From a virus: a DNA stretch of 64,000 bases. The notes under the pieces are model-generated. The model was given only the letters and a program-made list of their open reading frames with translations, was not told the DNA's origin and ran no database searches. Position 1 is the stretch's first letter; each line of letters starts with the position of its first letter. Shown here one piece after another: positions 1 to 64,000 of this stretch. The position numbers were made by a program, and so were the translations under genes. The stretch is from IMG/VR virus record IMGVR_UViG_3300032236_001416, positions 1 through 64,000 of that record. One strand, written 5' to 3'.

Positions 1-236
1 CCACTAGGAGCAATAGAAGCTACAGTAAATCTATTACCATATCCTTCTGCGTAAACATCACCAAGTGAATAACCAGCACCTGGAGTAAACGATGCAATTG
101 CACCACCAGACATAGTTACTGTTCCACCTGTACCTGTAGCATTATCAACTAAGTTATATGTTCCATTTGGTATTGTAGATATATCATCGAAACCCACCAA
201 TGATGTTATAAGTCCTGGTTTTCCTGTAATTCTCAT
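1..236 (-). CDS. Unknown virion-type protein, C-terminus off the left edge
   Basis: An open frame starts at the ATG complementary to 234-236, seven to nine bases after the gp15 stop, and runs off the left end, leaving about 78 residues. It begins MRITGKPGLITSLVGFDD and then has a Gly/Thr-rich beta segment with PGAGYSLGD. That segment resembles the GGxGY-type beta modules in the gp6-, gp7- and gp8-like proteins of this window. In T4 the genes after 15 are 16 and 17 (terminase), but this N-terminus does not look like either. I infer a structural protein transcribed with the neck genes. Product unknown. Confidence 0.6.
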   Translation of the reverse strand, partial: MRITGKPGLITSLVGFDDISTIPNGTYNLVDNATGTGGTVTMSGGAIASFTPGAGYSLGDVYAEGYGNRFTVASIAPS

Positions 237-245
237 TTTGTTTCC

Positions 246-1229
246 TTAATACTCAGTAATTGTTGTTGTGTAAGTATACAAATCATTTGCATTTGCTGTT
301 GGTGGATTCGGTTCGATTGCAATCTCTGCCATCTTCTGTGATGTAGTACCACTTAAATTATATCCAACAAATGTATAACTTGCATTATTATTAATACTAT
401 AAATTGGTTGTGATGAAATAAAGTTACCATTGATGTTTGTCAAGTGTAATATATTATTCTTCCAAAGAACAACTTTACCTGTCGCAACTGCATTACTGTA
501 TGAAAATCCTTGATATACTGTTTCACCAACTTGATACTCACCAATACCTGGTGTATCCATGTCGAATGCAACAATATCTTCTGGTCCAATATCATTCAAA
601 ATATTTGTAATAGAAGTCTTAATGATACCAGCAGAAGATGTTTTGCCAAATATAAAACCTTTGGCTGTGAAGTTAAGAGTCCAGATAATCATCCTGGTTT
701 CTTGGTTTCTATCACCTTCATAAATGATTTCGTGTTGTGTATTATTTAGAATTATTGGTACCTCTTTCATGATACCCATTTCAGGAATCAAATTAAGTTT
801 GATTGTATAATCTGGTGTAAAGTATGGAATAATATGTTCTAGTACCTGTGTGGCATCTTCAATATTTCTTACATACAGATATAGAGAGAAATCAAAATTG
901 TAAGGTACAGGATTGTATTGAGCCACAACACCTTTTGAAGTCTGTGCAAAATTCTTAGTGTTTGTATTTTGTTTTCGGCTTGAATCATAAGATAGACCTG
1001 TCATTTCAAAAGATAATCTTGGTAATGCCACTTGAACTTTTTTATCTAAGTCCAAGTCATCTTCAAGACGCATCACGTATCGTTCTTTGGTTGCATAGGC
1101 AATTGGTATTAGAAAACGTTCTGCTTCTGATGCATCAGGATTATATCTGACCAAAGTGATATCATTAAACAGGTTGCCAAAACCAACAACCATTTTACGA
1201 ATGACACGGTTATATTGTGGTGTTGACAT
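246..1229 (-). CDS. 15: Tail sheath stabilizer / tail completion protein (T4 gp15-like)
   Basis: A 327-residue protein, third in the gp13-gp14-gp15 series. The first 210 residues carry the features expected of T4-type gp15: an N-terminal RKMVVGFGNLFNDI segment, the YATKERY stretch and the long central beta region. In T4, gp15 forms the ring that caps the finished tail and joins it to the neck. T4 gp15 has about 272 residues. Much of the extra length is a C-terminal beta module (about residues 229-290, containing GETVYQG and LTNINGNF) that also occurs in the upstream gp14. The start codon overlaps the gp14 stop by one base (TAATG), so translation is probably coupled. Confidence 0.85.
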   Translation of the reverse strand: MSTPQYNRVIRKMVVGFGNLFNDITLVRYNPDASEAERFLIPIAYATKERYVMRLEDDLDLDKKVQVALPRLSFEMTGLSYDSSRKQNTNTKNFAQTSKGVVAQYNPVPYNFDFSLYLYVRNIEDATQVLEHIIPYFTPDYTIKLNLIPEMGIMKEVPIILNNTQHEIIYEGDRNQETRMIIWTLNFTAKGFIFGKTSSAGIIKTSITNILNDIGPEDIVAFDMDTPGIGEYQVGETVYQGFSYSNAVATGKVVLWKNNILHLTNINGNFISSQPIYSINNNASYTFVGYNLSGTTSQKMAEIAIEPNPPTANANDLYTYTTTITEY

Positions 1230-2110
1230 TAGATTTTTCCAAACGGATTAATTTCGGTGAAATCAGTAATATTATTTCCCTGATTTTCAATATACAAGTT
1301 ATCATAGGTTTCATTTCTTGTAGAATCTTTTAATGGATCAAATGAAACTAATGTATGTCTTGCGTTGCTTGCGGCACCAATGATTGTATGATTATTAACA
1401 AACTCACCAGCAATATTGGTGACACTCAATATTCTGGCTACATTATCCCAATGTTGTACAATAGCAACTGCTGTAGCATTTGCTTCTGTCTGGTCTGGTG
1501 CTTGATACACGATTTCTTTTTGTGTGTAATTATTTACACCAGTTGAAAGATTTAATTCAACAGTATAACCAGATTGAGTAACGGCATCATCAATATTTTC
1601 AACACCAGTTTCAATATATTCTTGTGAGTACTTGAATTTCTCAAGTTCCAATTCATAAAAGAATGGAATCTTACGGCCTAGTGTAAAGAAATCTTTAGTG
1701 TGATTCACAAATTTGATTTCAAATAATTCACCAGTACCATTTAGAACTGGCACATAGACCAAGTCACCTTCACGTGGTCTAGTAAAAGTATTTTGTGGAA
1801 CTCTTTGTGAGAAAGACCTTTTTGAAAGAATGACCGTGGCATTATTTTTAATTTCAAGACCAAACTTAGAAAAGAATTCTCTTTCACCTGAATATTCTAA
1901 TGAACTAGACAAGTAGAATTCAACTGGAAATGCTGCATTGAACTTTTTAACTGGATCCTCACCGTATAAAATATCTCTATCTTCTGGATTAAAAATAGGA
2001 AGATAATAGGCATCAAAACCCATAATCTTTATGGACTCTACGATTAGGTCCTCTACAACTCTCTGTTCGGACTGAGCGTTGTAGTTATTAAAATATACGG
2101 ATGTTGCCAT
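1229..2110 (-). CDS. 14: Neck protein (T4 gp14-like)
   Basis: A 293-residue protein with the typical opening of T4-family gp14 (YFNNYNAQSEQRVVEDLIVE, then the GFDAYYLPI and NPEDRDILYGED stretch). In T4, gp14 with gp13 builds the neck that closes the filled head and accepts the tail. Family members are usually near 256 residues. Here a module at about residues 190-256 (KEIVYQAP, then ILSVTNIAGEFV) matches the one in the neighbouring gp15 and accounts for the extra length. The gene starts one base after the gp13 stop codon and ends on the gp15 start, so the three form one translational unit. Confidence 0.87.
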   Translation of the reverse strand: MATSVYFNNYNAQSEQRVVEDLIVESIKIMGFDAYYLPIFNPEDRDILYGEDPVKKFNAAFPVEFYLSSSLEYSGEREFFSKFGLEIKNNATVILSKRSFSQRVPQNTFTRPREGDLVYVPVLNGTGELFEIKFVNHTKDFFTLGRKIPFFYELELEKFKYSQEYIETGVENIDDAVTQSGYTVELNLSTGVNNYTQKEIVYQAPDQTEANATAVAIVQHWDNVARILSVTNIAGEFVNNHTIIGAASNARHTLVSFDPLKDSTRNETYDNLYIENQGNNITDFTEINPFGKI

Positions 2111-2111
2111 C

Positions 2112-2885
2112 TTAGTTCATCATCCATTCCAGAGGACCACCGTAATTAGTAATCATTTCTTCTTCAAGTCGTTTCTTTTCAGACATGGCTTCATCAAAAA
2201 TTGTATTGCCGTTTAATGTTACACCACCAGGTAACTGGATACCGGCAAACTTTTTGAGGTTGGATCCCCATTGAATCTTAATTAATGTGGTAGCATATTC
2301 TTTTAACCAACGGTCGTTCCAGACTCTACCATATGTTTCTGGATCTACAATTGCATAACATTCGGCAATCACATGAGTACCGACTGGTGCTTCCGATGCA
2401 CCCCAAGCCCAATCAATGTAGAGCCTCTGCATATTACGTACAAAACGAATTGGAACTTCACCAGAGAACATAAGTTCAAGTGAGCGAAGATGTTGTTGTG
2501 TTAAGGTATAATTGATGTAGGACGCAGAGGTGAAGTCATACAACTCATTCAGACGGAGTTGATACCTTAGGTCAAACATATTGATGGAGGACTGTGAATC
2601 GGTAACTGGAAAGATACGGGTTATACCAGTAATTTCCAATGAATTATTAGCTCTGTCTTTTGCTTCCGTTAAATTTAGGTAACGGTTATCAATGTCCGTT
2701 TGGTCAATTGATTTGACATAGTAGACCTTTTGTAGACCATCAAAATGATAATCTTGATAGTAAAGTAAAGCATCATCTATCCTGTCCTCTATCTGGTCAT
2801 CATCGATGTTGATTTCTATGACAGGAAAGCCAAGTCTTCTTAAACAATAATCCTTAAAATCTGTTCTGGTTGTTGTAATAGCCAT
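2112..2885 (-). CDS. 13: Neck protein (T4 gp13-like)
   Basis: A 257-residue protein, first of the neck trio. It has the gp13-family features DDQIEDRIDDALLYYQDYH near the N-terminus, a central MFDLRYQLRLNELYDF segment, and a C-terminal WLKEYATTLIKIQWG followed by LPGGVTLNG. Its role is head closure and tail attachment, together with gp14. T4 gp13 has about 309 residues, so this is a compact version, as in marine relatives. A GGAGAG ribosome-binding site lies about 8 bases upstream, and a late-promoter-like CATAAATA box lies 24 bases upstream of the ATG. Gene 13 is therefore probably the head of its own late transcript. Confidence 0.9.
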   Translation of the reverse strand: MAITTTRTDFKDYCLRRLGFPVIEINIDDDQIEDRIDDALLYYQDYHFDGLQKVYYVKSIDQTDIDNRYLNLTEAKDRANNSLEITGITRIFPVTDSQSSINMFDLRYQLRLNELYDFTSASYINYTLTQQHLRSLELMFSGEVPIRFVRNMQRLYIDWAWGASEAPVGTHVIAECYAIVDPETYGRVWNDRWLKEYATTLIKIQWGSNLKKFAGIQLPGGVTLNGNTIFDEAMSEKKRLEEEMITNYGGPLEWMMN

Positions 2886-2908
2886 TAATACTCTCCATAT
2901 ATAAGGAG

Positions 2909-2916
2909 TATTTATG
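2909..2916 (-). promoter_or_regulatory. Late-promoter-like box upstream of gene 13
   Basis: On the minus strand this reads CATAAATA, close to the T4 late consensus TATAAATA. It lies 24 bases before the gp13 ATG, with a good Shine-Dalgarno sequence (GGAGAG) between. Inferred from motif and spacing only. Confidence 0.55.
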
Positions 2917-2929
2917 TCAGTTAAAACAC

Positions 2930-3223
2930 CTATTCATTTTCAAGAATTTCAGCAATTCTAGCAGTTAAAGTTTCATCTGTCCAAGTACCACGAACTGCAA
3001 GATATTCATCACCTTGCCAAGCAATAAGGCTACGTAGTGTTGGGTTAGGGGTCGTTGGAAAACAAATCGTTACATATACAGAATTGTGTCGTCCAGCACT
3101 ACCAAAACCTGTACCTACTTCACCGTAACCGTAATTTTCTTGTACATCAACTATATCAAAAGTTGTTCCGGTAATCGCTTCTATTGCCGGAACTAAGACT
3201 ATTGGTTTGTTTAATGTTGCCAT
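2930..3223 (-). CDS. Small protein of unknown function upstream of the neck genes
   Basis: A 97-residue protein that I do not recognise. It opens MATLNKPIVLVPAIEAITG, has a Gly-rich middle (YGYGEVGTGFGSAG) and ends in a short predicted helix rich in Glu (LTARIAEILENE). No transmembrane segment, signal peptide or Cys cluster is visible. An AAAGGAAA ribosome-binding site precedes the ATG, and a CTAAATA box lies about 25 bases upstream, overlapping the stop codon of the preceding gene. It may therefore be a separately expressed late gene. It lies between the glycan cassette and the neck genes; a virion or glycan-related role is only a guess. Confidence 0.6.
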   Translation of the reverse strand: MATLNKPIVLVPAIEAITGTTFDIVDVQENYGYGEVGTGFGSAGRHNSVYVTICFPTTPNPTLRSLIAWQGDEYLAVRGTWTDETLTARIAEILENE

Positions 3224-3248
3224 TTTATTTCCTTTATAATTAAACCAT

Positions 3249-3255
3249 TATTTAG
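3249..3255 (-). promoter_or_regulatory. Late-promoter-like box before the 97-residue gene
   Basis: The minus strand reads CTAAATA, 25 bases before the ATG at 3223. It overlaps the TAA stop of the DUF2061 gene. It is a weaker match to TATAAATA than the box before gene 13. Confidence 0.35.
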
Positions 3256-3455
3256 GTTTTTCCCCATTTTATACGGTTCCAAACTCTTTCATGTGTCCAA
3301 AATAAAAATACTTTTGTTAGTATTTCCGTGAGTGCAATGCCTGAAGCCAGTAATGGTTCACCAGTAATAATCCAAGAAATAATAAAAGTGTCTATTGTTC
3401 CAGTAACTCTCCAAGTTATAGCTTTTGTTAAACTTCTAACTGGTGTTTCAGTCAT
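3252..3455 (-). CDS. DUF2061 small membrane protein
   Basis: A 67-residue protein matching the DUF2061 family: RSLTKAITWRVTGTIDTFI at the start, a hydrophobic centre (ISWIITGEPLLASGIALTEI), and the closing HERVWNRIKWG signature. The family is small and probably membrane-associated. Its biochemical function is unknown, but from memory it is often found beside sulfate-activation (cysC/cysN) genes. Here its ATG overlaps the stop of the APS-kinase-like gene by four bases (ATGA), so the two are translationally coupled. That supports a shared role in sulfate activation or PAPS supply, by inference. Confidence 0.8.
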   Translation of the reverse strand: MTETPVRSLTKAITWRVTGTIDTFIISWIITGEPLLASGIALTEILTKVFLFWTHERVWNRIKWGKT

Positions 3456-4288
3456 TTTAAACCCAACTCTTTACGAATCTTTGTAGCCGAGATTGCGTGG
3501 GTTGCATCATCAAATTCTTCTTTTTCAATTTTATATCCAACATCTCTACCATATGTAATATTTACTATGTTAGGAACAACTTGGATTTCATACTGTCCTT
3601 GATAAATTGGATCCAAATCTCTACGAATGAATGACTTAACTTGGTCTATGGCAAAAGGATTTGTTCCTTGCCAACCTTGACAATCACGTATCTGTATGAC
3701 AACTTGACCAGTTTTGGCTATTGCTCTGTCGAATAAGGCTCGGTGACCAGCATGCCATGGTTGCCAACGACCTAACATTTGAACAGTTTCTTTTTGCCAA
3801 TCAAATGTAGGCCTACGGCGATTTTCTAAAATATGTGAACCAATAAACTCAGCCCATTTTTCCGCATTTTGTTCTATCACACGGAAATCATAAACTTCTG
3901 GTGAAACAAATACTTTATTGGTATCTTCAAACCTTCCGGCTTCAATTGTGTCTATCCAAATAGTCCAATCTGCCTTGAAGTTATTACGCATTTCAACTAA
4001 AGGTGCCACAAAATCAACGATACAAAAATCAACATCCGATTTATCGGCTAATTCTCGCATACGTAAACTTTGTCGTATTCTACCTTCTTTACTAAAATCC
4101 CAGTCATTATAATGTTTACGAACTTCATCAGCATTCAACCATTTAACTCTAACTTTAGAATCAGAAAATGGCGTCAATGAATTTTCGGTAATAGGTTTAA
4201 TGTGGTCTTCAAGATATTTTTTTAATCTCTCTGCCAAATAAGTTTTACCAGAACCAGGTAAACCCATAATTAAAATGCGTTGTGTCAT
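3452..4288 (-). CDS. APS-kinase-like / nucleotidyltransferase fusion
   Basis: A 278-residue two-domain protein. Residues 1-150 look like adenylylsulfate (APS) kinase: Walker A GLPGSGKT at 9-16, the LNADEVRKHYNDWDFSKEGR stretch corresponding to the CysC 'D-G-D-N-x-R ... F-S-x-x-x-R' segment, and CIVDFVAPLVEMRNN corresponding to the CysC 'FISP...R' loop. Residues 165-278 are a HxGH-type nucleotidyltransferase, with GRWQPWHAGH at 173-182 and ISATKIR at 266-272, as in NadM/NadR-like enzymes. The kinase would convert APS to PAPS. The second domain might make an adenylylated or cytidylylated donor. The specificity of both domains is inferred. The gene has a CAGGAGAT ribosome-binding site and is coupled to DUF2061. 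Confidence 0.78.
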   Translation of the reverse strand: MTQRILIMGLPGSGKTYLAERLKKYLEDHIKPITENSLTPFSDSKVRVKWLNADEVRKHYNDWDFSKEGRIRQSLRMRELADKSDVDFCIVDFVAPLVEMRNNFKADWTIWIDTIEAGRFEDTNKVFVSPEVYDFRVIEQNAEKWAEFIGSHILENRRRPTFDWQKETVQMLGRWQPWHAGHRALFDRAIAKTGQVVIQIRDCQGWQGTNPFAIDQVKSFIRRDLDPIYQGQYEIQVVPNIVNITYGRDVGYKIEKEEFDDATHAISATKIRKELGLK

Positions 4289-4303
4289 AATATAATCTCC
4301 TGT

Positions 4304-5131
4304 TTATTCGTACAATGATTTAACTTCGTCCTCATCAGCAACAGCTTCAACACTTTCTTCTGTGGCAGTTTCTGTTTCTGAAACTTGCGGATTCAAATTC
4401 TGTTCTAATGCACTGGCAAAATCAACAGCATATAAATTGTCTGTTAATTGTCCACAAGTTGATATTGGATTCAACCAAATGTCATATCCCATATCTTTAA
4501 TTTTATGGCATAGAACAATACTTTCATTCAAAAATTGACCGTCTTTAATCTCATATTCAAAAACGTTTTTAATTTCATTACCAGTATTGTTGGTAATTGA
4601 AGTACTACCATCAAGCAACTCTGTCAAAACTTTATTACTAAGTTTCATAAAACCAGTAGAAGCGGATTTAACTTTCATCAAACCTTCTTCGTTCTTTTCA
4701 ATGTTCCCTACATCCATATCCAAATCAAAAACAACATTACCTAATGTTTTCTTGACTACTGGTACAGCAATAACATCTTCTTTGTTTAGAACACAAGAAA
4801 CAAATGTTACAGGATCCCATCCCAAATCATCATTAATAAAAACGATAGAATCATATTCCACATCTTTTAAATTATTTAACAATTCATTTTTAGCCATTGG
4901 AACAGAATCGATGTTGCTTATAAAAATTGGAAATACTTTGATGTTATTAAATAAAGCCAATCTTATGGTCGTTGCTAGACTATTCACATATAGTGATTTG
5001 ATTGAATTATTTTTTGTGTTAGTCAAAACAAAAACATTTTTAAACTCTGGTAGAGTTTGTGTTTGTTCTTGTGTTGTTTCTTGAACATCTTCTACTTGTT
5101 CAACTTTATCATTTTTTCTGTTTGTTTTCAT
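4304..5131 (-). CDS. GT-A-like glycosyltransferase paralogue, possibly degenerate
   Basis: A 275-residue protein. After a charged, Gln/Glu-rich N-terminal extension (about residues 1-28) it follows the same fold order as the next gene upstream (5141-5896): LYVNSLATTIRLALFNNI, then SIVFINDDLGWDP, then a VIAVP and ASTGFMKLS segment. The metal-binding DxD of the sister protein appears here as NDD (100-102), and the C-terminal Cys-Asn-His of the sister is Cys-Gly-Gln. The C-terminus is again acidic (EESVEAVADEDEV). It probably arose by duplication and may have lost or changed catalysis, or acts as a partner of the sister enzyme. Confidence 0.6.
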   Translation of the reverse strand: MKTNRKNDKVEQVEDVQETTQEQTQTLPEFKNVFVLTNTKNNSIKSLYVNSLATTIRLALFNNIKVFPIFISNIDSVPMAKNELLNNLKDVEYDSIVFINDDLGWDPVTFVSCVLNKEDVIAVPVVKKTLGNVVFDLDMDVGNIEKNEEGLMKVKSASTGFMKLSNKVLTELLDGSTSITNNTGNEIKNVFEYEIKDGQFLNESIVLCHKIKDMGYDIWLNPISTCGQLTDNLYAVDFASALEQNLNPQVSETETATEESVEAVADEDEVKSLYE

Positions 5132-5140
5132 TTTAATTCC

Positions 5141-5896
5141 TCAATAAATGTTTTTAAATTGTTTAAGATAATCTATACCATTACTCTGTTTGTTTTCTTT
5201 TTCCAGAATTCTTACATTATTTTTATACCATTTGAAAAAATCTCCTTGATATTTTTTGCCACCAACGTGATTGCATGTCATTTTTGGATCTAAATAAATT
5301 TTAAAACCTCCTTCATTCACCAATCTTCTACATACATATATATCCTCGCTTACCAATTGATTCTTTTTAACTCCCACATCAAAAATCCAACGTCTTTCTT
5401 TAATTTTTTCTCCTGGCATCTCTGGCATTTCTATATATGGTTCTGAATTGTCCCATAACCATTGACAAGCTTTACGACTAAAACGTAAAAAACCTGTTCC
5501 AAGTCCTCCAACTTCATAAAGACCTTCTGGACCAGGTTTCATTTGACCAAAATCACCCACATATATTTCTTTTTGGTCACCTTTTTTGGGGTATGTGCCA
5601 CCAACCACATCAACGGGATAATCTAATAATTTGATTATCCATTCTGGTTGCCATTCAATGTCAACATCTATCCATATTAAATCATCACATTCTTCCTCTA
5701 GTGCAAGATGAATAGTATCATTCCTACAACGCTGTACCAATGCATCAAATGAAACCCAAATTGGTAATATGTCAATATTCAAATTATTTTCATAAATATA
5801 TTTAATAGTATTCACTAAACTATTAACATACCATACATCAATTGTTCCATCATAAGACGGACTACCAATCATTACTTTTCTTCGTTTAGTGTCCAT
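5141..5896 (-). CDS. GT-A fold glycosyltransferase
   Basis: A 251-residue protein with a glycosyltransferase A-type layout: an N-terminal GSPSYDGTID donor-side loop, DLIWIDVDIEW with the metal-binding DxD at residues 77-79, VVGGTYPKKG, a GLGTGFLRFSRKA segment, and a C-terminal TCNHVGGKKY with the His expected of an active enzyme. It is likely to transfer a sugar from a nucleotide-sugar donor in the cytoplasm of the infected cell. Its start overlaps the end of the dehydratase-like gene by 25 bases. The neighbouring paralogue (4304-5131) looks less intact. Acceptor unknown; capsule, O-antigen or virion protein are all possible. Confidence 0.7.
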   Translation of the reverse strand: MDTKRRKVMIGSPSYDGTIDVWYVNSLVNTIKYIYENNLNIDILPIWVSFDALVQRCRNDTIHLALEEECDDLIWIDVDIEWQPEWIIKLLDYPVDVVGGTYPKKGDQKEIYVGDFGQMKPGPEGLYEVGGLGTGFLRFSRKACQWLWDNSEPYIEMPEMPGEKIKERRWIFDVGVKKNQLVSEDIYVCRRLVNEGGFKIYLDPKMTCNHVGGKKYQGDFFKWYKNNVRILEKENKQSNGIDYLKQFKNIY

Positions 5897-6897
5897 TTAA
5901 CTACCTCTGTTAATCTCTCTTTTACTGAAATTTTTGGTTGCCAACCTAAAGACCTTAGATAATCACCCGAAATCGAATATCTAAAATCGTGTCCTGGTCT
6001 ATCTAAAGGTTCAACTAAATTGTATTTTAATTCTTTGTTTTGTGCTTCGGCAATAATTTTGGCCACTTCTAAATTGTTTAATTCTTCTGTACTTGCAATA
6101 TTAAATTTAGGACATTTACCACCTTTGTGGTCTGCTGGTAATGGAATTTCTTTTAAGTTTAAGATAAACCAAAGAGCATCACCTACATCAAGTGCATGTA
6201 AATAACAACGAGAACCTATTGTATTTGTTTTGTTGTTGATATGTATTGTTATAGTTTCATCGTTTTTAACTTTTTCAATAGTCATCGGAATATATTTCTC
6301 AATAGCTTGGCGTTCACCAAATACATTCATTGTATGTGTTATATACATTGGTATACCATATGTGTTTGAATATGCTACACACAATTCTTCCGCCGCTGCT
6401 TTAGATGCCGAATAAGGACTTGTGGCATTATATCGGTCATATTCCGTAAATCTTACATTAGGTATTGCTGGACCAAAAACTTCATCTGTGGAAAAATAAA
6501 TCATTCTTTCCAAAGATTTTAAAGTTCTTGCATATTCCAAAAGATGTGCTGTACCAATTACATTATTTTGTACAAACTCTAATGGATATTGTATTGACCT
6601 AGTTACATGAGATGAAGCTGCCATATGTACAATGACATTCACATCACCAAGAAGTTCTTTTGTTTGGTCGTTAAGTTCGGCTCTAAGGTCATGGTATACT
6701 ACCTTGAGTCGTTTTTTGGTTTCTGTATCAAATTCTTCCATCATTTGATGTACTCGATTTAAATTACCAGAAAAATCAAGTCTATCTAAACTGATAATAT
6801 TATAATCAGTATTTTTTAAGAAGAAAGATATTACATGGTGTGCAATAAAACCTGCACCACCAGTTATTAATAATGTTTTACCAGTTGTATGAGTCAT
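5872..6897 (-). CDS. NAD-dependent epimerase/dehydratase (dTDP-glucose 4,6-dehydratase-like)
   Basis: A 341-residue extended short-chain dehydrogenase. It has the Rossmann motif TGGAGFI at residues 12-18, STDEVFG from residue 136 with the Thr-Asp-Glu triad typical of RmlB-type dehydratases, and the catalytic YxxxK as YSASK at 162-166. The length fits the family. It is expected to make 4-keto-6-deoxy sugar nucleotides or a related epimerised sugar for the surrounding transferases. The ATG overlaps the 3' end of the GT4 gene by about 20 bases. The exact substrate cannot be read from the sequence. Confidence 0.82.
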   Translation of the reverse strand: MTHTTGKTLLITGGAGFIAHHVISFFLKNTDYNIISLDRLDFSGNLNRVHQMMEEFDTETKKRLKVVYHDLRAELNDQTKELLGDVNVIVHMAASSHVTRSIQYPLEFVQNNVIGTAHLLEYARTLKSLERMIYFSTDEVFGPAIPNVRFTEYDRYNATSPYSASKAAAEELCVAYSNTYGIPMYITHTMNVFGERQAIEKYIPMTIEKVKNDETITIHINNKTNTIGSRCYLHALDVGDALWFILNLKEIPLPADHKGGKCPKFNIASTEELNNLEVAKIIAEAQNKELKYNLVEPLDRPGHDFRYSISGDYLRSLGWQPKISVKERLTEVVKWTLNEEK

Positions 6898-7786
6898 TCA
6901 AAAATTCTTTCCATGATGGGATTCTATTTTTCCATGTCCAAAATTTATTATAAAAATCAGATTGTTCCTTGTAGAAGGAATCACCGTGTACATAGTTATT
7001 TATCGCTGTGTCCAGTACACGTGCATATCTTTCTGCTAATACCAATCTATCTGAAGTATATGTTACATAATCAGCCCACTCAGAACATGTTTCATATAAA
7101 GCACCAAAATTTGAGACTACCATTTTACAACCTGCTGCACCAGCTTCTAATGCCGATAAACAACTTGTTTCTTGAAAAACACTAGGGTATGCAAATATAT
7201 GTGCCTTCTGTACCGCTTTACGTACACCGGCATTTGAAGCATATCCCATGTAATTAACATTTTTCATACGTTTGGCACGATTAAACAAATCATCATATAC
7301 ACCTTTGGTCATCTGTGCAAAACCATCACCATATATGATAGTTGAAGAATAAACATCCAATTCAATATCATCTCTATCCAGCATTTCAAAAGCATCAAGT
7401 AGAACAGATAATCCTCTCCAAGGCGTTGATGTATATATCAGTTTTATTTTACCTGTTGGTTTGGCCACAAACGGTACAGGTTCAATAGCATTCTTAATTA
7501 CTATTGATTTGTTTTCTGGTACTTTAAAAAACATTCTATATTTTTCATATTCCCAATTTGAACCATATATAAAGTAATCAATCTTATCAACAAAAGATTT
7601 ATCTGCCATTAGTTGTACGTTATCTTGGTCAACATCAAGTTGTTGCCATATAACATTCTTTTTATTTGGCACAATTAATTCGTGCCTACAAGTTGATGCA
7701 ATTAAATTAACATCTGGATTCCATTCTGGTCCTAAATATTTGTTAAGTGCAGCTAAAAGTATTTCTGTTCCGCCTAGTGGTTTCAT
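6878..7786 (-). CDS. GT4-family glycosyltransferase, short N-terminus
   Basis: A 302-residue protein with a GT-B (GT4-like) C-terminal half: a KLIYTSTPWRGLSVLLDAFE region, then YPSVFQETSCLSALEAGAAG, corresponding to the E-x7-E donor-binding motif, and VVSNFGALYET. The protein begins directly at the glycine loop (MKPLGGTEILL). The first beta strand usually found before the GG loop is missing, so the N-terminal acceptor domain is short. The ATG overlaps the FkbM stop by four bases (ATGA). It probably acts on the same surface glycan as its neighbours. Confidence 0.75.
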   Translation of the reverse strand: MKPLGGTEILLAALNKYLGPEWNPDVNLIASTCRHELIVPNKKNVIWQQLDVDQDNVQLMADKSFVDKIDYFIYGSNWEYEKYRMFFKVPENKSIVIKNAIEPVPFVAKPTGKIKLIYTSTPWRGLSVLLDAFEMLDRDDIELDVYSSTIIYGDGFAQMTKGVYDDLFNRAKRMKNVNYMGYASNAGVRKAVQKAHIFAYPSVFQETSCLSALEAGAAGCKMVVSNFGALYETCSEWADYVTYTSDRLVLAERYARVLDTAINNYVHGDSFYKEQSDFYNKFWTWKNRIPSWKEFLNDSYNW

Positions 7787-8430
7787 GTTCGTGTAAATAA
7801 TATATCCATTTGTAAAAGAGATTCGGTGTTATCATATACATAACTCATAATATCTTGTATTGCATATCCTTTGAGTCTCATGTATTCTATGATATCACCA
7901 ACGAGTGGTGCTCCAACATTGTATTGTTTGACGGACGTTTCTAGTACAAAATATTTTGGTTGAAATGTTTTAATAAAGTTTTCTCCACCTTTTAAAATTT
8001 CCAACTCAGCACCTTGTGTATCCATTTTAACCATGCCTGAGTTTTTCCAATTACCACGAAAATTAATACGTTTCATTAAATCATCCAATGTTGTTGTTCT
8101 TTTTTTAACAACCAATGGATTGGTATAATAACTTGTTAACTCACGGTACATTGAACTTCCGGTTGTAATTGAATTTTCACCTAATGTAAAGAATTCAACT
8201 TCTTGATTTGCTTTAGATGATAATAAAGCTATGGTAGCATCTGGTTGTAAATAAGGTAATTGTCTTTCGTCAGCTTCAATTTGCCAAACTTTTACTTGCG
8301 GCCATAAGTTTCTAACCATTCTAGTGAAATCACCTCTATAGGCACCAATATCTAAAAGATTACTGATGTTCACGTTGTTGGCTTGCAACACCGCCATTCT
8401 ATATTGAAAACGATCCATTATCCGATCCAC
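7783..8430 (-). CDS. FkbM-family SAM-dependent methyltransferase
   Basis: A 215-residue protein with the SAM-binding motif LLDIGAYRGDFTRMV near residue 26, the acidic QIEAD strand end, a VVKKRTTTLDDLM segment and the GMVKMDTQGAELEILKGG block characteristic of FkbM methyltransferases. These enzymes O-methylate sugars or related hydroxyls. It overlaps the sulfotransferase gene by 13 bases and the GT4 gene by four, so it is part of one operon. Likely role: methyl capping of a glycan. The acceptor is unknown. Confidence 0.85.
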   Translation of the reverse strand: MDRIMDRFQYRMAVLQANNVNISNLLDIGAYRGDFTRMVRNLWPQVKVWQIEADERQLPYLQPDATIALLSSKANQEVEFFTLGENSITTGSSMYRELTSYYTNPLVVKKRTTTLDDLMKRINFRGNWKNSGMVKMDTQGAELEILKGGENFIKTFQPKYFVLETSVKQYNVGAPLVGDIIEYMRLKGYAIQDIMSYVYDNTESLLQMDILFTRT

Positions 8431-9242
8431 TTAACCTGGCGTTTCATGTGTTCAAAGTTTTTCTTCCAGAATGATTGGTCAGCATACATTTTCCATAAAT
8501 CTTCTGGCAAAATTGGCTTACGATTAACTGGTTGAACTTTCTTTTTAACTTCATGTAAACCGTGCATACCAAGTCTATCATCAAAAGCCACAAATTCTTT
8601 ATCATAACTTTCTGTTACATTATCGAAATCGTGGTTGAAATATGGTTCACCTAAAAATTGATACAACTGTCTAATTGACGATTCTGGATTTTTAGTAAGT
8701 GCATCATAATCTATAACACAAACCATATCTTTTTCATTTGAATATATTGCTTGTTTAGTACATGCCAAAGGTGCATTAACAAAACCACCAATATTCATAA
8801 CTGTGTGTGTTCTTTCGTATACCGAAATCATATCTTGTCCACCATACACACCTTTAAGTGTTAGTGGATTCTTTTCATTGATTCGTTCAATCGAATCTAA
8901 AATCCAAGGTATGTCTCTGACACAAAGAATAATTTTAGAATTTGGCCAAATGTTTCTTACCATAGGAGTATGTGCTGCCCATCCACGGTTTGTGTTAAAA
9001 CAAACTTCATTTGCGTTAGAATAATATGATTGAAACATACCAGCAATAATTTCTCTACGTTTTTCAATCGTAATAAATTCTTCCATTCCTACCGCATTCT
9101 GTACAGTTTGAATAACTCCTCTTGCCATGTCTAACATAGGATCGGTCATTGATGCTGTAAATCTTGGATTTTGTCTAAGAATTGAAGATAACAGAGTTGA
9201 ACCAGCTCTTGGCAATCCGGAAATAAAGTGCATTTTTTTCAT
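8418..9242 (-). CDS. Sulfotransferase family protein
   Basis: A 274-residue protein starting with the 5'-phosphosulfate-binding loop FISGLPRAGSTLLSSIL (residues 6-22), a hallmark of PAPS-dependent sulfotransferases. A second block, NSKIILCVRDIPWILDSIERI, matches the 3'-phosphate-binding region with its Arg, and VCVIDYDALTKNPESSIRQLYQFLG follows, as usual in the family. It should transfer sulfate from PAPS to a hydroxyl of a glycan or protein. The same cassette encodes an APS-kinase-like protein that could supply PAPS. It starts two bases after the carbamoyltransferase stop. Confidence 0.83.
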   Translation of the reverse strand: MKKMHFISGLPRAGSTLLSSILRQNPRFTASMTDPMLDMARGVIQTVQNAVGMEEFITIEKRREIIAGMFQSYYSNANEVCFNTNRGWAAHTPMVRNIWPNSKIILCVRDIPWILDSIERINEKNPLTLKGVYGGQDMISVYERTHTVMNIGGFVNAPLACTKQAIYSNEKDMVCVIDYDALTKNPESSIRQLYQFLGEPYFNHDFDNVTESYDKEFVAFDDRLGMHGLHEVKKKVQPVNRKPILPEDLWKMYADQSFWKKNFEHMKRQVKWIG

Positions 9243-9243
9243 A

Positions 9244-10941
9244 TTATTCTTTCACAATTAATTTTTTGATATCAGGAAGGTACAGATAATTAATATCTGA
9301 ATTTAAAATAGTATTCAAAGCGTCTTCAATTGTTTCTACCAAAGGTTCACCAGCAAGGTTGAAACTTGTATTGAACAATATTGGTACTCCAGTTTTTTCA
9401 TTGAATGCTTTAATCAAATCATAATAATTTTTATTTTGTTTTGGTGTTACTGTTTGTATACGACATGTACCATCAACGTGAGTTATAGCTGGAATTTCAC
9501 CGAGTTTTTCAAACTTAACATTAATAGCATACATCATATATGGTGTTTCTTTTAAACCACGCATTTCAAACCAAGTGTCGGCATGTTCGGCCATCATAGA
9601 ACCAGCAAAAGGTCTAAACCATTCACGACCTTTAACTAGATTAACTATTTCTTTACCATCTTGATTTCGTGGGTCAAATAAAATTGAACGATTACCTAAT
9701 GCTCTTGGTCCACCTTCAGCACGACCTTGGAACATAGCAACAATGTTTTGATTAACAATCAAATCTGCCACAAAAGCAGGTGTTGTATTGTGCATTTTTA
9801 ATTTTGTTTTCTTAATCAATTCTTCCAAGTGACCATACTTTGGTGGAAAACTTAGATACAATGTATTAAGTTTATTAATTTCAGTTGATTCACTATGAGA
9901 ATACCAAGCCAATAATGCCAAACCAATTGCTGTACCACCATCATGTGATGCTGGGTCAACATAAATGTTTAAATCTGGAAATCTTTCTTTGTAATAATAA
10001 TTAGCAACACAGTTTAATCCATAACCACCAGCAATAACAACATTTGTTTCGCCTGTTAAATCAACTGCTTTTTGAATTAAGTTGCCCAACATAGTTTGTG
10101 ATTCATCTTGGATTTTCCATGCCAAGTTTTTATCAACATCAGACACTTGCGTAAAATCTTTATGCCAAACTTCAGGTTCTAAGGTTCGTTTTAAATATGG
10201 AAATCTATTTTCATCTATCATTGCACCAGCAGGATACATTGGTATCAATAAATTTTTATTACCTTTTCCTTCAATAAAGAAGTCTGGTATATTATCATCT
10301 GGTTCGCCATAAGGTGCAAGACCCATAGTTTTACCAGCTTCAATGAATCCAAAACCAAGATAATGTGATACTGCTTCATATGCTTTGGTGATGGTAACTG
10401 TATTATCAAACTCTTGTATACCATTATTATAATAGAAAGCATTACCATCTGCATATCGTTTGTAAAGTGGTTCAAATTCTGTAGGATAACCACATTTAAT
10501 AATTGATTCAGTTTCGAATCCTGCTACACCTTGTTGTGAATTTTCTTCTCCAATCATCGCCTGGTGAACGGAACCAGCACCGTCAGCAATGACAGCAACA
10601 GCTGTTTCGAAACCAGAATTGTAGAATGCACCAGCGGCATGTCCCATATGGTGTTGATGACCCATATTGGTAACTTTAACTTGTGGATTGTATTTGCGAA
10701 CAAGAGCTGTGTAAGCATCTTCGCCTGTCCATGGTAATGTAGCAAGTTCTGGACTTGTACCACCAATAACTAATTCGTCTATTTTATATTCTTCAAGTAT
10801 TTTAATCATACCACGAAACGGATTGCCATCATATTTCAACCGAGACAATCTTTCTTCTTCACAGTAATAGATTATTTTACCGTCAGATATCAGAGCAACT
10901 GAACCGTTATGTCCAGGATTTATAGCCATAATATTATACAT
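9244..10941 (-). CDS. Carbamoyltransferase (NodU/CmcH/TobZ family)
   Basis: A 565-residue protein of typical family length. The N-terminal Kae1-like domain has NPGHNGSVALISDG, the conserved HHMGH metal-binding motif at residues 97-101 and IADGAGS. The C-terminal YrdC-like region carries GRAEGGPRALGNRSI and EWFRPFAGSMM. Such enzymes carbamoylate sugar or polyketide hydroxyls using carbamoyl phosphate and ATP. Here the acceptor is likely to be a sugar made or transferred by the surrounding cassette. It is two bases from the upstream GT9 gene. Product confident; acceptor inferred. Confidence 0.9.
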   Translation of the reverse strand: MYNIMAINPGHNGSVALISDGKIIYYCEEERLSRLKYDGNPFRGMIKILEEYKIDELVIGGTSPELATLPWTGEDAYTALVRKYNPQVKVTNMGHQHHMGHAAGAFYNSGFETAVAVIADGAGSVHQAMIGEENSQQGVAGFETESIIKCGYPTEFEPLYKRYADGNAFYYNNGIQEFDNTVTITKAYEAVSHYLGFGFIEAGKTMGLAPYGEPDDNIPDFFIEGKGNKNLLIPMYPAGAMIDENRFPYLKRTLEPEVWHKDFTQVSDVDKNLAWKIQDESQTMLGNLIQKAVDLTGETNVVIAGGYGLNCVANYYYKERFPDLNIYVDPASHDGGTAIGLALLAWYSHSESTEINKLNTLYLSFPPKYGHLEELIKKTKLKMHNTTPAFVADLIVNQNIVAMFQGRAEGGPRALGNRSILFDPRNQDGKEIVNLVKGREWFRPFAGSMMAEHADTWFEMRGLKETPYMMYAINVKFEKLGEIPAITHVDGTCRIQTVTPKQNKNYYDLIKAFNEKTGVPILFNTSFNLAGEPLVETIEDALNTILNSDINYLYLPDIKKLIVKE

Positions 10942-10943
10942 AA

Positions 10944-11882
10944 TTACCTTTTTTCTATATCAGCCACAATCGAATCAAATATTTCTTTAACTTCTGTTTC
11001 AGAGAAGTCCATTAGTGATTCATTCATCCTGTCTGCCATTACCGAATCTAATCCAGTAATACGAATAGGAGAATACTTCTTCACACCTTCTTTTTCCAAA
11101 ACTTGAAAATAATCAGGATATGAAGTATTTATAGGGAACGTGGAACCATATATTACAGTACCTTTAGTGCCTACAGCTCTTGCCATATGTTGACCAACAG
11201 AATCAACACCGACAAAATAATCGGCAGCTTCAATTAAAGAAGCCCACATACGTAAATCGGCGTTTGGTACTTTAATTGATAAAGTATCTTCTGGTATATT
11301 TAAATGTTGTTCACCAAAAAATATAACATTATATCTAGCGGCCAGTTTTTTTGTTAAGGACATGAATCCTTTTACACTTAAACTTCTAGTGGTTGTATCA
11401 AGTACATCTTTATTGTTTTGTGTAGGTTGTGCACCAGAACCAAAAGGTTGAAATATAATTGTTTTGGATTTTTTGCCAGCAGCTTTGGCTTCTTCGATTG
11501 TATTTTTAGCCCATAGTTTTTCACTCTTATTGAAAAACATTACAGGTGGACCTAAATCTGAATGGTCTTTTGTGTGATTGATTTCTTCATCAAAAGCTTC
11601 CGCAAGAGAAAGTTTTTGTAGGAAATACCCAGGATTTCGGTATGGTTCTGGTGAATGTATTACATCTGCTTTAGATATAACATTATCAAAAATACCTTTT
11701 GTATCTAAACTGAATACTCGGTCTTGCAGTTCTGGAATACTCCACAACAATGAATCCCAAGCCGGTATTAAAATGTTCCAATCAGAATTTGGATTTAATC
11801 TTGCAAATTTAAGTAGTGCCGGTATGGCTGCAATGATTCTACCGGCACCACCATCAATGTAAAATATTTCTTTCATATTCAA
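10944..11882 (-). CDS. GT9 (heptosyltransferase-like) glycosyltransferase
   Basis: A 312-residue protein. It opens IFYIDGGAGRIIAAIPALLKF, which corresponds to the N-terminal glycine loop of ADP-heptose:LPS heptosyltransferases. Near the C-terminus it has YFVGVDSVGQHMARAVGTKG followed by YGSTFP, matching the family signature for nucleotide-sugar binding. It is the promoter-proximal gene of the ten-gene cassette. The first two Met codons are three codons apart (MNMK); either could be used, and a GAAAGTG element lies just upstream. Donor and acceptor cannot be told. Confidence 0.75.
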   Translation of the reverse strand: MNMKEIFYIDGGAGRIIAAIPALLKFARLNPNSDWNILIPAWDSLLWSIPELQDRVFSLDTKGIFDNVISKADVIHSPEPYRNPGYFLQKLSLAEAFDEEINHTKDHSDLGPPVMFFNKSEKLWAKNTIEEAKAAGKKSKTIIFQPFGSGAQPTQNNKDVLDTTTRSLSVKGFMSLTKKLAARYNVIFFGEQHLNIPEDTLSIKVPNADLRMWASLIEAADYFVGVDSVGQHMARAVGTKGTVIYGSTFPINTSYPDYFQVLEKEGVKKYSPIRITGLDSVMADRMNESLMDFSETEVKEIFDSIVADIEKR

Positions 11883-11900
11883 ATCACTTTCAACTAAAAA

Positions 11901-11918
11901 TTATATAACATTATATAG
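11901..11918 (-). promoter_or_regulatory. Candidate promoter for the glycan cassette
   Basis: The 46-base gap between the giant fibre gene and the GT9 gene holds two copies of TTATATAA/TATATAAT on the minus strand, close to a bacterial -10 box, 19-36 bases before the GT9 ATG. I see no clear -35 box. It could be a middle or sigma70-type promoter. Confidence 0.3.
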
Positions 11919-11928
11919 GTCACTTTTT

Positions 11929-14900
11929 TTACGCTATTTTACCCTCAATTATTCCAACTCTTGTTGCCAAGTCCGTAAATTTCTCTTCCAATTCTTGTAA
12001 AGCTTTTACGATAATTGGTAATATTTTACCTGGTGCAGCCTCAAGCCTATCAGGATTATCTTTCAGTACTATGTCTGCGAATCCTATATTATATTTTTCC
12101 GAAACTGCATCAAGCTCCTGAGCAATAAAACCAAGTTCTTGTTGGCCAATTTTTCCACCATCTCGCATGTTCCATGTGAATTTTACAGGTCGTAAATCTT
12201 TAATGAATTCCAAACCAACTGGTATGCCTTGAATATTTGTTTTATCACGGCAGTCAGACAATGCTGTAATAGTAGTTACTTGACCACGAATTACTGTAAT
12301 TTGATTATTACCTAATGTAACTGAATTACATGATGTTATGGTTGAAGGAACTGCTTTATATCCCAAGAATGAATTATTACAACCTGTAGTTAATGTATAT
12401 CCTGCGGCGTATCCTATAGCAGTATTTTGAAATACATTTGCACATGCTAATGCTTTATATCCAACCGCTACACCGCTTCTACCTGTAGTATTAGCACACA
12501 TTGCTCTCATTCCTATAGCAGTATTCTTATTGCCAGTTGTTTGAGCCTGTGCAGCTGCATAACCTATAAGAACATTGTTACCAGAATACATAGTAGGACT
12601 AGTTGCAGCACCATGACCAATAATTACATTTTTATAACTAGCACCAGCAGTACCACCAGCACCTGATCCGCCTCCTTGACCTGCGTTATAACCCATCATA
12701 ATATTATTACAACCGGTACATATACATCTGCCTGCATTAGGTCCTATAAAAATATTTCTATAATTTTTTGTAGCATATGCACCAGCATACTTACCAATTG
12801 CAATATTATTACAACCGGTAGTTAAAGTATTCATCGCACATCTACCGAAAATAATATTATCGTTACCGGCCATACCACCGGTAGCATTACCAAATCCGGC
12901 TTTATAACCAATAGCAATGTTATATTTACTATTAACAATACATTTAGCTGCGTACTTACCAATCATAATATTAGTACAACCATTACATATATTATATCCT
13001 GCACCATATCCTATAGCAATATTATCATTTGCACTTTTTGCCAATTGCATTGTTGCAGAACCAAGAGCAGTATTATTAAAACCTCCAAAATTACCGTTTC
13101 CTGAATTTTGACCTCTCAGTGACCTGTAACCTATTGCAATGTTATTAAATCCAGTAGTCGCATACTTAGCAGCATAGAATCCCATAAATGTGTTTCTATA
13201 TCCAGTTGTCAGACAACAACCTGCCATTGATCCCACTACAGTATTTCTACATCCAGTAGTTCCATAGTACATAGCACCACAACCTATTGCTACGTTAAAT
13301 GCACCTGTCGTAAGTCTTGTTGCAGCACCTGCACCAACAACAGTATTACCACCCAATATTACCTTACATAATGCTCTGAATCCCAAAGCCGTGTTATAAT
13401 TAGCAGTAGTTTGACTGAATAAACTTCTAACACCAACAGCAGTATTACCACATCCAGTTGTTTGAGCCTGTAAAGCATATCCACCTATAGCAACACCACA
13501 TGTACCTGTAGAAGTTGCATTGAATGCTTTTTTACCAACTGCTGTGTTATAGTTTGTAGTTGTTGTACGACCATATACAGTACCAAGTGCAGTTGGTGTA
13601 GCAGCAGTACCGCCACCGCCACCACCAACTGCTGTACCGTTAACAGTTAATACACCAGCACCGGTAACTTTTAAGCAATTAGTACCTGCTTGAAGAAAAA
13701 TTGTGTTGGTCAAACCTGCTGTACCAGCATAACTTCCGATAATCGTATTATTGCTACCAGTAACTAAACATCCTGCACATGCACCAATCGCTATATTACC
13801 ACTTCCACAAACAACTCTTAATGCACCATAACCCATTGCAATATTACAACCACCAGATACATTCAAACACATTGCGGCTAGACCCATAGCAATGTTTTGA
13901 TAACCATTGGTATTAAAGAGTAAAGCAGTAGAGCCAATAGCAATATTTTGACCACCAACTGTATTGCAATATAATGCTTGAGGACCAATTGCTAAATTGT
14001 TATTACCAGTTGTATTTTTAAGTAAAGCACATCTTCCCAAAGCAACATTACTTTGACCGAATGTTAAAGAACAAGCAGCACCAAGACCAATCGCAATATT
14101 ATCCTGACCACTAGTTGCAGTTTTTAATGCACAATCTCCAGCAGCAAAATTATTAACTCCAACAGTAATACCGTATCCTGCACATCGTCCAAAACCAACA
14201 TTATGTGAACCAGTTGATATGTTACGCAAAGCAGCTAAACCTATAGCGGTGTTATATGTACCAGTTGCATTAGTACCACTAGCGGGGCCAAACATTGCAC
14301 TTGATCCAATAGCCACATTAAATTTACCGCCCAGCATACATGTTCCGGCACCACCACCAATAAATACGTTTCTACAACCAGTTGTTAGATATATTCCGGC
14401 ATTCGAACCAATGCCAATATTATAACCACCGGTTGTAGTACGTTGCAATGCATATTTACCTATACCAATGCTACCACCGGCTGTTGTAGCACAACTTAAC
14501 GCACAGAATCCTACAGCAACATTATTGATACCATAAGTTAGTGTGGTTAATGCTTGATTACCAACAGCAACGTTATTTGTACCTGTAGTAAGTGCAAGTC
14601 CCGATTTATATCCAATAGCAGTATTACAACCACTAGTAACAGTTGCATTACCAGCACAATGACCAATAAAAGTGTTATTAAGTGCAGATGTTGTACGACC
14701 ATATACTATACCCGCTGCGGTCGGTGTAGCAGCAGTACCGCCACCACCACCAACTGCTGAACCATTAATAGTTAAGCATCCGGCTCCACATACTCTTAAG
14801 CAATTAGTACCTGCCTTAATAAAAATTACACAAGATATACCAGATGTTCCTTGATAGTCACCAATAATTGTATTCTGAACACCAGTTGTAATAGCAAGAC

Positions 14901-17900
14901 CAGCTGCACAACCTATAGCAATGTTATTACAACTAGTTGTTACCCTTCTGAGGGCTTGATAACCTATACCAATGTTATATTTTGCTGGCTGAGTAACATT
15001 ATAAAGTGCTGTAGGACCTATACCAATATTTCTGACACCACCATCACATTGCTTCAATGCAGCTTGACCAATAGCAATATTATTTGCACCTGTTGTATTG
15101 TACTTTAATGCATTTTGACCAAGCACAATGTTATAATTACCAGATGTGTTACAAGCTCCTGCATATCTACCAAGGGCTATGTTATATTTACCGGCTGTAT
15201 TAAACGATAATGTTTTAAAACCAACAGCAATGTTGTGGCAACCTGTATTATTTGCTGGAGTTGCTGAACCCTGTAATGCTTGAGCACCAAGAGAAATATT
15301 ATAAGTGCCGCCATTCATACATTGTCCAGAATTTGAACCAATAGCAATGTTCCTACATCCTGTACAATTGAAATAACCTGCCACATTACCTATTGCAACG
15401 TTAACTGAACCGGTTGAATTCCAAAATCCTGCACCTCTACCTATTGCAACGTTGAAACTTCCTAATGTATTGTTACATAATGCTGTGTCACCCATAGCAA
15501 CGTTAGAGGACCCAACAGTCGTTCCATTTCCAGCAGCGTTTCCTACGAACACATTATAATTACCGGTAGTTACTGATTTACCAGTATATTTTCCCATAAA
15601 AGTATTACCAAGACCACTTGTAATATTATAACCTGAGCATGGACCGATAGCGACATTACAAGAACCATCTGCAACTTTAGCCATAGCATTCTGACCAATA
15701 GCAATATTTTTTTGACCTGTTGTATTAGTACCTGAAGTAGGACCAAACATTGCTGAAGGTCCTATAGCAACATTATATGTGCTACCGACTTGACAACTTC
15801 CAGCATTAATACCAATGAATACGTTCCTACAACCAGTTGTCTGATAAGTTCCGACATTATTTCCTATACCAACACTATAACCACCAGTTGTAGTACGTTG
15901 TAAAGCATATTTACCGATACCTACGTTACCACCAGCAGTTGTAGCACATAGAAGTGCTTGTTTACCGATTGCTACACTATTAATACCTACAGTTAAAGCT
16001 GCAGACGCACCACAACCAATAGCAACATTATAAGAACCAGTCGTTAAAGCAAACCCAGAACCACGTCCAATAGTAACATTGGCTGAACCAGTCACAGTTG
16101 TGTTACCTGCAGATTTACCAACTGCCACATTATACAATGTAGTTGATGTGCGGCCATAAACTGTACCAAGTGCTGATGGAGTAGCAGCAGAACCACCACC
16201 AACAGATGCGCCGTTAACTGTTAATACACCAGCACCGGTAACTCTTAAACAATTAGTACCTGCTTGAAGAAAAATTGTGTTGGTCAAACCTGCTGTACCA
16301 GCATATGGTCCAATAATTGTATTACATTGACCTGTTGTGATAGCACATCCAGCATAACGACCTACAGCAGTATTATAAGTACCGCTAACATTATTATAAA
16401 GTGCTTTAAAACCTAATGCAATATTGTGTTTAGCGAGAGTAGCACTTGATAATGTACTTACACCAATACCAATATTGTAACCTCTTTGCATACCACCAGT
16501 AGCTGCACCTCGCATTGCATTATAACCAAGTCCTATGTTACCATATCCTGATGTTATATATTTTCCAGCATTATTTCCAACTAAAGTGTTCTTATCACAT
16601 GATGTCAAACAACAACCTGCTGCGAGACCTATTGCAGTATTGAATCGTCCAACAGTTAATTTATATAATGCACCGCCGCCTACTGCAACGTTAGAAAGAC
16701 CTGTAGTTGTTGACTTTAATGCATAATGACCTAAAGCAGTATTGTTACTTGTGCCATTACTTTGTAATAATGCACGACAACCAATAGCAATATTTAAAGT
16801 ACCAGTATTATTACAATACATGGCCTGTTGACCTATTGCAATATTTTGTGTACCACCTTGCATATTTTTCATTGCTGTGCCACCGATTGCAATGTTATTA
16901 CAACCTGTTAACATAGCATATAATGCACTACAACCAATAGCAATGTTTAAACTACCAGTGGTAGTACATTTTAATGCAGTAAAACCTACACCAATATTAT
17001 ATGTTCCAATTGTATTACATCTGAGTACGTTTGTTCCAACGGCAACGTTGTTGCTTCCTGTTGTATTACTTCTTAATGCATAATAACCACCAATAGCAAC
17101 GTTACCGTTACCTGAAGTGTTTAAATATAATGACTTACCGCCAATAGCAACATTACAGGCGCCTGTAGTATTTGTAGCTAATGAATTACCACCAATTGCG
17201 ATATTCTGTGTACCGCTACTAGAACACAACGCAAATACACCAATACCAATTTCTCCCGAATGCGTCAGTCCTTTTGCTAATGCACCTGCACCTATACCGA
17301 TATTCGCATTACCTGTTGTATGTGAACACATAGCCTGTGCACCAATACCAATATTACAACCTGCTATTGTAGCAGTCGCTAGTGCTTGACAACCTATACC
17401 TACATTTAAATTACCTGTAGTAAGACCAACACCACTATTGTAACCAACAAGAACGTTAAAACTACCTGTTTGTGTTGCATTACCCGCACAACGGCCAATT
17501 TGAGTATTTTGATTTGCGCTAGTTGTACGACCGTATACTGTACCAAGTGCTGTTGGTGTTGCTTGTGATGCACCTGCAATTGTTGTACCATTAACAGTTA
17601 ATGTACCACCTGATACTTTTAGACATTGAGTACCTGCTTTAACAAAAATTGTATTAGTTAAACCTGCTGAACCAGCATAGTCACCGATAATTGTATTACT
17701 TCCACCAGTTGTAATAGCACAACCAGAACACATACCAATCGCAATATTATATTGACCTGCTCCTGTTGCGTTTGTTAATGAAAATTGACCAATACCAATT
17801 TGGCGGAATCCTAAATTTTGTTTTAAGGAATATTGACCAAGACCAATATTATAACCACCAACTCTGTTACAATAACCAGATTGTTTACCAATATTAATAT

Positions 17901-19821
17901 TATGTAGACCAGTAGTAAGAGCAGGTGATGCATTACAACCAACAGCAAAGTTATTTGCACCTGTTACTGTTGTATTACCTGCAGTTTTTCCTAGGAAAGC
18001 ATTAAAATTAGAATCAGTACGTCCGTATACTGTACCAAGTGCTGTTGGTGTTGCTTGTGATGCACCTGCAATTGTTGTACCATTAACACTTAATGTACCA
18101 CCAGTAACCTTCAAACATTGACTACCGCCTTGGATGAAAATTGTATTACTTAAACCACTAGTTCCTGAATATGGACCAATAATTGTATTACATACACCAG
18201 TTGTAACGGTTAAACCTGCATTACGACCTATAAATGTATTATAATTACCTGTAGTTAGTAGAAGGCCGGCCCTTTGACCCAATGCTGTATTTGAACAACC
18301 AATAGTGTGTGAACATAATGCAAAATAACCAACAGCAGTATTATATTGTCCTGTTGTATTAGCACACAATGCTGAATATCCTACACCTGTGTTACTTCCG
18401 CTTAGATCCTTAGCTAATGCGAATGAACCAACAGCAACACCATTTTTACCAGTCGTTATAGCGGCTAATGCGCTACTTCCTATTGCAACGTTACATTTAC
18501 CTGTTGTAATATTAAATAGTGTAGCTCTACCTATACCTATATTGTAGACTCCACCTGCTGAACAATACGATGAAATTGTACCTATACCTATGTTATTACA
18601 TCCTGCACACGCTTTGCCACCTGCACGCCAACCAATAAAAGTATTACAACAACCAGTAGTACCGCTACCTGCACAATAACCTATAGAAATAACTCCTTGT
18701 ATTGCCGCACTGCCTGCAAGGGTATATAAACTTTTAGTACCTATACCAATGTTTAAACATCCTGCAATAGAAACACAACCTGAATTTTGACCAATAGCAA
18801 CATTATATCCACCTGTTATACTACTAAAAAGTGCTTGTGAACCTATTGCAATATTATAATTGCCTGTAGTATTTGACTTTAATGCTGCGCATCCAAATGC
18901 AATATTTTTATTTGCTGTTGTGTTTTGTGATAATGCACATGCACCGATAGCAATATTATAACCTCCAACGGTATTAGATTGCAATGTCATAAAACCAATA
19001 CCAACATTGTTGCTTCCCGTTGTATTACCACACAACACATTACAATTACCTATTGCAACGTTATTGCAACCAACAGTATTATTAAATAGTGTTTGATATC
19101 CAATTCCAATATTATTAAAACCAGTAGTATTGCTTACCAATGAACAAACACCAACTGCAATATTATACTTGCCACTACTTGAACATAGTGCAAATGTACC
19201 AATACCGATTTCACGTAAATGATTAGTACCTTTGTCTAGTGCACCAAAGCCAATAGCAATACTTCCAAAACCTGTTGTTTGTGATGCTAAAGCTCGTCCA
19301 CCAATTGCAATACTACAACCGCCACTTGTAGAACTAGTCAATGCAGCACAACCAATAGCAATATTACATGAACCGGTTGTAAGAGCAACACCTGCATTAT
19401 AACCAACGAGAACGTTAAAACTACCTGTTTGTGTTGCATTACCCGCACAACGTCCAATTTGAGTATTTTGATTAGCACTAGTTGTACGTCCATATACTGA
19501 ACCAATTGATGTTGGAGTAGCAGCAGTTGCACCACCGATTGTTGTACCATTAATTGTTAAACTACCACCTGCAACTTTTAGACATTGAGTACCTGCTTGA
19601 ACAAAGATAGTATTACTTAAACCAGTTGTTCCCGTATATGATCCAATGATTGTATTATTATTACCGGTAGTAATATTGCAACCCGCATTAACTCCTAATG
19701 CGGTATTATTTGTACCGGTTGTGATTGATCCTAACGAACTGTAACCAACAGCCAAATTTTGGCGTGTTGTATTGCCAGATTCATTAGGTATTACTGTAAA
19801 ACCAGTGATTTTTATTGCCAT
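11929..19821 (-). CDS. Giant cysteine-rich beta-roll tail fibre with S74 chaperone
   Basis: A 2630-residue protein built mainly of about 20-residue repeats of the type (C/N)NxAIGxxAL...TTG, resembling the YadA-head/Hep_Hag left-handed parallel beta-roll. Larger blocks also recur. Six times an NTIIG...NTIF..AGTxCLxVxGG..TVNG segment is followed by TPTxxGxVYGRT; the VYGRT sites lie near 13566, 14691, 16141, 17521, 18016 and 19484. The C-terminus has SDCRDKTNI...LRPVKFTW...LGFIAQELDAV, an S74-type (endosialidase-like) intramolecular chaperone expected to trimerise the fibre and cleave itself off. Cys is very frequent (27 in about the first 590 residues by my count). A GATAAATA box lies 40 bases upstream. 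Probably a host-binding fibre. Confidence 0.85.
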   Translation of the reverse strand: MAIKITGFTVIPNESGNTTRQNLAVGYSSLGSITTGTNNTALGVNAGCNITTGNNNTIIGSYTGTTGLSNTIFVQAGTQCLKVAGGSLTINGTTIGGATAATPTSIGSVYGRTTSANQNTQIGRCAGNATQTGSFNVLVGYNAGVALTTGSCNIAIGCAALTSSTSGGCSIAIGGRALASQTTGFGSIAIGFGALDKGTNHLREIGIGTFALCSSSGKYNIAVGVCSLVSNTTGFNNIGIGYQTLFNNTVGCNNVAIGNCNVLCGNTTGSNNVGIGFMTLQSNTVGGYNIAIGACALSQNTTANKNIAFGCAALKSNTTGNYNIAIGSQALFSSITGGYNVAIGQNSGCVSIAGCLNIGIGTKSLYTLAGSAAIQGVISIGYCAGSGTTGCCNTFIGWRAGGKACAGCNNIGIGTISSYCSAGGVYNIGIGRATLFNITTGKCNVAIGSSALAAITTGKNGVAVGSFALAKDLSGSNTGVGYSALCANTTGQYNTAVGYFALCSHTIGCSNTALGQRAGLLLTTGNYNTFIGRNAGLTVTTGVCNTIIGPYSGTSGLSNTIFIQGGSQCLKVTGGTLSVNGTTIAGASQATPTALGTVYGRTDSNFNAFLGKTAGNTTVTGANNFAVGCNASPALTTGLHNINIGKQSGYCNRVGGYNIGLGQYSLKQNLGFRQIGIGQFSLTNATGAGQYNIAIGMCSGCAITTGGSNTIIGDYAGSAGLTNTIFVKAGTQCLKVSGGTLTVNGTTIAGASQATPTALGTVYGRTTSANQNTQIGRCAGNATQTGSFNVLVGYNSGVGLTTGNLNVGIGCQALATATIAGCNIGIGAQAMCSHTTGNANIGIGAGALAKGLTHSGEIGIGVFALCSSSGTQNIAIGGNSLATNTTGACNVAIGGKSLYLNTSGNGNVAIGGYYALRSNTTGSNNVAVGTNVLRCNTIGTYNIGVGFTALKCTTTGSLNIAIGCSALYAMLTGCNNIAIGGTAMKNMQGGTQNIAIGQQAMYCNNTGTLNIAIGCRALLQSNGTSNNTALGHYALKSTTTGLSNVAVGGGALYKLTVGRFNTAIGLAAGCCLTSCDKNTLVGNNAGKYITSGYGNIGLGYNAMRGAATGGMQRGYNIGIGVSTLSSATLAKHNIALGFKALYNNVSGTYNTAVGRYAGCAITTGQCNTIIGPYAGTAGLTNTIFLQAGTNCLRVTGAGVLTVNGASVGGGSAATPSALGTVYGRTSTTLYNVAVGKSAGNTTVTGSANVTIGRGSGFALTTGSYNVAIGCGASAALTVGINSVAIGKQALLCATTAGGNVGIGKYALQRTTTGGYSVGIGNNVGTYQTTGCRNVFIGINAGSCQVGSTYNVAIGPSAMFGPTSGTNTTGQKNIAIGQNAMAKVADGSCNVAIGPCSGYNITSGLGNTFMGKYTGKSVTTGNYNVFVGNAAGNGTTVGSSNVAMGDTALCNNTLGSFNVAIGRGAGFWNSTGSVNVAIGNVAGYFNCTGCRNIAIGSNSGQCMNGGTYNISLGAQALQGSATPANNTGCHNIAVGFKTLSFNTAGKYNIALGRYAGACNTSGNYNIVLGQNALKYNTTGANNIAIGQAALKQCDGGVRNIGIGPTALYNVTQPAKYNIGIGYQALRRVTTSCNNIAIGCAAGLAITTGVQNTIIGDYQGTSGISCVIFIKAGTNCLRVCGAGCLTINGSAVGGGGGTAATPTAAGIVYGRTTSALNNTFIGHCAGNATVTSGCNTAIGYKSGLALTTGTNNVAVGNQALTTLTYGINNVAVGFCALSCATTAGGSIGIGKYALQRTTTGGYNIGIGSNAGIYLTTGCRNVFIGGGAGTCMLGGKFNVAIGSSAMFGPASGTNATGTYNTAIGLAALRNISTGSHNVGFGRCAGYGITVGVNNFAAGDCALKTATSGQDNIAIGLGAACSLTFGQSNVALGRCALLKNTTGNNNLAIGPQALYCNTVGGQNIAIGSTALLFNTNGYQNIAMGLAAMCLNVSGGCNIAMGYGALRVVCGSGNIAIGACAGCLVTGSNNTIIGSYAGTAGLTNTIFLQAGTNCLKVTGAGVLTVNGTAVGGGGGGTAATPTALGTVYGRTTTTNYNTAVGKKAFNATSTGTCGVAIGGYALQAQTTGCGNTAVGVRSLFSQTTANYNTALGFRALCKVILGGNTVVGAGAATRLTTGAFNVAIGCGAMYYGTTGCRNTVVGSMAGCCLTTGYRNTFMGFYAAKYATTGFNNIAIGYRSLRGQNSGNGNFGGFNNTALGSATMQLAKSANDNIAIGYGAGYNICNGCTNIMIGKYAAKCIVNSKYNIAIGYKAGFGNATGGMAGNDNIIFGRCAMNTLTTGCNNIAIGKYAGAYATKNYRNIFIGPNAGRCICTGCNNIMMGYNAGQGGGSGAGGTAGASYKNVIIGHGAATSPTMYSGNNVLIGYAAAQAQTTGNKNTAIGMRAMCANTTGRSGVAVGYKALACANVFQNTAIGYAAGYTLTTGCNNSFLGYKAVPSTITSCNSVTLGNNQITVIRGQVTTITALSDCRDKTNIQGIPVGLEFIKDLRPVKFTWNMRDGGKIGQQELGFIAQELDAVSEKYNIGFADIVLKDNPDRLEAAPGKILPIIVKALQELEEKFTDLATRVGIIEGKIA
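13540..19520 (-). repeat. Large internal repeat blocks in the giant fibre gene
   Basis: Six VYGRT-type blocks recur at spacings of about 0.5 to 1.5 kb. Two stretches, near 17405-17545 and 19375-19505, are nearly identical at the DNA level. Two others, near 14260-14500 and 15715-15960, encode close copies of the ALQRTTTGGY...CRNVFIG...SAMFGP block. All are in frame within one coding sequence. Confidence 0.8.
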
Positions 19822-19859
19822 CTTCGTATCCTTATACTGGGCTTATTCTTCTTATACTT

Positions 19860-22800
19860 CTATTTATCTTCCAGTTTTCTCAGTCTTTTTTCCTGGTCTT
19901 TAACTGTTTCAATTAAAAATGCTATAATTGGTAAATATGAAACGTTTTTGAATCCATTTTCATTGGTGTTGACCAATTCAGGTAGAATTTTTTCTATTTC
20001 CTGAGCAATCATACCGTATGATTTATTATTTGTCTCTTTCCATTTGAAGGAAACACCACGTAATTGATTCAATATATCAATTGGTTTGTCTATTGTTTGT
20101 ATTTCATCTTTCAATCTTTCATCGGATGAAGTATTCAAATCAACAGTTGTTAATAAACCAGTACTTGGATTGAATGTTAGTTTTGTACTAGATGTATTTA
20201 ATGTGGCTAATGATCCACTTGTTGATGTACCAATATATATGTATCTTGTTGCATTTGTTGTTGTGTCATCTGTAATTGTTACTGTGGCAGAATTTGCTTT
20301 TGTAAAAGCGGCATTGGCATATAGTGAAGCACCTGCTGCGTTACTTACAGCAGTATTTGCCTGTGTATACGCAGAATTGGCATATGAACCTGCTGTAACT
20401 GCCTTACCATCGGCCGTATTGGCTGCTGTGAAGGCTGAATTGGCATATGTACCTGTTGTATTTTGTGATTGATATGCTGCGTTTGCTTGTAAGAAGGCAC
20501 CATTAGCATATAATGAAGCACCTGCTGCGTTAGTAGTTGCTGTATTGGCCTGTGTATATGCTGAATTAGCGTATGAACCTGCTGTTACTGCCTTAGAATC
20601 TGCTGTTGCCGCATTTGTAGTAGCAGTATTTGCTTGAGTGTATGCTGAGTTAGCATAAGAACCTGCTGTAACTGCTTTACCATCGGCTGTATTGGCTGCT
20701 GTGAAGGCAGAATTGGCATACGAACCAGCAGAATTTGCTTGACCATAAGAAGCATTTGCTTGTAGGAAGGCACCGTTAGCATATAATGCAGCGGAGTTTG
20801 CTTGGCCATAAGCATTGGTTGTATACAGGAATAAATCTACACCGTTACTAGTGATGGAATAACCTGCTACGTTAGCAATCAATGTACCAACGTTTGCTGC
20901 TGTCGCTGAACCACCACCTAATGTATTACCTGTTGGGTCTTGTGTTAGACCTTTGAACAATAAGAAGTTATTTGTACCTGCTTGTCTTGCTAGACCTTGA
21001 TATGTTATTGTACCACTAGTATTGGCGACACCATAAAAACCAATATCAAGAGAATCACCTACAGTATTGTTGGTTGCTAATTTAATGAGTGAATCAGTAG
21101 TTGCAACTGTTGTTGTGTTAACAGTAGTTGTGGTACCATTAATAATCAAGTCACCATTAACAGTCAGACTACCTGATAGTGTACCACCTGTTTTTGGTAA
21201 TGCGTTGTTAGCAACACTAAATGCTGCATTAGCTTGTAGGAAGGCACCGTTAGCATATAACGAAGCGCCTGCTGCATTACTTACGGCAGTATTAGCGTTG
21301 TTGTAAGCAGAATTAGCATAGTTAAATGCTGAGTTGGCATAACCAGCAGCAGAATTTGCTTGACCATAAGAAGCATTTGCTTGTAGGAAGGCACCGTTAG
21401 CATATAAAGCTGACGAATTGGCAGTACCAAAAGCAGCGTTTGCTTGTATGAAAGCCGCAGTTGCTGTTGCACCAGAAGTTGATGAATTAACAGCTGCATA
21501 TGCAGCGTTTGCTTGTAAGAAAGCGGAGTTGGCATAACTTCCAGCACTAACGGCTTTACTATCTGCTGTTGCTGCATTAGTAGTTGCTGTATTTGCTTGA
21601 GTGTATGCTGAATTAGCATATGAACCTGCTGTTACTGCTTTACCATCGGCTGTATTAGCTGCAGTGAATGCCGAGTTAGCATAACTTGCTGCAGAATTTG
21701 CCTGACCAAACGAAGCATTTGATTGTAAGAAGGCGGCATTAGCATACAAAGCTGCTGAATTAGCAGTATCAAATGCTGAATTGGCATAAGAACCAGCACT
21801 AACGGCTTTACTATCGGCTGTATTAGCTGCAGTGAATGCCGAGTTAGCATAGGAACCAGCAGAGTTAGCGGCACCAAATGCTGAGTTGGCGTATAAACCA
21901 GCACTAGTTGCTTTAGAATCAGCCGTATTGGCTGCTGTGAATGCCGAGTTAGCATAACTTGCTGCAGAATTTGCGGTACCAAATCCAGTATTTGCTTGTA
22001 AGAAAGCAGAATTAGCATAACTTCCAGCACTAGTTGCTTTAGAATCAGCCGTATTGGCTGCTGTGAATGCCGAGTTAGCGTATAAACCAGCACTAGTTGC
22101 TTTAGAATCGGCTGTATTTGCTTGAGTGTATGCTGAATTAGCATATGAACCTGCCGTTACTGCCTTGCCGTCAGCAGTATTGGCTGCTGTGAAGGCCGAA
22201 TTAGCATATGAACCAGCACTAACGGCTTTACTATCGGCCGTATTGGCTGCTGTGAAGGCTGAGTTAGCGTATGATGCTGATGAATTGGCTGTACCAAATC
22301 CAGTATTTGCCTGTAAGAAGGCAGCATTAGCATATGAACCAGCACTAGTTGCTTTAGAATCAGCCGTATTGGCTGCTAAGAAGGCAGAGTTGGCATATGA
22401 ACCGGCCGAGTTAGCACCATCATAAGCGTATATTAAATTGTTTGACCAAGATGTATCATAGTTTGTTGAACTATTTTTAATTAATATTTGACCAGTCGTA
22501 CCGCCTGTTGCAACACCTTGACCTGTAGCACCTGTGGCACCTGTGGCACCTCTTGGACCTTGAGCACCTTGAGAAGATAATTGTAAAGCAAGATAGTCTA
22601 AATGTGTAACATGAGCAGGATTACCTGTGTTACTGTGATACAAACGAATCTGAACGGTACCAGCAGAAATATAAGGAGTATATTCCAATATCTCTAATGC
22701 ATACTGTGAATAACCAGAAGCACCAGAATATGAACCAAGATTATCCCAAGCTGAAGTTGTATTATTATAAATCTGGAAATAAATTATATGACCAGAAGAT

Positions 22801-23840
22801 GCGGTGTAATCAATGTTTGTAACAAGTCTATTGAAACCAGTAGTTACACCGGTGAATGTTGTTGTTATAATCCAAGCAGGACCAGTATTACTTCCGTCCG
22901 TAATGGCATAATAATTACCATCATTTAAAACTTGTACATCGGTTACAGAACCAGAAACGTACACACCATTTGTTAATGTAAGTGAACTAGGTACATATGT
23001 GGTTGTACTTGTTGTTGGTAAATCTATGAAACTTAAATTACCATTATTGTCAGTTGTCAGGATTTGACCTGTATTACCACCATAGATATGCACATGTGAT
23101 ACGTTGCCCAATGCAACATTTGCACCAGTTACAACTAGATTACCAGTAATGTTTATGTCACCAGTAATTGTACCACCAGTATTTGCATTTACCGAATTGT
23201 TGGCTCTTGTGTAAGCGTTTGTTGTGTATGAAAATAAATCATAACCATTTACAGTAACAGTATTTGCAATTAGATTACCTGTGATATTACGTGCTCTTAC
23301 ATTGGCATATTTGAATGATGGGTCTGTAATAATGATATCATTGTTTGGTGATACTTCTGGAGTATAACCTTCAAAGAACATCCATTGTTTCTCTGATGCA
23401 TCACGAATAAGACCTGTATGAGCATTTGTACCATTGTTATAGTGTGAAGCAAAGCCAATATCTAATACATCAGATGTATAGTTACCTAAACCTAATACCA
23501 ATAACGTATCATTGACTGTGAATGATGATGTATTGATTGATGTAGTTGAACCAAGAACTGTTAAGTTACCTGTAACAGAAAGGTTCTGTGTTATGTCAAC
23601 TGAACCGTTGATTGTACCACCAGATGAACTGAATTTGGTATTTGAATTATTAAAGGCACCTTGTGCCAATACTGTTGCTGTATTGGCTTGAACGTTTGCT
23701 AAGTTGGCTTTATTCCATGCTGTCTGTGCAACATCAAGGTTCGTAACGAGAATCCACCCCGTACCATTGTACTTCCAGGTTTTATTACCGAAAGTGTATA
23801 ACTGGTTGACCGAAGGGGATGAAGGAAAACTGAATGACAT
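19860..23840 (-). CDS. Tail fibre with ANSAF repeats, collagen-like segment and S74 chaperone
   Basis: A 1326-residue fibre protein. The N-terminus (SFPSSPSVNQLYTFGNKTWKY) is followed by two or more fibre modules of the NLTVxGTTTxxNT...LDIGF type, a short collagen-like stretch (GAQGPRGATGATGATGQG, near 22500-22570), then dozens of 11-14-residue repeats of the SYANSAFTAANTAD type, which are probably helical or triple-stranded coiled rods. The C-terminus has SSDERLKDEI...LRGVSFKW...YGMIAQEIEKI, an S74-type chaperone with the conserved Ser-Asp/Lys cluster, and a final coiled coil (QEKRLRKLEDK). Likely a side or long tail fibre. Confidence 0.85.
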   Translation of the reverse strand: MSFSFPSSPSVNQLYTFGNKTWKYNGTGWILVTNLDVAQTAWNKANLANVQANTATVLAQGAFNNSNTKFSSSGGTINGSVDITQNLSVTGNLTVLGSTTSINTSSFTVNDTLLVLGLGNYTSDVLDIGFASHYNNGTNAHTGLIRDASEKQWMFFEGYTPEVSPNNDIIITDPSFKYANVRARNITGNLIANTVTVNGYDLFSYTTNAYTRANNSVNANTGGTITGDINITGNLVVTGANVALGNVSHVHIYGGNTGQILTTDNNGNLSFIDLPTTSTTTYVPSSLTLTNGVYVSGSVTDVQVLNDGNYYAITDGSNTGPAWIITTTFTGVTTGFNRLVTNIDYTASSGHIIYFQIYNNTTSAWDNLGSYSGASGYSQYALEILEYTPYISAGTVQIRLYHSNTGNPAHVTHLDYLALQLSSQGAQGPRGATGATGATGQGVATGGTTGQILIKNSSTNYDTSWSNNLIYAYDGANSAGSYANSAFLAANTADSKATSAGSYANAAFLQANTGFGTANSSASYANSAFTAANTADSKAVSAGSYANSAFTAANTADGKAVTAGSYANSAYTQANTADSKATSAGLYANSAFTAANTADSKATSAGSYANSAFLQANTGFGTANSAASYANSAFTAANTADSKATSAGLYANSAFGAANSAGSYANSAFTAANTADSKAVSAGSYANSAFDTANSAALYANAAFLQSNASFGQANSAASYANSAFTAANTADGKAVTAGSYANSAYTQANTATTNAATADSKAVSAGSYANSAFLQANAAYAAVNSSTSGATATAAFIQANAAFGTANSSALYANGAFLQANASYGQANSAAGYANSAFNYANSAYNNANTAVSNAAGASLYANGAFLQANAAFSVANNALPKTGGTLSGSLTVNGDLIINGTTTTVNTTTVATTDSLIKLATNNTVGDSLDIGFYGVANTSGTITYQGLARQAGTNNFLLFKGLTQDPTGNTLGGGSATAANVGTLIANVAGYSITSNGVDLFLYTTNAYGQANSAALYANGAFLQANASYGQANSAGSYANSAFTAANTADGKAVTAGSYANSAYTQANTATTNAATADSKAVTAGSYANSAYTQANTATTNAAGASLYANGAFLQANAAYQSQNTTGTYANSAFTAANTADGKAVTAGSYANSAYTQANTAVSNAAGASLYANAAFTKANSATVTITDDTTTNATRYIYIGTSTSGSLATLNTSSTKLTFNPSTGLLTTVDLNTSSDERLKDEIQTIDKPIDILNQLRGVSFKWKETNNKSYGMIAQEIEKILPELVNTNENGFKNVSYLPIIAFLIETVKDQEKRLRKLEDK
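19861..19868 (-). promoter_or_regulatory. Late-promoter-like box before the giant fibre gene
   Basis: The minus strand reads GATAAATA, 40 bases before the ATG at 19821. It overlaps the stop codon of the upstream fibre gene. Confidence 0.5.
20285..22430 (-). repeat. Tandem ANSAF coding repeats (1326-residue fibre)
   Basis: Imperfect tandem repeats of about 36-66 bases encode (A/S)YANSAF-xAANTAD-xKAxTAG units, interrupted by one non-repeat fibre module near 20800-21200. The same repeat family is present in the 1523- and 941-residue fibres. Confidence 0.85.
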
Positions 23841-23854
23841 GGTTTATTTAGTCC

Positions 23855-26800
23855 TTATCCTTGGATGATTGCAACTTGTACGTTTGCAGAATCACCATCA
23901 AAACATATGTATCTCAACAACATTGATGATGTTCCAGGCAGAATTTTTGTTGTACTATTGTTGGTTGCATTTGTTTCTGTACATCCATGTGTAAATGTTT
24001 TGTTTGTGTTATCTGTATTTGTCACCCAAACATCAACTTGTTTACCTGGGAAATAATTTGTAAATGAAATCGTTGCACCAATATTGTTGATTACTCTAAT
24101 AACTGAATTTGCCGTGAAATCAATAACAACTGTTGATACATTTGTAAATGTACTTGGTGTACTTGAGAAACCTTTTTGTGCATACACTTGACCAGTTATT
24201 GTGACAGTATTGGAAGTGAATGTGGCAATTGATGTTCTTGTATTTGTTCCAATCGGTGTGGCAGACAATACAATACTAGCACCTCTGGTTGTATCGGTAT
24301 AGTTTTCAATTGCGTAGATATCAACTGAAGCACCACCAGCATTTATTCCATAACCAGTTGTACCATATCCGTTACCAGAAAATCTGGCCAACATGTCACC
24401 GTTTTGTGCTGCTGTTGGATTCTGGTGTGTACCTCTTGCATGACGACCAATGAACGCTGCATAAGAACTTGTACCAGCAGAATCAACAACGAGTCTTGTT
24501 GGTACATTGTCTTTACCTGTTGCCTGTATTGTGTAACCATCAGATGTTGGTGGTTGTACATAGTATCCAGTAGAAGCAACAATATTAACTGCTGCAGAGT
24601 TAGCAATTGTTGTGGCAGTATTTACTCTGAAATAAGCTGCTGCAATATCATTAAACTCTGCTCTTTTTCCTGGTGCATTTGCAACTAGATTACCTGTAAT
24701 TACGGTATCAGAAGCTTGTAATACAATATTACCTCTTGCACCAATCTGTTGAATAATTACATCTGCATTAGCATTAACACCATACATAGTTTGGTCTGAG
24801 AAACCTAGACCTGCTGTACCATTGAGTGGTGTACCTACTGGACCAAATTCAATCCATTGTGATGCTGAGTTAGAACTGATATACTTGTATTCGATACCAC
24901 TAGATGAATCAATCCAAATATCATCTACATTAGGACTTGTTGGTGCTGTATCTTGTGAGTATACAGTCGCCTTGGAATTTGCTGAGGCAAATGCTGAGTT
25001 TGCTTGTGTGAATGCTGCATTAGCATATAATGCTGCTGAGTTAGCTATACCAAATGCAGAATTGGCGTATGAACCTGATGTGACAGCCTTAGAATCTGCC
25101 GTATTTGCTGCTGTGAATGCCGAGTTAGCATAGTTTCCAGCAGTGACCGCTTTACCATCAGCAGTATTGGCTGTTAAGAAGGCAGAGTTAGCGTATGAAC
25201 CTGCTGTTACTGCTTTACCATCGGCTGTATTGGCTGCGGTGAATGCTGAGTTAGCATAAGAACCTGCTGTTACTGCTTTACCATCAGCAGTATTGGCTGC
25301 GGTAAATGCTGAGTTAGCATAATTTCCAGCAGTGACTGCCTTGCCGTCAGCTGTTGCTGCATTGGTAGTTGCTGTATTTGCTTGAGTGTATGCTGAATTA
25401 GCATATGAACCTGCTGTAACAGCTTTACCATCTGCTGTGGATGCATTGGTAGTTGCTGTATTTGCTTGTGTATAGGCAGAATTGGCATATAGACCAGCAC
25501 TTAATGCTTTACTATCAGCAGTATTCGCTGCATTGAATGCTGAATTGGCTTCTAAGAAAGCACCATTGGCATATAATGATGCTGAATTAGCAGTACCAAA
25601 TGCTGAGTTAGCATATGAACCTGCTGTTACTGCTTTACCATCGGCTGTATTGGCTGCTAAGAAAGCGGCGTTAGCATAAAGCGCAGCAGAGTTAGCTGTA
25701 CCAAAAGCAGAATTGGCGTATGTACCAGCCGTGACCGCTTTATCATCAGCAGTATTGGCTGCTAAGAAGGCCGAATTAGCATATGAACCAGCACTAACGG
25801 CTTTACTGTCTGCTGTATTAGCTGATGTGAAAGCTGAATTAGCATAACTTGCTGCAGAATTAGCAGTACCAAATGCAGAGTTTGCTTGTGTAAAGGCTGA
25901 TGCTGAAGATGTTGATATTGAATTAGCAACATTAAATACAGAATTTGCTTGTACGAAGGCACCATTTGCATATAGTGCTGCAGAATTAGCAGTACCAAAT
26001 GCTGAGTTAGCATATGAACCAGCACTAACGGCTTTACTATCGGCCGTATTGGCTGCTGTGAAGGCAGAGTTAGCGTATGATGCAGCAGAATTTGCTTGGC
26101 CATAAGCAGAGTTAGCATAACTTGCTGCAGAATTAGCAGTACCAAATGCTGAGTTAGCATATGAACCTGCTGTTACTGCTTTACCATCAGCCGTATTTGC
26201 TGCGGTGAAGGCTGAATTGGCATAACTTGATGCTGAGTTGGCAGTACCAAACGCTGCGTTAGCCTTTACAAATGCCGAGTTGGCATATGATGCAGCAGAG
26301 TTTGCTTGGCCAAATGATGCATTGGCCTGTAGGAAAGCACCATTAGCATATGAACCAGCACTAGTTGCTTTACTATCTGCTGTGTTAGCTGCTGTGAATG
26401 CTGAATTGGCATATGATGCAGCAGAATTTGCTTGGCCAAATGCAGAGTTAGCGTATGAACCTGCTGTTACTGCTTTACCATCAGCAGTATTGGCTGCGGT
26501 AAATGCTGAGTTAGCATAACTTGATGCTGAGTTAGCAGAATCAAAAGCAGAGTTAGCATATGAACCTGCTGTTACTGCTTTACCATCAGCAGTATTAGCC
26601 GCTAAGAAAGCTGAGTTAGCATAAGATTCTGCTGATGAAGAGGCTATGTTACTATAATTTGTACCATCATTAGTAAATTGCCAAGATTTGTTTGCTTCAC
26701 TCCACAGTAAAGAAGTATTTGTTTGACTACCACGATTGATTTCTATACCAGAATCTAATGTTGGTGTACCAGTTACATTGGAGTTTAATGTAATGATATT

Positions 26801-28426
26801 ATCTTCAACTCTTAAATTTTCAGTATTAGCATAGAAGGTTGTACCAGATACAGTTAAGTTTGCATTAATAACAACATCACCTGTGATTGTACCACCAGAT
26901 GAATTGAATTTACTATTGGCTGTTGAAAATGCTGAGTTAGCATATGAACCTGCTGAATTTGCTGCGGTGAAAGCTGAGTTAGCATATGAACCTGCTGAAT
27001 TCGCTGCGGTGAATGCTGGTTCAATTTGTGGCGCAACATTATTTGCCGCTTCAAACGCTGCGTTTGCTTGTAAGAAAGCGGAGTTAGCATAACTTGCTGC
27101 TGAGTTGGCAGTACCAAATGCTGAGTTAGCATATGAACCAGTTGTATTTTGTGATTGATATGCTGCGTTTGCTTGTGTGTATAAACCAGATACTAATCTT
27201 GATGTTGGTACTGTTGAAATACTTGTTGATGTAGTACTGTCACTTATTGAATTTGAAGATAGTATTTTTGAATATGCTGTAACTACATCACTATTAAATA
27301 CATCATTAAATTCCCAACTCTTATTTGTTTCATTGAATCTGAGATAAGAATTGGCTGGAGTACCAGTAGGTGCACCATTAGCAGTTCTAAAACCACCAAA
27401 ATATATTGTTTGGTTTGGTGTTTCAGAACTTAAAACTAATGATGCTGTATTGTATATCTGTTGACCATTAACAACAAAATTTCCACCAACAGAGAAGTCG
27501 TGTATAGTTTCAATAGAATCAAATGAACCATGTCCTGTTACAGTCAATGATGAAAGTGTTTGAGCGCCACTTATAATATCATTTGCTATTAGATATACTG
27601 TATTTGCTTGTACAAATGCCGCATTCGCATATGAACCAGCCGAATTAGCTGTTGTGAATGCCGCATTCGCATATGAACCAGCTGAATTTGCTGCTGTAAA
27701 TGCCGAATTGGCATATGATGCAGCAGAGTTTGCTTGGCCAAATGATGCATTAGATTTTAAGAACGCTGAATTGGCATATGATGCAGCAGAGTTTGCTTGG
27801 CCAAATGATGCATTTGCTTGTGAAAAAGAAGCATTTGCTGTACCAGAAATTTGTTTTATATCTAAAGTTGAACCATCAGAATTAACGACAGATAAAGAAC
27901 CACCTGTATTACCTAATGTAATTCCGTCAATATTAATGGAACCTGGACCAACATATAAAGAATGCCAAACTTTGTCTATACTACCCAAATAATAAGTGTT
28001 ACTTGTTGTTGGTATGACATTCGCCGTCATCAACAAGTCACCAGTCATTGTACCACCTGATTTAGGTACTGCGTTGTTTGCTACACCAAAGGCCGAGTTT
28101 GCCTGAATAAAGGAAGCATTTGATGTAATGAAGGCGGCATTAGCTTGAGTGAATGAACCATTAGCTTGTGTAAAAGAACTATTGGCCTGAATAAAAGAAG
28201 AATTTGCATAGGATCCAGCAGATGTTTCACCCGTTGTAGCTGTATTAGCGGCATCAAAAGCTGCCTGTGCAAAGTCTTGAGTTGCCAGATAATGACCACC
28301 CTGCGTAACACCGTCTTGTAAAACAATCGTGTTTGCTTGGGTATCAGCAATAATTTCACCTACGGCTCCAGTAAACGCTGCAACTTGGGCCGTATTACCT
28401 CTTCTGATTTGTAATTGTGTTGACAT
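23855..28426 (-). CDS. Tail fibre with Mtd-like N-terminus and ANSAF repeats
   Basis: A 1523-residue fibre. The first 50 residues (TQLQIRRGNTAQVAAFTGAVGEI, then DGVTQGGHYLA) resemble the N-terminal domain of phage major-tropism-determinant proteins, which attaches receptor-binding proteins to the tail. The body alternates fibre modules with long runs of SYANSAFTAANTADGKAVTAG-type repeats, a GTPLNGTAGLGFSDQTMYG segment and beta-rich tip sequence. Unlike the adjoining fibres it has no S74 chaperone. It ends in a compact beta domain (VWVTNTDNTNKTFTHG...DSANVQVAIIQG) that may be the receptor-binding tip. A CATAAATA box lies 27 bases upstream. Confidence 0.83.
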   Translation of the reverse strand: MSTQLQIRRGNTAQVAAFTGAVGEIIADTQANTIVLQDGVTQGGHYLATQDFAQAAFDAANTATTGETSAGSYANSSFIQANSSFTQANGSFTQANAAFITSNASFIQANSAFGVANNAVPKSGGTMTGDLLMTANVIPTTSNTYYLGSIDKVWHSLYVGPGSINIDGITLGNTGGSLSVVNSDGSTLDIKQISGTANASFSQANASFGQANSAASYANSAFLKSNASFGQANSAASYANSAFTAANSAGSYANAAFTTANSAGSYANAAFVQANTVYLIANDIISGAQTLSSLTVTGHGSFDSIETIHDFSVGGNFVVNGQQIYNTASLVLSSETPNQTIYFGGFRTANGAPTGTPANSYLRFNETNKSWEFNDVFNSDVVTAYSKILSSNSISDSTTSTSISTVPTSRLVSGLYTQANAAYQSQNTTGSYANSAFGTANSAASYANSAFLQANAAFEAANNVAPQIEPAFTAANSAGSYANSAFTAANSAGSYANSAFSTANSKFNSSGGTITGDVVINANLTVSGTTFYANTENLRVEDNIITLNSNVTGTPTLDSGIEINRGSQTNTSLLWSEANKSWQFTNDGTNYSNIASSSAESYANSAFLAANTADGKAVTAGSYANSAFDSANSASSYANSAFTAANTADGKAVTAGSYANSAFGQANSAASYANSAFTAANTADSKATSAGSYANGAFLQANASFGQANSAASYANSAFVKANAAFGTANSASSYANSAFTAANTADGKAVTAGSYANSAFGTANSAASYANSAYGQANSAASYANSAFTAANTADSKAVSAGSYANSAFGTANSAALYANGAFVQANSVFNVANSISTSSASAFTQANSAFGTANSAASYANSAFTSANTADSKAVSAGSYANSAFLAANTADDKAVTAGTYANSAFGTANSAALYANAAFLAANTADGKAVTAGSYANSAFGTANSASLYANGAFLEANSAFNAANTADSKALSAGLYANSAYTQANTATTNASTADGKAVTAGSYANSAYTQANTATTNAATADGKAVTAGNYANSAFTAANTADGKAVTAGSYANSAFTAANTADGKAVTAGSYANSAFLTANTADGKAVTAGNYANSAFTAANTADSKAVTSGSYANSAFGIANSAALYANAAFTQANSAFASANSKATVYSQDTAPTSPNVDDIWIDSSSGIEYKYISSNSASQWIEFGPVGTPLNGTAGLGFSDQTMYGVNANADVIIQQIGARGNIVLQASDTVITGNLVANAPGKRAEFNDIAAAYFRVNTATTIANSAAVNIVASTGYYVQPPTSDGYTIQATGKDNVPTRLVVDSAGTSSYAAFIGRHARGTHQNPTAAQNGDMLARFSGNGYGTTGYGINAGGASVDIYAIENYTDTTRGASIVLSATPIGTNTRTSIATFTSNTVTITGQVYAQKGFSSTPSTFTNVSTVVIDFTANSVIRVINNIGATISFTNYFPGKQVDVWVTNTDNTNKTFTHGCTETNATNNSTTKILPGTSSMLLRYICFDGDSANVQVAIIQG
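24960..26640 (-). repeat. Tandem ANSAF coding repeats (1523-residue fibre)
   Basis: About 1.7 kb of imperfect in-frame repeats encode SYANSAF, TAANTAD and KAVTAG units. Neighbouring units are often almost identical at the DNA level. They resemble those at 20285-22430, so they could recombine with them. Confidence 0.85.
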
Positions 28427-28452
28427 GTATGAATAATCCGTATACTATTTTT

Positions 28453-28460
28453 TATTTATG
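28453..28460 (-). promoter_or_regulatory. Late-promoter-like box before the 1523-residue fibre
   Basis: The minus strand reads CATAAATA, 27 bases before the ATG at 28426. Its TAA is also the stop codon of the 140-residue gene. Confidence 0.5.
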
Positions 28461-28878
28461 CTAATGCACCACAATCAAATGTGGCCGGTGGAACAACGGC
28501 ATCATAAATATAACCCAAATCGATAAAAGGAAACCCGCCACCACCAGATGCTGTGTTGGCCATAGCGTAAGCTGCATTCGCCTGAATGAAAGCGGCATTT
28601 GCCGTACCTCTTGCATAATCATCTATTGCAGACGTAACACCAGTATTTGCTTTATCGAAGGCTGCCTGAGCGAGTATGTATGCACTGGTATTTGCTTGTG
28701 AAATCCAACCTCTTTGACCTGGATTCTCACTATTATAAATTAAAATATCACCATTATTTGCCGTACCCAAATTTGGTTCGGCAGAACTTAAATCCAGAAA
28801 TTCATATCTACTAGACGAAACATTAGCCGAGTCGGTAACACCTACTCTTCCACTAATTAGTCTTGATTTATTTGTCAT
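28456..28878 (-). CDS. Small fibre-adaptor-like protein
   Basis: A 140-residue protein. The N-terminal part (LISGRVGVTDSANVSSSRYEFLDL, then LGTANNGDILIYNSEN) shares the LGxANxGDhhhYNSxN motif with the 74-residue protein at 35735-35959. The rest has fibre-type repeats (AQAAFDKANTG, AAFIQANAAYAMANTA) and a short Gly-rich end. This is the pattern of an N-terminal attachment domain with a very short fibre shaft. I infer a virion adaptor or mini-fibre. The start is six bases after the preceding gene. Confidence 0.65.
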   Translation of the reverse strand: MTNKSRLISGRVGVTDSANVSSSRYEFLDLSSAEPNLGTANNGDILIYNSENPGQRGWISQANTSAYILAQAAFDKANTGVTSAIDDYARGTANAAFIQANAAYAMANTASGGGGFPFIDLGYIYDAVVPPATFDCGALA

Positions 28879-28884
28879 GGTTTA

Positions 28885-29232
28885 TTACTGATTTGCTGTT
28901 TCTAGATATGACAATATTAATTGACATTGACCATCAGTAGTTCCGCTAGTGGCCTGTATACTGAATGTATCACCTGTTTGTAATATTAATTTACCAGTCA
29001 ACAAAGATATCGAATCGTTTTTTGGTACTGCAGCATTTTGGATGATAGCGGTATTTGTAGAATCTCTAACATGATTTGCTGTAACATAAATTGTTTCTGT
29101 ATCAGTTATATTGGCAACTTGAGCCAACAAAACAACTGTTGTGACACCAGCTGGAGTGGTATATACATTTTCCTCTGTTGTTAGAATGTCAAAAGTTGTT
29201 GTCTTAAATGTATTTAATGGAATTTGTGCCAT
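28885..29232 (-). CDS. Small beta-rich virion protein
   Basis: A 115-residue protein, Thr-rich and predicted mainly beta (TTPAGVTTVVLLAQVANITD, DSISLLTGKLILQTGDTF). The pattern 'xVLLAQVANxT... VTxxxxxx... IPxNDSISLLxGKLxLxxGDxL' is familiar from small structural proteins of marine T4-like phages, but I know no assigned function. It lies between two fibre-class genes, only a few bases from each, and is likely part of the adhesion apparatus. No catalytic motif seen. Confidence 0.6.
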   Translation of the reverse strand: MAQIPLNTFKTTTFDILTTEENVYTTPAGVTTVVLLAQVANITDTETIYVTANHVRDSTNTAIIQNAAVPKNDSISLLTGKLILQTGDTFSIQATSGTTDGQCQLILSYLETANQ

Positions 29233-29236
29233 TTTA

Positions 29237-31108
29237 TTAACCTTCTAGTGCCAATATGTAAGGAGTCATTTCGGCAAAAAGACTCTTTGTAAATGTTCTT
29301 CCGGTAATCGTTGATGATTCTTGATTAATAGTTAAATCAGAAACAGTAAAATTACCACTTTGGTCTGTCGCTGTAGCATATACCGCACCTTCACCTATCA
29401 CAACAATTTGATTCTCAGAATTTGCCACACCACCTAATCTAGGTATGGCATGTATATCTGTACCTGCACCAACATATTCAAATGTTTGGCCGGATGCTCT
29501 CAATTGACTTTGTTGATAGAATGATACACTCGTTCCGTCAATAATAGAATTTGCAATTGGATTATTAAATGTTACTGTTGTGGTTCCGCCAGTAAGTGGT
29601 GTTGCTGATGACACAGGATAATATCTACCTGGTTCATCACCATCAATTAACATAATTAATCCCGTATACGGAATTGTTGCTGATATACCCAAATCAGTAT
29701 TTGCTACAACATTATTTAGGTCTATTGTATAAGATTGTTGATTGGTTGTATTAGCAACTTCAGCAGTCATTGCTAACTTACCTTTACCATTAGCAACTAA
29801 TCCTTTGTTACCAAAATTAACATTACAGTTGCCCATAGACGCCGTACCACCTGATTCGGCCAAGAATCCTATGTCACAGAAGATACTATACATGGAAACT
29901 AACTGAGAGTAACCATCATTCAAAATGTGTATACCTATACCACCAGAATTGACCTGGGTAAATTGAGCAGATATCATACTCTTGTTACCTGTGGCCAAGT
30001 CGCCATCAACTTTGATGCCTGTTCCAGTAGTTGTTACAGATGAACTGTTGTAGATGTATGGACTTCCTGTGATGTAGGTAGAATATCTTTTGCTTGCCGA
30101 TGCTGGTACATCTCTACGTGGAATCTTTAATTCAAATACAGAAAATGTATTTGGTGTCACAGACCATGGAACATCAAGTGTGGCAATATTTGTAGAACCA
30201 TCATATGCAATAACATTAGACGTTTGGCCAGAACCTGCACCCGATATAATACTTATAGACATACTATTATAATAGTTGTCATATGGTTCTGGATCAATAT
30301 TGACTAACGACAATGTATGTGATGTTGGTACAGCAAAGTTACCTGTAGCGATTACACGATTTGGAAAAGCGATTGCTGAACCTGTGTAACTTTGGAATTT
30401 AAATCCTGTGACATAACTATTATTATTCATCCAGAAGATATCATTTGCCGATGTTTGTGGTTGTATGATACACGTTCTTTCACCTGAACCTTGTACTTGT
30501 ACATTCTGTGGAATAATAATAGGTGTTTTCTCTACATAGGTTCCAGATGTTACAACCACGGCATCACCTGGACTTGCTGCTGCGATGGCCGCTCTGATGG
30601 TTGCCTTGGCAGAACCTGGTGTATCACCCACTAGGTCATCGTTACCATTAGTTGAAACATAATAGGTTTTACCTACAGGTGTGGAAGATATGTCAACAAC
30701 TTTACCATTACCTAATTGAATGAACATACGTCCATCGTTTAGATTGATTACGGGTTCACCAGGAGTTGTTGTATCAGCAGGTAACACATAACCTGCTGTA
30801 TTGACATGACTCAGTATTGGTTGTGAGTCAAACTTGATGGTTTTTGTGGTAGTGTTGGCTGTGATATTAACATTGTTTCCGGGAACAATTGATAATATAT
30901 CTGTAGGAGAACTTGCCAGTATGAGAGAACCGTTGGCATTAACGGTTGCAAAAGAATCTTGGTTATAGATGTATGATAAACCATCCACACCATTTTTATA
31001 ATACAGTCTTCCATCGGCATAGTTTAAAGCAACCTCACCATGAACTAAATCTACTGGTGTGTTACCTGATACGCCTGATTTCTTTAACTGTATTGATGTG
31101 TTTGACAT
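29237..31108 (-). CDS. Beta-helix virion protein (pectate-lyase-like fold)
   Basis: A 623-residue protein. The first 50 residues (SIQLKKSGVSGNTPVDLVHGEVALNYADGRLYYKNG, given here in part) are a fibre N-terminal module of the Mtd-like type. Residues from about 145 read KTYYVSTNGNDDLVGDTPG, then a series of short strands (AVVVTSGTYVEKTPI, VQVQGSGERTCIIQPQ), typical of right-handed parallel beta-helices of the DUF1565/pectate-lyase class. Phage proteins of this fold are tailspikes that bind or cut polysaccharide. I cannot identify catalytic acidic residues, so depolymerase activity is only possible. Confidence 0.75.
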   Translation of the reverse strand: MSNTSIQLKKSGVSGNTPVDLVHGEVALNYADGRLYYKNGVDGLSYIYNQDSFATVNANGSLILASSPTDILSIVPGNNVNITANTTTKTIKFDSQPILSHVNTAGYVLPADTTTPGEPVINLNDGRMFIQLGNGKVVDISSTPVGKTYYVSTNGNDDLVGDTPGSAKATIRAAIAAASPGDAVVVTSGTYVEKTPIIIPQNVQVQGSGERTCIIQPQTSANDIFWMNNNSYVTGFKFQSYTGSAIAFPNRVIATGNFAVPTSHTLSLVNIDPEPYDNYYNSMSISIISGAGSGQTSNVIAYDGSTNIATLDVPWSVTPNTFSVFELKIPRRDVPASASKRYSTYITGSPYIYNSSSVTTTGTGIKVDGDLATGNKSMISAQFTQVNSGGIGIHILNDGYSQLVSMYSIFCDIGFLAESGGTASMGNCNVNFGNKGLVANGKGKLAMTAEVANTTNQQSYTIDLNNVVANTDLGISATIPYTGLIMLIDGDEPGRYYPVSSATPLTGGTTTVTFNNPIANSIIDGTSVSFYQQSQLRASGQTFEYVGAGTDIHAIPRLGGVANSENQIVVIGEGAVYATATDQSGNFTVSDLTINQESSTITGRTFTKSLFAEMTPYILALEG

Positions 31109-31112
31109 TTAC

Positions 31113-31823
31113 TTAAAAACTTCCGCCGTCCCTTGTTTCGTCTGCAAAAAGAGTTGCCTCTGGTTCAACTGTAATCATTTTTTCAATATTACTTTTCTTT
31201 CGCTTCACAGGAGTAGTAGGAATAGTTTTCAAGGTTTCAATCTGAGAATTCAAATCATCAATCGTGGCGTTCTTTTCTTCAACCACTTTTTGAAGTTCAA
31301 CCAATTGTGTTCTAAAAGTATCCATATGACCTAATTGATGTTTCAATTTATCATATTCGGTACGAATCAAACCTGCTTTGGTAATCTCATCTCTCAAACC
31401 AACAATAGTTTTATTCAATTGTTCTATTTCAGAATTTTTAACTGATTGAACCTGCTGTAATTGTTCCGTATTCTTCTTAATAAGTTCATTCACATCATTA
31501 TTTTTAGTCGCTTGAGTCTGAGAAACTTGTTGCCTTAATTTTTCTATTTCATTATTTTTAGAAGCCTGTAAATCAACAAGTTGTTTCTTTAAACTTTCAA
31601 TCTCACCATTTTTTGCAGATTCTTTCTCAGATAAAGATTTCTCTTTCTCCAATTTTAAAGATTTGTTTTCATCCAATAATGTTTGGTAACCTTTAGAGAC
31701 TTCTTCAAAAATTTCAGCATTGACCTTTGCGTTGGCTTTTAGTGAAAGGTTTTGAAGAATCTGGTCATTAAATGTGGATGTCAACAACTCAACATAATAT
31801 GTACTATACTTTTCCTGACTCAT
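31113..31823 (-). CDS. Long coiled-coil virion protein with C-terminal DGGSF tag
   Basis: A 236-residue protein. After a short globular start (YSTYYVELLTSTFNDQILQNL) it is almost entirely heptad-patterned, Lys/Glu/Gln-rich coiled coil (about residues 45-200) with a loose internal repeat of the form KNxEIExLxxQ. A basic patch (PVKRKKSNIEK) follows, and the protein ends RDGGSF. The same tail is found on two other proteins nearby. Likely a fibrous or scaffolding part of the fibre apparatus (a whisker, hinge or chaperone); this is inferred from composition and location. Confidence 0.7.
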   Translation of the reverse strand: MSQEKYSTYYVELLTSTFNDQILQNLSLKANAKVNAEIFEEVSKGYQTLLDENKSLKLEKEKSLSEKESAKNGEIESLKKQLVDLQASKNNEIEKLRQQVSQTQATKNNDVNELIKKNTEQLQQVQSVKNSEIEQLNKTIVGLRDEITKAGLIRTEYDKLKHQLGHMDTFRTQLVELQKVVEEKNATIDDLNSQIETLKTIPTTPVKRKKSNIEKMITVEPEATLFADETRDGGSF

Positions 31824-31864
31824 CTCAAACTCCTATTATTAATACATTATATATAATCTCTATT

Positions 31865-32089
31865 TTAAGCTTCTGGATCACTTAACGATGCTGTAATTGC
31901 TCGAGATATTTTGTATTCATATTGTAAAATATTATCATCATCAGATTCACGGAGTGTTGCCTTCTGGCTTTCATAATCCGTTTTGATTGATTGCATTGAA
32001 GATACAAACTCAGCAAAAGTAATCGAATTGTCTCTTAACTGAGACATTAAGTTTTCAGCCGATGTTGCTAATTGTTGTGCGGTTGCCAT
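31865..32089 (-). CDS. Small helical protein of unknown function
   Basis: A 74-residue, mostly helical protein (QQLATSAENLMSQLRDNSI, FAEFVSSMQSIKTDYES). Its organisation resembles the 74-residue protein at 35277-35501: helix, a short 'xxITxxxFxxSMxS' middle, helix, acidic end. The two flank the 1040-residue fibre gene and may be distant paralogues. The 41-base gap upstream is very AT-rich with no clear late box. Function unknown; a fibre-assembly helper is possible. Confidence 0.55.
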   Translation of the reverse strand: MATAQQLATSAENLMSQLRDNSITFAEFVSSMQSIKTDYESQKATLRESDDDNILQYEYKISRAITASLSDPEA

Positions 32090-32114
32090 TTTATTTTCCT
32101 TTTATTGTTGATAA

Positions 32115-35100
32115 TTAGAATGAACCACCATCCAATGCATAAGAATATCTAATTTCTTTTGTATCGGAGTTGAAGAACATCAAACCATCGTATGTATTAT
32201 CTTGTGTTTCTGTGTAACGAATTGGATTAACATAGAAACCAGCATAAGCAGGATTTAATCCACCAGTAAGAGTTAAATCGGCATTAAGTGCAATACTTCC
32301 TGAAGCCTGATTAGTTTTACCAGCACGGACACCGATAGCGATTGCACCAGCACCTTGACTATTGTTACCAGCTTGGTCACCGATTGCAACAGAGTGTTGA
32401 TTTTGTTGATAATTACCAGCGTTATAACCAATTGCAACAGATTTTAGTCCTTGGTCTGTATAACCAGTATAAGTACCAATTGCAACAGAGTCAGTAGATT
32501 GACCTGTATAAGCAGATTGATAACCAATTGCAACAGACCTTGCACTTTGATTTTGGCTACCAGCTGAATTACCAACTGCAACAGCATTTGCACGTTGATA
32601 ATAACTACCAGCGTTGGAACCTAAAGCAACAGCGTAGTATCCTTGATATGTTTCACCAGCAGCATTACCGACTGCGGTAGCATAATTGCTTTGATGGTCA
32701 TAACCAGAGTTAATACCAACTGCAACAGCACTAGTGCCTTGATAAACTTGACCAGCATAAACACCCATAGCTGTTGAATATTCACCCTGATAGGTACGAC
32801 CAGCACGGCGACCAACAGCAACTGATTGATAACCTTGATGGTCATTACCAGCAGCAAAACCTACTGCAACAGAACTACCATCTTGGTTGTATTCAGCGGC
32901 AGCATGACCGATAGCAACAGAGTTTGTTCCTTGGTATGTATAACCAGCATTATAACCTACAGCAGTAGCAAAGTAGTTTTGATTTGAATTACCAGCACTA
33001 TGACCGACTGCAACTGAATCATAATTCTGATTTAAATTACCAGCGCCTTCGCCGATTGCAACAGAACCACTATTTTGATTTGAACCAGCAGCATCAATAC
33101 CGATTGCAACACGACCATAATTACTATTTCCATAATCTATATTGTTACCAAGTAGAACACTATTTGCTGAGCAAGCAAGTGCTGTACCCAAATCGGAATA
33201 TATTGCACCTGTATCGGCCGAAACAGTCCATGTATGTGAACCGTTAGCAATTGAATTTCCTGTTGGTACCAAGTCACTAAATGCACCAAATGTGATTTCG
33301 TGTGTAGCAACATTATAGAAGGCGATGTTTGCAGTTTCACCATAATTGAGTGAGTCAACAAACAAACCAGCTTCACCATCAGAGATGACTGTGCCGTTTG
33401 CTAATGTGATACCAGAGTTATTGATATTTACATCTGTATAAACAACTTCTTTGGTTGTTATATTGTAAGTAGTAACATTACCGCCGATTGCATTGTTAGC
33501 ACGGATTGGATCAATATACAGACCAGCATCTTGACTACCATCCAATTCGTCACCAGAAGCATTCAGAACAATAGAATTGTCATGTTGATTATATTCACCT
33601 GCGTATTCACCGATTGCGATAGAGTTTGTACCTTGTTGGTAATTACCAGCGTAACGACCAATAGCAACTGCTTTAGTACTTTGTTCATATCCACCAGCAA
33701 ATCTACCGATAGCAACGGCAGCTTGGCCTTGTGAAGTTTGACCAGCAGAAGCACCAATTGCAACAGCAACAGAACTTTGATTGTATTGACCAGCGTGATG
33801 GCCTAAAGCAGTACCTGCCCAACCTTGTGAAGTGTTACCTGCTTGGTCACCAACGGCAACTGCATAAGCGGATTGATTACCACCACCAGCAGAATCACCA
33901 ATCGCAACTGCGTGGTCGCCTTGATAATCTACACCAGCACCCCAACCCATGGCAACAGAGTAATCACCTTGAGATACACGACCTGCTCTACGACCAACGG
34001 CAACTGAATCCCAACCTTGTGTTTGTTGACCAGCCCAACGGCCGATAGCTACACCACTAAATGACTGGTTTGTTTCACCAGCACCAGCACCGATTGCAAC
34101 TGCGGATAAATCTTGTTGATAGTTACCAGCATGTGCGCCAATAGAAACCGAGTTGCCTGATTGTTGATAGTTACCAGCAAGTTTACCGATAGCGATAGCA
34201 TTGTAATTTTGTGATTCATTACCAGCATAATAACCAACAGCAATTGCACTATCACCTTGATTAGTTTCACCGGCATATCTACCGAATGAATAATTATTGA
34301 GTTCGTTATTAGCATTTAAAACTTTATCACCGTAGACACTCAAATAAATGTCTGTATCATTTACATCAGAGAATAAACCAGTTGTTGTATAGGTATTAAA
34401 AGCGAAACCGCCTGTATAACCCATGTCAGCCGCATAGAACTGTTTAGCATACAACGTGGCGCCGTTGGCAGACAAAGCACTTTGTGTAATGATATTAGAT
34501 GTTAAGTTTTCTTGGTCACCCAGAGCAATATTATCAAACAGATAATAGTCTGATGTACCAGCATTACGAACCAAACCGGTTACAACTGTACCATCAGTAC
34601 CCTCGTGTTTGCCGTAGAAACCGATATCAAGTACGTCACCAATTGTGTTATTAGCAGCAAGTTCGATTAACGAATCATCTGTTTGATTGATTTGTGATTG
34701 TACATACGTTGTGGTACCTTGAACAGTCAAGTTACCAGAAATTTGGACGTCTGTGTTGATATGTTGTGAATCGCCTTCTGTATTCGCTCGAACAACAGTA
34801 GTATCAACATCAAAAATTACTTCATTACCACTAATTGTGGTTGTGATACCAGAACCACCATTGAAAGTAAGTGTGTCTGTTAACAGATTGATAGTGTTTG
34901 GACCACCAGAATCACCATCAACAGTCAGGTTTGTAACAAGACCTGTAAGAGCAGAACCATCACCAATAAAGTAAGCAGCAGTAACATTACCTGCGGCAAA
35001 GTCACCATTACCATCTCTGATTACTAGTGTGTCTGGTGTATTGGCGGATGATGCTTGGTCAATAATATTGGTATAGTATTCACCACCAATTTTATAGTAA

Positions 35101-35237
35101 CCAGCACCTGTAGCAGTATTAGCACCAATAAACAGGGTATTGGATGCATATGAATATGCTAACTCACCTATATGTAAATTACCAGGTGTGGTATTTGCTA
35201 AGGAGCGTTTAATGAAGATTTGTGTATTGGATGCCAT
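32115..35237 (-). CDS. Gln-rich beta-roll fibre with C-terminal DGGSF tag
   Basis: A 1040-residue fibre. The N-terminus (TQIFIKRSLANTTPGNLHIGE, LAYSYASNTLFIGANT) is the same module as the 64-residue protein downstream at 35541. A fibre module (NLTVQGTTTYVQ...LDIGFYGKHEG) follows, then two long blocks of 14-residue repeats of the type SVAIGxxAGxxxQ, another version of the YadA-like beta-roll, separated by a non-repeat region near 33150-33550. Gln, not Cys, occupies the turn position, unlike the 2630-residue fibre. The protein ends YALDGGSF and has no S74 domain. An AAGGG ribosome-binding site precedes the ATG. Confidence 0.82.
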   Translation of the reverse strand: MASNTQIFIKRSLANTTPGNLHIGELAYSYASNTLFIGANTATGAGYYKIGGEYYTNIIDQASSANTPDTLVIRDGNGDFAAGNVTAAYFIGDGSALTGLVTNLTVDGDSGGPNTINLLTDTLTFNGGSGITTTISGNEVIFDVDTTVVRANTEGDSQHINTDVQISGNLTVQGTTTYVQSQINQTDDSLIELAANNTIGDVLDIGFYGKHEGTDGTVVTGLVRNAGTSDYYLFDNIALGDQENLTSNIITQSALSANGATLYAKQFYAADMGYTGGFAFNTYTTTGLFSDVNDTDIYLSVYGDKVLNANNELNNYSFGRYAGETNQGDSAIAVGYYAGNESQNYNAIAIGKLAGNYQQSGNSVSIGAHAGNYQQDLSAVAIGAGAGETNQSFSGVAIGRWAGQQTQGWDSVAVGRRAGRVSQGDYSVAMGWGAGVDYQGDHAVAIGDSAGGGNQSAYAVAVGDQAGNTSQGWAGTALGHHAGQYNQSSVAVAIGASAGQTSQGQAAVAIGRFAGGYEQSTKAVAIGRYAGNYQQGTNSIAIGEYAGEYNQHDNSIVLNASGDELDGSQDAGLYIDPIRANNAIGGNVTTYNITTKEVVYTDVNINNSGITLANGTVISDGEAGLFVDSLNYGETANIAFYNVATHEITFGAFSDLVPTGNSIANGSHTWTVSADTGAIYSDLGTALACSANSVLLGNNIDYGNSNYGRVAIGIDAAGSNQNSGSVAIGEGAGNLNQNYDSVAVGHSAGNSNQNYFATAVGYNAGYTYQGTNSVAIGHAAAEYNQDGSSVAVGFAAGNDHQGYQSVAVGRRAGRTYQGEYSTAMGVYAGQVYQGTSAVAVGINSGYDHQSNYATAVGNAAGETYQGYYAVALGSNAGSYYQRANAVAVGNSAGSQNQSARSVAIGYQSAYTGQSTDSVAIGTYTGYTDQGLKSVAIGYNAGNYQQNQHSVAIGDQAGNNSQGAGAIAIGVRAGKTNQASGSIALNADLTLTGGLNPAYAGFYVNPIRYTETQDNTYDGLMFFNSDTKEIRYSYALDGGSF

Positions 35238-35276
35238 TTTCTACCCTTATTATTATTATTTTGTAGATTTTTGTTA

Positions 35277-35501
35277 TTAGTCTGGAGCGCCGACCATTGC
35301 GACAGCATTACAGATTGTGTGCCATGCATCGTCATTCTTGCTACTCTTATTCAAACCAGCCACCTGAGGAACAACTTGTGAATTCATAGAATCTTTGAAT
35401 TGTTGCAAAGTGATTGATTTGGCTTCGTATTGGTCAACCAATGACTTGGCTGTTGTAGCTAAAACAACCATTGGATCTGATGGATTATGAGCGTATGTCA
35501 T
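35277..35501 (-). CDS. Small helical protein of unknown function
   Basis: A 74-residue protein, mostly helical (DPMVVLATTAKSLVDQYEAK, QQFKDSMNSQVVPQVAGLNK), ending near a Trp-His-Cys segment (DAWHTICNAVAMVGAPD). It resembles the 74-residue protein on the other side of the 1040-residue fibre in size and layout. An AATAAATA late-type box lies about 33 bases upstream. Function unknown. Confidence 0.55.
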   Translation of the reverse strand: MTYAHNPSDPMVVLATTAKSLVDQYEAKSITLQQFKDSMNSQVVPQVAGLNKSSKNDDAWHTICNAVAMVGAPD

Positions 35502-35534
35502 TTTTAGTCCCTTTTATTATTATCGTTATTCTTC

Positions 35535-35542
35535 TATTTATT
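35535..35542 (-). promoter_or_regulatory. Late-promoter-like box before the 74-residue gene
   Basis: The minus strand reads AATAAATA, 33 bases before the ATG at 35501. It overlaps the stop codon of the preceding 64-residue gene. Confidence 0.4.
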
Positions 35543-35735
35543 AAAAACTGCCACCGTCAATTGGATTAATTACATTAGCAATATAACCCTCACCAGCAAT
35601 AGCGATTATCCCATTAGCATTGTTACCAATATATAGTGTGTTTGACGTAAATGAATATGCCATTTCACCATCATGTAGTGTGTTTGGTGCATCATTATTA
35701 TAAGAACGGAGAATCTGAATAGTAGTATTTGCCAT
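35541..35735 (-). CDS. Stand-alone fibre N-terminal module with DGGSF tag
   Basis: A 64-residue protein. TTIQILRSYNNDAPNTLHDG, EMAYSFTSNTLYIGNNANGI aligns well with the first 60 residues of the 1040-residue fibre (QIFIKRS...GELAYSYASNTLFIGANT). Instead of continuing into a shaft it stops after PIDGGSF. It therefore looks like a free attachment module, perhaps a competitor, cap or spacer for fibre docking, or the remnant of a fibre whose shaft was lost. The stop of the upstream gene overlaps its ATG by one base (TGATG-type junction at 35735). Confidence 0.65.
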   Translation of the reverse strand: MANTTIQILRSYNNDAPNTLHDGEMAYSFTSNTLYIGNNANGIIAIAGEGYIANVINPIDGGSF

Positions 35736-35959
35736 CAGAAAAATCCTCCATCTACATCATTTATAACTGGAGTAACTGGAGCTACATAAAAGTTATTATT
35801 CGCAGAATTATAGACAATTACATCACCCGTGTTTGCACCAAGATATTGTAAATCGGTAGAACTTTTTAATGATTTAATACCATAAGCAATATTACGGACC
35901 GTTGGTCCTAATTGATTACCAACTTGGACTTTAATGGTATTAATTGGATTTGCTGGCAT
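35735..35959 (-). CDS. Small adaptor-like protein with DGGFF tail
   Basis: A 74-residue protein. It has the LGANTGDVIVYNSANNNFYV segment that recurs in the 140-residue protein at 28456-28878 (LGTANNGDILIYNSEN) and ends DVDGGFF, a variant of the DGGSF tail. The N-terminus (NTIKVQVGNQLGPTVRNIAYG) is not similar to the other small proteins. Likely a virion adaptor of the fibre region. Function unproven. Confidence 0.6.
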   Translation of the reverse strand: MPANPINTIKVQVGNQLGPTVRNIAYGIKSLKSSTDLQYLGANTGDVIVYNSANNNFYVAPVTPVINDVDGGFF

Positions 35960-35966
35960 TTATGAC

Positions 35967-36314
35967 CTAAAATACAGTAACTTGTGGTATAACGTTAATA
36001 ATACCCTCTAAAACTCTAGTTACAGTATTTCCTGATGTGGTATCTTTAATTACCACATCGTATACATAACGTCCTGGTGTAATATTAACTGTATTTGCTG
36101 AAGGTATATTCAAACTGATAATACCTGATGTTGGATCTTGTATAGTTATGTTGAAATGTTCAGTTTCGTTTTTGGAATAATATGATTTCCTAATTTGACT
36201 TTTGGCTAAACAACCAGTCAAATCATAGGCGTCACCATTCACATCATCTAAAGTGATTGATGTGTTAAAATCTGTACCTTGTTCAAGGAAGAGTTCTGTG
36301 TATGCGGCCGACAT
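35967..36314 (-). CDS. Small beta-sandwich virion protein
   Basis: A 115-residue protein with an Ig-like or BppU-like strand pattern: FLEQGTDFNTSITLDDVNGD, AYDLTGCLAKSQIRKSY, DPTSGIISLNIPSANTVNI, PGRYVYDVVIKD, VTRVLEGIINVIP. Small proteins with 'LEQGxxFxxxhxLxxxxGxxhDLTGxxxxSQIRKxY' occur in many T4-like cyanophages among baseplate and fibre genes and are annotated only as structural. It is the first gene of the small-adaptor run and has a CTAAATA box 23 bases upstream. Confidence 0.7.
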   Translation of the reverse strand: MSAAYTELFLEQGTDFNTSITLDDVNGDAYDLTGCLAKSQIRKSYYSKNETEHFNITIQDPTSGIISLNIPSANTVNITPGRYVYDVVIKDTTSGNTVTRVLEGIINVIPQVTVF

Positions 36315-36337
36315 AGTTTATTATTATAGTTATCTTA

Positions 36338-36344
36338 TATTTAG
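36338..36344 (-). promoter_or_regulatory. Late-promoter-like box in the 108-base intergenic region
   Basis: The minus strand reads CTAAATA, 23 bases before the ATG at 36314. It lies in the largest intergenic region of the fibre block (36315-36422). Confidence 0.4.
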
Positions 36345-36408
36345 TCTAGGAGTGGATTGACTTTTTGGAATCCTGAAGCTGTCGGAGAAAATTCTTGGGC
36401 CGGAACGC

Positions 36409-36424
36409 AAAATTTCGAAATTTT
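36409..36424. other. Perfect 16-base palindrome at the end of the 941-residue fibre gene
   Basis: AAAATTTCGAAATTTT reads the same on both strands and overlaps the fibre stop codon. As RNA it could form a weak A/U hairpin with a TCGA loop followed directly by bases of the stem, so it may be a weak terminator or a protein-binding site. The rest of 36315-36422 holds only the late-promoter-like box and no gene. Confidence 0.35.
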
Positions 36425-39248
36425 AGGATTGTCTTAGTGCTCTGACTTCTTTAGTCAAATCTCTCAATCCTTGCAATACGAGAACGGACAACAATTCATA
36501 ATTAATCGCATATATCTTATCAAAACCAGTATTTTCGTCTAATGGCGTTGTTTCGTACACCAACTCAGGAAACTTTTGCATCAAATCTTGAGCCATAAGA
36601 CCAATCATTTGTTGATTTGGTCTGGTTTTGTAATTAAAGTAATAAGTAGACAACTGAATTAAGTCGTCCAAAATGTCTTCCAATGGTACTAGGTTTTCTT
36701 TTAGTCGTTTATCAGAAGTGTTATAATAAGCAGTAATATTACTTGTTGCACGAATCTCACCAGCAGTACCCGTAGCAGCCGTACCAACACCTATAGAATT
36801 ATGTTGTACATTTGAACCTGTTGCAACTGCTTGATCCATTGAATATGGTAATCTTGCAGCAGCTAATGTACCAGAAGTAATATTAGTTGCATTTGTCGTG
36901 TCTGTTGTGGCTGATGTGGCCAAACCAGAAACAGCACCAGAAGCAATTGCGATTGCCACAGAGTTTGCTGATGTTAGACGACCTTGTGCATCAACAGTAA
37001 ATCTAGATACGTAACTTGCTGAACCGTATGATGCGGCTGCAACTGATGTAGTCGCCAACTGAGAAGCAGTCATCACACCAGTTATTTTTGTATTAGCAAG
37101 AGATGTTATCCAAGATGGATCAGCGTAAGAACCATTCACATAAACACCATTAGTTACTGTACCAGCATTGCCTCCAGCATTACCTGTAATATTTGTAGTC
37201 AAAGTACCAGAACTATTTGCCAAATTCTGTACATATGCTGTCGTTGCCAGAGCTGTATTTGATGTACCAGCAGCCATCGTAGTGGCGGTGACTGGTTGAC
37301 TGAATGAAGCACCAACAAATGTAGGTGAAGCAGTTGTTCTCAAATCTTGAGGATCACTAATTGCAAAATTATTAGCGCTTGTCGCAACAACAGTTATACC
37401 ATTATTACTTGAGAAAGAAATGACACCAGAAGTTTGTGAAACTGAACCTGTAGTACCAACAAATGTATTTGCAAATGTGTTTGCCAATGCAAAAGATGCG
37501 TTGGCCTTGAGGAATGCAGAATTGGCATAAGATGCGGCCGAGTTGGCTGTACCAAATGCTGAGTTAGCATAACTTCCTGCTGAATTAGCATTGCCAAACG
37601 CAGAGTTAGCATATGTGCCGGTTGTGTTCTGTGACTGGTATGCTGCATTTGCTTGAATGAAAGCGCCATTAGCATACAAAGAAGCACTATTTGCTTGAGC
37701 ATATGCTGAATTGGCATATGTACCTGTCGTATTTTGTGATTGATATGCTGAATTGGCTTTTATAAATGCTGCGTTTGCTTGTATAAATGCTCCGTTAGCA
37801 TACAATGAAGCACTATTTGCCTGAGCATATGCTGAATTGGCATATGTACCAGTTGTGTTCTGTGATTGATATGCTGAATTTGCTTTTAAGAATGCTGAAT
37901 TAGCAGAAGAACCTGTTTGATTTGCCAGATAATCTTCAGTAATGATACGAGAATAAATGTTACCTGTTACATCAAGTGTTTCCCAATACAACAAAGGTTC
38001 ATTCCAGCGAAGTGCTGCATTTGCACCAGAAGAACCTCTGGCCACTTGTAAATAACTGGTAATACCAGATATTGCATCACTACTTAATTGGAAAGTATTT
38101 GAAGCATAAACTGTTGTACCAGTAAGTGTAAAATTGCCGTTAACGGTTAATCCACCACCTTGTACTTGTATACTATTAACAAATACAGCTGCATTGTTTG
38201 CATCAAGTTTGTTACTAACAGTAAGTGTTGGTATTGTTGCGCTAGTATTGGCTGTAATTATATTACCCAATATAGTTGGTGCACTAATTACATTGTTTGC
38301 TTGAATGTCATTAGAAATTACGCTATTCGAAACAGAAATAATTGGAGTATTAATTGAAGTATTTGCTTGTAATACTTTTGTGAATGTTGTACCAGTTACG
38401 GAAGCCGTAGCTGTGTTAGTCGATGTGTTTGCTTGCAATACACCAGTTAAAACAGATGTATTTGCTTGTACTTTATCAACATAAGCAGACTGTGTTACAC
38501 TAGAAGTTTGTGTATTTGTTGATGTATTTGCTTGCAATACACCAGTTAAAATGGATGTATTTGCTTGTAATGTACCAGTCAAAACAGATGTGTTGGCTTT
38601 TACTGTACCAGTTGCAACAGATGTGTTAGCTTGTATAATACTAGTTAAGATAGATGTACTGGATTGTAATGTATCGGTTAATACAGAAGTATTTGAAGTT
38701 AATGCACCAGTTAAAACAGATGTATTTGCCTGTAATGAACCTGTAAGTACATTTGTGTTGGCTTGTAATGAACCTGTAAGTACATTTGTGTTGGCTTTTA
38801 AAGTACCAGTTACAACAGATGAATTGGCTTGTACAGTATTTGTTACTGTATTATAAGCAATCGTAACATTACCACCAACATAAGCAGAATTTGCAACATA
38901 TAAACCGATATTTGGTCCTTGTGCAATCAACAAACCATTAATGTTTGCTTGACCAGAGTTTGTTAATCCTAAAGTTGTATTTGAAAAATAAACTTGACCA
39001 TAAACTGTCAAATTATTATCAACGGAAGCTGATGAACCTGGACCTTGAACGAGAAGTTCTTTTTGAACAACCACAGTTCCATTTGATTGTAATGCATTTT
39101 TGGTTGTTTCAGAAAGATAAATTGTACCCGTATCTTTTGTATAATCACCTTTTGCTAAAGTATTGTTTTCACCAATAAGAGCATCTGTCGCAATCATCCA
39201 TTGACCAAATGTATTGGCATAACTTATAGTTGATACTGTATTTGCCAT
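36423..39248 (-). CDS. Tail fibre with VLTG-QANTS repeats and S74 chaperone
   Basis: A 941-residue fibre. From about residue 150 it has tandem TSVLTGxLQANTS repeats (about 12 residues each, near 38400-38800). A fibre module (NFTLTGTTVYASNTFQLS...WNEPLLYWET), ANSAF/YQSQNTTGTYANSAY repeats and a Gly/Thr-rich region then follow. The C-terminus TSDKRLKENLVPLED...QMIGLMAQDLMQKFPELV is an S74-type intramolecular chaperone. It is the first fibre after the DUF4815 protein, suggesting a fibre joined closely to the baseplate; attachment inferred. Confidence 0.83.
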   Translation of the reverse strand: MANTVSTISYANTFGQWMIATDALIGENNTLAKGDYTKDTGTIYLSETTKNALQSNGTVVVQKELLVQGPGSSASVDNNLTVYGQVYFSNTTLGLTNSGQANINGLLIAQGPNIGLYVANSAYVGGNVTIAYNTVTNTVQANSSVVTGTLKANTNVLTGSLQANTNVLTGSLQANTSVLTGALTSNTSVLTDTLQSSTSILTSIIQANTSVATGTVKANTSVLTGTLQANTSILTGVLQANTSTNTQTSSVTQSAYVDKVQANTSVLTGVLQANTSTNTATASVTGTTFTKVLQANTSINTPIISVSNSVISNDIQANNVISAPTILGNIITANTSATIPTLTVSNKLDANNAAVFVNSIQVQGGGLTVNGNFTLTGTTVYASNTFQLSSDAISGITSYLQVARGSSGANAALRWNEPLLYWETLDVTGNIYSRIITEDYLANQTGSSANSAFLKANSAYQSQNTTGTYANSAYAQANSASLYANGAFIQANAAFIKANSAYQSQNTTGTYANSAYAQANSASLYANGAFIQANAAYQSQNTTGTYANSAFGNANSAGSYANSAFGTANSAASYANSAFLKANASFALANTFANTFVGTTGSVSQTSGVISFSSNNGITVVATSANNFAISDPQDLRTTASPTFVGASFSQPVTATTMAAGTSNTALATTAYVQNLANSSGTLTTNITGNAGGNAGTVTNGVYVNGSYADPSWITSLANTKITGVMTASQLATTSVAAASYGSASYVSRFTVDAQGRLTSANSVAIAIASGAVSGLATSATTDTTNATNITSGTLAAARLPYSMDQAVATGSNVQHNSIGVGTAATGTAGEIRATSNITAYYNTSDKRLKENLVPLEDILDDLIQLSTYYFNYKTRPNQQMIGLMAQDLMQKFPELVYETTPLDENTGFDKIYAINYELLSVLVLQGLRDLTKEVRALRQS
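38395..38830 (-). repeat. Tandem VLTG-QANTS coding repeats
   Basis: About 12 imperfect units of about 36 bases encode (S/N)VLTGxLQANT. Adjacent units at about 38730-38800 are nearly identical. Confidence 0.8.
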
Positions 39249-39249
39249 T

Positions 39250-39471
39250 TTAACCTTTTTCTATTAGTTTTACCATCAGTTTTTTAATATCTGATATGTC
39301 GTTTTTGATACTATCAATTTCCATTCTGAACTTATTTATTTGTTCTTTTTGGATCTCAGCATGTTTTCTTTTTGCTTTATATTCTTCTGCACCAGAAAAG
39401 TCCTTGTTAATCAAGGCCATTGTTTCTGTATCACGAACTAATTTTGTTCCACTTATTGGTACTAGTGCCAT
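39250..39471 (-). CDS. Small coiled-coil protein between DUF4815 protein and fibre
   Basis: A 73-residue protein. The N-terminus is LVPISGTKLVRDTETMALIN; from residue 30 it is a charged amphipathic helix (IQKEQINKFRMEIDSIKNDI, SDIKKLMVKLIEKG), likely a two- or three-stranded coiled coil. Similar small proteins with an 'SGTxxVRDTxTxALxN' opening sit next to structural genes in marine T4-like phages. Likely a virion or assembly factor. It is one base from the fibre downstream and two from the DUF4815 gene upstream. Confidence 0.65.
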   Translation of the reverse strand: MALVPISGTKLVRDTETMALINKDFSGAEEYKAKRKHAEIQKEQINKFRMEIDSIKNDISDIKKLMVKLIEKG

Positions 39472-39473
39472 AA

Positions 39474-42400
39474 TTATACTGATGTATTAACATTAGATGG
39501 TAAAGCAATCACACGTAAATCATTTGCAAATGGTACATATGTGTGGTCAGAACTTGTCAATACCACTTTAATCGCAAATTGACTGAAAGAACTGTAAGTT
39601 TGACCTGTTGTGCTTGTATATGTCACATAACCTTGGTCAACACCAGATGTTCCTGGTGCAAAAACAAATTCATATGTATCATTTCTTGTCTGTGAATATA
39701 ATGAACCAGAATTGTTAATTTTAGTCATTAACTGCCATGAACTATCACTAAATTGTTGCGTATCGTTTCTGTTCAAAATCTTGTAATATACGTTGATATC
39801 TGTATTAACCGGACGATAAGCAGTTAAATAAACATTCAAGTCACCAGAATCGAATGTTGGATCCAAGACAACTTTCTTGGTTACATATTTAGCTGATGCA
39901 TTACCACCATTCTTAGATGTTTCACCAGTTACAATAACTGATGCACCAGAACCTGCCATACTAGAATCTGTAACTGTAATAGTTGGTGTGGTAATATAAC
40001 CAGCACCATTACTTGTCAGATACACAGATTGTATAATACCACCAACAATGTTGGCCGCTGCATATGCTTGAGAAGCACCAGAACCCGTTGGTGTAGATAC
40101 GGTAACTGTGGTAGTAGCTGGATTGTAGTTTGTACCACCAGAAGCCAATGTAATTACAGAATTTGACAATTCTGCATTGTTGATATTCCATTTAATACTG
40201 TATACAGAAAGACCAGCATCTGAAATAACAGGACTCACCGCATCATCTGCTGTACTTAATTGAGCATATAATGAGAATGATGTATTGGAGTTGGCAATTA
40301 ATATACGTTCACCTTTACCATCAGACAAATAAATGTCATCATTTGTTGGTGTACCAAATTTACCAGGATTAATATTTGTCGTTCCAGCAGCTGTACCACC
40401 AACTAAAGTTGCATTATATGTATAACCAATTCCAGTTGTTGTTGGTAAGAAATCTGTTGTGGTAATATTAAACGCATCAACTAAAACATCGGTTGTTGAT
40501 ATGGTTTCTGTACTACCAGAAAGATTGTTAGCATTTAAATAATAATTGATACTTTGGTCAATTAGTGTTCTTTGTGGTAACTTGTTTGGTACAACATATT
40601 GAATCGTTGGTGTTGATTTACTAAACACACAACGGTCAACGACAAACATTAAACTTTGATTTTGGTCAACAGTCCATGTTTGTGAGTTCTGTGAAGTAAA
40701 TAATCCACCAGTATATGGAGCACCAGAAATCTTAGTGATTGAAGATGGTTGTACAAAGTTTGTATTTGTTGAACCATCCGGATTCTTTGGTGGTACATTT
40801 GATACTGAAGATGACAATGCTGTATCACCATTGGATGCTGTCCACAATGTATACTGATTTGAGTTTGATTTCAAAATAAAAGCATACAATGTACCAGGTT
40901 GAATATAAACTGGTGCTGAGAATGTAAATGTTGTAGTTGCTGTCTTATCCAAATATTGTGGAGCAGCAGAAACATTCACCATATCAGGTGTTAATGAAAC
41001 AACGGAATGGTCTAATATGTTTCCATCTGGATAACCATTTTGTGTACCAACGATAGATAATTTGATTGGTGAACCATCAGTTGTTGGTTTTGAAGCAAAG
41101 AAGAATGATACTGAATTTAAGAACATTCCGTTAGGAAAGTTTGTTTTATCAACAATAAATGTCTGTGCAACAGGATCATATGGATCAAAATTATCAGCAA
41201 TCAATACATTATGACGATAACGTGTTGAAGTGAATGTTCCCTTAGCGCCTGATGGCGAAGCGGAATAATCTATTGTTTGTGCAGTTGTTTGTAAACCTTC
41301 TGCGTAATAGATGCCTTCTGCATAAGTTGTTTCTGTTCCAAGATTATTATTGATTCTGTTATCGATACGGAGAGTTCTTTGTCCATTATGGAAAGAATTG
41401 GCAGGTAAATTAAACACACCATAGATTGAACCTATTTCATCCGTATTGAATGAACCGATAGAATAGATATCATCATTAGCTGTGGCAAAACCTGTTTCTA
41501 AAGTTATTGTTTTTGTAACTCCATTGTAAGCAGCAATATTTGATGATTGTCCAATACCTGTACCAGCACACACATAGAATGTGTTACCATTATAATAGTT
41601 GTTAGCTGAAGAAGCTAAAGGACTTAACTGAATTGTTGTATTATTTGCCGCATTGATAATTCTTCCCGCAACATGTGAACTCGATACGAGAGTTCCAAAT
41701 GCTGTATTTGAAGTATATGTACCAGAAGCATTAAATCGTCCGTTTTGAATTACTCCATTTGTAGTGTATGTTGTGGTATGTTGGTCAGCAGCAACATACA
41801 ATCTTGTATTAGTTGATCCAACGTACACACCGACAACTCGAGCCGTAGGTGTAAAAGTGCCACTTGAATAGTAACCAATAATATCACCTTCATTAAAATC
41901 ACCAACTACACCAGTTAATTCTATGATGTTGGCTTTACGGATATAATTATTTACATTGATATTATCAAAATAATAATTAACGGATGTATTAAACAACATA
42001 CCACGGCCTCGAGCAACAATTTGTTGTGGTCTCATCCATGGCAAGATTGAAACATCGGTAATATAACCATTGTTCAATGCATATGCACCAACTTGGTCGT
42101 ATGCACCAAATGTATTTGTTTGTGCTTGTGATCCGTATGTTGCTGTTTCTGTATAACCAATATCATAACTACCATAATATTGTGAATCTTTTGGAAGATA
42201 TGTGTTTTTGAATCTTCCGTGATTTTCAACATCTCTCTTTGTAGTATATGTTGTTCCTGGAATAGTTTTCCAGTCACCATTTGTCATCTGGTTAATATTA
42301 TTACTTGCTTGGAAAACTTGTAGATTTGGATCTATAACCAACAAAGCAGGAGAATAATTTGTATCGACCCAATTATCTACGTTAGGTGATAGAGAAATAT

Positions 42401-45400
42401 AACCATCTTTCAAACTAAACGAAAATGGATTTACGTTAACAGTACGTGAAGCAAACTTCTGAGAAATTACATTTGCTGTTGTATATGGCAATGTAAAATA
42501 ATTTATGTCACCATCTGTGCTTATATCATAGCCTAAATTGATAGAACTATCAATATTATTCATATTGTATGCTGTTGCCAAAGATTTCAATGGGAAATTT
42601 TGTACATTTTGTGTAGCAGTCATTACACGGTCACGGCGATTAATTGTTACCTTGAAATCGTTGTTAGGTGTATCTGCTGTAGCAAAGCTAGAAAAATCAT
42701 CAACAAGAATACCATTCTTAAATCTATTCAAACCATAAGAGTCTGAAATCTGTAAAGAATTGGTTTTTTGTTCTAATAAATTCAATGAAGCGTAGTATTC
42801 AATATTGTTAATTCTATTTTCAAGACCAGCAATATCTTGCATTGTATAACGCTTGTGTTTCACTTTGTCAATAGACAAATCAGAGATTGTTCCTGATGGT
42901 GATTCCGTTGGAATATAACCAGTATATGGTCTATGTGTCAGATTAGCAATGACCAACGAACCATCTGGTTCTGTAGGTATCAATGGATTAACAGAAGGAG
43001 AACCTTCAATAATTTTGAAACTTCTATCTTTAGTTAATACCAATTTGTCTTTACGGCCAAGATAATACGTGTAATCGGTTGTGAATGTAGAAAGGTCTGT
43101 AGGAATAAACACACCATATCTACTATCACCAACGTTATATTTAAATTGGAACGTTGTGGTTGCATTTAAACGAGCAGGCCTAAAGTCAATTGAATCACGG
43201 AATAGATATGTTGTACCATGTTTACTAACATATGATGGAATATTTTGATACGTTTCTGGTTTTTGTGAATTCAGATATGACGATATTGCAAAGTAACCAT
43301 CGCCACCAGTATGTTGATAATAATTTACAAATACCAGCAAATTACCTTTAGGTTGCGCTGCACCAGGATTTAATGTAATTGAAGCGTGGTCGTAATGACT
43401 ATCTTGTTGTCCATTATTAAATGTGTAATTTCTTGTTACATCATATGTCGAATTCGTCAACATAGACAAGTTTGGTACTGTACCAGAATCTTTTGTATCA
43501 ATAATTTTAACAATTGATTTTACATCAGACAGATACAAACTCTGTTTTGAACCAGGCGTAACCAATCCAGCATGTTGGATGTAAATTTGACCTGTTGATG
43601 TTAATGAAGTGTCATCAACATAGGTGTATGATGCAACTTGAGTACCATCTATTTTAACAACAGATGTATTTGCAGTAATTAAATTTTTGTATTTCAATAG
43701 ATGACTTGAATCATCCGCATTAGTTACATATACTTTTTCTAAAACTGTGGCAGTGAAACCAAAACCACCAGTATTTGCTAACGGAATACTTAATGTGGCT
43801 GTTACTGAGTCCGAGCTTATTTTGACTGTTCCACCCAAATAAGTCCAAGGAATAACTTGGCCATCAGTAAATGAAGAAGAACCTGAATTTGTAACAACAA
43901 TTAAGAAGTTTTGTTTGATAACATCCGCACTCAATCCACTAGGAGAAGTTGAACCCAAGTGTTTAATTACACCAGCATAACTACCGGAATATACAATATC
44001 TACTGATGCAACGCCGCCACCAGCTCCAAACACAACACCACGATTTAATTGCTGTGTGTTGTATGATGCATTTTTAATTGAAGCAACATATGGAGCACCA
44101 ACATTATAAATTAATTCTGGTGCAGCTGTATTTTCTAAAATAGTTTCACCAGTAGAGACACCACCAACACGACCAGTTGAATTGATATTTGCATATCCTT
44201 TAATTGTCGCTGGATAAGAAGTTTTATCGGCATATACAATAGTATCAACATCTTTGATATCAAAATTCAACTGAAATACAGAAGATGTATCTGGTGTAAC
44301 TGTCCAGTTTTGGTTAACAGTTGCAACTTTAGTTGTACCATTATATGATGTAATTGTTCTGAAATCACCAGCACTCGTACCGTTACTGATAGAGATATTC
44401 ACACCAACATATGATGTATTAGAATCAGAATATGTATTAGGAAAAGTAACTGTATTCGTTGTTGCTGAAACTACATTAGCAGATAAAGTGGCATTTTGAA
44501 TATCACTTACGAATGCTCTATACACATATGTGTTTGCATCCGAATCACTTGTATTGTGGTCATAAACAAAATTACGAATATAACCAGTTGCCACAACGGT
44601 AGAATTATATGTTGCGGCACTATAGGTATTAGCATTTGCTGCTGTAACACAATGTAGGTCAATTGGCTGAGCTGTGGTTACGTCAAAGAACGTACCGGAA
44701 GCACCACCACGTACTGTATCTACATAAAAGTAAGATCCGTAGTCGATGAATACTGGTGTGTTATTTTGTGACTCTGTGGTTCTTGCACGGTTAGATACCA
44801 AATCCACATTTGTGGCATTCTGAATTCGGTAACCATGTACATATGCCAAACCTTTACCAACAGTTAATGTGTATGTGTTGGCTGATGGGTCTTTAGATAT
44901 AGGCGTTGTTCTTGGTGTTAACTTGTAATCTTCAACAACATAATCACCATTAGTTTCATAATCACGTTTAGCAAAGTAATCGTCAATAACATTGTATACA
45001 GAACCATCAAAAAGATTTGAAATACTACCATTTGTTATACGAACTAACTCAACAAAGTTTTGGTCATCACCAAGTTCTACTGGTCGAGTGTCCAAATATA
45101 AAGCAATCACATAACGGTCAGCACCTGGAGCTTGATAATTTGATGCGCCGACAGCAGGATCCAATAAAGAAGTATCATTAATATAATCGTAAACAGTTTC
45201 TGTAATAGTTAAACCAACTCTTTTGGATGGACTATTATTATATTTTTCCAAAATAATTGTTGATGGACTAATTTGTACAAAATTACCTAAGATGTAAAAT
45301 ACACCTTGAGAAATTGATGCCACGGACGAAACACCTGTAGCTGCTGTTGTAATTGCTTGTACTGTTAAATTGCTTGCGGTATCATATATGATATCACCGT

Positions 45401-45815
45401 CTTGGAAATGATTACCTGATTTATAAGAAAGAATTAATGTTGGTGGGTCACCAAATGCACCACTACCTGTAGCTACAGCAACAGCAATAACTCGAGCAAT
45501 AACTGTACCAGTTGCGTTTTTAACTAATTTATTTTCTAATAATTTTACGTCAATAGCAGTACTTAAATATGTCGCTTGTAGTTTAACATAATAACAATTA
45601 AAATTTGTTGTGACTTGGCCACCAGTAACAGGTGAATTTTGTTTGAAAATATTATCAGCAAACTTTGTAACTTGGTCTTGTAAAATTGTCTGAGCCTGAG
45701 TTAATTCTCTGGCTTGAACTGCACGACCAGGTCTAAACAAAATACGATGAAAGTTTTTTGCTTGGTCAAAATCATCGTAGTATGGATCAGCAGCTGCTAA
45801 TTTATCGTAACTCAT
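39474..45815 (-). CDS. Giant DUF4815 baseplate/tail-fibre-base protein
   Basis: A 2113-residue protein. The N-terminus (DPYYDDFDQAKNFHRILFRP, then GRAVQARELTQAQTILQDQV) is the DUF4815 signature found in large tail proteins of many phages. The middle has long alternating beta regions, a 'RYTMQDIAGLENRINNIEYYASLNLLEQ' helical hinge (about residue 980; only partly quoted) and several Gly-rich insertions. A GGTNY...GAGYITTP module near residue 1900 is shared with gp6-, gp7- and gp8-like proteins. Its place directly after gene 8 corresponds to T4 genes 9-12, so it probably replaces the gp9/gp10 fibre-attachment proteins. That assignment is inferred from order. Confidence 0.8.
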   Translation of the reverse strand: MSYDKLAAADPYYDDFDQAKNFHRILFRPGRAVQARELTQAQTILQDQVTKFADNIFKQNSPVTGGQVTTNFNCYYVKLQATYLSTAIDVKLLENKLVKNATGTVIARVIAVAVATGSGAFGDPPTLILSYKSGNHFQDGDIIYDTASNLTVQAITTAATGVSSVASISQGVFYILGNFVQISPSTIILEKYNNSPSKRVGLTITETVYDYINDTSLLDPAVGASNYQAPGADRYVIALYLDTRPVELGDDQNFVELVRITNGSISNLFDGSVYNVIDDYFAKRDYETNGDYVVEDYKLTPRTTPISKDPSANTYTLTVGKGLAYVHGYRIQNATNVDLVSNRARTTESQNNTPVFIDYGSYFYVDTVRGGASGTFFDVTTAQPIDLHCVTAANANTYSAATYNSTVVATGYIRNFVYDHNTSDSDANTYVYRAFVSDIQNATLSANVVSATTNTVTFPNTYSDSNTSYVGVNISISNGTSAGDFRTITSYNGTTKVATVNQNWTVTPDTSSVFQLNFDIKDVDTIVYADKTSYPATIKGYANINSTGRVGGVSTGETILENTAAPELIYNVGAPYVASIKNASYNTQQLNRGVVFGAGGGVASVDIVYSGSYAGVIKHLGSTSPSGLSADVIKQNFLIVVTNSGSSSFTDGQVIPWTYLGGTVKISSDSVTATLSIPLANTGGFGFTATVLEKVYVTNADDSSHLLKYKNLITANTSVVKIDGTQVASYTYVDDTSLTSTGQIYIQHAGLVTPGSKQSLYLSDVKSIVKIIDTKDSGTVPNLSMLTNSTYDVTRNYTFNNGQQDSHYDHASITLNPGAAQPKGNLLVFVNYYQHTGGDGYFAISSYLNSQKPETYQNIPSYVSKHGTTYLFRDSIDFRPARLNATTTFQFKYNVGDSRYGVFIPTDLSTFTTDYTYYLGRKDKLVLTKDRSFKIIEGSPSVNPLIPTEPDGSLVIANLTHRPYTGYIPTESPSGTISDLSIDKVKHKRYTMQDIAGLENRINNIEYYASLNLLEQKTNSLQISDSYGLNRFKNGILVDDFSSFATADTPNNDFKVTINRRDRVMTATQNVQNFPLKSLATAYNMNNIDSSINLGYDISTDGDINYFTLPYTTANVISQKFASRTVNVNPFSFSLKDGYISLSPNVDNWVDTNYSPALLVIDPNLQVFQASNNINQMTNGDWKTIPGTTYTTKRDVENHGRFKNTYLPKDSQYYGSYDIGYTETATYGSQAQTNTFGAYDQVGAYALNNGYITDVSILPWMRPQQIVARGRGMLFNTSVNYYFDNINVNNYIRKANIIELTGVVGDFNEGDIIGYYSSGTFTPTARVVGVYVGSTNTRLYVAADQHTTTYTTNGVIQNGRFNASGTYTSNTAFGTLVSSSHVAGRIINAANNTTIQLSPLASSANNYYNGNTFYVCAGTGIGQSSNIAAYNGVTKTITLETGFATANDDIYSIGSFNTDEIGSIYGVFNLPANSFHNGQRTLRIDNRINNNLGTETTYAEGIYYAEGLQTTAQTIDYSASPSGAKGTFTSTRYRHNVLIADNFDPYDPVAQTFIVDKTNFPNGMFLNSVSFFFASKPTTDGSPIKLSIVGTQNGYPDGNILDHSVVSLTPDMVNVSAAPQYLDKTATTTFTFSAPVYIQPGTLYAFILKSNSNQYTLWTASNGDTALSSSVSNVPPKNPDGSTNTNFVQPSSITKISGAPYTGGLFTSQNSQTWTVDQNQSLMFVVDRCVFSKSTPTIQYVVPNKLPQRTLIDQSINYYLNANNLSGSTETISTTDVLVDAFNITTTDFLPTTTGIGYTYNATLVGGTAAGTTNINPGKFGTPTNDDIYLSDGKGERILIANSNTSFSLYAQLSTADDAVSPVISDAGLSVYSIKWNINNAELSNSVITLASGGTNYNPATTTVTVSTPTGSGASQAYAAANIVGGIIQSVYLTSNGAGYITTPTITVTDSSMAGSGASVIVTGETSKNGGNASAKYVTKKVVLDPTFDSGDLNVYLTAYRPVNTDINVYYKILNRNDTQQFSDSSWQLMTKINNSGSLYSQTRNDTYEFVFAPGTSGVDQGYVTYTSTTGQTYSSFSQFAIKVVLTSSDHTYVPFANDLRVIALPSNVNTSV

Positions 45816-45825
45816 TTTTTTCCTT

Positions 45826-47244
45826 TTAGTAACCTAATACCAGTCTAACTTGTTCTATACCATCAGGACTTCTTTGTATTCCTGACCTATTTTCTACAAA
45901 AACAACATAACCCGAAAGAGCTGAGTAATCTGGAGTGCTATATGACAACAATGTTCTATTTGTTTTTGGTATATTTCTGACGGGAGCATTCGTTGTTGGT
46001 GTTCCTGTTGTATTTATTAGCCTTAAAACATTGCTTGCTGTGTTGAAACTCAAAACTGTTGCAGTAAATGTTGCATCATCAATATTATCATTTGGTCCCT
46101 GAAAGACTCGTTCATCTTGTACATATGTGCCAAAGCCAGCAGCAACAAGAAAATCTGTACTTATACTGTAAATTTCATTATTTGCAGGTAAAGCGAATGG
46201 AATACCATTATTATCTGCTTCTAATTTACGACCTCTGGTTGTTGGATTAATAACTATACCAATCTGGTGATAATCTATATCTGTTGGTATAATACCATTT
46301 TCTGAGCCAGTAAATTCAGAAGTAAACATAATGTGAGAACAACCAAATTCTGATATAGGATCAAAACCATGTCCACCAACTGGCGAAGTCGCAGCTTCAA
46401 TAACAGCGTTTGAACCAGAAGCTGAGATAATTGATACATTTGCATATGTATAATTTGAACCTGGATTTACAACTGTGATATCAGTTATCATCCCATTATC
46501 TACATTAGCCACGTTGGCTGAAGCTCCTGTTCCATCACCCGTAATTTTAATTGTGATTATAGAATTTGCTGGGTCATAACCAGATCCACCATTTATAACA
46601 TTTATAACATCTAAACTACCAGCGCCAGCTGGTGTTACTAATGGATTAGGAGTATTAGCACCAACTGAAATTGGCATCCAATAATTATCCATAAATTTTA
46701 TCTTTAAACCGGTGTCGATTGTATAGATATATTTCCATTTATATCCATCTGTACCGATGAATATATTGTTAGTGCCATATGTACCAGGTTCGAAGAAAGG
46801 TTCTACTGTTGATGGTAGGTCATTATTGTTCCAAAGGCATTTAAAGACTTGGTCATATTTATTTCTAACATAGAAATGGTGAATGAGTAAACCATTTTCA
46901 TCCAATTCAATCATATCAATATCATCTTGGTAATGTTCGTAAACAGTACCAGAAACCCAATCTATTCTTTCAATGACTGGTGAAATATCACTAGCTGTCA
47001 TCTTTTTGGCCACAAACATACTTTTTTGAACTTGTTTTATATACTTAACATCAGCTTGTGGTTGTGCAGGATTATTATCATCTTCCCAAGGAAGAACTTT
47101 GGATAAGAAACAATATGTTGTGCCTAAAGGAACTGCCATCAAGGTTACGCCGTCAAAAGGCGGAACTACAGCTTGAGGAGAATTATATACTAATTCTATT
47201 TGAGTTATTTTTGCACTAGTTGTGAGTATGTTTTTATTTGCCAT
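45826..47244 (-). CDS. 8: Baseplate wedge protein (T4 gp8-like)
   Basis: A 472-residue protein. Motifs correspond to T4 gp8 in order: TYCFLSKVLPWEDDNNP (gp8 'FGRSEPW'), SPVIERIDWVSGTVYEHY (gp8 'VIPRRDW...YPDPY'), VFKCLWNN, IGTDGYKWKYIYTID (gp8 'DGYVWEYLFEI') and HQIGIVINP (gp8 'QISIITNP'). T4 gp8 has 334 residues. The extra length here is largely a GGSGYDPAN...TGDGTGA...NPGSNYTYA beta module near residues 210-280. It is part of the wedge between hub and outer fibres. The product is secure from motif order and its position after the gp6 and gp7 analogues. Confidence 0.82.
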   Translation of the reverse strand: MANKNILTTSAKITQIELVYNSPQAVVPPFDGVTLMAVPLGTTYCFLSKVLPWEDDNNPAQPQADVKYIKQVQKSMFVAKKMTASDISPVIERIDWVSGTVYEHYQDDIDMIELDENGLLIHHFYVRNKYDQVFKCLWNNNDLPSTVEPFFEPGTYGTNNIFIGTDGYKWKYIYTIDTGLKIKFMDNYWMPISVGANTPNPLVTPAGAGSLDVINVINGGSGYDPANSIITIKITGDGTGASANVANVDNGMITDITVVNPGSNYTYANVSIISASGSNAVIEAATSPVGGHGFDPISEFGCSHIMFTSEFTGSENGIIPTDIDYHQIGIVINPTTRGRKLEADNNGIPFALPANNEIYSISTDFLVAAGFGTYVQDERVFQGPNDNIDDATFTATVLSFNTASNVLRLINTTGTPTTNAPVRNIPKTNRTLLSYSTPDYSALSGYVVFVENRSGIQRSPDGIEQVRLVLGY

Positions 47245-47261
47245 GATTTATTTATCTGTGT

Positions 47262-49730
47262 TTAACCGAAAATACTATTTCCATAAATTATTACTTGAGG
47301 AGAATTGGCAGTTAATGTACCAGGAACAGAATCAAAGTAATAATAGTCTGTAAGTGTGACCGAACTTGTCAATGAATTTGAACTTTCAACTTGTGAAGTT
47401 ATTACAACTCCATCGTCAGTTGTAAATGTTATAATTGTATTTGGATATGACGTATCAAGTACATCAACACCATTCATATCATGGAATTCAATAATATTAT
47501 TGTAACCTGTATTTCCAGAAGGAGATTGCATTGTTACGTATGAATTTACATCATCTGTATAATAAGATAATGGATATGCTGTATTTACATCTATATTACC
47601 AGTACTTTTAAAGTTTTCATTTGCCTTTAAAACATATCGACCTAAAACTTTCATACCAGTTGGATGTAATAAATTCAATAATACATCACGATACTTTGCA
47701 ATTTCTTTTTCTGCCGTGATTTTGTATGTGAAATTATTATAAATCGAATCTTGTAAAACATCATAAGAACTTGGATGTCCTTGTGATGTTAGATATTGTC
47801 CTTGACTTACAACAAGACCATTTAAGAATGATGCATTAGCTTTTGCTGTACCGTCACCATAATTTTTATAACCATTTACAGTATATGAAGGATCATATTG
47901 AAAATTGGCCATATTCATATGAATGTTACGGTCGATATTTAATTGTTTAGTGGGGTCTGGATTTGAATTGTTGTTAAAAACTCTAAGTTGATATAACGAC
48001 AATGTTGGATCATTATCAACATTTAGTGTTGTTATAGAATCTACTGTCGCCAAATATGAGGCAACATTAGTGTTGGCACCTTGATATATTGTTTCGCCTC
48101 TTTCTGGTAAGATACCTATAGAAACATTTGACACAACAATATCTTGTACTTTTAATGAAACATTTGGTGTTGAAACATAATCCTCACCGTTATCAACCAA
48201 ATTAATTGTTGTGATTGAACCTGCACGGTCTACAATAACTGAGAATGTAGCACCATCACCTAAAATTCCTGGAACATAAAGACTTGCACCAGATGCTTGT
48301 ACGTTTGCTGAGTTTACTGTTACAGAAGGCAATATTGATTTTGAATAACCCATGCCACCTAAAGGATAATCTGGAGTTGTACTCAACACATATGAAACAT
48401 TTGTGATAGCACCATTGGCATCAACAGTTCTCACATTTGCTCTTGCACCTAGGCCGTTACCGCCAGAAAATACAATTACATCATTTGCTTGATAACCATT
48501 ACCACCATTGGTAATTTGTATTGGTGCTAGTATACCAAGTGACGATAGTGAAACCTGTGTTTCAATGTCTGTTTGATAATTAGATGTTGCACTAATTTGA
48601 GGTATCTGTGTGATACCAGAACCACCAGCAACAACAAGAACGGAAGATATTGGATAAGTTGTATATGATGTAAATGTGAAAGCATCCGCTAAAGTAGTAT
48701 TAGCATCTGAAACTGTAATGTTGGAGAAATAATAATTTGAATCTCCAATTAAAATGTCTTTTTTCAAACTTATGGTATCAATTGGAAGAAATGCTACATT
48801 GGATATGTATCTGTAATCAGGATTAACTGTGGCTACAACTGCATTAGCACCTGGTCCATTTGTAATATTAATTACTGTATTTGGTGAAAATGTATATCCA
48901 AAACCTCCATCAACAACAGTTATACTTTGTATTGCGCCAGCTGTAGTTTCTCCAACAACAGCCGTTGCACCAATACCTGTATTTGAATTCAATCCATTAT
49001 ATACAATAACTGGATCTCCAGGTTGATATAACAAACCTCTATTTTTTGGATCAATTTTAATTTGACTAACTTGACCTACAACTTTTGCTTTAAGTGGTTG
49101 ACCATCAAATAAAATATCTTGATTGTTGTTATCAACAACTCTAACAATTTCACCAGACTCAAATAAACGTTCGATATTTGAAATGAAAACTTCAGTCTTT
49201 AATCCTGAGATTACTGAATTTTCTACGGTTGCAATAGATTTAGTTGTTTCACCAAATAATCTATAATTCTGTATATTTAAAAAGTTTTTATTTGTCGTTG
49301 CTAATTTCAATGATTTGGCAACATACCATGTACCTGATGAAGCTTTAAGTACAGCATCTTTAGTATAGAAAACATCAAACTCTGAGTTGTAAAGTATTCT
49401 AAAAAGAAATTGATAAGATGCTGGTGTACCTTTAGTTTGGTATAGTTCTCTGGCAACTTTAACTGCTTGTTGTTTGTCAATTAAAATATCTTGTGGAAAA
49501 TATGGCAAAAAATCATTGGTAAAATAATCCAAAAATTCATCAGTCGTTCTGTCAATATCTTTGTAACTTAAAAGATTTTTGGTTCTCTCTGTTACTTCAC
49601 CATTTTGTTCCATCCACTCATAATAGGCAGCCAGAAACAATTTAAAATTCGCATAATCAGGATTATCCCGAACGAATTCGGGTAACTGTGAATCAATTAA
49701 CAGTGATGTTTTTTGGTCGTTTGTTATCAT
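47262..49730 (-). CDS. 7: Baseplate wedge protein (gp7 position, cyanophage type)
   Basis: An 822-residue protein. The N-terminus is helical (LPEFVRDNPDYANFKLFLAA, YYEWMEQNGEVTERTKNLL), followed by TKGTPASYQFLFRILYNSEF and then repeated beta modules with VDGGFGYTFSPN, VAGGSGITQIP and NGGNGYQAND motifs. A GETIYQGAN segment resembles the module shared by gp14 and gp15. It lies exactly between the gp6 and gp8 genes, where T4 has gene 7 (1032 residues). I infer the gp7-type wedge initiator from order; sequence similarity to T4 gp7 itself is not evident to me. The stop overlaps the gp6 gene by four bases. Confidence 0.65.
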   Translation of the reverse strand: MITNDQKTSLLIDSQLPEFVRDNPDYANFKLFLAAYYEWMEQNGEVTERTKNLLSYKDIDRTTDEFLDYFTNDFLPYFPQDILIDKQQAVKVARELYQTKGTPASYQFLFRILYNSEFDVFYTKDAVLKASSGTWYVAKSLKLATTNKNFLNIQNYRLFGETTKSIATVENSVISGLKTEVFISNIERLFESGEIVRVVDNNNQDILFDGQPLKAKVVGQVSQIKIDPKNRGLLYQPGDPVIVYNGLNSNTGIGATAVVGETTAGAIQSITVVDGGFGYTFSPNTVINITNGPGANAVVATVNPDYRYISNVAFLPIDTISLKKDILIGDSNYYFSNITVSDANTTLADAFTFTSYTTYPISSVLVVAGGSGITQIPQISATSNYQTDIETQVSLSSLGILAPIQITNGGNGYQANDVIVFSGGNGLGARANVRTVDANGAITNVSYVLSTTPDYPLGGMGYSKSILPSVTVNSANVQASGASLYVPGILGDGATFSVIVDRAGSITTINLVDNGEDYVSTPNVSLKVQDIVVSNVSIGILPERGETIYQGANTNVASYLATVDSITTLNVDNDPTLSLYQLRVFNNNSNPDPTKQLNIDRNIHMNMANFQYDPSYTVNGYKNYGDGTAKANASFLNGLVVSQGQYLTSQGHPSSYDVLQDSIYNNFTYKITAEKEIAKYRDVLLNLLHPTGMKVLGRYVLKANENFKSTGNIDVNTAYPLSYYTDDVNSYVTMQSPSGNTGYNNIIEFHDMNGVDVLDTSYPNTIITFTTDDGVVITSQVESSNSLTSSVTLTDYYYFDSVPGTLTANSPQVIIYGNSIFG

Positions 49731-51808
49731 GCTGTTTTGGCAGTTACATTTACAACGATTGCATTTGGATCATATGGATCAATTGTGATGATTCTATTAT
49801 ATGAAGATGAAATAATTGTTGTGGTTGGATTGGCAGTCACAGTTAACTGACCTAGGTCATTATTAACCTGAATAGGACCAAAAGAATTTAATGTGATAAT
49901 ACCTTCAACATAATCAATTGTTCCAATGTTGTTATTGAAAACAGTTTTGACATTTTGTGTGTCGTTGTAATAACTTCTGAGTGTACCATAACGACCTTGT
50001 AATGTCGGCACACCAGCACCTAACAGACCGGTTGTATCACCAGGAGCTGCAGTAATTTGTACAATTGCACTTGTGTAACCTGAGCCAGTAGTTAAAACAT
50101 TAATCTTTTCGATATGACCTGAACTGGTTATAACTGCCTCAGCAGTTGCGCCTGTGCCGTCACCTAAAATTGTAACTGTTGGTGCATATTGATAACCAAA
50201 ACCAGGATTAATTAGAGATACAGATTCAAGTCCACCAGTAGATGACGGAACTTCTTCAATATAAATGCCATCAATTATATTTGCCAAATTAATTGGGTCT
50301 CTGAATTTAACAGAAGGTGTGCTTGTTACACCACTCTGAAACATTCCACGTTCTAATGGCACACCATAATATAAATTATAAGTTGATGGTGTTGTTAAGT
50401 TTGGATAAAACTTTTTCTGTACCTTAATTGATATCTCATTTGTAATAATTGAGTTATTTACCGAAGCAATTGCTTTTGAAAAATCTGTTGCAGAAAATGT
50501 TGAATTGAAAGTATTTAAACTAGTATCAGCCAAATTTCTTATCGCTGTTCTAATAGAACTTTCTATTTGACCAGTTGTTAAATTTGTTTTCTTTGAATCA
50601 TATAAAACATTTGCTGTTACTTGAATATACGTATAGTCTGGGTCAACAATAGTTGGTTCCACAGTCATAACAGAAATTGGTTTTATGATATCATTAATCA
50701 ATCTTTGTTTTTGTGTGGCAGTTAAGGTATATGCACCAGCTGGTTTGATAGAGATAAACACCTGACCATATACTGGCGTTTCATTTTCTTGTCCACCCCA
50801 AACATTAACTGCACCAATTGGATAACCAGCATCATTTTGTTGAATGGCAGTAATATAATCTTCTTTGGTAACTGCACGTTTCTGTGCAGCATATGCTTTA
50901 GGTGCATGAAATTGAATTGATTGTATTGATTCTCTGTCTGCACCAGAATTTGTTGCTTCAATTGGATTAATTGTGGTGTTTGCGTAACCATTTATAGAAC
51001 TCAATAGAACAAAACTGTTTGCACCAGCTGCAGCAGTTCCATCTGTTACAATATATGAAATTCTTACTAAATTACCATTTGTTAATTTTTTACCTAAAAC
51101 ATCATCACCAAAATAAATTTCATAGTTACCGGATACACTCTCTTGTATAAAATACACAAGTGAATTATTAGTCAAAGACATGTAATTTTCAGCAGCATTA
51201 TAGATTTCATATGCCGTGTTTATAGATGATTCTTGTACCAAAACTTGTATAGTTGTGGTGTCAACATTTATATCTGGTATTGTAAATTTTGATTTTGGAT
51301 TTGAACTATTATCAACAGTAAATGACAAAGATGTTGCAATACCTTGTTTCAACGAAATTTCTGAAAATGTTGCGGTGTTATTAATAACTTGTACAGTTTC
51401 AGCTGTAGGTGTAACAAAATTATAGTTCTTACCATCAATTGCTTCAGATATAAATGCTGTATATTTTGGAAGTGTTAATGTTGAATCTGTTACTTCATTT
51501 ACAGTTAAAGTGATTTTAGATTCAGCTGCTCTTTGTGATTTTGGTATATAATTCAACAATTTGGCGTGAGATACAACAGAACTTCTTTGGATTGCTGTAT
51601 CCAAGAACATTTCATTGGCCACCATGTTCAAGTAATAAGCGTTGTATTGTGTATTATAAGCAAGAATGTCCAACAAAGTAGAAAGTGCAGAACCTTCATA
51701 ATTGTAATCTTTTAGTGTATCTTGTGATTGTAAAAACGTTTTTAGATTATTTTTGATTGTATTAAAATCTAAATCCGTCATCTGAATTTGTGAATTAGCA
51801 CCAGCCAT
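49727..51808 (-). CDS. 6: Baseplate wedge protein gp6 (baseplate J family)
   Basis: A 693-residue protein. The N-terminus (LDFNTIKNNLKTFLQSQDTL, then STLLDILAYNTQYNAYYLNM, VANEMFLDTAIQRSSVVSHA) is the highly recognisable gp6/baseplate-J opening. Further on, ESIQSIQFHAPKAYAAQKRA and VTKEDYITAIQQND match the conserved core. The length is close to T4 gp6 (660). The C-terminal third holds an INPGFGYQYAPTV...TTGSGYTSA module. gp6 dimers make the inner ring that joins the wedges. It is two bases from gene 25 and coupled to the gp7-like gene. Confidence 0.9.
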   Translation of the reverse strand: MAGANSQIQMTDLDFNTIKNNLKTFLQSQDTLKDYNYEGSALSTLLDILAYNTQYNAYYLNMVANEMFLDTAIQRSSVVSHAKLLNYIPKSQRAAESKITLTVNEVTDSTLTLPKYTAFISEAIDGKNYNFVTPTAETVQVINNTATFSEISLKQGIATSLSFTVDNSSNPKSKFTIPDINVDTTTIQVLVQESSINTAYEIYNAAENYMSLTNNSLVYFIQESVSGNYEIYFGDDVLGKKLTNGNLVRISYIVTDGTAAAGANSFVLLSSINGYANTTINPIEATNSGADRESIQSIQFHAPKAYAAQKRAVTKEDYITAIQQNDAGYPIGAVNVWGGQENETPVYGQVFISIKPAGAYTLTATQKQRLINDIIKPISVMTVEPTIVDPDYTYIQVTANVLYDSKKTNLTTGQIESSIRTAIRNLADTSLNTFNSTFSATDFSKAIASVNNSIITNEISIKVQKKFYPNLTTPSTYNLYYGVPLERGMFQSGVTSTPSVKFRDPINLANIIDGIYIEEVPSSTGGLESVSLINPGFGYQYAPTVTILGDGTGATAEAVITSSGHIEKINVLTTGSGYTSAIVQITAAPGDTTGLLGAGVPTLQGRYGTLRSYYNDTQNVKTVFNNNIGTIDYVEGIITLNSFGPIQVNNDLGQLTVTANPTTTIISSSYNRIITIDPYDPNAIVVNVTAKTA

Positions 51809-51809
51809 T

Positions 51810-52202
51810 TTATCTATTTCTCTCTAAAAGAATTGTTGTTGTTGTTGGTAGTGTTGCGTTTTCTATGTAAAATGTTATGGAAACATTATAAGCATTTTTT
51901 TCTGGTTGTGATGATACGTTTACACTTTGTAATGTGGCTCTAGGTTCATAAGTGGTTATTATATTCTTTATCATAACTTCTAATGTAGAAGCTACTGAAC
52001 TAGATATGTTTTCAAATAATAAACCAGCAATCTGAGAACCTAAGTCTGGATTGAAAAGTCGGTCATAATTCTTAGTATTTAACAGATTTCTGATAGAACG
52101 TGTTACAGCCTGAGTATCATAACTTAGCGCAACATCTGCCGTCACAGGTTTCTTCGTGAAAGTGAAATCTATGTCGGAATATATTTTATTTAAGGTTGCC
52201 AT
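51810..52202 (-). CDS. 25: Baseplate wedge protein gp25 (GPW/gp25 family)
   Basis: A 130-residue protein matching the GPW/gp25 family: SDIDFTFTKKP at the start, AVTRSIRNLLNTKNYDRLFNP, DLGSQIAGLLFENIS, and the family's EPR motif as TTYEPRATL. It forms part of the wedge core with gp6 and gp53 at the inner baseplate. In T4 the gene is next to 26; here it lies between the baseplate unknown and gene 6, the usual marine arrangement. Confidence 0.92.
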   Translation of the reverse strand: MATLNKIYSDIDFTFTKKPVTADVALSYDTQAVTRSIRNLLNTKNYDRLFNPDLGSQIAGLLFENISSSVASTLEVMIKNIITTYEPRATLQSVNVSSQPEKNAYNVSITFYIENATLPTTTTILLERNR

Positions 52203-52209
52203 CTTTTAT

Positions 52210-53016
52210 TTATGAATTTATCCTAGACTTTAATTTGTCGGTACCTATGTAATTATTGATTAAGTACTTCTCGGATTGACCAGGATTACTAAATTGGTTC
52301 AATACACTATAATCATTTACAATTGCTCTAGAGTTATTATAGAAGTTTACATCACTGGTTCTACGTGTATCCATCACATTTTTAATAGAATTTAGACCAG
52401 CGGTGATAGTTGATATCTGAATTGAAGTCAAATTACTTGTATATGTTGTGTAAGTATCTGGTGGATCTCCGACCGTTGTTGCAGATATACTATGTATAAT
52501 ATTTGCCGAATAACCAGAAATTGCAGTATTCATTGTATTCAATGTATCATTGACTGTCAGACTAGTAAAATTACCCATCAACGGTGCATTATTTTGAACG
52601 CCATCTGAACGAAATACAATATACATAACAATTTTACTAATTCCTATGGCCGTACTATAATGTGGTTGTAACGGTTCTTCTGTCATAGGACTAATACCAG
52701 ATATTCTATTGGTATGACGAATGAAAGTATTACAAGAACTTCTTAGATTATTTACCGTTGTATAAATGTCAGGTAATGCCTCTTGTAAACCAGTAATTGC
52801 AATAATTGTGTTTGCTGTATTCCATATACCCTGTGTTACATTTGCTACAGGATTAACAAAATAACCATTAACATTACTATTACTCGAATCTGTTGTCTGC
52901 CAGTCGTTTAACAATGGTGGCATACGGTTTAACGTTGTTACAGCATTATCCGACAATGGTGTTACAACACTTGCGGTATTTGCCGGATCGTAACCTAATC
53001 TACCAAAAATACTCAT
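52210..53016 (-). CDS. Conserved-looking virion protein of unknown function
   Basis: A 268-residue protein that I do not recognise with certainty. It begins SIFGRLGYDPANTASVVTPL, is rich in Asn, Thr and Ser, and has an internal pair of helices (LPDIYTTVNNLRSSCNTFIR, TAIGISKIVMYIVFRSDG) and a C-terminus with LINNYIGTDKLKSRINS. It lies between the central spike and gp25, with short gaps on each side, so a baseplate or hub-plug function is likely. No enzymatic motif seen. Confidence 0.6.
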   Translation of the reverse strand: MSIFGRLGYDPANTASVVTPLSDNAVTTLNRMPPLLNDWQTTDSSNSNVNGYFVNPVANVTQGIWNTANTIIAITGLQEALPDIYTTVNNLRSSCNTFIRHTNRISGISPMTEEPLQPHYSTAIGISKIVMYIVFRSDGVQNNAPLMGNFTSLTVNDTLNTMNTAISGYSANIIHSISATTVGDPPDTYTTYTSNLTSIQISTITAGLNSIKNVMDTRRTSDVNFYNNSRAIVNDYSVLNQFSNPGQSEKYLINNYIGTDKLKSRINS

Positions 53017-53025
53017 TTTATATCC

Positions 53026-53883
53026 TTAAACAAAAACCGTATATGGTGCACCGGCACCAAAGCCTTCGTGTAAATGTGAATTAAAAATACCAGAATTGAC
53101 AGTATCTGACATTAATCCAGCTTTCATAGTTCCAAAGTTACCAATTGGTGAGAACATAGACACCGCAGCATTTACTGTTATACCAGCATTTATACTACCA
53201 ACACAAAGGATGTTACCTGGAACCGCCAAAGCATATCCTACCGATAAACCACCAAGGGGTGTTACAAAACCTGCTACGCCTGCTCTCATACCACCAGTAT
53301 CCGATGTATCAACTCTACCTTCAGAATAAATGTTTCCGGCATTCAAATTACCACGAATTCTAGAATTACCATCCATGTTTACATTTGCGGCTTTAATTTG
53401 TAGACCACCAGAAACACCGCCGCCAGCTGTAATTGATGCACCAAGTTGTGATGTTGTGTCGGAATATCCTTCTACTATTTGTGTAAAGTTTCCTTTTATA
53501 TGTTGAGTTACGTCACCATCAATATTTTCAACTTTATTACCAGATATTTGCATATTAACATCACCAAAAACTGTAATGTTCAATTTCTTAGCAAGTTGGC
53601 CATCATCTACACCAATTGAAATGTTGTGGTCACCCAATGTAATGTAATAACCATCACCCCAAATTTTATGTACCTCATCACCATTTGGATGCATTTCTAT
53701 AAATGTATTTGAACGATGCATTACACGAATTCGTTCCCGTGTTTTTGTGTCATCTAACTCAATTAGGTGACCTGAGTCTGTTAATCTTGTATGATTATAT
53801 GGATTTACCGGTTGATAATCAGTATTAGCTGCTGATTCCGGTTCATTCCAGCCCCAAAATGCGTCAGGTTTGTTCATGCCCAT
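53026..53883 (-). CDS. 5C: Central spike protein (gp5 C-terminal beta-helix part)
   Basis: A 285-residue protein. After a Trp-rich start (DAFWGWNEPESAAN), LIELDDTKTRERIRVMHRSN and TFIEMHPNGDEVHKIWGDGY lead into a series of V/I-x-G repeats (NISIG, NITVFGDVNMQISG, VENIDGDVTQHIKGN) typical of the gp5/VgrG triple-stranded beta-helix. The end has NSHLHEG (His 270 and 272), the HxH tip signature that binds iron in other phage spikes. In T4 this is one protein with the OB and lysozyme domains; here it is separate. It overlaps the OB-fold gene by 10 bases. Confidence 0.82.
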   Translation of the reverse strand: MGMNKPDAFWGWNEPESAANTDYQPVNPYNHTRLTDSGHLIELDDTKTRERIRVMHRSNTFIEMHPNGDEVHKIWGDGYYITLGDHNISIGVDDGQLAKKLNITVFGDVNMQISGNKVENIDGDVTQHIKGNFTQIVEGYSDTTSQLGASITAGGGVSGGLQIKAANVNMDGNSRIRGNLNAGNIYSEGRVDTSDTGGMRAGVAGFVTPLGGLSVGYALAVPGNILCVGSINAGITVNAAVSMFSPIGNFGTMKAGLMSDTVNSGIFNSHLHEGFGAGAPYTVFV

Positions 53884-55088
53884 TGTACCTTTGTTGGATC
53901 AAAATTGTTTGATTCTACGGTTGCCATAACAGTATTTGAATTTCCATAAGTATCAGAAACAAATTGAATAATTGTATTACTGTGATCCAATTGTGGATCA
54001 TTAAACAAAGTTTTCAAACTATCTGGTATAGTTATTGAATTGAGTTCAGCTTGTTGTTTACCAAGTAATTCATCTGCACTTGTTTTTATAGAACCCGCCA
54101 AGTTTTCTATTGTAGCATTAACTTGACCAGGAATTGCTGCAACCTGTGCAGCAAATTGTTTTGCACCGTTCAAGAATCTTGTTATACAATCTTGTACGAT
54201 AGCCAAAAACCTTGCTGGTAAACTATTTAAGTATGCAACAATATCATTAATATTTTTAACTAAGTAATATATAGTTGATGCTATTTCAACATATTTAGCG
54301 GCATCTTTTATGAAATCATTAATATCTTCGAGTATGCCGGTAACTCTAGCATAAATTGTTGATGTTGTACCAGTAGGATCAAGGCCTATTGCTTTTACTA
54401 TTCCTCTAATTGCTGTAGTAATTGTATCATTTAATTTTTGAATCAACATAGCAATAATATTGGCAGCATTATTTTTGCCTTTTTTGATAGCACCCGTAAT
54501 TGCCGTAATTGGATTCAGAAGCCCCGTTAAACCAATGTCAAAATCAAGCCTATATCTAAAATCACAGACATGTGATATGTTTGTATTTGTTACTGAAATT
54601 CCAGTACCAGCAACTATACCTTGTGCTGATAATGACCATGATGGACCTTTACTTTTTCCATCACCAGTAACATAAGCTGGTTTTTCTGGTGATTTTTTTA
54701 TCTCAGCTTCTTTTGCGCTTCGATTTAATGATTGTTGTGATGTAGGAGAAACAACATCATTTGGAATAGTATTATTTGGAACGCTATAATCAAGTAATGC
54801 TTTTGGTATGTTTTTATTCCATCTTGGAATAATGTTTATCACAACAGGTCTTTGGAAATCTTCACCATCTTCAAAGAAACCTTGTACAATTGTTCCAACA
54901 GGAGGCACAGAAAATGTTGTACCTAGAGCTAACTGTACCCAAGGTAATGTTTCTGTTGGTCTTGGTGTTGCAGGATACATGTGTGATGGTATATACCACC
55001 TAACTTTACCTCGACCATAGTTTAAAGGATCATAGACGGATTCTACTACACCATAAACTAATTTATGTAACTGTTCATCAAAGTCCAT
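53874..55088 (-). CDS. 5N: gp5 N-terminal OB-fold hub protein without lysozyme domain
   Basis: A 404-residue protein. The first 95 residues (LVYGVVESVYDPLNYGRGKV, LPWVQLALGTTFSVPPVGTI, VQGFFEDGEDFQRPVVI) are the gp5/VgrG OB-fold that seats the spike on the hub. No lysozyme motif follows. Instead, residues 190-390 are mainly helical (long segments such as NIIAMLIQKLNDTITTAIRG and FLNGAKQFAAQVAAIPGQVN). The spike itself is the overlapping next gene. The protein probably bridges hub and spike. The function of the helical domain is unknown. Confidence 0.8.
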   Translation of the reverse strand: MDFDEQLHKLVYGVVESVYDPLNYGRGKVRWYIPSHMYPATPRPTETLPWVQLALGTTFSVPPVGTIVQGFFEDGEDFQRPVVINIIPRWNKNIPKALLDYSVPNNTIPNDVVSPTSQQSLNRSAKEAEIKKSPEKPAYVTGDGKSKGPSWSLSAQGIVAGTGISVTNTNISHVCDFRYRLDFDIGLTGLLNPITAITGAIKKGKNNAANIIAMLIQKLNDTITTAIRGIVKAIGLDPTGTTSTIYARVTGILEDINDFIKDAAKYVEIASTIYYLVKNINDIVAYLNSLPARFLAIVQDCITRFLNGAKQFAAQVAAIPGQVNATIENLAGSIKTSADELLGKQQAELNSITIPDSLKTLFNDPQLDHSNTIIQFVSDTYGNSNTVMATVESNNFDPTKVQWA

Positions 55089-56407
55089 TAATTTGTTCCT
55101 CCCGATTCTAACTGCTCTGAGTAACTATCTTTTGCTAATTCCATATATGTTTGATACATTGAATTTGATGGTTGTAAAACATGTCGTACAGCATTTATTA
55201 AATATTTACCAGAATAAAATTTATCCAATTCTCTTGTATCTCCATTTATAGTTAAAGAATATATATTCAAATTTATAGTCATACCAACTGTTAGATTAGG
55301 ATCACCAGGAACAGAAACTTTTAATAAAGTAAAATTAGATAACAACAATTGTGTTTTTCTGTGTGGTATATAATTTTCAACTGTGAAATCTTTAGGAACT
55401 GAACCAGGATTTTTTCCAGTAATGTCTTTATTGTTTGTTGAGTCCGAATTGGTTGCAGAAATTCTTGTAACACTTCTATAATTTTCAGTTAATTTTTTTC
55501 CAAATAAAGTTGCATCATTTATAATACCATATCCGTTAGATGGTTTGTTATTGTTAATATAATCCAAATAATTAAAATTTATAAGTTTTGATTGAGCAGT
55601 AATTGTATCAATCGTTATTAATTGATTTGCAAAAACGCCAGAATTTATTGCTTCCAAAGCATTAAAACTTTTAACATATTCTAATTGAAGTATGTCGTGC
55701 GTTTTTCTTTCTATATCTGTACCAACATTTGTTACATTATAATTATAATAGTTATAAGTATCTTGACTTCTTAATGTTCTTAAAGATTTGAAATTATAAC
55801 CGTTTTTATTTTCAAAAAATAACATATCGGCACCAGCCAAAGGTTGAGAAGCCGACCTTGCTCTAATTGATAACCAATTTATTGCCGCAAAAGGACTCTT
55901 TGTTTCTATATTGAATTCATAAAGACCTTGTGTATCTTCAATATCAATTTTTTTATCTTTAATCTTTAAAAAATCTGTTAATATGTATTTTACATATTTG
56001 TGTATTTCTTCGCCACCTTCGGGTCTAGGTCTTTGTACTTTAGATGATTCAGATTCCAAAAACTCTTTTGAACAAAAATGTAATTTTACATATTCTTCTG
56101 TCAGATGGCCTGTTGTTTTTTTATCAATAGCATATATGATAAAGTCACCAGAAGTATTTTCTTTTACACCACTGGTTCTACCAAAATTGATTTTAATTTT
56201 ACACAAATTCAATAATTGCCATCTTTGAACAATGGCTTGTGTGTCTCTTAGTGTTACATATCCAGATACTGTATCACCATATAAATCTTCAAAATAAGAT
56301 AGTTCAATAACCAATTCTTTAATTAAAAGAGGTTCTCCGTTTGTTGGATAAACGGTTACTTCATCTATGGATACACTTTGTGCATAATATATTTTATTTT
56401 CTGCCAT
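55088..56407 (-). CDS. Baseplate hub protein (gp27-like)
   Basis: A 439-residue protein. The N-terminal domain (EPLLIKELVIELSYFEDLYG, then GYVTLRDTQAIVQRWQLLNL) and a C-terminal barrel segment (PGDPNLTVGMTINLNIYSLT, KFYSGKYLINAVRHVL) have the two-barrel arrangement of tail hub proteins of the gp27/gpD/VgrG N-terminal class. Its location directly upstream of the gp5 OB gene, overlapping by one base (55088), fits a gp27 analogue that trimerises under the tail tube. Similarity to T4 gp27 proper is weak to my eye; the hub role is inferred from both features. Confidence 0.68.
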   Translation of the reverse strand: MAENKIYYAQSVSIDEVTVYPTNGEPLLIKELVIELSYFEDLYGDTVSGYVTLRDTQAIVQRWQLLNLCKIKINFGRTSGVKENTSGDFIIYAIDKKTTGHLTEEYVKLHFCSKEFLESESSKVQRPRPEGGEEIHKYVKYILTDFLKIKDKKIDIEDTQGLYEFNIETKSPFAAINWLSIRARSASQPLAGADMLFFENKNGYNFKSLRTLRSQDTYNYYNYNVTNVGTDIERKTHDILQLEYVKSFNALEAINSGVFANQLITIDTITAQSKLINFNYLDYINNNKPSNGYGIINDATLFGKKLTENYRSVTRISATNSDSTNNKDITGKNPGSVPKDFTVENYIPHRKTQLLLSNFTLLKVSVPGDPNLTVGMTINLNIYSLTINGDTRELDKFYSGKYLINAVRHVLQPSNSMYQTYMELAKDSYSEQLESGGTN

Positions 56408-56409
56408 GT

Positions 56410-57006
56410 TTAAACCATCAATTTCTTAAATTCAGATTCAAATTCATTAACATATATTTGATTTAATAGTTTAATATTTCTTTTAGATTCATTCAAATTT
56501 AATTCATATGTATAATAACTAACTGCTTTTTTTGTTGTTGTTATGGATACAACTCCAGTTGGTAAAGTATATGAGACTGTACCTTCAACAATCTGGTCGT
56601 AAGTATTTTCATCCACAATTACTGTATTTACTGTTGTGGTAAATGTATTGATATCATATTGTGTTAAAATTTTCTCATAATGATGTACTTCTGAATATGG
56701 ATTAAATTCTGTATACTTATCAATAATGTATTTGTTAAAATTGTTTGCACTTAGTGGCCAGTCCCATTGTGGATCAAGCATTTGATTTGCAAATAAAACA
56801 ATCCAATAACGATATGAATCTCCATAATACTTATGTGCAACAATTTCTGGAGTATCACCTTCTTGTATATCATATGTATAATACAGAAGTGGACTTTTTA
56901 ATACTTCTGGTATAATATTGGCACGAGCCAATAAATTTGTTAAAACTATGGCGTTTCCATTATAGTCGGTTGATAATATTTTTGGTAATGTATTAAAATA
57001 TTTCAT
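56410..57006 (-). CDS. 53: Baseplate wedge protein gp53
   Basis: A 198-residue protein with the gp53 hallmark IQEGDTPEIVAHKYYGDSYR, YWIVLFANQMLDPQWDWPLS (a LysM-like segment), followed by FNKYIIDKY and a beta-rich C-terminus. T4 gp53 has 196 residues, so the length agrees. It clamps adjoining wedges in the inner baseplate. It lies between gp48 and the hub gene, two bases from each. Confidence 0.92.
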   Translation of the reverse strand: MKYFNTLPKILSTDYNGNAIVLTNLLARANIIPEVLKSPLLYYTYDIQEGDTPEIVAHKYYGDSYRYWIVLFANQMLDPQWDWPLSANNFNKYIIDKYTEFNPYSEVHHYEKILTQYDINTFTTTVNTVIVDENTYDQIVEGTVSYTLPTGVVSITTTKKAVSYYTYELNLNESKRNIKLLNQIYVNEFESEFKKLMV

Positions 57007-57008
57007 TT

Positions 57009-57995
57009 TTAATAACCTTTTTCTATCATCTGTCTGTCGATGAGTTCTATTTCTTGGAAACTTAAATCCATAGTGGTTTGTACAGCATGGCCATCTTTAT
57101 GTGCCGACCAACCACTTGGTGCATAATTTATATCCACCGAAGTTAATACACAATCCGCTAATTGTAATATATTTTGATTTTGAAAAGCGTGTCCTACACC
57201 TGTATCAAGTTCATTACAAAAAGTTATATTAATAATTCCTGGTGGTTTATAGAAAAAACCAGCACTAGCATCAAGAATCGTTGGTGCAGCATAAGTTCTA
57301 AATGTTTTTATTATGTTTTTAACTTGTTCAGCTTCTTGTGCGGATCGTGGTGTAAAAGTAAAAGACATATTAAATGTTCTAAAATGTATACCTTGAAACA
57401 ACGCTTGAGCTTGAGGATTAAAAGCGTATCCTGCTTTGTTTAAAGCCAATTTAAGTGCTTCATTGTTAAGTATACTTTGTATACCAGTTGCAACTGCGCC
57501 TATACCAGGAACTGAAGTAGCGGCTCCAAGAATAGAGATTTCACCATATTCAGCAGCTTGATTGAACACCAATGTGTCTGGCATATACAAACTAACACAT
57601 GTTTTATAATCTTTTTGATTTTTTATGAAACCTCTAAATTTTGTTGCGGCTGTACCTACCGATGTGGCCGAATCGCTCATAAATTGACCAAGCTTATCAG
57701 CAAGAGTGTTCGTATTATATGCTTCTTCTATTGCTGTAACACCTTGTTTCACCGTACTTGCTCCAGATGTAAGTGCATCTTTTGCTCCGGTTTTAACTTT
57801 ATTAACTATATCATCTGAGAGTCCAACAGACCTTGCATCAAAAAAGTCAAATTGTATTCGATGGCCACCTTTAGAGCGACTTTGTAAGTCTGCTGGGTAT
57901 TGTAATTTACTAAAATCGTATTTGTTTACAGCCAAACTCTTTAGAGGACCAGTAATATTTTGTTGAAACCATGAAGGTTGTGTTTCTTCTGCCAT
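57009..57995 (-). CDS. 48: Baseplate tail tube cap protein (gp48-like)
   Basis: A 328-residue protein starting MAEETQPSWFQQNITG. A longer frame upstream to 58061 is rejected, because this ATG has a good ribosome-binding region (AAAGAG) and a late-promoter box lies between the two starts. It has KGGHRIQFDFFDARS, VSLYMPDTLVFNQAAEYGE and a C-terminal tube-like segment (FRTFNMSFTFTPRSAQEAEQ, VKNIIKTFRTYAAP). These fit gp48, the base on which the tail tube polymerises (T4: 364 residues). It is the first gene of the leftward baseplate operon. Confidence 0.82.
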   Translation of the reverse strand: MAEETQPSWFQQNITGPLKSLAVNKYDFSKLQYPADLQSRSKGGHRIQFDFFDARSVGLSDDIVNKVKTGAKDALTSGASTVKQGVTAIEEAYNTNTLADKLGQFMSDSATSVGTAATKFRGFIKNQKDYKTCVSLYMPDTLVFNQAAEYGEISILGAATSVPGIGAVATGIQSILNNEALKLALNKAGYAFNPQAQALFQGIHFRTFNMSFTFTPRSAQEAEQVKNIIKTFRTYAAPTILDASAGFFYKPPGIINITFCNELDTGVGHAFQNQNILQLADCVLTSVDINYAPSGWSAHKDGHAVQTTMDLSFQEIELIDRQMIEKGY

Positions 57996-58024
57996 TTTTC
58001 TCTTTGTAAAAAAGTTATATATAC

Positions 58025-58032
58025 TATTTATG
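58025..58032 (-). promoter_or_regulatory. Late-promoter-like box for the leftward baseplate operon
   Basis: The minus strand reads CATAAATA, 30 bases before the gp48 ATG. The same bases include the ATG of the divergent head completion gene on the plus strand (58030). Confidence 0.55.
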
Positions 58033-58464
58033 GCGTATTCTGGAACATTTAGACCTACCAATCCTCACAAATATGTTGGGGACCACACAAATATTATATA
58101 CCGCTCTTCATGGGAATGTAGAGTGATGAACTGGCTCGACAAAAATCCAAACATTTTATCGTGGGCTTCAGAAGAGGTAATCATCCCTTACAGGTCTCCT
58201 GTAGATGGTAAAGTACACAGATACTTTCCTGATTTTGTCGTTAAGTCCCGTGGTAGAGATGGTTCTTTGAAAACTATGATGCTTGAGGTTAAACCAAAGA
58301 AACAGACTATGGAACCAGAAAAAAAGAAACGGGTGACCAAACAATACATCAATGAAGTGGTCACATGGGGTGTCAATCAAGCCAAATGGAAGGCAGCAAC
58401 AGAATACTGCCTTGACCGTGGCTGGCAGTTTATGTTAATTACAGAAGACCACCTTGGCCTCTAA
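58030..58464 (+). CDS. 4: Head completion nuclease-like protein (gp4)
   Basis: A 144-residue protein matching T4-family gp4 (gp50/4): NPHKYVGDHTNIIYRSSWEC at the start, ILSWASEEVIIPYRSPVDGK, then PDF (67-69) and EVK (86-88), a PD-(D/E)xK nuclease-like arrangement, followed by PKKQ. gp4 is needed for the filled head to become competent for tail joining. It is the first gene of the rightward group. No Shine-Dalgarno sequence is visible before the ATG, and the start codon lies inside the divergent CATAAATA box. Confidence 0.87.
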   Translation: MAYSGTFRPTNPHKYVGDHTNIIYRSSWECRVMNWLDKNPNILSWASEEVIIPYRSPVDGKVHRYFPDFVVKSRGRDGSLKTMMLEVKPKKQTMEPEKKKRVTKQYINEVVTWGVNQAKWKAATEYCLDRGWQFMLITEDHLGL

Positions 58465-58475
58465 CTAAATAGTCC

Positions 58476-59096
58476 ATGACTATAAAACCATCAATACTTA
58501 CTACATTATCTGAACAAAAAGCCGAACTCAACTATCAAACTAATAGTCGAGAATCTTACAAATGGCTCATGCAGAAGATTGCTGCTCTCAGAAATCCAGC
58601 AGCTGCGTCTGCTGTTATGAGTAAAGAAACACATCGTTATGTAAGACCAACTGACCGCCAAAAGTTTTTGATGGGTGGTTTATACTTTTTTGTATATGAC
58701 CCTAAAGGTAAGGCAGAGTTGCCATATTATGATAGATTTCCTTTGGTTATACCACTTAAACGAACACCTGATGGTTTTATTGGACTTAACATACATTACC
58801 TACCACTTAGATATAGAATAAATTTCCTCAAAAAATTGTTACCATATGCTATATACAACGATGAAGATGAAATTAAGAGACTCCGAGTGACATATCCGAT
58901 GTTGGATGCGTCATCCAAACTAAAAGAATTCAGGCCTTGTCTCAAACAGTATCTTTATAGTCATGTCAAGTCCAGGATTTTATCGGTTGAACATAATGAG
59001 TGGGATATTGCCACATTTTTGCCGATACAACAATTTAAGAAAGCCAAACCACAAGAGGTATGGCAAGATTCAGTAAACGAAATAAGGAATTCATAA
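58476..59096 (+). CDS. Conserved-type protein of unknown function in the head/tail assembly group
   Basis: A 206-residue soluble protein. Notable segments are KFLMGGLYFFVYDPKGKAEL, PYYDRFPLVIPLKRTPDGFI and GLNIHYLPLRYRINFLKKLL, with a helical C-terminal half. The YYDRFPLV...GLNxHYLP pattern is familiar from T4-like genomes near genes 2 and 4, so a head-completion or DNA-end-protector-like role is possible, but I cannot assign it. It ends directly before the next gene's ATG (59097). Confidence 0.6.
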   Translation: MTIKPSILTTLSEQKAELNYQTNSRESYKWLMQKIAALRNPAAASAVMSKETHRYVRPTDRQKFLMGGLYFFVYDPKGKAELPYYDRFPLVIPLKRTPDGFIGLNIHYLPLRYRINFLKKLLPYAIYNDEDEIKRLRVTYPMLDASSKLKEFRPCLKQYLYSHVKSRILSVEHNEWDIATFLPIQQFKKAKPQEVWQDSVNEIRNS

Positions 59097-59639
59097 ATGG
59101 CCGCAACGATTAGTGCCTTTAAATCTAGTTTTACAACCGACTTAGCAAGACCGAGTCGGTTTGACGTTCTTATTCCTGTGCCTTTTATTTTAGTTGGTTC
59201 TCCAATAGTCGATAGTAGAAATTTAACTTATCGATGTGAAAATACACAATTACCAGGTAGAACGATTGCCACATTGGATCAGAAAACATATGGTCCAATT
59301 GAAAAGTTTCCTTATCTTGCTACTTACAACGATATTGATTTATCTTTTTATGTAGATGATGATATGAAACAAAAGTACTTATTTGATGCTTGGCTTGGTT
59401 ATATCAATACAAGTTCAACAAATAACTTTCTGTACAAAGATGAATATGCGACAACATTGACTATTAATCAGTATAATGTATCAAATCAAAAAACATACTC
59501 TGTTGATTTATTTGATGCATTTCCTATAGCCATAAATCAAATGGATTTGGATTGGAGTAATACAGATGCGGTACATAAAATATCTGTTACATTTGCCTAT
59601 ACTTACTGGAAGAACGATTCGTTACTCAGTAATTTTTAA
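59097..59639 (+). CDS. Tail-tube-fold protein (gp19 family; candidate gp54 initiator)
   Basis: A 180-residue protein aligning along its length with the T4 gp19 family: a DLARPSRFDVLIPVPFI opening, CENTQLPGRTIATLDQKTYG, DDMKQKYLFDAWLGYINTSS, and INQMDLDWSNTDAVHKISVT, FAYTYW at the end (T4: 'LQLDWDSNNEIQTFEVTLALDYW'). It is either the tail tube protein or the tube-fold baseplate initiator (gp54). I favour an initiator because it lies with gp4, gp26 and gp51, away from any sheath gene. No sheath gene is in the window to decide. Confidence 0.72.
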   Translation: MAATISAFKSSFTTDLARPSRFDVLIPVPFILVGSPIVDSRNLTYRCENTQLPGRTIATLDQKTYGPIEKFPYLATYNDIDLSFYVDDDMKQKYLFDAWLGYINTSSTNNFLYKDEYATTLTINQYNVSNQKTYSVDLFDAFPIAINQMDLDWSNTDAVHKISVTFAYTYWKNDSLLSNF

Positions 59640-59657
59640 TTATTAGAAGGAGTTATT

Positions 59658-60383
59658 ATGGCTTTACCAAAAATTGATACGCCAACGTATGAATTGACTT
59701 TACCATTATCAAAAAAGAGTATAAAGTTTAGACCATTCTTGGTCAAAGAACAAAAGAATCTTATGATGGCAATGGAAGATGACAACAAAGAATCGATTGA
59801 AAGGAACATTAAACAAGTTCTGACAAATTGTACTTTAACAGAAGATATAAACATTGAAGATTTACCTGTTACTGATATTGAATATTACTTTATCAACTTA
59901 CGTGCAAGGTCTGTAGGTGAGATTGTTGAAAACAAATATGTTTGTACAAATGAAGTAGATGAGAAACAATGTGGTAATAAAATGGAAGTTAAAATTAATT
60001 TGTTAGACATTCAGGTTGATGTTGATCCTTCTATGACTAATGATATTCAGATAACTGATAAAATTGTGTTGAAAATGAAATATCCTAAGTTTTCAATCAT
60101 TGAGAAGTTATCTAAAAAAGAATCGGCTGTTGAAGTTGCTTTTGATATTATGATTGATTCTATTGAAAGTATCTATGATGGCGAACAATTCTATTATGGT
60201 CACGAAACACCTAGAGAAGAAATGATGCAGTTTTTGGAATCATTGAGTCAAGACCAATTTTCTAAACTAGAATCTTTCTTTGAAAACCTACCAAAAATCA
60301 ACAAGAAAGTTGATATGAAGTGTTCTAAGTGTGGATTTGACCACACTATGAATTTGGAGGGACTCGAAAATTTTTTCGGGTAA
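59658..60383 (+). CDS. 26: Baseplate hub assembly protein gp26, likely tail-chaperone frameshift donor
   Basis: A 241-residue protein of the T4_baseplate (gp26) family: YELTLPLSKKSIKFRPFLVK, EQKNLMMAMEDDN, then DIEYYFINLRARSVGE. A likely zinc site is made by Cys96/Cys105 and the CxxC at 222-225. The gene has a strong ribosome-binding site (GAAGGAG). It ends Asn-Phe-Phe-Gly-stop. The last Phe codons are part of T_TTT_TTC, which could shift ribosomes to the -1 frame and give a 305-residue gp26-gp51 fusion. In T4, gp26 acts in hub assembly; the fusion here is inferred. Confidence 0.87.
   Translation: MALPKIDTPTYELTLPLSKKSIKFRPFLVKEQKNLMMAMEDDNKESIERNIKQVLTNCTLTEDINIEDLPVTDIEYYFINLRARSVGEIVENKYVCTNEVDEKQCGNKMEVKINLLDIQVDVDPSMTNDIQITDKIVLKMKYPKFSIIEKLSKKESAVEVAFDIMIDSIESIYDGEQFYYGHETPREEMMQFLESLSQDQFSKLESFFENLPKINKKVDMKCSKCGFDHTMNLEGLENFFG
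60371..60377 (+). promoter_or_regulatory. Candidate -1 ribosomal frameshift site (T_TTT_TTC)
   Basis: In the gp26 frame the codons are AAT TTT TTC GGG TAA. The heptamer T_TTT_TTC allows both tRNA-Phe to re-pair one base back. Reading then continues with CGG GTA ATA TTT TGT TAT GAT through the gp51 frame with no stop until 60572-60574. It lies four bases before the gp26 stop. I see no obvious stem-loop or pseudoknot immediately downstream. Confidence 0.65.
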
Positions 60384-60574
60384 TATTTTGTTATGATAAT
60401 TTGAAAAACTATTACAGGACTAATTTCTCACTAATGCAACATCATAAGTATTCTTTAACTGAATTGGAAAATATGATACCATGGGAAAGAGACATTTATA
60501 TTAATTTGTTAGTGCAATACATTGAAGAAGAAAATGAAAAAATAAAACAACAAAAAGCAGCAAGTAAACGATGA
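60377..60574 (+). CDS. 51: gp51-like baseplate hub assembly frame, probably reached by frameshift
   Basis: This open frame encodes 65 residues plus stop: FCYDNLKNYYRTNFSLMQHH, KYSLTELENMIPWERDIYIN, then a charged helix (EEENEKIKQQKAASKR). This matches the conserved gp51 pattern of marine T4-like phages. The first in-frame ATG (60434) lies in the middle of the conserved region and has no ribosome-binding site at usable spacing (the nearest AGGA is 14 bases away). The conserved residues before it (YDNLKNYYRTNF) can only be made by frameshift from gp26 or from a non-standard start. The stop overlaps the next ATG (ATGA). Confidence 0.72.
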   Translation, partial: RVIFCYDNLKNYYRTNFSLMQHHKYSLTELENMIPWERDIYINLLVQYIEEENEKIKQQKAASKR

Positions 60575-62055
60575 ACACACCAAGTACAGGTCTTCAACAA
60601 TATGGTGAAGGATTACTAAACAAATTTCAATCTAGTAAGATTGGAGAAATGTTTGGTGGAAAACCACGTAAAAAATATGATGATGATAACAGTAGAGAAT
60701 CTGTACAAAGTGGTAATAAAAAAGATGCAAAGTATACTACTGTTCCACAAGGAAAAGTTGAGAGATTAAAAGTAAACGAAACTGAATCAGACGTTTTGGC
60801 AACTATGTACAACTTTATGTCCAAAAATTATAAAAAAGATTTGGATAGATTAAAAAAAGAAAAGAAACATAGAAAAGAAATTGATGATTTTGAATATTTA
60901 AAAAATAAACAGTTGATTGCCGCACTAACTGGTAAAAAAGAAAAAACGAAAGATACAAAAAAAGGTAAAGGATTTAGTTTTGGTTCTTTGCTTAAAACTG
61001 GTCTTGCTATTGGTGGACTTCTTCTTATAGAAAAAGCCTTTGCTAAAATGGCTGAAATTGGCAAAGTTTCAGACGTTGCTGATGTATTAAAAACTACCAA
61101 GAAAAATGATTCGAATTCTCTTCCTGGTACACAAACCACACCTAGTTCTATGGATACAAGTCCGATGCGTACTCAAGGTATGTCAGGCAAAAGTCCTTGG
61201 GCTACCAAAGAAGCAAAAGAAGCTTTTGATTTTTTTATTGGCAAAGGTTATACCAAAGAAGCTGCAGCAGGTATTGTAGCAAGTTTGCAGGCTGAATCTG
61301 GTGCACATTTGGACACTAAAGCTCTTGGTGACAATGGTAAAGCTAGAGGTATCGCTCAATGGCAAGAAGCACGACAAAAGACTTTTAAAAAAATAGTTGG
61401 TAAAGATGTATTTGATGCATCACGTTTAGAACAATTAGGTCAAGTTGATTATGAACTTAAAAATACACACAAGAAAGCGGGCATAGCTGTAAATCAAGCT
61501 AAAACTGCTGGTGAAGCAGCTGTTATAATTGACAAAGATTATGAACAAAGCAAAGGCCTTCATACGAAAAAACGTATGGGTATTGCACAAGATTTGTTAG
61601 GTGCTTTTGGTGGTAATAAATCTATGAATATGGCTAATACACCAACAACTGTTCCACCAGTTCAACAACAAAGTAAAGTGTCAGGTGTTACAAAGTCATC
61701 AACACCAGTTTCAGCAGTAACAAAAACTGTAAAAAAAGAACCAACGATTAATACCAATATTAAACCTAGAAATCAACAAGATTTTAATAAATTAGTTACA
61801 CAAAGTATAGAAGAACAAAATCGTAAATCAGAAATGAGGTCAATGTCTGATTTGTTGAAAGAACAAGAACAAAAAAAATTAGTCAAACCTGAATCAAAAA
61901 ATCTTGTTCCTGATAAAAAAACATCTATGATGGATCGTATGAAACAACTTATCAGTAGTAATATCATTGTTATAGAAAAAGAAAAAATTGTTACTGAAGT
62001 GGCTGAATCAAATGACACTTCAATATTGTTTAATAAAATACAACAGCTGAGTTAA
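60571..62055 (+). CDS. Tail hub/tape-measure-like protein with tail-lysozyme domain
   Basis: A 494-residue protein. Residues 67-83 (KVNETESDVLATMYNFM) begin a charged helix. One hydrophobic segment lies at about 137-158 (LLKTGLAIGGLLLIEKAF). Residues 208-330 (SPWATKEAKEAFDFFIGKGY, AAAGIVASLQAESGAHLDTK, ARGIAQWQEAR) match the phage tail lysozyme (Phage_lysozyme2) domain, with Glu242 the likely catalytic acid. The rest is Gln/Ser/Lys-rich linker and C-terminal helix. It probably digests peptidoglycan during injection, taking the role of the lysozyme that is missing from gp5. It shares its N-terminal module with the next gene. Confidence 0.75.
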   Translation: MNTPSTGLQQYGEGLLNKFQSSKIGEMFGGKPRKKYDDDNSRESVQSGNKKDAKYTTVPQGKVERLKVNETESDVLATMYNFMSKNYKKDLDRLKKEKKHRKEIDDFEYLKNKQLIAALTGKKEKTKDTKKGKGFSFGSLLKTGLAIGGLLLIEKAFAKMAEIGKVSDVADVLKTTKKNDSNSLPGTQTTPSSMDTSPMRTQGMSGKSPWATKEAKEAFDFFIGKGYTKEAAAGIVASLQAESGAHLDTKALGDNGKARGIAQWQEARQKTFKKIVGKDVFDASRLEQLGQVDYELKNTHKKAGIAVNQAKTAGEAAVIIDKDYEQSKGLHTKKRMGIAQDLLGAFGGNKSMNMANTPTTVPPVQQQSKVSGVTKSSTPVSAVTKTVKKEPTINTNIKPRNQQDFNKLVTQSIEEQNRKSEMRSMSDLLKEQEQKKLVKPESKNLVPDKKTSMMDRMKQLISSNIIVIEKEKIVTEVAESNDTSILFNKIQQLS

Positions 62056-62058
62056 AAA

Positions 62059-63768
62059 ATGGATTATACACGTTCCTCGTTAATAAGAAGTAAGAGTATA
62101 TCGGAATTAATGTTCGAACAGGACAGAACTTTCCGTGAAGCTTTATCCGACAAAACCAAAGCTCGATTGATGGGTATAAAAGAGACATTTACTCCTCTTA
62201 ATATTGTTAGAATGTTGACTGGTTCTGGTGGTATTGGAAAGTCTATAAGGACTGTAGCTGGTCGTGCTATGGGTTATTCCGAAAGAGATATTCAATACTT
62301 TGGTGGTTACAAAAGAAAACGTTCTATCTATGGTGCTGATAGAAGTAGAGTTCCAGCTGGATCAAAATCTCCAGTTAAAGTAAATGATAGTACAGCCGAT
62401 ATTTTGGCTAAAATGTACAATCTAATGCGAAAGATTGATGAAGATAATACCAGAAGATATGAGAAAGAACAAAATTTTGAAGAAGAAAATATATTAGAAG
62501 ATAAAAAACGCCATGAAAAAATTTTAGATGCTTTAGGTGTAAAGAATAAAAAAGTACCAGAAAAGGTAGAAAAACCAAAAGAAGAAACAGATGAGAAAGA
62601 TGGTATATTAGTTAAAATATTCTCTAGTGTATTTGGTGTTTTTAAGAAAGTGTTTTCGTTCTTTAAGGTTATTGGAGAAGGTTTACTTACAATATTAACA
62701 ATTGGTGGATTAGTTAAAACATTATCTTTGATTGGAGATATGTTTAAAATGCCAATAAAACTTTTTTCTAATATATTGATATCAATTTTACCTACTTTGG
62801 CGAGACTTTTATTTGGAATTTTTAGAGCTCCATTTACTGCACTTGCTACGGGAATTTTTGCTTCATTAATTGCTATACAAGATAGAGATTTTACAAAAGG
62901 TTTTGATTTTTCCAAATATAAAAATCAGTTACCTGGACAACAATTCGTTCAATATGATAAAGATACTGGTAAACCAATTGGTTTTCCTGTTGGAAAAGGT
63001 ATGCCAACATCTATGTTGAATGAATTTGGAAACAAAACTGAAAATGATACACCATATGATGATGAAGCTTTTTATAAACTAAAAACTGGCCAAAAAAATA
63101 TCTATCCTGTTCCAATAATAGGAACAGCTAGAGAAATACAATTAGCTCTAAGTGATGAAGAAGCTTTGCAATTATTTAAATCATATCAAATATTTGAAGA
63201 AGCACATAAACGATATCTTGCGGCCGAGGCAACTGGAAATAAAGAATCTATTATCAATGCAAAATCTGTATTGGCACAAGTAGAATCTGAAGTAAATGAT
63301 ATTTTAGCTAGACATACAAGAAACACATACAAAAAATATCAAAGTGGTGATATAGGAGATATTTACAAATTATTCACAGAAAAATCTTATTCTAAACAAC
63401 AACTCGCTATTGATAGTATTTTAAGAACAACTATTGGAAATAGCATGGGAGAAATCCAAAAAGAAATTGGTGATAGAATAAACGATGTATCTAAAAGTAT
63501 GGGAATTGATACTGCTAAGAATACATTAGGAAAAACCATAGATGATATAAGTAATGAGTTTAAAAAATTAGAACCTATAATCGAAAAAGTAAAAAACATA
63601 CCTAACATTATGGATTCAGATGAAGTTAAATCTCTTGAGGAATATTTTGAAAAGCAAAAATCTAGTGTTATGAATTTAAATCAAAAAAATACTCCACAAC
63701 AACAATCGAATCTAAGAACTATTGAAATACGTGATTTGAAATTACTTGAATCTTCTAATTCAAAATAG
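62059..63768 (+). CDS. Tape-measure-like tail protein
   Basis: A 569-residue protein. A basic N-terminal half contains KVNDSTADILAKMYNLM (107-123), matching the preceding protein, then charged coiled coil. Residues 184-275 are strongly hydrophobic (FFKVIGEGLLTILTIGGLVK, LFSNILISILPTLARLLFGI), and the C-terminal half is helical and charged. This is the usual layout of tape measure proteins, and the size is near T4 gp29 (590 residues). Its place after the gp26/gp51 pair also fits. The assignment rests on layout and order, not on a clear gp29 motif. Confidence 0.6.
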   Translation: MDYTRSSLIRSKSISELMFEQDRTFREALSDKTKARLMGIKETFTPLNIVRMLTGSGGIGKSIRTVAGRAMGYSERDIQYFGGYKRKRSIYGADRSRVPAGSKSPVKVNDSTADILAKMYNLMRKIDEDNTRRYEKEQNFEEENILEDKKRHEKILDALGVKNKKVPEKVEKPKEETDEKDGILVKIFSSVFGVFKKVFSFFKVIGEGLLTILTIGGLVKTLSLIGDMFKMPIKLFSNILISILPTLARLLFGIFRAPFTALATGIFASLIAIQDRDFTKGFDFSKYKNQLPGQQFVQYDKDTGKPIGFPVGKGMPTSMLNEFGNKTENDTPYDDEAFYKLKTGQKNIYPVPIIGTAREIQLALSDEEALQLFKSYQIFEEAHKRYLAAEATGNKESIINAKSVLAQVESEVNDILARHTRNTYKKYQSGDIGDIYKLFTEKSYSKQQLAIDSILRTTIGNSMGEIQKEIGDRINDVSKSMGIDTAKNTLGKTIDDISNEFKKLEPIIEKVKNIPNIMDSDEVKSLEEYFEKQKSSVMNLNQKNTPQQQSNLRTIEIRDLKLLESSNSK

Positions 63769-63773
63769 GAAAT

Positions 63774-63796
63774 AAAAAACCCCGCCGAAGCGGGGT
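63774..63796 (-). terminator. Rho-independent terminator for the leftward gene at the right edge
   Basis: A six-pair G/C stem (63780-63785 with 63790-63795) closes a TTCG loop on the minus strand and is followed there by TTTTTTATTT. It sits between the convergent tape-measure-like gene and the leftward gene ending at 63817. The plus-strand side lacks a T run. Confidence 0.9.
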
Positions 63797-63816
63797 CTGC
63801 ACTTGCATGGGATTCT

Positions 63817-64000
63817 TTAATCTTCAGCCAACTTTGAGAAGTAAGCCAAATCTTCATCTTCATCTTCTGTGATATCAACTTCAACAGGCTTTTTAGGAGC
63901 AGCCTTCAAAGTCTCAACAGTAGTCTTAGGTACATCAGTAGCACCCAACACTTTATCCAAACGTGCCTTCAAGTCATCATATGATTTGAATTCTTTATCA
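63817..64000 (-). CDS. 32: C-terminal end of an acidic-tailed protein, probably ssDNA-binding protein gp32
   Basis: The last 61 codons of a leftward gene whose start is beyond the right edge. It reads DKEFKSYDDLKARLDKVLGA, then Thr/Pro/Lys-rich linker (KAAPKKPVEV), then an acidic end (DITEDEDEDLAYFSKLAED). T4-family gp32 ends in a similar flexible linker plus acidic tail that binds partner replication proteins, and the FKSYDDLKxxLDKVLG part looks like its relatives in marine phages. The codon choice is noticeably more G-containing (TTG, AAG, GGT), consistent with high expression. It is followed by a strong terminator. Identity probable, not certain. Confidence 0.6.
   Translation of the reverse strand, partial: DKEFKSYDDLKARLDKVLGATDVPKTTVETLKAAPKKPVEVDITEDEDEDLAYFSKLAED

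Follow-up and report, generated by a model that had tools for sequence, protein, structure and literature searches.

In phage lambda the tail assembly chaperone is made as a short protein, gpG, and a frameshift-extended one, gpGT, from a locus upstream of the tape measure gene, as in HK97 (gp14), and the lambda slippery site is G_GGA_AAG. Phage P2 makes gpE and gpE+E'; the P2 E gene carries an annotated -1 site, T_TTT_TTG, late in the coding sequence of the short form and is followed by the tape measure gene, in line with the preliminary description of the locus studied here. P2 resembles our locus in the type and placement of its slip site, and seven sense codons separate its heptamer from the stop codon as against one in the window, the stretch of 64,000 nucleotides of viral DNA analyzed here. 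The tail assembly chaperone (TAC) locus of phage Adele (Vandenendeviridae / Andersonviridae, PMC12846349) likewise belongs to a myovirus and, as in the window, has a conserved poly-T -1 site and an extension formerly annotated as a separate gene. It differs from the window in family and in motif, which is GTTTTT (PMC12846349).

For T4-like phages, a TAC assignment was published by Vladimirov et al. 2022 (Virology 566:9-15), as cited in PMC12846349 and PMC10885494. According to these citing papers, TAC-N genes of T4-like phages have poly-T slip signals (PMC12846349), and some T4-like phages do not frameshift but have one short gene and one long, fused gene (PRFect, PMC10885494). From the citations and from homology we read this short/fused-long pair as probably T4 gp26 and gp51 (PF12322 / phrog_150, plus phrog_634 in the long form). 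The published pair, as these papers present it, would share a common design with the window, in that one chaperone occurs in a short and a long version; T4 and Aeromonas phage 25 encode the long form in a second gene, whereas the window has one copy and a predicted frameshift. T4 gp51 is essential and is needed for assembly yet absent from the particle, and the T4 literature gives its function as unknown. Historically gp26 and gp51 have been described as hub component or hub assembly chaperone, and reports conflict on the presence of gp26 in the hub (PMC3004832).

The window encodes a gp26 homologue whose 3' end reads GAA AAT TTT TTC GGG TAA, with the TAA at 60381-60383 (Table 1). Slipped reading at the heptamer gives, by conceptual translation, NFF-RVIFCYDNLKNYYRTNF..., with a stop ending at 60574. 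The -1 extension matches phrog_634, a family named 'baseplate hub assembly catalyst', and also the far end of phrog_150, indicating that phrog_150 contains natural fusions. The -1 frame contains no ATG, GTG or TTG before the slip. Between the slip and the conserved block it has one start-type codon, a TTG at 60401 (the Leu of YDNL), with no ribosome-binding site. The preliminary description had reported the codons at the end of gp26, the heptamer within them, the 65 open codons that follow it and the lack of a usable gp51 start before the conserved part, and all of these held. Its label 'gp51' for the extension stood with regard to homology with T4 gp51, of which the extension covers only the C-terminal part.

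Table 1. Features of the gp26 locus and of the neighbouring genes in the window.
Feature	Position	Strand	Details
Tail tube-like protein, directly upstream	59097..59639	+	phrog_45 9e-38, PF23849 3.3e-07
gp26 Shine-Dalgarno AAGGAG	59647-59652	+	good ribosome-binding site before gp26 ATG
gp26 homologue, putative short chaperone form (TAC-N / G-like)	59658..60383	+	241 aa if terminated; PF12322 3.2e-60, phrog_150 1.2e-65
Predicted frameshift product (TAC-NC / GT-like)	59658..60574	+	305 aa, conceptual translation
Shine-Dalgarno-like GGAGGG, proposed 5' stimulator	60356..60361	+	~10 nt upstream of heptamer
Slippery heptamer T_TTT_TTC	60371..60377	+	read directly; in frame 0 of gp26
-1 frame extension ('gp51', putative C-terminal domain of long form)	60377..60574	+	65 codons plus stop; phrog_634 8.1e-30
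Lysozyme-like-domain gene, tape-measure candidate	60571..62055	+	494 aa; PF18013 1.6e-22; phrog_9570 tape measure 5.7e-28
Protein with hydrophobic segments, tape-measure candidate	62059..63768	+	569 aa; no family match

The AT-rich window has many in-frame motifs of the X_XXY_YYZ type (94 in 20,524 codons, three of them TTTTTTC), so the heptamer motif alone is weak evidence. We fetched 80 relatives of the window, 80 of P-SSM2 and 15 of Kuttervirus, together with isolated phages. TTTTTTC stands exactly at 123 of 143 distinct junctions, and TTTTTTG or TTTTTTA at two more; the remainder are one junction with a premature stop and 17 of Ackermannviridae type, with ATTTTC or CTTTTY. Across the window's clade and the cyanophage clade, the two Phe codons are TTT TTC in all 141 distinct gp26 genes, and the codon before them ends in T in 141/141, though it is itself AGT, AAT, TCT or GCT. 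At the other conserved Phe codons of gp26, the commoner codon accounts for 53 to 91% at seven of eight and for 99% at one. The canonical heptamer is thus conserved beyond amino acid need, as a -1 frameshift site would be. T_TTT_TTN was also found in KVP40, CC2 (an Aeromonas phage), YB07 (a Stenotrophomonas phage), Desulfovibrio 7757, Melnitz-1, S-MbCM7, D527, RHph_I34, XG4 and Angelvirus, and the slip site recurs in P-SSM2 and S-PM2. The heptamer goes beyond chance because it is invariant in 141 relatives, recurs in distant families and coincides with the switch in codon variability described below; the slip site is real and ancient.

Ackermannviridae have an open -1 frame after gp26 and no canonical heptamer, with ATTTTC or CTTTTY lying near the stop. 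The -1 frame of GG32 encodes phrog_9633 (unknown function), with a weak match to phrog_634. A scan that used the D527 protein as query yielded no relatives. The premature stop mentioned above occurs in a contig near-identical to the window (L002), where TAG replaces GAG eight codons before the usual gp26 stop and the heptamer downstream is intact; it is probably a sequencing error or a dead variant.

Among the relatives compared, gp51 lies in the -1 frame at every closed locus. Upstream of the heptamer, the most variable sites are the third bases of frame-0 codons; downstream, beginning with the very first codon, they are the third bases of -1 frame codons. Throughout the window's clade the first -1 codon is CGG, CGA, CGT or CGC, always Arg, and the frame-0 codon varies between Gly, Glu, Ala and Val. 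The switch falls exactly at the heptamer, ahead of the gp26 stop and of any possible start, and the open -1 frame is under coding constraint directly after the heptamer.

These data bear on the possibility that ribosomes terminate at the gp26 TAA and begin anew within a few nucleotides (TAATG, TAAxxATG or TTG), producing a separate small gp51 as current annotations assume. Cyanophages fit such a route in that an ATG lies 5 nt past the start of the stop codon in 64/64 distinct loci and public records list gp51 as a separate gene, and TAATG is present in 6 of the 50 distinct loci of the window's clade. However, 25 of these 50 loci have no ATG, GTG or TTG before the conserved block, 19 have only GTG or TTG and 6 have an ATG, and none of the post-stop ATGs of either clade has a Shine-Dalgarno (SD) sequence. 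The cyanophage ATG sits inside a hairpin stem, T4 gp51 is continuous across the junction, and reinitiation leaves the invariant TTT TTC and NNT codons unexplained. Nor can it account for the -1 constraint, because the constrained codon precedes the gp26 stop and any start. A separate gp51 with its own start was rejected as the main route on the strength of the invariant heptamer, the start survey and the codon-position signal, and we regard reinitiation as very unlikely.

The -1 extension is intact in the public records of Sf-CH1b, Aeromonas CC2 and S-MbCM7, and gp51 is unannotated in all three. As judged from sequence, the comparison strongly indicates that the 'gp51' of cyanophages and of many other T4-like phages is a frameshift extension of gp26, not a separate gene, in which case many public annotations split or omit it. 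The preliminary description had expected the heptamer and the open -1 frame to persist in relatives where flanking codons vary, and they do: both are kept while the preceding codon changes. Of the findings that it had named as contrary, a gp51 start with an SD was not seen in the window's clade, where some ATGs without one lie just past the stop, and heptamer loss was not seen in any relative of the window or cyanophage clades.

T4, stated earlier to have separate genes 26 and 51, carries two gp26-domain copies: gp26 has PF12322 only, and gp51 has PF12322 plus a phrog_634 tail. When T4 gp51 was aligned with the predicted fusion (hhalign), the match covered columns 19-285, through the slip junction (E 7.6e-08). 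Thus, at the sequence level, a short form and a C-terminally extended long form share an N-terminal domain. In searches of whole records, the gp26 domain occurred twice in T4 and in Aeromonas phage 25, and once in each of 14 records that have the -1 arrangement. A single copy is present in P-SSM2, S-PM2, D527, GG32, RHph_I34, Ds23CZ (Limestonevirus), 207E48.1, XG4, AsFcp_1 and long contigs of the window's clade. Within the window's own record, a 67.7-kb fragment, there is one copy and not the two full-length PF12322 copies of the T4 arrangement. The KVP40 record itself notes that the similarity of its small gp51 to T4 gp51 is limited to 40 residues at the C-terminal end of the latter. Because of the copy numbers, and because T4 gp51 aligns end to end with the fusion, the window's 'gp51' appears to be no more than the C-terminal extension of a chaperone of the G/GT type, the long form of which T4 encodes in a gene of its own. 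The proposal that gp26 and gp51 are joined by a -1 frameshift as a G/GT-type pair thus gains support from conservation, copy number and the homology of T4 gp51 with the putative fusion.

Genes for head closure and a DNA end protector lie further upstream of gp26, beyond the tail tube-like gene. On the other side, the ATG of the lysozyme-like-domain gene overlaps the extension stop (ATGA), and the phrog_9570 match of this gene spans residues 212-408, which take in the lysozyme domain and the residues immediately following. It is plausible that gp26 and its extension directly adjoin the tape measure gene, the next gene being a candidate. Two consecutive candidates (494 and 569 aa) occupy 60571-63768 of the window, a place filled in S-PM2 by a single 1167-aa gene that immediately follows gp51.

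We also considered whether the conserved slip site serves mainly a non-chaperone job, such as setting the level of a downstream gene or joining two hub subunits. The historical hub labels of gp26 and gp51 and the conflicting reports on gp26 (PMC3004832) would suit such a role, as would the structural comparisons, which gave no significant match to a chaperone fold. Predicted structure models had pTM values of 0.81 and 0.85. Against solved structures, the gp26 model had no significant chaperone match (HK97 gp14, 2ob9: probability 0.38, E 3.1) and the gp51 model had no tail chaperone among the matches listed; 2ob9 and 3fgx were weak, non-significant fold matches. In a viral structure library, the named significant matches were mostly gp26/gp51-type baseplate proteins, and a gp26 profile search of solved chains gave nothing meaningful. 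Against a non-chaperone job stand the gene order (tail tube, gp26, extension, tape-measure candidate), the short-plus-long product design, the absence of gp51 from the finished T4 particle (PMC3004832), the lack of a gp26 relative among the solved chains, and the TAC assignment reported by the citing papers (PMC12846349, PMC10885494). Such a job is therefore highly improbable as the main function of the site. A chance homopolymer run or an assembly error mimicking a slip site, which the many in-frame heptamers of the window might suggest, is refuted by the comparative data, as the site is invariant in 141 distinct sequences and found in isolated phages of several families, and its probability is negligible.

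We conclude that gp26 very probably encodes a tail assembly chaperone that is produced in a short form and, through -1 frameshifting, in a long form. Most ribosomes would stop at the TAA, releasing the short form of 241 aa (TAC-N, the counterpart of lambda gpG and P2 gpE). In a minority, the tRNA-Phe in the P and A sites on TTT TTC would re-pair one base back, probably aided by the GGAGGG upstream. These ribosomes would read the -1 frame to its stop and yield a product of 305 aa that carries the 'gp51' domain at its C-terminus (TAC-NC, the counterpart of gpGT and gpE'). The two forms would assemble together on the tape measure protein, bring in tail tube subunits at the hub and then depart. 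In T4 two paralogous genes would supply the equivalent forms, gp26 the short one and gp51 the long one. The chaperone interpretation, put forward in the preliminary description as a role shared with other tailed phages, appears right but is not new as far as the citations show, because the central idea, and such protein pairs, were described for T4-like phages in 2022 (Vladimirov et al., as cited in PMC12846349 and PMC10885494).

Two sequence elements may aid slippage. An SD-like element lies upstream of the slip in both the window's and the cyanophage clades: its pairing with the anti-SD is -5 kcal/mol or better in 94% of 127 relatives. The mean of the best pairing is -7.9, compared with -5.7 for synonymous shuffles, with only 43 of 64 loci beating their own shuffle mean, and the conserved Glu codon at this site is GAG in 65%, compared with 9-32% at other conserved Glu codons. 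Likewise, a hairpin beginning 5 nt past the heptamer was found in nearly all marine cyanophage-type loci, and 98% of 47 had z below -2. An example lies at 4718-4755 of one such locus (L081), with others in L097-L176, and the stem encloses the ATG annotated as the gp51 start. No stable 3' structure was found at the window's own site (z -0.59 and +1.15 in two calculations). A conserved 3' hairpin as a universal stimulator was rejected, pairing in the window's freshwater clade being 44%, no better than in slid controls. We found no report in the literature of an SD-like element 10 nt upstream or of a 3' hairpin confined to marine cyanophages.

With regard to origin, the T4-type copies form a group distinct from the single-copy genes in an unrooted domain tree (support 90/88), and the direction of duplication is not obtainable from an unrooted tree. 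Duplication in the T4 lineage is the simpler direction, because the single-copy frameshift form is spread across families. We lean slightly towards a history in which frameshifting is ancestral for the T4-like chaperone (Kyanoviridae, Schizotequatrovirus, Ceceduovirus, Angelvirus, Menderavirus and others) and T4 genes 26 and 51 arose when a single duplication fixed the short and the long product as separate genes. In this history the aids to slippage would differ by lineage, with the SD-like element in the window's and cyanophage clades, the 3' hairpin restricted to marine cyanophages and, in Ackermannviridae, a slip of non-canonical type. P-SSM2 and KVP40 are possible test systems for the role of T4 gp51 in hub and tail assembly.

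Elsewhere in the window, positions 11929-39248 hold several very long, repetitive, tail-fibre-like frames on the minus strand, and long open frames are present there on other strands or frames too.
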